Source of the DNA: Verrucomicrobiota bacterium
Lineage (GTDB): Bacteria; Verrucomicrobiota; Verrucomicrobiia; Verrucomicrobiales; Akkermansiaceae
Assembly: GCA_027619375.1 (NCBI GenBank)
Contig: JAQCFL010000013.1
Coordinates: forward strand, 1-32,580
Length of the DNA: 32,580 bases
Direction of reading: 5' to 3'
In this document: in pieces, positions 1 to 32,580 of the stretch
Layout of the letters: the number at the start of each line of letters is the position of its first letter
How positions within the stretch are numbered: the stretch's first letter is position 1
Position numbers and translations under genes: made by a program
The notes under the pieces: generated by a model
Seen by the model: only the letters and a program-made list of their open reading frames with translations
The model's database searches: none
What the model was told of the DNA's origin: nothing

Positions 1-1
1 C

Positions 2-286
2 GACACCAGCGGCGAGATCCTGCTCAGCGGTGATCCGGCGTTGGATGGGCCGGTGACCGATGCCATCGATATGATTCGAAAGCTGGCGGCGAGTGAACGC
101 GTCGAGCAGGTTTTCGTCCGCCACGTCTTTCGATTCTGGATGGGGCGCAACGAAACCATCAACGACGCACCAATTCTTCAGGAGGCCCACCTTGCCTACA
201 AGGACAGCGGAGGCAGCATGAAAGCCCTGTTGGTATCGCTGCTCACCTCCGACGCCTTTCTTTATCGCAAGGTTCCCACGGAATAG
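2..286 (+). CDS. C-terminal end of a DUF1592/DUF1588/DUF1585-type (planctomycete-like) protein, 5' truncated
   Basis: This reading frame is open from the first bases of the window and stops with TAG at 284-286, so only the last 94 residues are seen. The stretch RHVFRFWMGRNE, then an acidic linker, then LLVSLLTSDAFLYRKV is the typical DUF1585 ending of large exported proteins of Planctomycetes and Verrucomicrobia that often carry a cytochrome c domain upstream. Their biochemical role is unproven; they are usually encoded beside a DUF1552 or DUF1501 partner. The start lies outside the window. The downstream gene is on the same strand but 218 bases away, so it is probably a separate transcription unit. 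Family assignment rests on the C-terminal motif only. Confidence 0.75.
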   Translation, partial: DTSGEILLSGDPALDGPVTDAIDMIRKLAASERVEQVFVRHVFRFWMGRNETINDAPILQEAHLAYKDSGGSMKALLVSLLTSDAFLYRKVPTE

Positions 287-504
287 GAGGCGGGGGGAAT
301 TCCGGCAAGGGGACCGGCTCCCGGAACGCACGGCCCGTTTCCCCGGCGAAATCGGCCCCCTTCAATCCGCCCGCCCGGCAGCTGACCGGCCTCACTAGGC
401 AACCATTTTTTCTAGATCTGACCCAATAAAATGGGTGTCCCTGCGGCCAATCGGAGATAGATTCGGTGGGATTGGAAGGAATTGGGACACTTTTCCGAAG
501 CCGC
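287..504. other. intergenic spacer with a weak A/T-rich dyad
   Basis: No coding frame is supported here. A 7-base inverted repeat, CCATTTT at 403-409 and AAAATGG at 428-434, surrounds the only A/T-rich patch. It could be a weak bidirectional terminator or a promoter region for the next gene, but neither is clear. GGAAGGA at 474-480 is too far from the ATG at 505 to be its ribosome binding site. Confidence 0.3.
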
Positions 505-3500
505 ATGAATACCCGCCCGCAAGCATCCAATTCCGTGGAATGTCGTTCCCTACGTGGGTTTGTCTTGATCGTCACCGTGTCGCTGTTGGTGCTGCTGGCC
601 CTGGTGGCGGTGGGCTTGCTGAGCCTCTCCACGGTGACGGTGCGCAGTGCCACGCAGGGTGGGGCGCAGGCGGAGGCGCAGGCCAACGCCCGTCTTGCCT
701 TGCAGCTGGCCATCGGTGAGTTGCAACGGCAGGCCGGAGTGGACACGCGGGTCAGCGCCCGGGCCGACATTCTTGACGAAAACCACCCGCCGGTCCTCGG
801 GGTTTGGAAGAGCTGGGAAGGGACCGATCACGAGACGAGAGGTCCCTTTGCCGGGCGCCCGGTGTCGCCCGGCGACTACCAGGCGGCCAAAGAAAAGCGC
901 TTCGTGGCCTGGCTGACCTCCTCCAACAGCGTTGATCCCGAGACCCTGCCGGACACCACCAGAGGCACCGGCAAAGTGGCTCTGGTCGGGACTGGCTCGC
1001 TTGGCGACGATGCGGAACGCGAAAAACTCCAGATTCACCTGGCCCCGACACCAGTCCACTCGGGGCGCCTGACGGGAGGTCTGGCCTGGTGGATCGGTGG
1101 CGAAAACCAGAAGGCCCGGCTTCCTCGCCCACACGCCCCCGACAACGACAGCCCGGCGGGATGGGCGGCGCTCGCCAAGTCGCATGCCGTCGCCGACCCG
1201 GAGCCGTTCCACCTCGAATCATTGCTGGACAACCCCGCGCCGGCGGACAAGGCGATCACCTTGCACCAGGCCGATCTGATTGCCTCCGCGGACACGGAGG
1301 CGGCATCACGGCAATTTTTTCACGACCTCTCCGCGGTTTCGGTCGGACTTCTGACCAACACGGCCACTGGTGGATGGCGCAAGGACCTCTCGCTGCTGAC
1401 CGAAAGTTGGGACAAGCAGCCGACCTCACGGCTTCCCCTCTTCCGCCTCACCCCCGCGGAAAATTTCCAGGCCAGCCGGCCCACCCCAGGCACCGCGGTT
1501 CCGGCGGGCTCAATGCTCTACCCCTGGGCCCAATACCGCGGCGGGGACACGATCCCTATCTATCAGCACGGCCCGGTCACCAGCTGGGCAAACCTCGTCG
1601 ACTACGCCACCTTCTACAAGCGCGTCACCGCCACCAACAACGGCCGGTTCACGGCATCGCCTTATGCGATCTCGATCGGCGGAGACAGCTACAACTTTCT
1701 CCACAAGGTGCGCATTCTGCCGGTCATCGCGCGCATGCATTGGGTGTTTTCGCACAGCGCGGCTCCCTCCAGCACCGGGGATGCCCGCCAGCTGGAACCG
1801 AGACTGTTGTTGACCCCGGCGATCACGATGTGGAACCCCTACAACGTGGAGATCAGCGTGCCCTCCATGTCCTTCGGCATCCCGAGGCCGTTGCCCGTCG
1901 CCCTTCGCTACTCCATCGATGGCCGGGCCAACAGCAACTACAACGCCCTGATGTCGGGTAGCAGCAACAACACGCCGTCGCTCGGCTCCGGCAATCTGAA
2001 TTACTCGATCAATACGCTCTTCACCCTCAAACCCGGCGAGTCCCAGATCTTCAGCCCCGAGTCCACCACCCCGGTGAATCATGGCTCCTCGATCACCCTG
2101 AAACCCGGCTACCGCAGTGGCGGCGGCCATTCCTTCCCGATCAGGAACAACCGCGGCGATCTCGTGCTTGGCATGCCCGCTTCCACCACCATCAAGGCCG
2201 ACGCCAAGTTCGACACGGTTTACACGGACCGGGGCAGGGACGGGGTCGGGATCTACCTCGATGTGTCCACCCTCGGAGCCCACGCCCTCGCCTATCGGAT
2301 GGTTTATACTCCGGATGTTGCCGACGTCGTTTACAAACCGCTGAGGAATCTCGCCTCGGCAAGCCTCGCCGAATCCCTGGCCAATCCGGTCCCTTTCCTC
2401 TCGACCATTTTCGGAGCGCGCACGGCCAGCCGGACCCACCTCGCCGCCAAGGGTTTCGTGCAGTCCAGCCCCTTTGTCAATTACACCAACATGGGCTTCA
2501 AGGACCTCGCCGACATCGGGCGCCACTACGGCGGCACCGGCCACCCGGTCAACTCCCCCTTCGACTACAGCTTCGTCAAGAATGCGGCCGGAGGCGACAG
2601 CCAACTGCCCAATGCCAGCGACACCACCAACCGCGGCTACATCGTGACGGGCTTCACCGCCGCCGACGGTCTCTCACGCTGCGTGATCGGGGAACTGCCC
2701 TGCCAGCCCCTCGCCTCACTCGGCGAACTCGTCAACTGGGACCTGCGCTACGAAAACTCGGTCCCACCCTTCGCGATCAACCTGATCGGCAACTCCGACG
2801 CCACCCCGCTGTTGCCCGCCAACGCGGTGGTCAACTCGGTCGATGCCCGATTTGGAGAGAACCTCCAGCATGACGATTCCTACTGCGCCAACCACGTCCT
2901 TTTCGATGACTGGTTCGTCTCCTCCATCACCCCGGCTCCCACCCACTTCGGCCGATCCGGCCGGACTCAGGAGGAGAACTACACCGACTTCATCACCGGC
3001 AAGACCCCTCTGGCCAACCGCGCCTATCGGCCGATCCTCGAGGACCGGCTCTCCACGGCCGGGAACGATCCCCGCGCCCGCGAACTCTACACCGAACGGG
3101 TCGCGAAGCCCGATTCATGGAAAACCATCGCCTCGCGGCTCGAAGTGGAGGGCATGTTCAACGTCAACTCCACCTCCGTCACTGCGTGGCGCGCCCTGCT
3201 CGGCCACGTCCGCAACCAACGCGTCGCCTACAGCAGCGTGTCCTCCCGGAGCTGGCAGACGGACCTCTCGGACGAGTCCGATCATGTCTTGAGCCGCTTC
3301 AGCATTGCCGGGGACAGCGAGGCCGGCACGCCCGGCACTTCCGGGACCTTCCCCGAGGCCACCGAGTTCGCCGGATACCGCACCGTCGATGGGTATTTCC
3401 TCGATGCCATGGCGGAGGAAATCGTAAAACAGGTCCGCGCCCGCGGGCCGTTCCTGTCACTCGCCGAGTTCGTCAACCGCCAGCTCTCCTCCGGCGACCT

Positions 3501-3957
3501 CGCCCTGGCCGGCACCATCCAGGCCGCCCTGAATGAGTTGGCCAAGTCCTCCCCCACCAACTTGTTTGCCGATCTCGAAGCCCTCTCCACGACGGCCATG
3601 GCGCAACCCGAACGCCCCGACCTTGCCGAATACAAGTTCCCCGAGGCGGCGGCAGGCAGCAGTGGTTATGGTCTGCCCGGTTGGACCCGCCAGGCGGACA
3701 TTCTGCGCCCGCTCGCGCCGATCCTCTCGGCCCGCGACGACACCTTCACGATCCGCGCCTACGGCGATGCCCGCAGTGCCGAGGGCGCCATTCTCGCCCG
3801 GGCCGTCTGCGAAGCGGTCGTCCGCCGCACCCGCGAATTCGTCGATCCCGCCGAGGCCGCCGATCTCACCACCGCCCCGGTCCTCCCCGCCAACCGAAGC
3901 TTCGGCCGCCGCTTCGATCTCCTCTCCTTCCGCTGGCTCACCGCAGATGAGGTGTGA
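505..3957 (+). CDS. Verru_Chthon cassette protein A (large pseudopilin-like exported protein)
   Basis: The 1150-residue product begins with a prepilin-like N-terminus: a short polar leader, then RGFVLIVTVSLLVLL and a hydrophobic helix of about 25 residues, followed by a helical stretch rich in Ala and Gln (QGGAQAEAQANARLALQLA) that ends in IGELQRQAG. This resembles pseudopilins, and the length and the long body rich in Pro, Ser, Thr and Asn fit the Verru_Chthon cassette protein A family (TIGR02600). The family is usually encoded with smaller pseudopilin-like proteins B, C and D; none of these is seen here. A GTG at 466 would add 13 residues without a leader; the ATG at 505 gives the usual short leader and is preferred. 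Function is unknown; secretion or surface-appendage assembly is an inference from the pilin-like helix. Confidence 0.8.
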   Translation: MNTRPQASNSVECRSLRGFVLIVTVSLLVLLALVAVGLLSLSTVTVRSATQGGAQAEAQANARLALQLAIGELQRQAGVDTRVSARADILDENHPPVLGVWKSWEGTDHETRGPFAGRPVSPGDYQAAKEKRFVAWLTSSNSVDPETLPDTTRGTGKVALVGTGSLGDDAEREKLQIHLAPTPVHSGRLTGGLAWWIGGENQKARLPRPHAPDNDSPAGWAALAKSHAVADPEPFHLESLLDNPAPADKAITLHQADLIASADTEAASRQFFHDLSAVSVGLLTNTATGGWRKDLSLLTESWDKQPTSRLPLFRLTPAENFQASRPTPGTAVPAGSMLYPWAQYRGGDTIPIYQHGPVTSWANLVDYATFYKRVTATNNGRFTASPYAISIGGDSYNFLHKVRILPVIARMHWVFSHSAAPSSTGDARQLEPRLLLTPAITMWNPYNVEISVPSMSFGIPRPLPVALRYSIDGRANSNYNALMSGSSNNTPSLGSGNLNYSINTLFTLKPGESQIFSPESTTPVNHGSSITLKPGYRSGGGHSFPIRNNRGDLVLGMPASTTIKADAKFDTVYTDRGRDGVGIYLDVSTLGAHALAYRMVYTPDVADVVYKPLRNLASASLAESLANPVPFLSTIFGARTASRTHLAAKGFVQSSPFVNYTNMGFKDLADIGRHYGGTGHPVNSPFDYSFVKNAAGGDSQLPNASDTTNRGYIVTGFTAADGLSRCVIGELPCQPLASLGELVNWDLRYENSVPPFAINLIGNSDATPLLPANAVVNSVDARFGENLQHDDSYCANHVLFDDWFVSSITPAPTHFGRSGRTQEENYTDFITGKTPLANRAYRPILEDRLSTAGNDPRARELYTERVAKPDSWKTIASRLEVEGMFNVNSTSVTAWRALLGHVRNQRVAYSSVSSRSWQTDLSDESDHVLSRFSIAGDSEAGTPGTSGTFPEATEFAGYRTVDGYFLDAMAEEIVKQVRARGPFLSLAEFVNRQLSSGDLALAGTIQAALNELAKSSPTNLFADLEALSTTAMAQPERPDLAEYKFPEAAAGSSGYGLPGWTRQADILRPLAPILSARDDTFTIRAYGDARSAEGAILARAVCEAVVRRTREFVDPAEAADLTTAPVLPANRSFGRRFDLLSFRWLTADEV

Positions 3958-4037
3958 TGAATAGTGAATTGAGATTGTTGAAGGGAAGCGCAGGCGTCGG
4001 CTTCGAAGATCAATAGCCAACAGTCAACAACCAGAAC

Positions 4038-4730
4038 GTGAAACTCCTCCTCACCCTCCTCGCCATTTCTACCGCGGTCTCCTTCGCGCAGAAGGCCCCC
4101 GAACGCACCTGCCGCATCCTCTTTCTCGATGGTCCGGATGCGGCACCCGAAACCCTCCACCTCTTCGACGGTGCCACCTCCCGCGAGGTCGATCTGCCGC
4201 GGATGAATTTCTCCAAGATCTACGAATTGCGCCCGGGGAACCTCACCCTGCACCTCCTGTCCGCCCCCTTGGACGATCCGGAACTGGTTCCGCCCGGAGC
4301 CCCGTCCGTCACGGTCTCCGAAGGCGTCACCGACTTTTATCTGCTCCTCACCAGTGACCCCGCCAACAAGGTCGCCCCGGTCCGCATGCAGGTCATCAAG
4401 ACCGGCTCCGAGCACCTCAAGCGTGGCCAGATGCTCTGGTTCAACCTGACAAAGAACACCATCGGCGGCATGGTCGGATCCGAGAAGCTCGTCCTCAATC
4501 CCAACTCCCGGGTGACCCTCGACCCGCCGGCTCGGGGCAACGGCAACTACCCGGTCAAGCTCTCCTTCCGGATCGTCGGCAAGGAGCCGCTCTATCCACT
4601 CTGCGAGACCCAGTGGCGCCACGACCCGCGAAGCCGCAGCGTCGCCTTTGTCATCACCGAACGGGGCATCCGCACTCCCCGGGTCCTCGTCTTCCCAGAC
4701 TACCGCGAAGAACCGCCCAAGACGCCGTGA
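4038..4730 (+). CDS. secreted protein of unknown function following Verru_Chthon A
   Basis: A 230-residue protein starting at GTG 4038 with a clear signal peptide (KLLLTLLAISTAVSFA, cleavage probably after SFA). The mature part alternates short hydrophobic and polar stretches, as in a beta-rich periplasmic or surface protein, and has no catalytic motif that I recognise. It lies 80 bases downstream of the Verru_Chthon A gene on the same strand, so co-transcription and a shared role are plausible. The C-terminus ends in a Pro/Lys-rich tail. I do not recognise the family. Confidence 0.7.
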   Translation: MKLLLTLLAISTAVSFAQKAPERTCRILFLDGPDAAPETLHLFDGATSREVDLPRMNFSKIYELRPGNLTLHLLSAPLDDPELVPPGAPSVTVSEGVTDFYLLLTSDPANKVAPVRMQVIKTGSEHLKRGQMLWFNLTKNTIGGMVGSEKLVLNPNSRVTLDPPARGNGNYPVKLSFRIVGKEPLYPLCETQWRHDPRSRSVAFVITERGIRTPRVLVFPDYREEPPKTP

Positions 4731-4887
4731 GCGACAACGCCATGGACCACAGGACAATCATCCCGGAGGGACATCCTGACGCTGAAAACCTGGAGGAGTC
4801 CACCGTGGCGCCATCGGGACGCGGCGGCTTGCCGCAATTCCCCGCCCCAACGGTGAGGCGGCCCGGATGTCCCCTCGCCGCAGTGCC
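4731..4887. other. convergent intergenic region with a 9-bp inverted repeat
   Basis: The spacer between two convergent genes holds GGGACATCC at 4768-4776 and its exact complement GGATGTCCC at 4865-4873, 88 bases apart. A small dyad GCGGC-TT-GCCGC lies between them. There is no T-run, so this is not a classical intrinsic terminator, although a bidirectional terminator or a decayed repeat is possible. Confidence 0.3.
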
Positions 4888-5829
4888 TCACGGCGTCTCG
4901 ATGAGCTTCTTCATCCCCTCCGCCAGCGCCTCCCCGACGAGAAAATAACTCTCCGCGTTCCCAAACCAGTGATGTCCGTGGCTGACATTCGGCGACAGAT
5001 CCTTGGGCCGGGCAAAGGCCGTGGTGGGCACAAAGAGGGCATGGGGAATCTTCTCCGCCCCGGCACGCTGCGCCTGCCGGAAGAGGTCCATTCCGCTGCC
5101 TTCCTTCGCGGGCCCGGTGTTGCCCAACTCTCCGATGACCATGGGCAGGTTCGGCGACTTGAACTCCGCACGCACGTCCTTGGCCAGATTGACGAGATTC
5201 TTCGCGTACTCCTCCGTCGCCTCCTTTGAAATCATGTCGTTCCACCCCTGCATCCAGACCAAGCCGCAAAATTCGTACTTCGCATCGCCCAAGTCCGCCA
5301 GGGCCGCGCGTGCCTCCTGGATCATCTGCGTGTAATACGGACCGGTTTCCCCCCCCGAGCTGGGCGGCCGGAAGTCCTTGTGCAGGCTCTTCCCACCCCA
5401 TGCCGTCTTGATGAGGAGCACCGGTTCATCAAGGAAGTCCCCCATCACATGACCAAACTCCAGCTCCGGCCCGATATGGCTGGACCCGCCGTACCCCGTG
5501 TAACCGATCGTCAAGCCGCCCTTCCGGACCTGCCCGCCTGCCTTGAAGGTGATGACTACGTCGTCCCGCACCACCCAGTTCCCCTGCGCATCGCGCAGGT
5601 GCTTCATGCGCTCCTTGCTCACCGAATGCTCCATCGACCAGACCAGATTGCCCTGGCCGCAGTTGTAACCCTTCGGATCGTCCATCGAAACGACCCCCTG
5701 CCCCTCCATGTTCGACTGCCCCGCCAGCAAAAAGACTTTGACCGGACCCTTGGGTGTGACCGCGTCCCCCGCCACCGCCGGTCCGATCAGGAGCATCACG
5801 GCTGCCACGAGGAGAGTATGTTGGTTCAT
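4888..5829 (-). CDS. secreted sialate O-acetylesterase-like SGNH esterase (SASA/DUF303 family)
   Basis: The 313-residue product has a signal peptide (LLVAAVMLLIGPAVAGD). Block I is LLAGQSNMEGQG, with the nucleophilic Ser in GQSNM; an oxyanion-type region follows around GYTGYGGSSHIGPE. A further block is VWMQGWNDM, and the C-terminal catalytic region is SHGHHWFGNAESYF, supplying a His. These match carbohydrate acetylesterases that remove O-acetyl groups from sialic acid or plant and algal polysaccharides; the true substrate is unknown. The frame is open 46 codons further upstream, but those codons look non-coding, and the ATG at 5829 directly precedes the signal peptide. Its neighbours do not form an operon with it: one gene is convergent, the other divergent. 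Confidence 0.85.
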   Translation of the reverse strand: MNQHTLLVAAVMLLIGPAVAGDAVTPKGPVKVFLLAGQSNMEGQGVVSMDDPKGYNCGQGNLVWSMEHSVSKERMKHLRDAQGNWVVRDDVVITFKAGGQVRKGGLTIGYTGYGGSSHIGPELEFGHVMGDFLDEPVLLIKTAWGGKSLHKDFRPPSSGGETGPYYTQMIQEARAALADLGDAKYEFCGLVWMQGWNDMISKEATEEYAKNLVNLAKDVRAEFKSPNLPMVIGELGNTGPAKEGSGMDLFRQAQRAGAEKIPHALFVPTTAFARPKDLSPNVSHGHHWFGNAESYFLVGEALAEGMKKLIETP

Positions 5830-6115
5830 TCCGAATCTACCGCTCCGGACCCACGCCCCTTTCATCCCTCGTTGTCCCAAGGGCTCCTTCTCACGGGGAA
5901 AGGCGCGGATGAAGGGAGTCGGTGCCCAAGGCGGGATCCTTCGGCGCGGAAAGGGGACCGGGAGCACATCCCATCATCGTTCCCCCGGCGGCAACACCCG
6001 CGGGTTCCAACGCCTCCAGCCAGCTTCCACTTGACCAAAACCGCCTTGCTTCACCCGGCGCACGGCAGTATTCCCCCTCTGGACCGTTGCGCGGACAATT
6101 TCCCTTCGAGCGATC

Positions 6116-6811
6116 ATGGCATTCAAAAAATTCAAAGCGCGTCTCAGGCGCAAACGCTTGGCAAAGAATTCGATCTCCGTTCGTGGCAACAAGGAATCCC
6201 ACACCTTGGAGAATGAATGGGATGGCTGGCCCATTCCCTCCGAGGGATTGACCGAAGACAGCCTCGTCTATTCGTTCGGGATCGGAAACGACATCGCCTG
6301 GGATCTGGAGATGATGGAACGGTTCAATCTTCAGCTGCACGGATTCGATCCCACTCCCGAATCAATTGCATGGATCAAAACGCAGGATCTGCCGAAGAAT
6401 TTCCAGTTCCACGACGTGGGCCTGTCCAGCGAGGACGGACACCTCTCCGTCTATCCGCCCAAAAAGCCGGGACGCTTCAACTTCACCCAGGAGAAATTGA
6501 ACTACGTCACGGAAGACGGGCACAAGCCCATCAAGATTCCGGTCAAGCGATTGCGCTCCATCATGAATGAGCTGGGGCATGAGATGATCGATGTCCTGAA
6601 AATCGACATCGAAGGCAGCGAGTTCGAAGCCATCCCCGACATCTTCGAATCGAAGTGCCGCTTCGACTATCTCTTGGTCGAGATTCACTATCACTTTCCC
6701 CAACGATCCTTCGAGGCGGGTGTCGATCTGATCAAGCGGATCGAAAAGGAGGGGTTCGCCTGCTTCTACATTTCCGAACGAGGCTACGAATTCGGGTTCA
6801 AGAAAATCTAA
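6116..6811 (+). CDS. FkbM-family methyltransferase
   Basis: A 231-residue protein whose N-terminus is basic (about 13 Arg/Lys in the first 24 residues) with no signal peptide. It has a SAM-binding region with YSFGIGNDIAWDLEM and an acidic residue in LHGFDPTPES, then the family hallmark DVLKIDIEGSEFEAIPD near residues 160-176. FkbM-type enzymes O-methylate sugars or polyketides; in bacteria with LPS they often sit in glycan clusters. The next genes on the same strand are an ABC exporter and a WaaP-like kinase, so a role in decorating a lipid-linked glycan or LPS is a reasonable inference. The substrate cannot be told from sequence. Confidence 0.82.
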   Translation: MAFKKFKARLRRKRLAKNSISVRGNKESHTLENEWDGWPIPSEGLTEDSLVYSFGIGNDIAWDLEMMERFNLQLHGFDPTPESIAWIKTQDLPKNFQFHDVGLSSEDGHLSVYPPKKPGRFNFTQEKLNYVTEDGHKPIKIPVKRLRSIMNELGHEMIDVLKIDIEGSEFEAIPDIFESKCRFDYLLVEIHYHFPQRSFEAGVDLIKRIEKEGFACFYISERGYEFGFKKI

Positions 6812-6885
6812 CGCGTCCCAGCCCACCACTCCGGAGCCGTATTCGGCTTGCCGTTCAGGGGCCGGGCAAAGATGCTGTCCGCCAC

Positions 6886-8673
6886 GTGCTCAGTCGATAC
6901 AAGCCCTACCTGCGCTTCCTGCGCCCCGCCGCGATGCCTTTCGCGATCGGAATCGTCGCAGGCATCGTTTACGGCCTCGCCAGCGGACTCGGCCTGCCCG
7001 CCATGTCCAAGACGATCTTTCCGATCCTCTTCAAAGACCAGGAATCACTGGCCGGTGTCTCCCCATGGTTCCGTGGCGTGGTGGCCACCCTCTTCGGCGA
7101 CGATGAGAGCAAACTGCTCCTCGCCAGCTGCCTGGCCATCCCCCTCATTTTCGTCTTCCGGGCCGCCGGCCAATATCTGAACCTCTACTTCATCCAAAAG
7201 GCCGGCCTGATCGCCCTGGAAGGAGTCCGCGTGGAGGTCTTTGCCAAGCTGCAGCACCTCCCCATGTCCTACTACCAGCGGCACAAATCGGGCGACCTCC
7301 TTTCCCGGGTCGTCAATGACGCCTCCGTCCTCCGCGCCTGCCTCGTGGCCGGTTCCGCCGACCTCGTCACCCAACCCGTCACCCTCCTCGGCGCCCTCAG
7401 CTTCCTCATCTACCTCGCCACCACCAGCAAGGCCTTCCTTGTCGTCCTCGCCGCCCTCGCCTCCATTCCCCTCTGCATCATCCCCATCAGATTGGCCGGC
7501 AAAAAACTGGTCAAACGGGCCCGCCGCGAACAGGCCCTCGTCGGGGAGTTCACCGAATACCTCGCCGAATCCCTCCAATCCCCTCAGGAAATCAGAAGTT
7601 TCAACATGCAGGAGGAACGTTGCGAAGGCTTCAAGGCACGCGTCCAGGAGGTCTTCCGCACCCGCCTCAGCGTGGTCAAATACCAGAGCCTGATTTCCCC
7701 CTCCATCGAAGTGATCGCCGCGTTCGGTTTCGCCGTGGGCCTCTTCCTCGGGGTGAGCAATGGGCTCACCCTCACCGAATTCCTCGCCGTGGCCGTGGCC
7801 CTATTCATCGCCTACGATCCCATCAAAAAACTCGGCCGCCTCAGCGGAGTTCTCAAACAGGGCGGGGCCGCCATCGAACGATTGGAGGAGGTCCTCAACG
7901 AGGTGGACCTCCTTTCCGATCCGGAGGAACCCATGCGACCCGAAAAAATCCGCGGCACGGTGACCTTCCGCGACGTCAACTTCGCCTACGCCGAGTCCCC
8001 CGTGCTGAAGGACATCTCCGTGGAAATCGCCGAGGGCGAGACCATCGGCCTGGTGGGCTCCAGCGGCGCCGGCAAAAGCACCTTCGTCAACCTCATCCCC
8101 CGACTCTACGAGGCGGACTCCGGCAGCGTGGAAGTCAGCGGCCAGGATGTCCGCCAGTGGCGCAAACACGACCTGCGCGATTTGATCGCCTTCGTCCCCC
8201 AACAACCCACCCTCTTCGCCACCAGCATCATCCGGAACATCCGCGTCGGTCGCCCCGATGCCAGCGACGAGGAGGTCCGCGAGGCCGCCCGCATGGCCTA
8301 CGCCGACGACTTCATCCAACAGATGCCCGACGGCTACGAGACCCTCGCAGGCGAACGGGGCAGCCAACTCTCCGGCGGCCAACGACAGCGCATCGCCATC
8401 GCCCGGGCCTTCCTGAAACAAGCCCCCATCCTCATCCTCGACGAAGCCGCCTCCGCCCTCGACTCCGAGAGCGAGGACAAGATCCAGGCCGCCCTCGAAT
8501 CCCTCGTGCAAAACCGCACCACCTTCATCATCGCCCACCGCTTCAGCACCCTCAGTCTCGTCGACCGCATCATCGTCATGGACGCGGGCCGGATCGTCGG
8601 CCTCGGCACCCACGCCACCCTCCTCGACTCCTGCCCCATCTACCGCAACCTCTACGACCGACAGGTCCTCTGA
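6886..8673 (+). CDS. MsbA-like ABC exporter (fused permease and ATPase)
   Basis: The 595-residue protein has an N-terminal transmembrane domain (about residues 18-300, six hydrophobic segments including FAIGIVAGIVYGLASGLGL and FIYLATTSKAFLVVLAAL-like stretches). A cytosolic ATPase follows, with Walker A GSSGAGKST (391-399), Q-loop FVPQQP, signature LSGGQ (about 495), Walker B ILILDEAASALD and H-loop AHRFST. This is the full set for a type IV homodimeric exporter such as MsbA, which flips lipid A-core or other lipids. The frame is open upstream into the preceding gene. GTG 6886, giving MLSRYKPYLRF, is chosen because it starts the amphipathic elbow helix typical of this family. The flanking methyltransferase and kinase support an envelope-lipid substrate, but drug or peptide export is not excluded. 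Confidence 0.88.
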   Translation: MLSRYKPYLRFLRPAAMPFAIGIVAGIVYGLASGLGLPAMSKTIFPILFKDQESLAGVSPWFRGVVATLFGDDESKLLLASCLAIPLIFVFRAAGQYLNLYFIQKAGLIALEGVRVEVFAKLQHLPMSYYQRHKSGDLLSRVVNDASVLRACLVAGSADLVTQPVTLLGALSFLIYLATTSKAFLVVLAALASIPLCIIPIRLAGKKLVKRARREQALVGEFTEYLAESLQSPQEIRSFNMQEERCEGFKARVQEVFRTRLSVVKYQSLISPSIEVIAAFGFAVGLFLGVSNGLTLTEFLAVAVALFIAYDPIKKLGRLSGVLKQGGAAIERLEEVLNEVDLLSDPEEPMRPEKIRGTVTFRDVNFAYAESPVLKDISVEIAEGETIGLVGSSGAGKSTFVNLIPRLYEADSGSVEVSGQDVRQWRKHDLRDLIAFVPQQPTLFATSIIRNIRVGRPDASDEEVREAARMAYADDFIQQMPDGYETLAGERGSQLSGGQRQRIAIARAFLKQAPILILDEAASALDSESEDKIQAALESLVQNRTTFIIAHRFSTLSLVDRIIVMDAGRIVGLGTHATLLDSCPIYRNLYDRQVL

Positions 8674-8737
8674 GCTTGGAGCTCGGCGGGAGAAAAGCCT
8701 TGTGAATCGCTGCCCAGGCAGTTGAGCTGGCCTCCGG

Positions 8738-9379
8738 ATGAGGGAAGACCTGGCCACCTATCTGCGGGAAGGCGTTGTGTTCCACCGCAACGAGAACAAC
8801 GGCGGCCTCATCCTGAAGATGCCCAACGGTCACGCCGTGAAGCTGTTCCCCTCCAAAGGCCTCCTCTTCTCCGGCAGCCGCCGACTCCTCCGCCAAACCA
8901 AGGCCCACAAGCAATGGCGATCGGCGCAACTGCTCAGGTCCCTCGGCCTCAGCACCCCCCCTCCCGTGAAGATCGCCCTGGTGCAACCCTGGAACGAATA
9001 CGAGTGCGCCCTGATCTACGAATTCCAGGAGGATGCCGTTTCGGCACGGGCCTACCTGAAACAGGGCCACCGCTTCGCGTTCTGGGATCACCTCGCGGAG
9101 GATCTCAGCACCATGGCCGCAGCCGGCGTCCTCTTCATCGACTTTCACCTCGGCAATGTCCTCGTCGATCCCGGAGGCAACCTCTGCTGGATCGATCCCG
9201 ACGTGAAACAATCCAAGTCCCTCGTGCGCCGTGAATTCTGGCCACGCTTGGAACGCATGTATCTCAAATATGGTCGCGACGCCATCGAACCGGAAGACTG
9301 GACCTACCTCTGCGCCCGCCTCCGCGAAAAGCTCCCCGCAACCCTCGCCTCCGCCTACCCCCACGAAGCGACCGCCTGA
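8738..9379 (+). CDS. WaaP/Kdo-kinase-like lipopolysaccharide kinase family protein
   Basis: This 213-residue protein has a small protein-kinase-like fold signature: a Lys in the N-lobe (HAVKLF, near residue 34), then VLFIDFHLGNVLVDPGGN and LCWIDPDV. The last two carry the HxxN catalytic-loop pattern and the metal-binding Asp (IDPD) of Kdo/WaaP-type sugar kinases. Such enzymes phosphorylate inner-core heptose or Kdo of LPS. It sits 64 bases after the MsbA-like exporter on the same strand, so the two are probably co-transcribed and act on the same lipid. It is shorter than WaaP (about 265 residues), and the N-lobe is compact. Start ATG 8738 has no strong Shine-Dalgarno. Confidence 0.75.
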   Translation: MREDLATYLREGVVFHRNENNGGLILKMPNGHAVKLFPSKGLLFSGSRRLLRQTKAHKQWRSAQLLRSLGLSTPPPVKIALVQPWNEYECALIYEFQEDAVSARAYLKQGHRFAFWDHLAEDLSTMAAAGVLFIDFHLGNVLVDPGGNLCWIDPDVKQSKSLVRREFWPRLERMYLKYGRDAIEPEDWTYLCARLREKLPATLASAYPHEATA

Positions 9380-9388
9380 GCAGCAGCC

Positions 9389-9460
9389 AGAAAGGGGGCA
9401 GTCCTAGAAAGGGTAACAGTTTAGCTGATTTTCTGGTCACACTAGAAAGGGGTCAGTCCT
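9389..9460. repeat. REP-like direct repeat pair
   Basis: AGAAAGGGGGCAGTCCT at 9389-9405 and AGAAAGGGGTCAGTCCT at 9444-9460 are identical at 16 of 17 positions and start 55 bases apart. A third partial copy, AGAAAGGG, lies at 9406-9413. CCAGAAA at 9387-9393 and TTTCTGG at 9430-9436 form an inverted repeat across the first interval. The layout resembles dispersed REP-type elements; no transposase is nearby. Confidence 0.6.
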
Positions 9461-10030
9461 TGAAATCGAGCAATTGGCCCGAAAGCCATTACGCTCAAGG
9501 TCACCTGAAACTGTATAACCGCGCACCCACCCCCTTGGGGCTTCGAGCCACTCGACGATTCCGCCGAGGAGCAATGACAGCATAAAACGCCATATAAAAC
9601 GGCATGTGGATCAACCGACACTACTTCCACCATTCTTGCCCTCTCTCACCTCCATCATTTCCGTGAAGAATCGGCGTTTCTCGCGTTGCTCGGGACCGGA
9701 AAAAATCGATGACCAGGACCCTTCCAACAAACCCACGCGCCGAAGGTGCGCAGGCAATCTCCGCCCCACCCTTCCGCACTACACATGTGGCCCATCGAGA
9801 TTGTTTAAGTTGGTCGGTTAAGCGTATCCGATTAAGGGCTGCGGTTAAGGGTCCGTTGAAGTGTTGGTTGACGGGGAGAGTTTGACACTCTTGGTCGAAC
9901 ACTTGCTCGTCCTCTTGAGCGCCACCCTTAATCGGATCCCCTCAATCGGCCCCCTTCCATCGGCCACGCAACGGCAACAATTCAACCCATCGGCAACACT
10001 CCGCCAGCCACAAATTCCGTGGCAGGCCCG
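9461..10030. other. 570-base region without a convincing gene
   Basis: Short frames exist on both strands, but none has a recognisable domain, consistent codon usage or a start with a ribosome binding site. Base composition is less C-rich than the flanking genes. Apart from the hairpin at 9826-9937, described separately, I see nothing definite here. Decayed coding DNA is possible. Confidence 0.5.
9826..9937. repeat. nested long hairpin with 13-bp outer arms
   Basis: The outer arms ATCCGATTAAGGG (9826-9838) and CCCTTAATCGGAT (9925-9937) are perfect complements. Inside them AAGTGTT (9859-9865) pairs with AACACTT (9898-9904), and the core AGAGT-TTGAC-ACTCT (9877-9891) closes the hairpin. Related direct copies GGTTAAG, GATTAAG and GGTTAAG occur at 9816, 9830 and 9842. 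This could be a miniature element, a structured RNA or a terminator-like structure; there is no T-run. Confidence 0.5.
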
Positions 10031-10741
10031 CTATCTGGAACGGGGCGCCCGACCCGCCGCAATCTTCCGCGCAATCCCCTTCGCCTCCGGAGTCAGCTTC
10101 TCGATCCCCAGATACCGCTTCAAAAACCAAAGCCCATCTTTCGCCGGCCACTCGGGGATCCGTCGATACATCTTCGCCAGATCAAGATCGAACATCTTCG
10201 GCGAGTTCGGACCGGGATACTTGGTGCGCTCCAAATCAATGAGGCAGGCCTTGTAGGTCTCAGGATGCACCGGATGGCCGTTTTCCATCCCAATGTTGAT
10301 GTAAATATGCCGCGGGTAGAGGGCGTTGTGGATGATGCCCTTCTCGTGCATATTCTTGATCAACTTCACCACCGCACCAAGGACCGCCAGACGTTGGGCG
10401 CGGCGCGGCCAGCCATGCGCCTCACACCACTCCACGTAGTCGCAGATCGGAACCATGCCCTGCAGTTCCTCCGAGACGAGGATGCTCTGCCGATGCCCTC
10501 CCTGCTTCCTCGTCGCAAAGTGCACATAGCGCAGGGTCGGAACCCCCGCCGCCTCCAAGCGCCGAAAATTCCGCCATTCCAGCTCGAAGGTCAAAATGCG
10601 CCGCAGCTTCAGAAGAATATTGTTCGGGTAGTGATTCTGTTGGCGCTTTAGATACACCGTCCGCCCATCCGGAAGGGTCAGCCTCGAAACGTGACTCCAG
10701 GATACCTCCGCATCCTTTCCCCGAAAATTCCCCTCCTCCAC
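10031..10741 (-). CDS. InaA-type lipopolysaccharide kinase family protein
   Basis: A 236-residue kinase-like protein. The N-lobe Lys is in RTVYLKRQQNHY, the helix aC Glu region is around LTFELEWRNFRRLEAAGVP, the catalytic-loop segment is MHEKGIIHNALYPRHIYIN, and the metal-binding motif is ACLIDLERTKYP. This is the InaA/WaaP pattern, in which a loop like HxALYPxH replaces the canonical HRD. Such proteins phosphorylate LPS core sugars in some Proteobacteria, but members lacking the Asp may work differently. It starts at GTG 10741; no better upstream codon follows the in-frame stop. It faces the other kinase gene (8738-9379) across the repeat region and does not share its transcript. Confidence 0.75.
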   Translation of the reverse strand: MEEGNFRGKDAEVSWSHVSRLTLPDGRTVYLKRQQNHYPNNILLKLRRILTFELEWRNFRRLEAAGVPTLRYVHFATRKQGGHRQSILVSEELQGMVPICDYVEWCEAHGWPRRAQRLAVLGAVVKLIKNMHEKGIIHNALYPRHIYINIGMENGHPVHPETYKACLIDLERTKYPGPNSPKMFDLDLAKMYRRIPEWPAKDGLWFLKRYLGIEKLTPEAKGIARKIAAGRAPRSR

Positions 10742-10777
10742 CAGGTCTGAGGTGGCAGAGGTCGCGATGACTTAAGA

Positions 10778-11119
10778 GTGACAATCGGGGCGCATCTGAC
10801 ATCCTCGCTAGCTGTGAGCAAGACGGAACCAGAACCGCTGTCGATTGGCGGAGTGTTAGGCTTTTTAGCCATGGGGCTAATCTCCATTTTGTTGCTCAAT
10901 TCAGGCGTCACCCAGTTGAGGGATGCGCATAGCCACTCAGGGAGCGGAACCGTTCGATACGGAGATCCGGATGGGCCGGAATGGGATGAAGAGGTCTCTG
11001 AGGGGCAATACAAGCGGCACAACTACGTGAATGGTGGGTTCCTTCTACTGGCGGGAGCGGTTTGTGGATGGGGGACTTGGATATTGTTTCCCGACTTCAA
11101 GAGTTCAAAAAAGTCGTGA
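10778..11119 (+). CDS. small two-helix membrane protein, unknown function
   Basis: A 113-residue frame with two hydrophobic segments, GGVLGFLAMGLISILLLNSG (about residues 24-44) and GGFLLLAGAVCGWGTWILFP (about 86-105). They are separated by a polar, acidic loop (DPDGPEWDEEVSEGQYKRHN). The N- and C-termini are polar, and the tail is basic (KSSKKS). The start is GTG 10778; an in-frame GTG at 10814 is an alternative. It diverges from the InaA-type kinase, 36 bases away. The family is not recognised; the regular membrane pattern makes a real gene more likely than chance. Confidence 0.5.
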   Translation: MTIGAHLTSSLAVSKTEPEPLSIGGVLGFLAMGLISILLLNSGVTQLRDAHSHSGSGTVRYGDPDGPEWDEEVSEGQYKRHNYVNGGFLLLAGAVCGWGTWILFPDFKSSKKS

Positions 11120-11188
11120 GAGCCTGAACGGGATAGTATCGAGGATAGCCATTGCGAGGCTCTTGGAGGCGGGCATCATGATAGGTCC

Positions 11189-11497
11189 TTATTTCAGCTT
11201 TCGGAAAGCCACCACGAAGTAGGCACCCGCCCCCGCATCGAGGAAACGCCACACGACCTTGTCGAAGTGGAGCGGGACAATCGGGTTGAAGACCAGCGCC
11301 ACGAAGCCCATGCCCCACATCCACCCGGGGGAGTCCTTCATGCGAAACGCGGCGGCGAGCCCTACGGCGAAGACCACCCACCGGACCAAGCGGTAAAACC
11401 CATACGGCAAATCCGCGATGGCGACGAACGCAAGGATCGCCGTCGCCAGCAAGACCCACGGAGGGAGCCAGTCAGCTTTCTTGGTTTCGCGGTTCAT
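11189..11497 (-). CDS. DUF6804-like small membrane protein
   Basis: This 102-residue protein has three hydrophobic segments: WVLLATAILAFVAIADLPYG, LVRWVVFAVGLAAAF and GFVALVFNPIVPLHF. The pattern DLPYGFYRLVRW followed by FNPIVPLHFDKVVWRFLD matches a widespread small inner-membrane family (DUF6804) of unknown role. It begins 10 bases after the stop of the upstream gene. A strong Shine-Dalgarno (AGGAGA) sits in the last codons of that gene just before its ATG at 11497, so the two are translated from one transcript. Confidence 0.7.
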   Translation of the reverse strand: MNRETKKADWLPPWVLLATAILAFVAIADLPYGFYRLVRWVVFAVGLAAAFRMKDSPGWMWGMGFVALVFNPIVPLHFDKVVWRFLDAGAGAYFVVAFRKLK

Positions 11498-11507
11498 GAC
11501 TCTTCTC

Positions 11508-11969
11508 CTAGAATATGAAGGGGCAACCCACGAGCGCGATTCCCTCTCCTATCCACATCGCTCGATGCATGACGGTCGCTTCCTGAGCTTCAGTCACCCC
11601 AGAAAACTCTCCATCCCGCATGGCCTGATCCTCATTCAGGCGAAGCAACTTGAGCTTGTAGAACCTGAAAATGCCGCGACCCACCAAGAGAGCGACCAGA
11701 AGACCAAGCGCCAAAATGCCCGCGTGCGCTTCACCAAATGCCGTCTTGGCTGCCCAACCCAGAATGAAGAACCAAGCGATGGTTCCACCCATGCCCTGCA
11801 TCGCGCCAAAAACCGCTCCTCCTCTCGCCCTCGCAACGCTGGTCGGTAGCTTGAAACAGGCGCTGACAATGACGATCGGAAGCGCAAACACCGGTCCAAC
11901 AAGCAAATAGACGAGATCCCCACGGCCCAATAAAGCGTAAAGCATCACAGCATACGCGAGGATTTCCAT
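11508..11969 (-). CDS. polytopic membrane protein, unknown function
   Basis: A 153-residue protein with about four hydrophobic helices: ILAYAVMLYALL, DLVYLLVGPVFALPIVIVSA, GGTIAWFFILGWAAKTAF and AGILALGLLVALLVGRGIF. A charged cytoplasmic stretch (KLKLLRLNEDQAMRDGEFS) and a final short hydrophobic end follow. ATG 11969 opens the frame. It is the first gene of a two-gene unit with the DUF6804-like gene. I do not recognise the family. It diverges from the XRE-type regulator across about 100 bases that hold a dyad. Confidence 0.6.
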   Translation of the reverse strand: MEILAYAVMLYALLGRGDLVYLLVGPVFALPIVIVSACFKLPTSVARARGGAVFGAMQGMGGTIAWFFILGWAAKTAFGEAHAGILALGLLVALLVGRGIFRFYKLKLLRLNEDQAMRDGEFSGVTEAQEATVMHRAMWIGEGIALVGCPFIF

Positions 11970-12007
11970 GCCCCCGTTCTACCCATACACGCGCCCGACG
12001 CAAGAGA

Positions 12008-12023
12008 GTAGCGTAACCGCTAC
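12008..12023. promoter_or_regulatory. candidate operator dyad between divergent genes
   Basis: GTAGCG-TAAC-CGCTAC is a perfect 6-bp dyad with a 4-base centre. It sits 48 bases upstream of the ATG of the XRE-type regulator and 38 bases upstream of the divergent membrane-protein gene. Position and symmetry fit autoregulation by a helix-turn-helix dimer; binding is inferred only. Confidence 0.35.
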
Positions 12024-12071
12024 AGCATTTCCGCACATTCACCGGAGCCCGTGCGCCTGCGATACTGCCCA

Positions 12072-12353
12072 ATGGCCAGCAAGGAAGCGGGAGAGATGGT
12101 CGCCGCAATGGCGGAGGTTCTCGGGGAGCGGAGGAAAGCCGCCGGGGTGTCCATGAACGCCCTCGCGGCGGGGAGCTACCTCGACCGGGCGGCGCTCCAC
12201 CGGGCGGAGGCGGGAGACCGCATCCCCGCGCTGCCGTTCTGGATCGACTGGGCCGACACCCTCGGGACCTCACTCGAAGACGTGGCCAAGGAGGCGCGGA
12301 AGCGGGTCCGCAAGAAGGCGGCGCAACCGCCCAAGCGGAAGCCGCTCATGTAG
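12072..12353 (+). CDS. small XRE-type helix-turn-helix regulator
   Basis: The 93-residue product carries an XRE/HTH_3-like DNA-binding domain: MAEVLGERRKAAGVSMNALA, then a recognition helix region YLDRAALHRAEAGDR and ALPFWIDWADTLGTSLEDV, filling about residues 12-72. The tail is very basic (RKRVRKKAAQPPKRKP). ATG 12072 is preferred because GTG 12051 adds only seven unsupported residues. It probably regulates itself and perhaps the divergent membrane-protein pair through the dyad at 12008-12023. Single small XRE regulators of this kind are common in accessory DNA near tRNA genes. Confidence 0.7.
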   Translation: MASKEAGEMVAAMAEVLGERRKAAGVSMNALAAGSYLDRAALHRAEAGDRIPALPFWIDWADTLGTSLEDVAKEARKRVRKKAAQPPKRKPLM

Positions 12354-12766
12354 GGAGAGGCGGGAACGCTACCATCCTACAGAAGAAATCACCACGCCAT
12401 CACAGGCCCTCACCACCGCAACGGCGCTCCATCCGTTGGGGTCCCCCCACCCCCACCCCCGGTGGTGCCTTCTCACTTCGGCGAGGATCGAAGGTTTTTC
12501 TTCACGCGTCCGCTCCAACGGGCCGGACCTGCCGCCACCGTTCCGCCGTGTCTGCCATCCCTACGGAATTCCCGACAGCCCGACCATGCAACGCCCGCGC
12601 CAGCGGGGGCGGCGACGTTGGAGCCACGGCCGGGCGCACAAACTGAGAGCGGGAAGTGGCTCCATCGCGCAACCGAGAATCGAGAAACGGCCAAGAAGTG
12701 GCCAAGAAGGTAAATTTGAGAAAATATCGGGCCTCCAAAAACCACCGTAACCCACTGAGCACAAAA
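12354..12766. other. gene-free stretch downstream of the tRNA, with a tandem 11-mer
   Basis: No gene is supported across these 413 bases. Close to the tRNA 3' end is a tandem pair GGCCAAGAAGT/GGCCAAGAAGG (12689-12710) in an A/T-richer patch. Together with the tRNA end this could be a worn insertion site, but no second copy of the tRNA end is seen to the left. Confidence 0.4.
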
Positions 12767-12841
<75 letters not shown>

Positions 12842-12897
12842 ATTTTGTGCCGGGCCACCCCACTTTCGAGGGGCCGCCTCGCCTTCGAGACGGGGCG

Positions 12898-12924
12898 AAT
12901 ATACCGGGGCCGGGAGCCTGTCGA
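12898..12924 (-). promoter_or_regulatory. possible promoter of the tRNA gene
   Basis: On the minus strand TCGACA (near TTGACA) is followed after 15 bases by TATATT (12898-12903), about 57 bases before the tRNA 5' end. The -10 box is good, but the spacing is shorter than the usual 17, so this is only a candidate. Confidence 0.35.
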
Positions 12925-13000
12925 CAGCAAAATATCCCTTCCGGGCCCATCCGCGAAGCTTTGACAAGCCCCGCCGCCCCCCCCAGATTCGCGCCTGCCC

Positions 13001-14350
13001 GTGACATCCCCCTCCCTTACCCTCCTCACCCGCGCCAACGAAATTGGCGCCAATTGCTACCTACTCGAACTGGCCGGCCTCCGCATCATCATCGATGCCG
13101 GCATGCACCCCAAGGAAAGTGGTCGCGCCGCCCTGCCCCGCTACGAGGACCTCCCCTTCGACAGTATCGACGCCATTCTCGTCAGCCACTCCCACCTCGA
13201 CCACGTCGGCACCCTCCCGGTCCTCATGATGGACCAACCCAGCGCCCGGGTCTACATGACCCAACCCACCGCCGCCCTCGCCGACGCCCTCCTCCACAAC
13301 TCGGTCAACGTCATGACCTCCCAGCGCACCGAACTGGGCATCGACGAATACCCCCTCTACACCCACGAACAACTCGACGACTGCGAACGCCGCTTCGAGG
13401 GACGCCACTACGACAAACCCTTCGACATCGATTTCGACGGCACCGTCCGCGCCACCTTCTACGACGCCGGACACATCCTCGGCTCGGCCGGCATCCTCAT
13501 CGAAGGCGACGGCAAACGCATCTTCTACACCGGCGACATCCACTTCGAGGACCACGCCCTCTCCAAAGGTGCCCTCTTCCCGGACCTCCAGGGCCTCGAC
13601 GCCCTCATCGTCGAAACCACCCGCGGCGATAGCGAACGGCGGGCCGGCTACACCCGCCAGTCCGAAGAGAACCGCTTCATCGATTGCATCAACCTCGCCC
13701 TCGACCGCGGTGGCTCCGTCCTCATTCCCGTCTTCGCCATGGGCAAGACCCAGGAGGTCCTCACCATGGTCCACGAGAACAAGGACAGCCGCCGCCTCCC
13801 CGATGTCCCCGTCGTCATCGGCGGGCTCAGCACAAAAATGACCGTCGTCTACGACAAGTTCGCCGACTCCACCCGCCGCGTCCATCCCGGCTTCAGGATC
13901 CTGCGCGACATGAAAATCTCCACCGGCAACCGCCGCAAACGCCAATCCATCCGCTACAACCCCGGCACCATCTACGCCCTCTCCAGCGGCATGATGTCCG
14001 AAAAAACGGTCTCCAACAACTTTGCCCGGGGCTTCCTCGACGACCCGCGCAACTCCCTCCTCTTCGTCGGCTACACCGATCCTTCCACCCCAGGATACCG
14101 CATCAGGACCGCCCAACGCGGCGACATGATCGACCTCAGCCAGGATTTTGCCCCCGTGAAACTCGACTGCGACGTGGAGGTCTTCGACTTCAGCGGCCAC
14201 GCCCCACGCGATCAGATCCTCGACTTCATCCGCAAAACCAACGCCCCGCAGAACATCCTTGTCCACGGTGACACCCCCGCGATGCAGTGGTTTGCCGACC
14301 ACCTCGAGCACTCCACCATCCCCAAAACGGGCCAGAAAACCCCGCTCTAG
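13001..14350 (+). CDS. beta-CASP metallo-beta-lactamase-fold ribonuclease/hydrolase
   Basis: The 449-residue protein starts at GTG 13001 and has the full metallo-beta-lactamase signature: HSHLDHVG (residues 63-70), the third His in DAGHILGS (158) and the bridging Asp in YTGDIHF (179). It then has beta-CASP motifs: the acidic motif A in VETTRGDSERR, the His of motif B in FDFSGHAPRDQI and the final ILVHGDTPA. This architecture is shared by CPSF73-like and archaeal-type RNA nucleases that act in RNA processing and decay in the cytoplasm. Its length and simple architecture fit the bacterial YSH1-type group rather than RNase J, which has extra C-terminal domains. Its stop codon overlaps the stop of the convergent OmpH gene. 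Confidence 0.85.
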   Translation: MTSPSLTLLTRANEIGANCYLLELAGLRIIIDAGMHPKESGRAALPRYEDLPFDSIDAILVSHSHLDHVGTLPVLMMDQPSARVYMTQPTAALADALLHNSVNVMTSQRTELGIDEYPLYTHEQLDDCERRFEGRHYDKPFDIDFDGTVRATFYDAGHILGSAGILIEGDGKRIFYTGDIHFEDHALSKGALFPDLQGLDALIVETTRGDSERRAGYTRQSEENRFIDCINLALDRGGSVLIPVFAMGKTQEVLTMVHENKDSRRLPDVPVVIGGLSTKMTVVYDKFADSTRRVHPGFRILRDMKISTGNRRKRQSIRYNPGTIYALSSGMMSEKTVSNNFARGFLDDPRNSLLFVGYTDPSTPGYRIRTAQRGDMIDLSQDFAPVKLDCDVEVFDFSGHAPRDQILDFIRKTNAPQNILVHGDTPAMQWFADHLEHSTIPKTGQKTPL

Positions 14351-14940
14351 CGGGCCCCCGTTTTAAGCCGCTCCATCAGGAGGGCGGTGATGTCCGTCGC
14401 CTCGCAGCGATGCAGCACGAACGGCATCTCCCGGCCGCCCATCGCCGAACTGTCGAGCACGTAGTGATAGCCGACACTCTTCGCCTCCTCCTGCACCAGA
14501 ACGCAAATCTCCTTTCGGACCCCCTCCATCCGCCACTTCCTCTCCTCCTCCAACGCCGCACTCCGCCGCTGCATGTAGTCCCGGCGTTCCCGATCCCATT
14601 CCACCCCTTCCTGCGTCTTCTTCATGAACTCATTGCCAAATTCCCGCCTCTCCGCTTCACCCAGCCTGGGATCGCTCATCTGATCCCGCAGGTCGCCCAA
14701 CTCCGCCTCAATTTCCCGCAACCGCGCCAACCGCTCCTCATTTTCTTCACGGATCCGCTCCCGCTCCTCGTCACCAAGTTTCCCCGCTGCGATCATCCGG
14801 GGACAACCCTCCAACAGCAGGCTCATGTCCACCGTGGCGATCCTCATCCGCTCCCGATCCCCATGCATCCAGACCGCACCCATCCCCACTGCCACAAAGC
14901 AGAAGAGGACCAGCAATGAAAACAGCGTGGATCGATTCAC
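14347..14940 (-). CDS. OmpH/Skp-like periplasmic chaperone, paralogue 1 (most divergent)
   Basis: This 197-residue protein starts with a hydrophobic signal or anchor segment (STLFSLLVLFCFVAVGMGAVW). The family start RIATVDMSLLL follows, then a long charged coiled-coil arm (EENEERLARLREIEAEL ... KKTQEGVEWDRERRDYMQRRSAALEE) and the C-terminal cap YHYVLDSSAMGG ... ATDITALLM. Skp-type trimers carry unfolded outer membrane proteins across the periplasm. The arm shares KTQEG and YxQRRxAAL with the other three paralogues in this block, but the body is more acidic and the cap differs (MPFVLHRCEATDIT). Missing cleavage residues may mean it stays membrane-anchored. It is the last gene of the block, 31 bases after the single-TM protein. 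Confidence 0.78.
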   Translation of the reverse strand: MNRSTLFSLLVLFCFVAVGMGAVWMHGDRERMRIATVDMSLLLEGCPRMIAAGKLGDEERERIREENEERLARLREIEAELGDLRDQMSDPRLGEAERREFGNEFMKKTQEGVEWDRERRDYMQRRSAALEEERKWRMEGVRKEICVLVQEEAKSVGYHYVLDSSAMGGREMPFVLHRCEATDITALLMERLKTGAR

Positions 14941-14971
14941 CAGATGTTAGTCCCCCAAGTCGCCTCCGCGT

Positions 14972-15412
14972 TCAAAACGATCCGTCAAAACCGAACCGTT
15001 CCACCTCATCGGCATAGTCCGTCACCATCAGCAGGGCGTCCGAGGTGAAATCAAACTCGCACCCGGACTTCCGGGCCAGCGCGGCGACCTGCTCCGCGCT
15101 CATCGCCCTCATCTCCACCCCTTCCCCCGTCGCCACCAACAGCAGCGACCACGGCCCACCCCAGGCCGCAGGCTCCTCCACCGCGATCGGAGCCGGCACC
15201 TCGGGAGGCAGGATGGCCCCCAAGGCACTGCGTCCCCCTTCCTCCCGGCCTGCAAACAAACCCCACACCACCATCAGGAGCACCAGCATCGCCCCCTCCA
15301 CCGCCCGCCTCCGGATCTTGGCCCGACGCCTGGCCGCCACCGCCCGGAGCGTGACACCCAGAATCTCCTCCCCCTGCCGGTCTGCAAAGTCGATCATTGT
15401 CGTCCTATTCAT
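14972..15412 (-). CDS. single-TM protein overlapping the sigma factor gene; candidate anti-sigma factor
   Basis: A 146-residue protein with a basic cytosolic N-terminus (AVAARRRAKIRRRAVEG), one hydrophobic helix (AMLVLLMVVWGLFAG, about residues 42-56) and a periplasmic part of about 85 residues ending in ERFGFDGSF. Its ATG lies in the sigma factor's last codons, so the genes overlap by 8 bases, a sign of coupled translation. That position and topology are typical of anti-sigma factors. However, the N-terminal part lacks the HxxxCxxC zinc motif of the common zinc-binding class, so the role is an inference. An in-frame ATG five codons later is possible. Confidence 0.6.
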   Translation of the reverse strand: MNRTTMIDFADRQGEEILGVTLRAVAARRRAKIRRRAVEGAMLVLLMVVWGLFAGREEGGRSALGAILPPEVPAPIAVEEPAAWGGPWSLLLVATGEGVEMRAMSAEQVAALARKSGCEFDFTSDALLMVTDYADEVERFGFDGSF

Positions 15413-15956
15413 TGTTCATCATCTTCAGGCGCAGGCGCTTCCGCAGCCGCGCCAGTTTCGATTCGATGGCCTTCGGCGTGCTGCACGCCTCCCGGGCCAG
15501 TTCCTGGTGACTCCATCCTTCCACGCAGGAGCGCAGCACGAGGCACCGGTCCCCCTCCGACAATTCCTCCAACACCTCGCCCATCCGCGTCCGTTCCCCC
15601 TGGCCCGAAACTTCCCGCGTCTCCTGCCAGTGCGCATATTTCTCCATCAAGGCCAGACGCCGTTTCCGCTGGCGGGCCCGGTCGATCAACTCGCAGCGCA
15701 ACAAACACCGCATCCACGCCTCCAGCGATCGGGCATCGGGCATCGCCTTCACGTGCCGCAGGATGCGCAGGTAGGTCGCCTGCACCAGATCCCCCGCCTC
15801 CTGCCCCGACACCCCCCGCGAGCCGGCATAGGCCATCAGGAACTGAAAATACCGCGCATGAAATTCCCGCCAGGCGCCCTCCTCGCCCGCCTTCATCCCC
15901 GCCGTGAGCCGACGACAATGCTCGGGAGTGAGGGCGGTTTCACGGGGCTCAGGCAT
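15405..15956 (-). CDS. ECF-type RNA polymerase sigma factor
   Basis: This 183-residue protein has sigma-70 region 2 (ISG-like start, then EAGDLVQATYLRILRHVKAM and the helix SLEAWMRCLLRCELIDRARQ, about residues 50-97). After a linker comes region 4 (ELSEGDRCLVLRSCVEGWSHQELAREACSTPKAIESKLARLRKRLR). The lack of regions 1.1 and 3 and the length make it an ECF sigma factor. It sits between two OmpH genes, all on the minus strand, so it may control envelope chaperone expression; the target promoters are unknown. Its stop codon overlaps the start of the candidate anti-sigma gene. Confidence 0.88.
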   Translation of the reverse strand: MPEPRETALTPEHCRRLTAGMKAGEEGAWREFHARYFQFLMAYAGSRGVSGQEAGDLVQATYLRILRHVKAMPDARSLEAWMRCLLRCELIDRARQRKRRLALMEKYAHWQETREVSGQGERTRMGEVLEELSEGDRCLVLRSCVEGWSHQELAREACSTPKAIESKLARLRKRLRLKMMNNE

Positions 15957-16001
15957 GGGGCGAATCTTTACCGGTCTTCGAACCCTGAAACGTCCATCCG
16001 T

Positions 16002-16637
16002 TCATTCTCCAATTCCTCCCGCCACATCCGCTTCCTGTTCCGGGGCATCCTTGTTCAGATCCAGCAACAACCCCGCCGTCATGTCGGCCGCATCCTTCGT
16101 GTAAAGCAGGAACGGCACCTGCGAGGCACTCAGCCCCGATTGATCGAAGACGTAATCGTAATCATCCTCCTTCGCCCGAGCCTCCACCAAACGCCGGATC
16201 TCCTCCAAAATCCCCCGCATCCGCTGCACCATCTTCTCGTTGAGCGCGGCATTCCGGCGCTGCAAATATTCCCGACGCTCCCGATCCAGCGCCACCCCTT
16301 CCTGCGTCTTCATCTGGAAGTCCTTGAACAACTCCTGCTTCCTCATGTCGCTGATCGAGGGATCCTCCAATTGCCTGCGCAAATTCTGCAACCCCTCCTC
16401 CAACTCCCGGATCCGCGACAAGCGCTCGTTGTTTTCCTTCTGGATCCGGGCCCGCTCCACGTTGATTTGCTTCTGCGCCTCGTTGGTCCGATGGTAGTCC
16501 TTGAACAACTCCTGCATGTCCACCGTCGCGATCTTCAGGGCATTCTCCGCCCCCGCCGTGGGCGCCAAAGCCAGCATCGTGGAAAGTAAAAATCCGCAAA
16601 CAAGCATCCGGCAGCTGGGAAGTGTGTCAATCATCAT
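16002..16637 (-). CDS. OmpH/Skp-like periplasmic chaperone, paralogue 2
   Basis: The 211-residue protein starts at the first of two adjacent ATGs (16637), preceded by GGGGTGAG as a Shine-Dalgarno-like stretch. The signal peptide is MLVCGFLLSTMLALAPTAGA. The mature part begins LKIATVDMQELFKDYHRTNEA, forms a long coiled arm, and ends in the cap DYDYVFDQSGLSASQVPFLL and LNKDAPE. The fold fits Skp, a periplasmic holdase for outer membrane proteins. It is close to 90 percent identical to the paralogue at 17811-18449 (my hand count: 18 differences in about 165 residues), so the two arose by a recent duplication around lpxD. Confidence 0.85.
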   Translation of the reverse strand: MMIDTLPSCRMLVCGFLLSTMLALAPTAGAENALKIATVDMQELFKDYHRTNEAQKQINVERARIQKENNERLSRIRELEEGLQNLRRQLEDPSISDMRKQELFKDFQMKTQEGVALDRERREYLQRRNAALNEKMVQRMRGILEEIRRLVEARAKEDDYDYVFDQSGLSASQVPFLLYTKDAADMTAGLLLDLNKDAPEQEADVAGGIGE

Positions 16638-16744
16638 GGTCTCACCCCCAAGACGCCCCTCACCCACCCCACCCCTCGCCCTTCCAAAAAAAATCTGCCG
16701 GCCTCAGAATCCCCACACCCCAGACCATCAATCGGACAACCCGG

Positions 16745-17785
16745 TCACCGCTGCTTCTTCAGCTCCTCGATCTCCTGCCGCATCTCCCGCATCTGCTTCA
16801 GCAAATCAGGCAGACGCCCCAGCGCAGCCCGCGCCTTCAACTCCTCCCTTATCGGCCGCGCCGGCAACCCGAGATAAACCCCCGCCTTCGAAATGTCCTT
16901 CGCCGCCCCCGCCATCCCCGCCAACACCACCTGATCGCCCAGCGACACATGCCCCGACAAACCCGACTTCGCCGCCATCACCACATAATCCCCGAGCGTC
17001 GAACTCCCCGCCACTCCCGCCTGCGCCACCAACAAACAATGCTTCCCGATCCGCGCGTTGTGCGCCACCTGCACCTGATTATCGATTTTTGTCCCCTCCC
17101 CGATCACCGTCCGCCCAAAGCGGGCCCGATCAATCGTCGTGTTCGCCCCGATCTCCACATCATCCTCCACCACCACGATCCCCACCTGCGGGATCTTCAC
17201 GTGCCTGCCCTCCACCAGTTCAAATCCATACCCGTCCGAACCGATCACCGCCCCCGGTTGCACGATGACCCGGTTTCCCAAACGACAGCGCTCCCGCACC
17301 GTCACGTTCGGATAAAGCGTGCAGTCCTCCCCGAGGACCACGTCCCGGCCCACCACCGTTCCCGCTCCAATCCGTGTCCCCGCCCCGATCAAGACACCTC
17401 CCTCCACGATCGCTCCCGGCCCGATCGACACCTTCTCCGGATCAAACTCCACCCCTTCCGCCACAATTGCCGCGGGATGCACGCCTGGCTCGAAAATCTC
17501 CAACTCCGCCGCAAAAAGCGCCACCACCGTCGAGAAGGCCAGGCTTGGGTTCTCACAACGCACCAGCGCCACTCCTTTTGGCCCCGCCTCCACCATCGGC
17601 GGCACGATCACCACGCCCGCCTTCGTCGCCTGGAAATCCGCCGCGTACTTCTCGTTGCCGAGAAAGCTCGCCTCTCCGGAATTGGCCTCATCAAGCGAAG
17701 CCACGCCCATCAGCACCGTCGCGGGATCTCCCGTCAGCAGTTCCCCACCCAGCAGGGCCACCAACTCATCGAGGCGAATCTCCAC
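16745..17785 (-). CDS. lpxD: UDP-3-O-(3-hydroxyacyl)glucosamine N-acyltransferase LpxD
   Basis: The 346-residue protein (GTG start at 17785) has an N-terminal uridine-binding domain followed by a left-handed parallel beta-helix of hexapeptide repeats (from about residue 105). The motif IGSDGYGFE (181-189) and the catalytic His in QVAHNARIG (His 242) match LpxD, as does the total length (E. coli about 341). LpxD adds the second 3-hydroxyacyl chain to the lipid A precursor in the cytoplasm. The C-terminal helix (LLKQMREMRQEIEELKKQR) is the trimer-stabilising tail. The neighbouring OmpH genes on both sides are on the same strand; this echoes the skp-lpxD order of Proteobacteria. Confidence 0.95.
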   Translation of the reverse strand: MEIRLDELVALLGGELLTGDPATVLMGVASLDEANSGEASFLGNEKYAADFQATKAGVVIVPPMVEAGPKGVALVRCENPSLAFSTVVALFAAELEIFEPGVHPAAIVAEGVEFDPEKVSIGPGAIVEGGVLIGAGTRIGAGTVVGRDVVLGEDCTLYPNVTVRERCRLGNRVIVQPGAVIGSDGYGFELVEGRHVKIPQVGIVVVEDDVEIGANTTIDRARFGRTVIGEGTKIDNQVQVAHNARIGKHCLLVAQAGVAGSSTLGDYVVMAAKSGLSGHVSLGDQVVLAGMAGAAKDISKAGVYLGLPARPIREELKARAALGRLPDLLKQMREMRQEIEELKKQR

Positions 17786-17810
17786 GATGGCCTGTTGGTT
17801 CAGGTTGGAA

Positions 17811-18449
17811 TTACTCGTTCTCCGGGATCGGCTGGAGCGGCAGTTCCACTCCTGGCTCCTCGTCGGTCACTTCCGGCGCATCCTTGTTCAGCGTCGCGAG
17901 GAGACCCGGGGTGATGTCCGTGGCATCCTTCGTGTAGAGCAGGAACGGCACCTGCGAGGCACTCAAACCCGACTTGTCGAACACGTAGTCATAGTCGTCG
18001 GTCTTCGCCTGGTCTTCCACCAACTTCCGGATCTCTTCGAGAATGCCACGCATCCGCTGCACCATCTTCTCGTTCAGGGCTGCATTCCGACGCTGCAAAT
18101 ATTCACGACGCTCCCGGTCCAGGGCCACGCCCTCCTGCGTCTTCATCTGGAATTCCTTGAACAACTCCTGCTTCCGCTTGTCGCTGATCGAGGGGTCCTC
18201 CAACTGCTTGCGCAAATTCTGCAACTCGGTCTCCAGCTCACGGATTCGCGCCAGACGCTCATTGTTCTCCTTCTGAATGCGGGCCCGCTCCACGTTGATC
18301 TGCTTCTGCGCCTCATTCGTCCGGTGATACTCCTTGAAGAGCTGCTGCATATCCACCGTGGCGATCTTCAGCTTGTCCTGCGCGGCGGCAGGCAGGGCGG
18401 CGAAGAGAAGCATTCCGGCGAGAGAGAGGGTCAGTTGGCGGACAGTCAT
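17811..18449 (-). CDS. OmpH/Skp-like periplasmic chaperone, paralogue 3
   Basis: A 212-residue protein with signal peptide LTLSLAGMLLFAALPAAAQ. The mature start is LKIATVDMQQLFKEYHRTNEA, followed by a coiled-coil arm and the cap DYDYVFDKSGLSASQVPFLL. It ends 25 bases before lpxD on the same strand. It and paralogue 2 are nearly identical over the arm and cap, while the signal peptides and the extreme C-termini (EEPGVELPLQPIPENE here) differ. The C-terminal acidic/proline tail may be flexible. The arrangement and family point to delivery of outer membrane proteins across the periplasm. The start codon is preceded by an A/T-rich stretch (CCTAAATAA), not a Shine-Dalgarno. Confidence 0.85.
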   Translation of the reverse strand: MTVRQLTLSLAGMLLFAALPAAAQDKLKIATVDMQQLFKEYHRTNEAQKQINVERARIQKENNERLARIRELETELQNLRKQLEDPSISDKRKQELFKEFQMKTQEGVALDRERREYLQRRNAALNEKMVQRMRGILEEIRKLVEDQAKTDDYDYVFDKSGLSASQVPFLLYTKDATDITPGLLATLNKDAPEVTDEEPGVELPLQPIPENE

Positions 18450-18537
18450 TTATTTAGGATAATTGAGTAAGTTCGCCGCAAGTCTGGAGGGAAATCCGCA
18501 GGTCGTCAACGCCCTTCCCCGGCCGCTCTCCACCCAT

Positions 18538-19113
18538 TTATTCGGCCGGGGCTCCCTTGCGCAACTCCTTCTGGATCATCGGCGTGATGTCCGTGGCATC
18601 CTTCGCATAGAGCAAAAACGGCACCTGAGCCGTGCTCAACCCCTCCACATCAAAGACGTAGTCGAATCCCGCCCCCTCCGCACTCTCCGCAATGATCCCC
18701 CGAATCTCCTCCAAAATGCCGTTCATCCGGGCCACCATCTTCTGGTTCAACTTCAGATGCCGCGCCTGGATGCTCTGCTTCCTCAGCCGCTCCAACGCCT
18801 CCCGCTCCTGAAACAGCATCCCCACATCCCGGCTCAACGCACTCCGCTCCGCCTCCTCCAGCTCCGAATCCTGCAGACGCTTGGTCTGGTCCCGCAGCTT
18901 CTCATCAAAAACCTTCACCCGCTGCAGCATCTCGTTCTCCTCCTTCTGGATCCGGGCCCGCTCGGCATTGATCTGGGCTTGCGCCTCCAGCGTCTTATAG
19001 TAATCCCGAAACAGAGTCTGAATATGCACCACCCCCGTCTTCGGCTTCTCTTCCGCAGACAGCGGGAGCAACAAGGCCGCCCCCATCCCCAGCAGCATCA
19101 ACGATCGTTTCAT
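18538..19113 (-). CDS. OmpH/Skp-like periplasmic chaperone, paralogue 4
   Basis: This 191-residue protein starts at ATG 19113 (GGAAGGGG close upstream); a GTG at 19125 is less likely. The signal peptide is MKRSLMLLGMGAALLLPLSA. The mature start TGVVHIQTLFRDYYKTLEAQ differs from paralogues 2 and 3, but the arm (AERARIQKEENEMLQRVKVF) and the cap (FDYVFDVEGLSTAQVPFLLYAKDATDITP) place it in the same family. It is the first gene of the seven-gene minus-strand block and diverges from panC across 89 bases, where the block promoter should lie. Its cap lacks the second half of the C-terminal tail found in paralogues 2 and 3. Confidence 0.8.
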   Translation of the reverse strand: MKRSLMLLGMGAALLLPLSAEEKPKTGVVHIQTLFRDYYKTLEAQAQINAERARIQKEENEMLQRVKVFDEKLRDQTKRLQDSELEEAERSALSRDVGMLFQEREALERLRKQSIQARHLKLNQKMVARMNGILEEIRGIIAESAEGAGFDYVFDVEGLSTAQVPFLLYAKDATDITPMIQKELRKGAPAE

Positions 19114-19202
19114 CACCCCTTCCACAAGTCGGTCGCATCCTAGCCACGCCTCTCCTGAAACTCAAGGCCATTCAAATTCCCCAAGACCCGAAGCCCTCCG
19201 CC

Positions 19203-20048
19203 ATGCAACTCATCGAGTCCCCCGCCACCCTCCCTGCCCTGCGCGCCGCCTGGCCGAAACCCACCGCGCTCGTCCCCACCATGGGTGCCCTCCATGCCGG
19301 ACACATCGCCCTCCTTCGCGAAGCCCGCCGCCTCGTCGGCCCCCACGGCACCGTCCTCCTCAGTCTCTTCGTCAACCCACTTCAGTTCGACCGCCCCTCC
19401 GACCTCACCGCCTACCCGCGCACCGGGGATGCTGACATCGCCATCGCCAAAGCCGAAGGCGTCGATGCCCTCTTCGCCCCCTCCGCCGACGACTTCTACG
19501 CCCCCGACCACTCCATCACCGTCGCCGAATCCCTCCTCACCAAACGCCTCTGCGGCGCCACCCGCCCCGGTCACTTCGATGGCGTCTGCACCGTCGTCCT
19601 CAAACTCTTCAACCTCCTCCAACCCGACCACGCCGTCTTCGGCAAAAAGGACTACCAGCAACTCGCCGTCATCCGCCGCATGGTCCGCGACCTCGCCGTC
19701 CCCGTCACCATCCACGGCGTGGAAACAGTCCGCGAACCCGACGGCCTTGCCCTTTCCTCCCGCAACCTCCGCCTCACCACCCCACAACGCGCGGACGCCC
19801 CCCGCATCCGCCGCGCCCTCCTCGCCGCCCGGGACATCGCCCCCACCGGCGAACAACGACCCGAAATCTACCTCAACGCCGCCCGCCAACACCTCGAACA
19901 ATCACCCGCCGGGGTCCGCATCGACTACCTCGAACTCGTCGACCGCCACACCCTCCAACCCGTCGCCAAGGTTACCGCCCCCGTCCTCCTCGCCACCGCC
20001 GTCTTCTACGACGAGGTCCGCCTCATCGACAACATCGAGATCGGCTGA
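19203..20048 (+). CDS. panC: pantothenate synthetase (pantoate-beta-alanine ligase)
   Basis: The 281-residue protein matches PanC in length and motifs: PTMGALHAGH (nucleotide-binding HxGH at 31-34), VNPLQFDRPSD, TRPGHFDGVCTVV, FGKKDYQQL (148-154) and the LSSRN motif (184-188, the KMSKS equivalent). It condenses pantoate with beta-alanine in the cytoplasm using ATP, giving pantothenate for coenzyme A. Start ATG 19203 is the only sensible one before MQLIESPATL. No other pan gene is adjacent, so it seems to be a single-gene unit here, divergent from the OmpH block and convergent with the esterase relic downstream. Confidence 0.95.
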   Translation: MQLIESPATLPALRAAWPKPTALVPTMGALHAGHIALLREARRLVGPHGTVLLSLFVNPLQFDRPSDLTAYPRTGDADIAIAKAEGVDALFAPSADDFYAPDHSITVAESLLTKRLCGATRPGHFDGVCTVVLKLFNLLQPDHAVFGKKDYQQLAVIRRMVRDLAVPVTIHGVETVREPDGLALSSRNLRLTTPQRADAPRIRRALLAARDIAPTGEQRPEIYLNAARQHLEQSPAGVRIDYLELVDRHTLQPVAKVTAPVLLATAVFYDEVRLIDNIEIG

Positions 20049-20055
20049 CCCTCCC

Positions 20056-20449
20056 CTACTCCGGCCTTCCCTTCGGATCCGGCTTCTCCCCCTTGATCAG
20101 TCTTACCGCCTGCCGTGCCAAGCGCTGACCGAACAGGTCATAGCCCTCCTTGGTGTAGTGCAGGTCGTTGAACTTTTCCGGGATCATTCAACGCGGGAAG
20201 CTTGTTCTTCTTCGCGATCTCGTCGAAATTCTCCACCCACTTGCGGATCGGCTGCCCGCCCTGGGCAAACTTGACGTGGTGAATGGTGTCGTCCGGCAAC
20301 AGCTTCTTCAGTTCCGGCAGAAACGAACTCTCCGGATTCAGTCCCACCATGTTCGACTGGCCGGAGAGGATGAACAAATAGTCCTCCCCCGCCTGGCCAC
20401 CGAGGGAGAGGACAAGGGAACAGAGGGCAGAGAGGGCTGGAAATCTCAT
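20056..20449 (-). pseudogene. internally deleted SGNH/sialate-O-acetylesterase-like gene
   Basis: The frame from ATG 20449 encodes a signal peptide (PALSALCSLVLSLGGQAG), then FILSGQSNMVGL (nucleophile block) and VKFAQGGQPIRKWVENF, and runs to about KLPAL. A different frame then encodes a typical C-terminus, FNDLHYTKEGYDLFGQRLA, containing the catalytic Asp/His (DLHY). It ends at TAG 20058-20056. The middle of the enzyme (roughly 120 residues in relatives, by comparison with family length) is missing, and the two parts are out of frame near 20170-20195. The gene is therefore a relic unless the sequence is misassembled. A true intact homologue is at 4888-5829 in this window, but it is not closely similar. 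Confidence 0.7.
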
Positions 20450-20517
20450 CCCTCCTTCCTATCCGTCCCCTGCGGGTTGACCAGCGGCAATTTCTCCCAT
20501 CGCCCCCCCCACAAAAC

Positions 20518-20664
20518 CTATCCATGGCTGAAGTTATGCCCTCCCCCTCCGGGAAAACGTCCCTCCGGACTCGCGCAACCCGCCGAAAGCGCCAGCATTG
20601 CCGAGGCCAACAACAGCGCCCCCCACCTGAGTATGTTCCTCTTCATGGTCGATTGATTTTTCAT
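20518..20664 (-). CDS. 48-residue small lipoprotein
   Basis: ATG 20664 to TAG 20520-20518 encodes a signal peptide with lipobox LSAGC (Cys 30) and a short Gly-rich tail (FPGGGGHNFSHG) after the acylated Cys. It starts 27 bases after the end of the beta-barrel protein gene on the same strand, so the two are likely co-transcribed. Small lipoproteins of this kind are anchored in the inner or outer membrane; no function is known. An alternative start, ATG at codon 7, would shorten the signal peptide but keep the lipobox. It is short, so confidence rests on the signal peptide and lipobox. Confidence 0.6.
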   Translation of the reverse strand: MKNQSTMKRNILRWGALLLASAMLALSAGCASPEGRFPGGGGHNFSHG

Positions 20665-20691
20665 CGTCTCGTTTGTTATTCGCTTGCTTCC

Positions 20692-21666
20692 TCAAAACTC
20701 ATACCGGAGTCCCACTCCCACATCGTTGCGCTCCCCCCGGAAAAACGAAGCGTTCGAATCGACATCGAGGTAGTTGTAGTAAAAATCCGCCGACCAGTTC
20801 TGGTCAATCGTGTAAAGCAACTGCACCCCCGCCCCAAAGATCTCCTGCTCCTTCCGGGCTCCCGTCGAATAGTCCAGATCCGCGTAGGTCACCTGCACCG
20901 CACCATCGACCCTGTCCATCAGGTGCGACTCCACCCGGAACATCACCTCGTAGCCGTCGTAGCGGAAGTTGCTCCCGTCCGCATCATTGTTCAAATACGA
21001 ACAGCGCAGGATCATCCGCGGCGCGGTGGCGCTCCCGGGCTGAATCAACGAGAGACTGACCCGGTCCCGCTCTCCATCCCGGTCCGTCACCCCTCCTCCA
21101 CTCCCGTCAAAATCATCCCACTCATGCACCCAGGAAAGCTCGGTCTGCAGGCACCCGGTCAACTCCGTCCCCACCATCAGTCCGATGTTGTTGCTGTCCA
21201 CCCCGACAATCGCACTGTCCGCATCCTCCCAACGGTGACTGTAGGTCGCCCGACCATACCAGCCATCACTTCGGTAGTTCAGATAGAGCGCCGGTTCCAC
21301 CACCGTCACATCAAACTGATCCGGCGCCACGGCCCCCCCCGAACTGTCGAAGTGAAAGGTCTGGTCCAACCGAATCGCCACCCCGGCATCCATGCTGCCG
21401 TTGTCCATGAAGCGATAGGCCCCTTCCGCCGTGATACCGAAATACCCGCTCTCCTGATCCGCCCCGATCACCCCCCCATCCGGCACAAACTGCACGTTGT
21501 CGTCGTAACCCACATACCCGCGCACCCAGAAGGTCCACGCCCGTGCCCCATCTCCTCCCGGCAGCGCGTCAAAATCCGGACCAATGCCCGGCGATTCAAA
21601 ATCGGCCCGCAGACCGCAGTTCAAGGCGAGCAACACCCCCGTGGTGATCCAATAACGCGTTCTCAT
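20692..21666 (-). CDS. outer membrane beta-barrel protein
   Basis: The 324-residue product starts at ATG 21666, giving a signal peptide (ITTGVLLALNCGLRA). It then shows alternating hydrophobic/polar beta-strand segments with aromatic girdles, such as AWTFWVRGYVGYDDN, YNYLDVDSNASFFRG and VGVGLRYEF. The C-terminal Phe after RYE is the classic signal for insertion by the Bam complex. The domain is a barrel of about 14-16 strands by rough count of strand-like stretches. No substrate motif is visible, so porin, channel or structural role is open. The frame runs 17 codons further upstream, but those codons look non-coding. Confidence 0.75.
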   Translation of the reverse strand: MRTRYWITTGVLLALNCGLRADFESPGIGPDFDALPGGDGARAWTFWVRGYVGYDDNVQFVPDGGVIGADQESGYFGITAEGAYRFMDNGSMDAGVAIRLDQTFHFDSSGGAVAPDQFDVTVVEPALYLNYRSDGWYGRATYSHRWEDADSAIVGVDSNNIGLMVGTELTGCLQTELSWVHEWDDFDGSGGGVTDRDGERDRVSLSLIQPGSATAPRMILRCSYLNNDADGSNFRYDGYEVMFRVESHLMDRVDGAVQVTYADLDYSTGARKEQEIFGAGVQLLYTIDQNWSADFYYNYLDVDSNASFFRGERNDVGVGLRYEF

Positions 21667-21893
21667 AACGATTGCAGATCTTCTACCCACTCGGCAGCGC
21701 ATAGGGCAAGCAGACATTCACGAAAGCTCGCCGCCTTGTTCACAATCGGCCCCGCACCCCCGCCTTATTTATTCAACTTTCTCATAGGATCATGGTGTGC
21801 CGCACTTGTCGCGCTGGACACTAGATTCTTTCCATCACCCGCCGCGATGCGGACGGTGAGATTCGCCGGAGGAAGCAGGCTCCAGGGAAAGCT

Positions 21894-22613
21894 TCACCGC
21901 GCCAAGGCATCCCCCGCCCAGTCCGAGCGCACCTGCCCCGGCGTCAGCGCCAGATTCCAAATCTTCACCTCGTCGATCCTCCCATCCATGAACTCCGTTC
22001 CCGACGAATGTCCAATGTGCATCGTGTGGGCCGGAGTCATCAGTATGGGCGTGCCGGCGAACTCAATGCGCTTCTTCAGATCAGCATCAAGGTAAAGCCG
22101 GCATTCCTTGTTCGCATCGTCGATCACATAGGCAATGTGGTACCACCGATGAAGCGCGAGCTTGCCGCCTTCCCCGTTGCTTCCGGTGTCCTCGGCGTAA
22201 AAGTTGACCGCCGTTTCGATCCAATTTTTCCCATCACCAATGTCGCCATGCACCTTGGCCGCATTGACCTTCATGTCGAAGGTCTGCTCTCCGCCGTGAC
22301 GTGTTCCAAGAATACCTGAAAAGGTCGGTGGACGGGTGAGAAACACCCAGGCCGAAATGGTGAAGGTCGAGAGCGCAAAGTCTTCGGAGTATGGAATCAC
22401 AACGTTGTTGCCATCCTTGCGCACGAATTCGAGTGACTTGCCGAGCTTACCGGCGGCTGATTTGGCACCCACGATCCGACCATGGTGCTTACCCGCTGAA
22501 TCCTTGGCCACTTCGCCCTCGTCATCGAGGGTCCAATGCGCAAGGGGTTTTGGCGTTTCTGCTTCAGCCGCCGCGAATGCGACCATGGAAATTATAACAA
22601 GGGTGCGGAGCAT
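21894..22613 (-). CDS. secreted LamG/concanavalin A-like domain protein
   Basis: This 239-residue protein starts at ATG 22613 with a signal peptide (TLVIISMVAFAAAEA). The mature part is one jelly-roll LamG domain: LAHWTLDDEGEVAKDSAGKHHG, ALSTFTISAWVF, LHRWYHIAYVIDD and IGHSSGTEFMDGRIDEVKIWNLALT, ending in the usual DEVKIWNLALTPGQVRSDW region. LamG domains bind carbohydrates or proteins. In Verrucomicrobia and Planctomycetes such proteins often sit next to DUF1501 and cytochrome-domain genes, as here. The frame is open 104 codons upstream, but that part is non-coding repeat DNA. An alternative start inside it is unlikely. Confidence 0.82.
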   Translation of the reverse strand: MLRTLVIISMVAFAAAEAETPKPLAHWTLDDEGEVAKDSAGKHHGRIVGAKSAAGKLGKSLEFVRKDGNNVVIPYSEDFALSTFTISAWVFLTRPPTFSGILGTRHGGEQTFDMKVNAAKVHGDIGDGKNWIETAVNFYAEDTGSNGEGGKLALHRWYHIAYVIDDANKECRLYLDADLKKRIEFAGTPILMTPAHTMHIGHSSGTEFMDGRIDEVKIWNLALTPGQVRSDWAGDALAR

Positions 22614-23026
22614 GACGAAAGGGATGGTGTAAGATGAAACGCATCCGGCTCGACAGGTCGAGAATAAACTGCGGGGGGAAACTGCAGGGTCCCTACACTT
22701 GGGAAACAGAGGGAAATTTTGACCACTGATTTCTCTGATTTCTCTGACTTTTAAGAATAGAAATTGGAGATCATCGCGGGAGAACCGGGGCAATAGCCCC
22801 ACTTCAGGATTTACTGTCTTTTTCATCCCAAATAGATCTGTGAACTCAGTGTAATCAGCGGTTGCTCCCTTTGTTTCGGAATCAAATCTCCCTAGTGTAA
22901 GAGCCCTGGGAGAACGTGCCGCCACCCGCCCCTCCCGAGTCCCTGGGAGTCAGTAAGAAGATAGCTTATCTCCGCCCCGCAGAGCCTCAGGAGTCACGGA
23001 CCGCCCCGCTGGGCTCTGGAAATTCC
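22614..23026. other. 413-base spacer with a dispersed imperfect inverted repeat
   Basis: No gene is supported here. Two 26-base arms, at 22724-22749 and 22837-22862, form an imperfect inverted repeat, described separately. A short stem GGGGC-AATA-GCCCC lies between them. The rest is A/T-richer than the flanking genes. Confidence 0.55.
22724..22862. repeat. degenerate ACCxCTGATT inverted repeat element
   Basis: The left arm starts ACCACTGATTTCTCTGA (22724) and repeats the unit TGATTTCTC. The right arm on the opposite strand starts ACCGCTGATTACACTGA (22862 down to 22837). The arms match at 20 of 26 positions and are 87 bases apart. Similar 12-base-period ACCxCxGATTxC repeats are scattered through many bacterial genomes, so this is probably a copy of such a family. 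Confidence 0.5.
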
Positions 23027-24463
23027 TCACGCAAACACATCCATGACCGCCTTGCCGTGGCCGTCCTTGGTGGCAAAGAAGGGACGCTTCTCCACGTCGT
23101 AAACCGTCTGCGGACTGATCCCCATCGCCGTGAAAATGGTGGAGTGTAGATCCATCACGGAAACCGGATCCTTCACCGCGATCAGCGGCCGCTCGTCGGC
23201 CGTGGCTCCATGGACAAAGCCCTTCTTCACTCCCCCACCAAACATCGCCACGCTGGTTCCACCGGTAAAGTGGCGATGGAGCCCGTAGTGCTTGGGCTCC
23301 TCCAGGGTCTTGCTTGCCGCACGGCTCTGATCCTTGGCATTCGATCCGGGCACTCCCTCGATCATCATGTCGCGGCTAAACTCGCTGGCGATGACCACCA
23401 GGGTGCGGTCGAGCAGGCCCTTGGCCTCCAAATCGAGAATCAATTGCGCGATCGGCTGATCGATCTCCTTCTTCAGGCGATCCACCGTGCTGTGTCCGTT
23501 CTCGTGCGTGTCCCAGTGGACAAACGGAATGTACTCGGTGGTCACTTCCACAAAACGGGCCCCTTCCTCCACCAATCGACGCGCCAACAAACAACCCCGA
23601 CCAAAGCGCCCGGTGTCGTATTTCTCGTAGGATTCCTTCGGCTCCCGGGTCAAATCAAAGGCATGCTTCTCCTTCGACTGCAAAAGACGATGCGCACTGT
23701 CCATGGAACGCAGCATGGACTCCTGCTGGTAGTCGCTGATCAACTCACGATGGGGATTCTGATCGATCAACTTCTTATACTGCAGATAGCGATTGCTGAA
23801 CCGTCCCGCCTCCATCCCCTCGGGGGGCTGCACCGAACGCACCGCATCCTCCGGGAAGGGAAGATTCATCGGGCCGAACTCCGAACCGAAAAATCCACCC
23901 GTCGTGAAGGCCTTCAGTTCCTCCTTTTCCCCCACCCCTTCCAAACGCTGCCCGATGTTGATGAAGGGAGGAACGACGGGATTCTTCGGACCGAGAACCT
24001 TCGCCATCCAGGCCCCGATATGCGGCGCCGCCACGGTCAACGGCGGAACGTATCCGGTGTGCCAGTGATACTGATGCCGCGAGTGCAGAATGTGCCCGAG
24101 GTCCGGTTGCACCGCCGAGCGGATCAGCGTGCCGCGATCCATGACCTTCGCTATGTTCTCCAGCCCCTTGGTGATCTTGATGTGGTCCACCGAGGTATCG
24201 ATGGCTGGAAAGGTGCTGAGGATGTTGTCCACCTCCACGCCCTTCTCGAACGGTTGGTAACGCTTCGGATCAAAGGTGTCCGGAGCCGCCATGCCCCCGG
24301 CCAGCCAGATCAGGATGCAGGAATCCGCCTTGGCGCGGGGATGGAGCACCACCGACTCCGGGGCGCCCCAAGTGCGGGCTCCGGCACAACCAAGCGCCGC
24401 CACCGAGGCGGCACTGAGCTGTTTGAGGAATTCCCGGCGGGCTAATGTCTCTTGCTTCGTCAT
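23027..24463 (-). CDS. DUF1501 Tat-exported protein
   Basis: A 478-residue protein. The N-terminus carries a twin-arginine motif (ARREFLKQLSAASVAALG), so the folded protein is exported by Tat. The body has the DUF1501 pattern: SCILIWLAGGMAAPDTFDPK, VDHIKITKGLE, ILHSRHQYHWHTG, AFDLTREPKESYEKYD and VHWDTHENGHSTV. DUF1501 belongs to the alkaline-phosphatase superfamily by fold (family knowledge) and is found next to DUF1549/DUF1553 proteins; the role is unproven. It starts 9 bases after the stop of the cytochrome-domain protein, so the two form one transcript. The active-site Asp/His set is inferred from family membership only. Confidence 0.88.
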   Translation of the reverse strand: MTKQETLARREFLKQLSAASVAALGCAGARTWGAPESVVLHPRAKADSCILIWLAGGMAAPDTFDPKRYQPFEKGVEVDNILSTFPAIDTSVDHIKITKGLENIAKVMDRGTLIRSAVQPDLGHILHSRHQYHWHTGYVPPLTVAAPHIGAWMAKVLGPKNPVVPPFINIGQRLEGVGEKEELKAFTTGGFFGSEFGPMNLPFPEDAVRSVQPPEGMEAGRFSNRYLQYKKLIDQNPHRELISDYQQESMLRSMDSAHRLLQSKEKHAFDLTREPKESYEKYDTGRFGRGCLLARRLVEEGARFVEVTTEYIPFVHWDTHENGHSTVDRLKKEIDQPIAQLILDLEAKGLLDRTLVVIASEFSRDMMIEGVPGSNAKDQSRAASKTLEEPKHYGLHRHFTGGTSVAMFGGGVKKGFVHGATADERPLIAVKDPVSVMDLHSTIFTAMGISPQTVYDVEKRPFFATKDGHGKAVMDVFA

Positions 24464-24472
24464 GATCGTTCG

Positions 24473-26848
24473 TTAGCGGATGATTTGAAACTCGGGTTGC
24501 ATGAAGACCATCCACAACAGGTCTTCCACCGCGATCGGATCGCGACCATCGCCTGCCACGGCCGCCAAGACCCCCTGCTCCCCCGCCGTCGGCTTCCGCG
24601 ACAACGCGTAAAGGCTAAGCCACTCGATCAACTCCCCACTCGATTTGCCCTCGCTCACCAGCTGCTTCGCACCCCCACTCAGATAGCCCGCCAGAATGTC
24701 GCCGTTCGACAGGTCGATCGCCTGCAGGGTGGTGAGATCGCCGGGGCGGGTCGTGACCACCTGGTCGCGATTCGGCCGGCCAAGCGAACGCATCAGAAAA
24801 TCACTCGGCACAAGGGCCGCACGGATCGGCATCGTCGGGGGGCCCGCACCGACCGGCAAACCGGAGGCTCCGGTCAGCACCGGGCCCCATGGCGACGCTC
24901 CATGACCTGCTATCTCCGCCGCCGCCTGCCAGGAGCCATCGGGCATCTTCGCTTCCCAACTCTTGTCCGTGGCGACAACGCCTTGCTTGCCGCCGCTCAC
25001 CATTTCCACCTGACAAATGAAGCCGGCCGAACCACCGAACATCTCGCCATCCACTTCGATGAGATTCTCCCCCTTCACCAGATGGGCCTTCACATCGAGT
25101 TGGACCGGCTTGGTCCATTCCTTCGACGATCCCACTGACGCACCATTGATCTTCATCGTGAAGGCATTGTCGCAGGTCGCGATGACCTTCCCTGATTCAG
25201 GAATCCCGCTCAACGTGAAACGCTTCCGAAAGCTGGTCTTCGCCGTGGTTGTCCCGGCGTGCCAGATCCATTTGGCCGTGATCGGTGCGGGAGCGGCCGA
25301 GGCCGCTTCCTTCGGGGAGGCCGGCTTCGGCATCGAACGATTCACCTGGGCCGCCGCCTTGTCGGGGTAGGTGCCGGTGATCTGCCAGATCGAGTCCATC
25401 AACTGCTCCGCCGTCATCCGCTTGGCGATCGGTCCGGCATAGCTGTAGTCCTCGCCGGGATCCGCGCTCAACACAACGGTCTGGGACTGATAGGCCTCCG
25501 AGGTCATGACGAAACGGATGAACTTGCGCAAATCGTATCCGTCTTCCGCAAATCGCACCGCAAGGTAGTCGAGGAGGTCCTCGTTCCACGGCTTGGTGTG
25601 CATGGCATCGACGGGGTGCACGATCCCACGCCCCATCAGACGCTCCCAGAGACGGTTGACGATGGTGCGGGTGAACCGCCCGTTCTCGGGATGCGTGATG
25701 AGACCCGCCAGTTGCTTCAAACGTTCAGCCTTGGGCGCTTTGGGGTCCACGTCCCCGATCTCCGGAAAAATCCACTTCGCGGTGGCCATCTTTCCGGTCG
25801 GCTTGTCACAACGATTGAGCTCGAGGGGCGTGTCCGCGTAAATCGCAGCCAAATTGTACGCCTCCGACAGGGTCCAGCGATCGATGAAGCTGTCATGACA
25901 GCTGGCACACTTCATGTTGATGCCAAGAAAAACCTGCGAGATGTTTTGCGCGAACTGGATGTCCCGGGTCTGGCTGGAATTGACGTCCCCCCGCCACTGG
26001 ATGCCGTCTATGAAGCCCGCCGATTCCCCGGTGGGGGAAACCAACTCCCGCACCAACTGATCGTACGGCTTGTTCTCGCGCAGAGAGGTGTAGAGCCAGG
26101 TCGTGATCTGCTTGCGGCCCCCCGTGATGAATCCCGTGCCGGTGTAGTCGTTGCGCAGGAGGTCGTTCCAGGTGGTGAGCCAGTGGTCCGCGTAGGAAAC
26201 GTCCTTGGAAAGCAACTGGTCGATCACCTTCTCACGCTTGTCAACGGCGGTGTCGGCCACAAAGGCCTGCAACTCGGCCGGAGGGGGAAGCAGTCCGATC
26301 ACATCAAGCGAGACCCGTCGGAAAAAGGCCGCATCCGAAGCCGGCGGCGGCAGGCTCTGCTTGTGCCTGGCAAGGTCGGCATCGAGGAGGCGGTCAATGG
26401 GATGATCTCGACCATTCTGCGGAGCAGGCAACTCGACCTTGCGCGGCTTCAACGGCGGCTCCCAGGAGGTCTTTCCGAGGGTCACCCCTTCCTCCCAGGG
26501 CAGGCCCGCGTTGATCCAATCCCTGAGCACCGCAATCTCCGCCGCCGGAACCCGGGACCCCTTCGACGGCATCCGTTCGTCCTTATCCTCCGAAAGCACC
26601 AATTTCATGAGGAGGCTCTTGTCCGCATCCCCGGGGATGACAGCCTCCCCCCCTTCCCCACCAGCCAGCAACTCGGCCCTCGTGTTCATCGCCAAGCCCC
26701 CTTTTTTCTTCTTGCCCGTGTGACAATCGCCACAGTGCTCGGCGAGGATCGGCATCACTTCGTGCACGAAATCCACCGCCCACAAGGACGAGGGCAGCGC
26801 CAGGGAGAGAAATGCGATGGCGAGCGGTCGAGTCATCTGTAAGGACAT
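24473..26848 (-). CDS. DUF1549/DUF1553 protein with N-terminal cytochrome c domain and an inserted beta-sandwich
   Basis: This 791-residue protein has a signal peptide (PLAIAFLSLALPSSLWA). A planctomycete-type cytochrome c domain follows, with heme site CGDCH (39-43) and possible axial Met in RMPSKG (93). DUF1549 comes next (about 150-355, containing a second CxxCH, CASCH at 314-318), then DUF1553 (about 385-495 and 676-780). Between the two halves of DUF1553 lies an insert (about residues 522-662, 24863-25285) with a beta-sandwich look (ITAKWIWHAG ... SFRKRFTLSG ... NAFTMKINGASVGSS ... LIEVDGE). The start is ATG 26848; 26836 is also possible. The family is linked to extracellular polysaccharide use, but its function is unproven. 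Confidence 0.85.
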   Translation of the reverse strand: MSLQMTRPLAIAFLSLALPSSLWAVDFVHEVMPILAEHCGDCHTGKKKKGGLAMNTRAELLAGGEGGEAVIPGDADKSLLMKLVLSEDKDERMPSKGSRVPAAEIAVLRDWINAGLPWEEGVTLGKTSWEPPLKPRKVELPAPQNGRDHPIDRLLDADLARHKQSLPPPASDAAFFRRVSLDVIGLLPPPAELQAFVADTAVDKREKVIDQLLSKDVSYADHWLTTWNDLLRNDYTGTGFITGGRKQITTWLYTSLRENKPYDQLVRELVSPTGESAGFIDGIQWRGDVNSSQTRDIQFAQNISQVFLGINMKCASCHDSFIDRWTLSEAYNLAAIYADTPLELNRCDKPTGKMATAKWIFPEIGDVDPKAPKAERLKQLAGLITHPENGRFTRTIVNRLWERLMGRGIVHPVDAMHTKPWNEDLLDYLAVRFAEDGYDLRKFIRFVMTSEAYQSQTVVLSADPGEDYSYAGPIAKRMTAEQLMDSIWQITGTYPDKAAAQVNRSMPKPASPKEAASAAPAPITAKWIWHAGTTTAKTSFRKRFTLSGIPESGKVIATCDNAFTMKINGASVGSSKEWTKPVQLDVKAHLVKGENLIEVDGEMFGGSAGFICQVEMVSGGKQGVVATDKSWEAKMPDGSWQAAAEIAGHGASPWGPVLTGASGLPVGAGPPTMPIRAALVPSDFLMRSLGRPNRDQVVTTRPGDLTTLQAIDLSNGDILAGYLSGGAKQLVSEGKSSGELIEWLSLYALSRKPTAGEQGVLAAVAGDGRDPIAVEDLLWMVFMQPEFQIIR

Positions 26849-27039
26849 GAATTGGGGGAAGCGGGAAAACGGTGGCGGTGCAGGCATCAGCGCTATTCGC
26901 CGCGTCGTGCCGGGGAGATCTACGAACCGTCAGGAGCTCCCTTTCAGTGGATATTTGCTGTAATGTAAGGCTTCTTGTCAATGATTCCACGAGAATCCGC
27001 TGAGGACCGGGAGCCCCGCCTTTTTTCTTCCCCACTTCC
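26849..27039. other. upstream region of the DUF1549/DUF1501 pair
   Basis: A 191-base gap with no supported gene. It should hold the promoter of the minus-strand pair; the A/T-rich patch GGATATTTGCTGTAATG near 26950 is the most promoter-like part, but no clear -35/-10 pair is visible. Confidence 0.3.
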
Positions 27040-27289
27040 TCAATCCTGCACCACCCCCACCCGAGGAAAGAGTTGCTCCAACTCCTCGCTGGCGACCAAG
27101 GGAGCGGTGGCGTCCCGCCACCGATTCTTCCAAAGGGCGGCGGGTTGGCAGTGCGCGGATGCTCAAAGCTGGCGGTTGTTCCGTCGGTCGTGAACCGCTC
27201 AACCCCCCATCAAACTCCCCCGGATGCGTCCCGAACCACGCCTCCACTCCGTTCACCTGCCCATCGCTGTCCGGATCACCCCCAAAGCC
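27040..27289 (-). pseudogene. decayed C-terminus of a Ca-binding-repeat secreted protein
   Basis: On the minus strand one frame reads FGGDPDSDGQVNGVEAWFG, a thrombospondin type 3-like DxDxDG motif common in Verrucomicrobia secreted proteins. After GEFDGG the homology moves to the next frame (TTDGTTASFEHPRTANPP), and then again to one that reads EELEQLFPRVGVVQD and stops at TGA 27042-27040. At least two frame changes and an in-frame stop upstream show that it is a relic of a longer gene. Frame tracking was done by hand from family patterns; the parent length is unknown. Confidence 0.6.
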
Positions 27290-27577
27290 CGATCAATCCC
27301 CGTTCCCTCCCATCTTTCGGTGACGGGTTTGTCAACAGGCTGCTAACAATTCCCGAAATCGCTCTTATCTGAGCCACACTCTACTCCGTCCCCGCCGACC
27401 AGGGCGGTTGTCTGGAAATTACAAGATGTTGATTATCAATGGTCCGGTCCTAACAAATTTTGGGATACAAGAACGCTTCTTCAGCGATCCAACGTTTCCA
27501 GGCAACCGCCCTGCCCCGCCGACAGGCTCCCGCACAAAGGCCTTCGCCTCACTCCCTCTTTGCGCCACACTCCCCCC

Positions 27578-29200
27578 GTGACCTCCGATTTCCTCGTCAT
27601 CGGCTCCGGCATCGCCGGCCTCTCCTTCGCCATCAGGGCCGCCCAATTCGGATCCGTCGTGGTTGTCACCAAAAACAAGGCCCTCAACTCCAACACCGCC
27701 TGGGCCCAGGGCGGCATCGCCTCCGTCCTCCCCGCCGGCTTCCGCGACGACGGCGACTCCATCGAGAAGCACGTCGCCGACACCCTCGACGCCGGGGCCG
27801 GCCTCTGCAACGAGGAAGCGGTCCGCGCCATCGTCGGTGAAGGCGCCCGCACCATCCAGGAACTCGTCTCCTGGGGCGTCGACTTCGACCCCGCCGCCGA
27901 CAACCCCGAACACTTCTCCCTCGGCAAGGAAGGCGGCCACTCCAACCGCCGCATCCTCCACGCCAAGGACACCACCGGACACGAAATCGCCACCTCCCTT
28001 CTGGAAACCGCCCGCCGCACCCCCAACCTCACCCTCCTCGAGAACCACTTCGCCATCGACCTCCTCACCACCGCCAAACTCGGCCACGTCACCGAGGACC
28101 GCATCCTCGGGGCCTATGTCCTCATCGCCCCCACCGGCGAGGTGGAGGTCTTCCGCTCCGACCGCGTCATCCTCGCCACCGGCGGCTGTGGCAAGACCTA
28201 CCTCTACACCACCAACCCCGATTCCTCCACCGGCGACGGCGTGGCCATGGCCTGGCGCGCCGGCGCCAGCATCGCCAACATGGAGTTCGTGCAGTTCCAC
28301 CCCACCTGCTTCTACAACCCCGGCGCCACCGGTGCCGAGGCCCGCTCCTTCCTCGTCTCCGAAGCGGTCCGCGGCGAGGGCGCCGTCCTCCTCAATGGCA
28401 AGGGCGAGGAGTTCGTCACCCAATACGATCCCCGCGGCTCCCTCGCCCCACGCGACATCGTGGCCCGCGCCATCGATACCGAACTCAAACGCACCGGCGC
28501 CCCCTGCGTCTTCCTCGACACCACCCGAAAGTCGAAAAGCTTCCTTCAGGAACGCTTCCCCTTCATCTACGACACCCTCCTCAAATTCGGACACGACGCC
28601 GCCCTCGACCCCATCCCCGTCGTCCCCGCCGCCCACTATCAATGCGGCGGCGTGGTCACCGACCTCCACGGCAAAACCAACATCCGCGGCCTCTTCGCCA
28701 TCGGCGAGGTCGCCTGCACCGGCCTCCACGGCGCCAACCGCCTCGCCTCCAACTCCCTCCTCGAAGGCAACGTCATGGCCCACCGCGCCCTCGAGGAAAT
28801 CCAACGCCTCTTCCCCACCGACAAACCCGCCAACAGCACCCCGAAAATCCCCGCCTGGGAACACGGCGACACCGCCCACCCCGACGAACTCGTCGTCATC
28901 TACCACAACTGGGACGAACTCCGCCGCACCATGTGGGACTACGTCTCCATCGTCCGCACCGACAAACGACTCCAACGCGCCTCCGTCCGCCTCCGCAACC
29001 TCCGCCACGAGGTCCGCGACTTCTACTGGGGCCACCGCGTCACCCACGACATCCTCGAACTCCGCAACCTCGTCGCCGTCGCCTCCCTCATCATCGACTG
29101 CGCCATCCGCCGCAAGGAATCCCGCGGCATCCACTACACTCTCGACCACCCCGACCCCCGCGAAGAATACCTCCACGACACGGTCCTCCGGAGATTCTAG
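27578..29200 (+). CDS. nadB: L-aspartate oxidase
   Basis: The 540-residue protein (GTG 27578 is the preferred start; a TTG at 27560 adds six residues) has the FAD-binding GSGIAGLSFA (9-18) and the NSNTAWAQGGIASVL and LDAGAGLCNE motifs. It also shows KEGGHSNRRILHAKDTTGHE, QFHPTCFYNPG, HYQCGGVVTDLHG and ANRLASNSLLEG. This is the full pattern for NadB, which oxidises L-aspartate to iminoaspartate for quinolinate synthesis by NadA. A fumarate reductase flavoprotein is less likely because of the length and the GIAxVL-type start. No nadA or nadC is in the window. Confidence 0.95.
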   Translation: MTSDFLVIGSGIAGLSFAIRAAQFGSVVVVTKNKALNSNTAWAQGGIASVLPAGFRDDGDSIEKHVADTLDAGAGLCNEEAVRAIVGEGARTIQELVSWGVDFDPAADNPEHFSLGKEGGHSNRRILHAKDTTGHEIATSLLETARRTPNLTLLENHFAIDLLTTAKLGHVTEDRILGAYVLIAPTGEVEVFRSDRVILATGGCGKTYLYTTNPDSSTGDGVAMAWRAGASIANMEFVQFHPTCFYNPGATGAEARSFLVSEAVRGEGAVLLNGKGEEFVTQYDPRGSLAPRDIVARAIDTELKRTGAPCVFLDTTRKSKSFLQERFPFIYDTLLKFGHDAALDPIPVVPAAHYQCGGVVTDLHGKTNIRGLFAIGEVACTGLHGANRLASNSLLEGNVMAHRALEEIQRLFPTDKPANSTPKIPAWEHGDTAHPDELVVIYHNWDELRRTMWDYVSIVRTDKRLQRASVRLRNLRHEVRDFYWGHRVTHDILELRNLVAVASLIIDCAIRRKESRGIHYTLDHPDPREEYLHDTVLRRF

Positions 29201-29285
29201 CTCCCTGCCGCGTAACGGCGCTTCTGCGAGGCGTCGGCGGTTGCACCATCACCGCCAGTTCAACCTCTCGATCCTCCTTCCCGCA

Positions 29286-29330
29286 CCTCCCCAACGTGGT
29301 GCTGGCTCCCCCCCCCATTTGGCCCCCGGG
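29286..29330. repeat. dispersed repeat copy 1, after the HAD phosphatase gene
   Basis: CCTCCCCAACGTGGTGCTGG ... TTTGGCCCCCGGGA matches the copy at 30252-30298 at about 80 percent in the same orientation. It starts 13 bases beyond the minus-strand phosphatase stop. The shared TTGTTTGATCGG on the minus strand lies inside the phosphatase C-terminus here and in the toxin C-terminus there. Confidence 0.55.
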
Positions 29331-29342
29331 ACTTCGCCCCCC

Positions 29343-30140
29343 TCACGCCGGAATCGCCCTGCTCCCCCGATCAAACAACTCCTCCGGCAACTCCGCCACG
29401 CTGGGAACAATGTAGTCCGGGCGGTAGGCATAGGCTTCCACCTCCTCCAAGGCGGTGTGCCCCGAGAGAACCAACACCGTCGTAAAGCCCAACTGCACCC
29501 CCCCAAGCACGTCGGTGTACATGGTGTCCCCGATCATGGTCACCTCGTCGGTCCGCAGACCCAGTTCCTTCCGCGCCATCCGCATCATCACCGGACTCGG
29601 CTTGCCCACCGAAAACGCCTCCCGGCCCGTGGCTTTCTCAATCATCGCCACAATCGCCCCGCAACCCGGGCGGACCCCGCTCTCCGTCGGACAGCGCGTG
29701 TCCATGTTCGTGGCGATCAACCGCGCCCCCTTCTCCACCAGGGTCACCGCCCGCTCCACGATCTCGAAGTTCAGCGTTCGCCCCTCCCCCACCACCACGA
29801 AGTCCACCTCGTCGTCCGCCATGGTGTAACCGTTCACGTGCAACGCCTGAGCCAAGCCGTTCTCCCCGATCACGAAGGCCGTCCCCCCCGGACACTGCGC
29901 AGACAGAAACCGCGCCGTCGCCATCGCACAGGTGAAGACATCATCGTCTTCCGCCTCGATCCCCAACCGCCTCAGCTTCAGGGCCATGTCCCGACGCGTC
30001 CGTTGACTATTGTTTGTTAGAAAAAGGAACGGGTAACCCTCCTTCCGCAGAAAGGAAATAAAACGGTCGGCTCCCGGAACAAGCTGATTGCCCCGGTAGA
30101 TGACCCCGTCCATGTCGAGCAGGAATCCTTGAGTTCTCAT
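29343..30140 (-). CDS. HAD-IIA family phosphatase (NagD-like)
   Basis: A 265-residue cytosolic enzyme. Motif I is DMDGVIYRG (9-17) with the nucleophile Asp, motif II is LTNNSQRTR, and a type IIA cap domain lies between motif II and motif III. Motif III is a Lys in GKPSP, and motif IV is MIGDTMYTDVLGG. HAD-IIA enzymes dephosphorylate nucleotides, sugar phosphates or pyridoxal phosphate; the substrate is not evident. The start is ATG 30140, giving MRTQGFLLDMDG. Next to it upstream is a spacer with the second repeat copy and the ParE toxin gene, all on the same strand but apparently separate units. Confidence 0.9.
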   Translation of the reverse strand: MRTQGFLLDMDGVIYRGNQLVPGADRFISFLRKEGYPFLFLTNNSQRTRRDMALKLRRLGIEAEDDDVFTCAMATARFLSAQCPGGTAFVIGENGLAQALHVNGYTMADDEVDFVVVGEGRTLNFEIVERAVTLVEKGARLIATNMDTRCPTESGVRPGCGAIVAMIEKATGREAFSVGKPSPVMMRMARKELGLRTDEVTMIGDTMYTDVLGGVQLGFTTVLVLSGHTALEEVEAYAYRPDYIVPSVAELPEELFDRGSRAIPA

Positions 30141-30357
30141 GAGGAACTACAAGCCCACCGCGTGCCAAGCGTATCGAAATCGCGAGGAATCAACGCTGCC
30201 TGTTGACCCTCAGCAGATATCCACTCTCCAACTCGCGCCCCACGAGCCCCTCCTCCCCAACGTAGTGCAGGCTTCCACCCCGCAAATGGCCCCCGGGAAT
30301 CCGTCCCGGACCCAACCCATTCGGCATTCCGCCGCAGCCCCGCCGCAGCCCCGCCGA
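30141..30357. other. spacer between the ParE toxin and HAD phosphatase genes
   Basis: No gene is supported here. The spacer holds the second dispersed repeat copy (30252-30298) and a GCCGCAGCCCC-type tandem repeat (30330-30355). It may end the toxin transcript; no T-run is visible. Confidence 0.4.
30252..30298. repeat. dispersed repeat copy 2, after the ParE toxin gene
   Basis: CCTCCCCAACGTAGTGCAGG ... AATGGCCCCCGGGA is the partner of the 29286-29330 copy. It also lies just downstream of a minus-strand gene, so the two copies share the same position relative to their genes. Confidence 0.55.
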
Positions 30358-30651
30358 TCAAACAAACCTCCGCCGTACCAGCGACGGATTCCGGCGATCA
30401 TGCCGCAACACCAAAACTCTCATGAAATTTCCCCTGATGTCATAGAGAAAGTGATACGGAAACCGCTCCAGATTGTAGCGCCGCAGGCCGCTGGAATCAA
30501 AGTGGTAAAAAGTCGGATTCTCCCGAGCTCTTCGAAGCCCGACTTGAAACTCCGCAAAGAAATCATCTCCGAGTTCAGGAGAGACTTCGTTGTAGCTGGC
30601 AAGGATCCCGTCCAAATCGCGTTGGACACGCCTATGAAACCTAACCTCCAC
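30358..30651 (-). CDS. RelE/ParE-superfamily toxin
   Basis: A 97-residue basic protein with the ParE-like pattern EVRFHRRVQRDLDGILASY ... FFAEFQVGLRRARENPTFYH and C-terminal strands YHFLYDIRGNFMRVLVLRHDRRN. ParE toxins target gyrase and RelE types cut mRNA; the sequence does not tell which applies here. The start is GTG 30651, inside the end of the antitoxin gene (11-base overlap), so the pair is made from one transcript. The C-terminus LVRRRFV is typical of the TIGR02574-linked toxins. Confidence 0.82.
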   Translation of the reverse strand: MEVRFHRRVQRDLDGILASYNEVSPELGDDFFAEFQVGLRRARENPTFYHFDSSGLRRYNLERFPYHFLYDIRGNFMRVLVLRHDRRNPSLVRRRFV

Positions 30652-30853
30652 GATTCTTCAACCCCGCCACCAGTTCATCGAAAGTAATCAGCACCTCTGG
30701 ATCAGCCTCACCCTCCCGCACCCGGTCCGCAACCTCATCATCCGACACTGCGTAAACAGGCGATTCCAGCCCACGCAACAGCCTCGAAGCCAAAGCAGCC
30801 CGCTCTTCCTCCGTGAGCTTCGCGGCCTCAGCCGCAATTTCATCCAGCTTCAT
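30641..30853 (-). CDS. TIGR02574-family addiction-module antitoxin
   Basis: A 70-residue protein with IAAEAAKLTEEERAALASRL, then LLRGLESPVYAVSD and FDELVAGLKNRGG. This is the typical small helical antitoxin partner of a ParE/RelE toxin, placed just upstream and overlapping it. ATG 30853 starts the frame. It likely binds and neutralises the toxin and may repress its own promoter, but it has no visible DNA-binding domain. Upstream on the minus strand is the small membrane protein gene, which is a separate unit. Confidence 0.82.
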   Translation of the reverse strand: MKLDEIAAEAAKLTEEERAALASRLLRGLESPVYAVSDDEVADRVREGEADPEVLITFDELVAGLKNRGG

Positions 30854-30907
30854 GACCCCGACATCCTAGCCCAAAGCCCGTGCATCGCCATCCATATTTT
30901 CTCTCCC

Positions 30908-31309
30908 CTACTCCTCTTTCCTCCGCCCCCGCACCACCGCATACCCAAACACCACCGCCGACACCAAATACGCCTCCAAAATCACCCACAACACCGAGTA
31001 GGCCGCATACCAAAGATCCGACACCGAACCCGCCGGGCTGTAGGCTCCCGTTGAAGTCAACAACTCACAAATCAACACCACACTCAACGCCATCTCCACG
31101 ATCGCCCAGGTAACGCCAATGACCACCCCAACAAGCGCAATCCCCAACGGGGACACTGTCCCTTCCGCCTTTCCCACCCGCCAACAACTCCATACCCCCC
31201 ACCCGATGATCGCCACCCAGAAGACCCACGTCACACCACCCCCTCCCACCGCATCCAGAAAATCAATCTGATCCGGCGGATAATCCTTCCTGTCAGTACG
31301 CCATTCCAT
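30908..31309 (-). CDS. small membrane protein, unknown function
   Basis: This 133-residue protein has three hydrophobic segments: VTWVFWVAIIGWGVWSCW, IALVGVVIGVTWAIVEMALSVVLIC and YSVLWVILEAYLVSAVVFGYAVV. The tail is basic and acidic (RGRRKEE). No signature motif or family is recognised. ATG 31309 is the start; the frame ends at the stop at 30910-30908. It lies just 7 bases from the end of the cytochrome-domain fragment, which is on the same strand, so the two may be read through. Confidence 0.6.
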   Translation of the reverse strand: MEWRTDRKDYPPDQIDFLDAVGGGGVTWVFWVAIIGWGVWSCWRVGKAEGTVSPLGIALVGVVIGVTWAIVEMALSVVLICELLTSTGAYSPAGSVSDLWYAAYSVLWVILEAYLVSAVVFGYAVVRGRRKEE

Positions 31310-31316
31310 CAGAGCC

Positions 31317-31433
31317 TCACTCCTTCCCCTTCAACCTCCCCGCCTCCCCCGCCGGCCACTGCGCCCCGACATTGATCCATTGCCGCAGCACCTCGATCTC
31401 CTCCGCAGACACCCGCGTCCCCACCGCCGGCAA
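31317..31433 (-). pseudogene. C-terminal fragment of a planctomycete-type cytochrome c domain
   Basis: On the minus strand the frame CLPAVGTRVSAEEIEVLRQW then INVGAQWP matches the end of cytochrome c domains (compare PSKGSRVPAAEIAVLRDW in the DUF1549 protein in this window). It runs to GRLKGKE and TGA 31319-31317. The heme site CxxCH and everything upstream are missing: the homology ends at about 31433, exactly where the GH3 fragment begins on the other strand. It is therefore a remnant, not an intact gene. Confidence 0.7.
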
Positions 31434-32580
31434 ACATTTCCTCGCCTACAGCATGCCCCTCAGCGGACACGACCGCAGCCAGGTCATGATCCCCGACCGC
31501 TACCTCCGCGAATACTTCCTCCCCCCCTTCTGGAACGCCATGGAAAAGGCCCACCTCAAATCATTGATGGTTAACTCCGGCGAGATCAACGGCATCCCCG
31601 TCCATGCCAGCTACCCCATCCTCACCCGCCTCCTCCGCGACCAGATGGCCTTCGACGGCGTCCTCGTCAGCGACTGGGCCGACATCGAGAAACTCCACAC
31701 CGTCCACCGCGTCGCCCCCGACATGCGCGAGGCCGTCCGTATGGCCATCGACGCCGGCATCGACATGGCCATGGTCCCCCTCGACTACCAATTCACCGAC
31801 CACCTCGTCGCCATGGTCAAGGAAGGCATCATCCTCGAGGAACGCCTCGACGAATCCGTCCGCCGCATCCTCCGCCTCAAACAGGAACTCGGCCTCTTCG
31901 AAAACCCCTACCCCGCCGAGAGCGCCCTCACCGTCTTCGGCACCGAGGAAGCCGCCGCCCTCTCCCTCAAGGCCGCCCGACAATCCCTCGTCCTCCTCAA
32001 GAACGACAACGTCCTCCCCGTCGCCGCCGACACCACCATCCTCCTCACCGGCCCCGGCTGCACCTCCCTCCCCGCCCTCCACGGCGCCTGGTCCTACACC
32101 TGGCAGGGCGCCGACCCCGCCGCCTACCCCCAACACCTTCCCGACCTCCTCACCGCCTTCAACGAAGCCCACGGCCGCGACAACGTCCTCTACGCCTCCG
32201 TCACCACCTACGACACCGTCCTCGATCTCGACCGCGCCGTCCGCGCCGCCCAACGCGCCGATCTCATCGTCTGTGTCCTCGCCGAGAAACCCGCCACCGA
32301 ACAACCCGGCGACATCAACGACCTCGCCCTCCCCGCCGCCCAGACCGAACTCGTCAAGGCCCTCTCCTTCGGCAAACCCCTCGTCGTCATCCTCCTCGAA
32401 AGCCGCCCCCGCCTCATCACCGAAATCGACAGCCTCGCCAACGCCGTCATCTTCGCCTCCCACCCCGGCCCCTTCGGCGGTGCCGCCCTCCACGACCTCC
32501 TCACCGGGGCCATCAACCCCAGCGGCAAACTCCCCTTCACCTACCCCCGCGACCCCCACGCCATCCTCCCCTACGACCAC
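31432..32580 (+). CDS. glycoside hydrolase family 3 fragment, truncated at both ends in this window
   Basis: The frame from KHFLAYSMPLSGHDRS to the window end (383 codons, no stop) matches the middle of GH3 beta-glucosidase-like enzymes. LREYFLPPFWNAMEK, VNSGEINGIPVHASYPILTRLLRD and VLVSDWADIEKL are seen, with the nucleophile Asp at 31672-31674. ARQSLVLLKNDNVLPV then starts the second domain, followed by NPSGKLPFTYPRDP. The first part (usually 200-250 residues including the signal peptide) is absent: homology starts at KHF, directly at the end of the cytochrome fragment. Codons are very C-rich at third positions. The gene probably continues past 32580; the lost 5' end makes it a pseudogene unless this is an assembly join. 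Confidence 0.75.

Follow-up and report, generated by a model that had tools for sequence, protein, structure and literature searches.

Skp is a holdase for outer-membrane proteins, and the bamA-skp-lpxD cluster is known in Proteobacteria and Chlamydiae. FecA uses the secretin N0/STN fold for its signalling to FecR. To our knowledge, envelope stress control in Verrucomicrobiota has been little studied. In Escherichia coli, lpxD and lpxA are transcribed by sigma-E (PMC2215328), and in Cupriavidus metallidurans, CnrH is regulated by the short transmembrane (TM) anti-sigma factor CnrY and the periplasmic sensor CnrX (CnrYXH; PMC4598750). Here, we describe a block of four OmpH/Skp-like genes, lpxD, an ECF sigma factor gene and a gene for a single-TM protein from an Akkermansiaceae genome (assembly GCA_027619375.1, contig JAQCFL010000013.1); "the window" denotes the whole stretch of DNA analysed (32,580 nt).

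As in bamA-skp-lpxD, a chaperone gene (OmpHB) lies immediately 5' of lpxD; the block differs in having no bamA (none was found in it, and the Omp85 genes sit on other contigs of the assembly) and in its additional OmpH genes and ECF module. All seven genes lie on the minus strand where the initial annotation had placed them, in agreement with the open reading frame (ORF) list, and their spacing ranges from 88-nt gaps to an 8-nt overlap. The genes and associated elements are as follows.

18538..19113, minus strand: OmpHA, Skp-like periplasmic chaperone that opens the lpxD unit (Pfam OmpH, 56 bits; ortholog adjoins panC in congener L034 and Roseibacillus-like genomes)
17811..18449, minus strand: OmpHB, lpxD-linked (housekeeping) Skp-like chaperone (Pfam, 70 bits; in almost every Akkermansiaceae locus, immediately 5' of lpxD)
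16745..17785, minus strand: lpxD, UDP-3-O-acylglucosamine N-acyltransferase (TIGR01853, 348 bits vs a cutoff of 242.5)
16686..16693, minus strand: T-tract, about 7 nt 5' of the -35-like box (most other modules have an A/T tract in a similar place)
16671..16678, minus strand: -35-like box CGAGGGGT (identical, or CGAGGGAT/CGGGGGAT, in 14/14 modules)
16651..16655, minus strand: -10-like box CGTCT, 15 nt past the -35-like box (spacer exactly 15 and CGT in 14/14 modules)
16002..16637, minus strand: OmpHC, the Skp-like member of the sigma module, proposed periplasmic input (Pfam, 62 bits; precedes ECF, as in 13 other genomes)
15405..15956, minus strand: ECF sigma factor (Pfam Sigma70_r2 and Sigma70_r4_2; TIGR02937, 61 bits)
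14972..15412, minus strand: single-TM protein, proposed anti-sigma factor, with a TM segment at about residues 38-54 and a basic N-terminus (profile match, topology)
14347..14940, minus strand: OmpHD, diverged Skp-like protein (Pfam, 40 bits; Skp fold match)
14341..14354, minus strand: terminator-like hairpin spanning the OmpHD stop codon, CCCGCTAGAGCGGG then GTTTT (consensus match; count not above shuffles)

The OmpHA ORF opens with GTG at 19125 (18538-19125) and that of OmpHC runs from 16667 (16002-16667); the ATG codons at 19113 and 16637, respectively, are the likely starts. All four OmpH proteins score above gathering for PF03938 (at least 40 bits vs a cutoff of 32.4), and these four are the only OmpH genes in the assembly, which is 84% complete. 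Pairwise protein identity among them is 30-47%, with the exception of OmpHB and OmpHC (78%; 79% for DNA). AlphaFold models of OmpHC and OmpHD, predicted as monomers (pLDDT, 87 and 85), have the Skp fold of a small beta core and a long helical hairpin, and their top matches are solved Skp/SkpA structures (8gl8, 1sg2, 1u2m). The lpxD product scores as an LpxD equivalog (TIGR01853), with its LpxD and Hexapep Pfam domains above gathering too. The sigma factor belongs to the ECF class (group 4) by domain content: 183 aa, with sigma2 and sigma4 domains only, both above gathering, and a TIGR02937 match.

The three-gene module OmpH-ECF-TM is also present in 13 other Akkermansiaceae genomes, unlinked to lpxD where examined and frequently with a 4-nt overlap of the OmpH and ECF genes. 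Just 5' of the OmpH start codon in all 14 module copies (window included) stands a promoter-like box that consists of CGAGGGGT, or a variant close to it, then N15 and CGT (12/12 real regions vs a mean of 0.13 and a maximum of 2 in 2000 shuffles). Within the module promoter regions, conservation reaches 91% at -35 and 83% at -10, against 34-38% identity in flanks and spacer. AAC and CGT are the hallmark of ECF promoters (PMC8103513); the module -35-like box has no such AAC, and the -10-like box carries CGT at a fixed spacer in 14/14 modules. The window's own -10 (CGTCT) and its 18-nt distance to the ATG are slightly off those of the other modules.

The initial annotation had supposed that the sigma factor could adjust Skp supply to envelope stress and had proposed looking for its motif at other outer membrane gene promoters. 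The box is absent before OmpHA, OmpHB, OmpHD and the sigma gene; genome-wide, the strict matches followed by an ORF after 10-11 nt all belong to module OmpH genes, and strict and looser searches of the genomes for a wider regulon returned just background matches beyond these. The looser search gave three matches in the window's own genome. A sigma-70 promoter scan yielded a single weak plus-strand match, at shuffle level. Because the box precedes the module OmpH, is missing from the other genes of the block and is at background elsewhere, the OmpHC-ECF-TM operon is probably autoregulated, with the box, from its conservation, as the predicted promoter; the hairpin at 14341..14354 is the likely end of a C-ECF-TM-D transcript. 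One half of the supposition is thus supported: linkage and box recur in 14 genomes, which ties the sigma factor functionally to an OmpH gene. The other half is not, as a box that lies before OmpHC only gives no indication of a regulon that extends to lpxD or to Skp supply in general.

On the sigma tree, the window ECF and 13 other OmpH-adjacent ECFs form one clade (99/98, 100% of bootstraps), nested by one change within ECFs whose upstream gene encodes a different secreted protein. More distant ECF relatives across Verrucomicrobiia have the same layout, a related promoter (CGAAGGAT-N14-CGT[GA]T in 12/18 regions of these non-OmpH relatives vs 0.018 expected) and an unrelated secreted protein as the first gene product. 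This original first-slot protein matched secretin N0/STN domains weakly (E = 0.0066 and 0.02; further searching gave no convincing match), so the assignment is kept as a hint. A single clade of module OmpHs was rejected (p-AU = 5e-8). For three of them, the branching partner is the OmpH linked to lpxD in the same lineage (95/80, 100/93 and 100/93); for OmpHC, this partner is the OmpHB found in its genus (95/80). In no fewer than three lineages, the lpxD-linked copy native to the lineage has overwritten the module chaperone gene; computationally, the slot swap is single and the replacement of the OmpH partner repeated. Strong divergence is seen in several module OmpHs, and in some the signal sequence closes with a lipobox-like LSAC, LSC or ISNC, which would fit an anchored sensor.

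The gene for the single-TM protein overlaps that of the ECF by 8 nt. Its product matches the profile of the other modules' TM proteins (E = 1.8e-6 against a small set, where the second-best match has 0.35) and carries a net charge of +5 in its first 40 residues, from which a cytosolic N-terminus is predicted. No recognised anti-sigma domain or family was found in it with Pfam or NCBIfam, and it would be the anti-sigma factor of the system. CnrH is among the nearest solved structures to the window ECF (E = 1.2e-5). Among the genomes examined, OmpHD lies behind the TM gene in the window's genome only, and the other modules have none. A search for a plasmid source of OmpHD gave no match, and a likeness to the CnrX fold (E of about 2 in the fold search) was discarded.

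With moderate confidence, we read OmpHC-ECF-TM-OmpHD as a self-contained envelope-signalling operon, separate from OmpHA-OmpHB-lpxD, that has the Skp-like OmpHC as its input. The TM protein would use its short basic N-terminus to keep the sigma factor at the inner membrane, and secreted OmpHC would contact the periplasmic part of the TM protein and report the state of the periplasm, e.g., free vs client-loaded chaperone. Once freed, the sigma factor would drive transcription of its operon at the CGAGGGGT-N15-CGT promoter, so that levels of sensor, sigma factor, anti-sigma factor and chaperone rise jointly. The layout would descend from a wider Verrucomicrobiia system with a different secreted protein as its first gene product; in one Akkermansiaceae lineage, a Skp-like chaperone would have taken this slot, and copies of the housekeeping, lpxD-linked chaperone gene would later have displaced its gene on more than one occasion. 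Some points count against this reading: autoregulation by itself would suit OmpHC as a regulated product too, the TM protein lacks a recognised anti-sigma domain, and the mechanism leaves OmpHD without an explanation.

OmpHC could instead be the output, an extra stress-induced Skp comparable to the sigma-E case in E. coli, with the sigma/TM pair sensing stress alone. The promoter-like box does precede OmpHC, which is 78% identical to the housekeeping copy and retains the complete Skp fold and conserved residues, so that it may still work as an ordinary chaperone; swaps for housekeeping copies would also suit a gene needed just as more chaperone. We nevertheless consider this rather unlikely, given that in all sister systems the slot encodes a secreted protein of an unrelated kind and has a cognate promoter, an arrangement better suited to a sensor, that several module OmpHs are both diverged and lipobox-bearing, and that the motif is common to no other envelope gene. 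The slot-swap evidence favors OmpHC as an input to the sigma system over a role as its output alone, and a sensor role is suggested. A more speculative extension of the input reading, which we hold as a tentative possibility, is an undescribed, class-wide Verrucomicrobiia ECF family with an exchangeable periplasmic input, whose Skp-type version in Akkermansiaceae would be overwritten time and again by the housekeeping skp such that a copy tracking it gauges folding load in the periplasm.

The model that goes with the initial annotation is one seven-gene operon, in which the sigma factor would tune four chaperones and lpxD. One strand and short gaps would suit such an operon, but the seven-gene order is not kept in the congener or the family: congener L034 has panC (reverse), OmpHA, OmpHB and lpxD (forward), then MBL (reverse), and Roseibacillus-like relatives have OmpHA-OmpHB-lpxD only. 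The window's genome carries a further unit, OmpHC-ECF-TM-OmpHD, as an insertion that separates lpxD from MBL; in the congener, the gap between these two genes is 240 nt and lacks the four genes of the unit, and a search of it for module remnants found none. Repeats (inverted or direct) that might mark a mobile insertion were just OmpH-derived or short chance ones. A separate promoter-like box between lpxD and OmpHC, with none before OmpHA or OmpHB, and module copies unlinked to lpxD elsewhere make a single operon very improbable. The block is a composite of two transcription units with computed boundaries, OmpHA-OmpHB-lpxD, the ordinary outer-membrane biogenesis cluster of Akkermansiaceae, and OmpHC-ECF-TM-OmpHD. 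That the ECF-TM pair and the OmpH copies are functionally unrelated neighbors and the box an unrelated conserved element is scarcely credible: related genomes do hold ECF-TM pairs without OmpH and 1 to 5 OmpH copies, but the same order and box occur in 14 genomes with differing surroundings, and in 100% of bootstraps the ECF clade coincides with the presence of OmpH in the slot.

If the input reading is true, a Skp-type input to a sigma switch would be a direct means of sensing chaperone load. The conserved promoter renders the system testable at once, the class-wide relatives form a natural series in which the input protein is exchanged and sigma factor, TM protein and promoter stay, and predicted promoter signatures are gained for an ECF lineage in Verrucomicrobiota.

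Sigma-controlled envelope genes are not new as a general idea, because lipid A genes are already known to be under sigma-E control in E. coli (PMC2215328). An architecture in which a stress sigma factor has a Skp-type chaperone as its periplasmic input seems to be new; no description of Skp/OmpH with an ECF operon was found among openly licensed publications. The locus resembles sigma-E/RseA/RseB of E. coli in having an ECF at the inner membrane, a periplasmic partner and a link to outer-membrane biogenesis, but its operon genes include no RseA, RseB or anti-sigma domain match, and its motif stands before its own operon, with none ahead of lpxD or of the housekeeping chaperone genes. A parallel to FecI/FecR/FecA lies in the weak resemblance of the sister systems' first-slot secreted protein to secretin N0/STN domains; the module differs in having no TonB receptor or FecR family match, and the first slot of the OmpH clade is Skp-like. 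With CnrYXH, the locus shares an ECF, a small single-TM protein with a short basic cytosolic part, which may recall class II CnrY, and a secreted helical periplasmic protein. It differs in gene order, in a TM protein without detected similarity to a known anti-sigma family, in an operon without metal-resistance genes, and in a periplasmic part that is a Skp-type chaperone rather than a CnrX-type metal-binding sensor.

The seven minus-strand genes described in the initial annotation were present in the claimed order, comprising four OmpH/Skp-like genes (OmpHA to OmpHD, 5' to 3'), lpxD, an ECF sigma factor gene (ECF) and a single-TM protein gene (TM), and Pfam backed all except TM. No other OmpH genes were detected in the assembly (4.08 Mb, 466 contigs, 84% complete, Akkermansiaceae; the window is contig 178).

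Genes of the block
18538-19125, minus strand, OmpHA, OmpH (Pfam)
17811-18449, minus strand, OmpHB, OmpH (Pfam)
16745-17785, minus strand, lpxD (Pfam)
16002-16667, minus strand, OmpHC, OmpH (Pfam)
15405-15956, minus strand, ECF sigma factor (Pfam)
14972-15412, minus strand, single-TM protein, 146 aa (sole gene without Pfam support)
14347-14940, minus strand, OmpHD, OmpH (Pfam)

Protein identity was 78% between OmpHB and OmpHC (DNA identity, 79%) and 30-47% for every other OmpH pair. AlphaFold models of OmpHC and OmpHD (made from 30-row alignments) had Skp (1sg2, 1u2m) and SkpA (8gl8) as top matches in a PDB fold search. OmpHD, a strongly diverged Skp-like protein, is the last gene of the C-ECF-TM-D operon and is followed by a terminator-like hairpin. 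Beyond it lies a beta-CASP metallo-hydrolase gene (MBL; 13001-14350, plus strand) with below-cutoff likeness to archaeal aCPSF1 and a type VII CRISPR nuclease model (235 and 206 bits), kept as an lpxD neighbour in part of the family and adjoined by a tRNA-Met gene (CAT anticodon; 12767-12841, minus strand).

The initial annotation had treated the seven genes as one system; gene order in relatives did not bear this out, as the combination was not conserved. The order in a same-genus genome was panC (reverse), OmpHA, OmpHB, lpxD (all forward) and MBL (reverse), and no counterparts of OmpHC, ECF, TM or OmpHD were found in its 240-nt lpxD-MBL gap. The same short order occurred in Roseibacillus-like and related genomes, a single OmpH before lpxD was the layout in most other Akkermansiaceae, and OmpH copies ranged from 1 to 5 per genome (58 relatives). 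Five loci (L035-L037, L047 and L048) carried extra OmpHs downstream of lpxD without a sigma factor; in L035, L036 and L037 (one genus), these were two genes directly 3' of lpxD, an independent tandem expansion. The block is thus a composite. Four paralogues together with a sigma factor were seen in the window's genome and in no other genome examined; what calls for explanation is C-ECF-TM-D.

A search with ECF across 260 family genomes, to which one named locus was added (L135, which covers the contig region of L174), identified 13 further genomes where an OmpH gene lay directly 5' of the closest ECF relative and a short single-TM protein gene followed it. The OmpH and ECF genes of this module overlapped by 4 nt in several cases, neighbouring genes varied, and lpxD adjoined the module in no other locus read. 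The TM proteins form one family (basic N-terminus, one TM, C-terminal motif near DGxPxLExLxxxxL...FSLxPIL), which the window's protein matched at E 1.8e-6 (profile search; next best match, 0.35); in a single-sequence search with one TM query, three of 50 genera of the order, all within the family, had relatives at E <= 0.001.

All 14 modules, the window's included, carried a promoter-like box 5' of the OmpH start codon: CGAGGGGT (or CGAGGGAT, CGGGGGAT), exactly 15 nt, then CGT, mostly CGTTG, with an A/T tract upstream of the -35-like box in most. In L227 and L240, the OmpH gene was split across contigs and the box preceded the other half. Pairwise identity was 91% in the -35 box, 83% in the -10 box, 38% in the spacer and 34% in the 30 nt upstream. 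The box was found in 12 of 12 real regions, whereas 2,000 shuffles averaged 0.13 and never exceeded 2, and spacings other than 15 gave 0-2 matches. The ATG lay 14-15 nt past the first base of CGT, or 18 nt in the case of the window. A sigma motif shared with other envelope genes, as initially envisaged, did not emerge: the box was not found upstream of OmpHA, OmpHB, OmpHD or the sigma gene. The strict pattern occurred at most three times per genome (32 genomes), close to a reversed-pattern control, and its only sites with a long ORF at module distance were module OmpH genes (31 sites read, 30 fetched loci). A looser pattern had the same outcome. Judged by conservation, then, the predicted regulon consists of the sigma factor's own operon.

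In the class, 18 further genomes had ECF relatives at a greater distance (E 1e-26 to 1e-38). Wherever the locus could be read, the preceding gene encoded a different secreted protein, never OmpH, and most of these proteins shared the pattern FDLDFPGGT...LNVIIP...LPPLKM..VTV..LF. A single-TM protein followed ECF in 18 of 21 loci examined (including L303, a family genome). The closest family ECFs lacking OmpH (L177-L182) were likewise preceded by such a protein; L178, L179, L181 and L182 matched its profile (E 2.6e-17 to 2.9e-7), and OmpH did not. The secreted family weakly resembled secretin N0/N1 domains (HofQ, E 0.0066; Secretin_N, E 0.02), a likeness for which Pfam gave no confirmation. Near the first gene's start, 12 of 18 distant operons had a CGAAGGAT-like box, exactly 14 nt and CGT[GA]T, versus 0.018 by chance; L177 and L178 had the CGAGGGGT-N15-CGTT form itself. 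The class-wide trio of other Verrucomicrobiia families (L284-L304) comprised a secreted, weakly secretin-N0-like protein, ECF and a single-TM protein (C-terminal motif DDELLALLxGRPxALI) behind CGAAGGAT-N14-CGT[GA]T. In promoters of both clades, the first start codon often lay about 10-15 nt past the first base of CGT, so close that transcripts would be nearly leaderless. In the ECF tree, OmpH-slot sigmas grouped as a single clade (99/98, recovered in all bootstraps) lying within the other ECFs, with the window's ECF as its deepest branch; the first slot, directly before ECF, thus switched to OmpH a single time.

With a secreted protein, an ECF and a single-TM protein in conserved order behind a self-directed promoter, the module has the make-up of a putative signalling switch at the membrane. 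Because sister systems hold an unrelated secreted protein in the first slot, we read this slot as the putative periplasmic input of the sigma system, and the OmpH clade would have exchanged that input for a Skp-type chaperone. Three module OmpHs (L166, L167 and L169) had lipobox-like signal ends and proline-rich linkers and are probably membrane-anchored Skp-like proteins; an anchored sensor would be consistent with the signal ends. The leading alternative explanation sees in OmpHC just additional chaperone produced on demand.

The module OmpH phylogeny was not congruent with the sigma tree, and a single module OmpH clade was rejected (p-AU 5e-8; group set by gene order, test after seeing the tree, long branches present). 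OmpHC grouped with OmpHB of its genus (95/80). The G063 module OmpH fell together with OmpHs linked to lpxD in relatives of G063 (100/93), and the L135 module OmpH grouped with the lpxD-linked gene of L127, which comes from the same organism (100/93). Independent recruitment of module OmpHs to the same promoter is less likely; since promoter and sigma are unchanged, the simplest account is repeated overwriting of the module OmpH by the lpxD-linked copy, through gene conversion or in-place replacement.

Linkage of OmpH and lpxD is already known. In E. coli, lpxD is transcribed by sigma-E (PMC2215328). No description of an OmpH-ECF operon, or of this Verrucomicrobiia ECF family (secreted protein or OmpH, ECF, single-TM), was found in the open-licence literature, which is not proof of novelty. 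CnrYXH operates as a switch of this kind, pairing a short two-helix anti-sigma with a periplasmic sensor (PMC4598750), and the module would do likewise; similarity between CnrH and the window's sigma is detectable.
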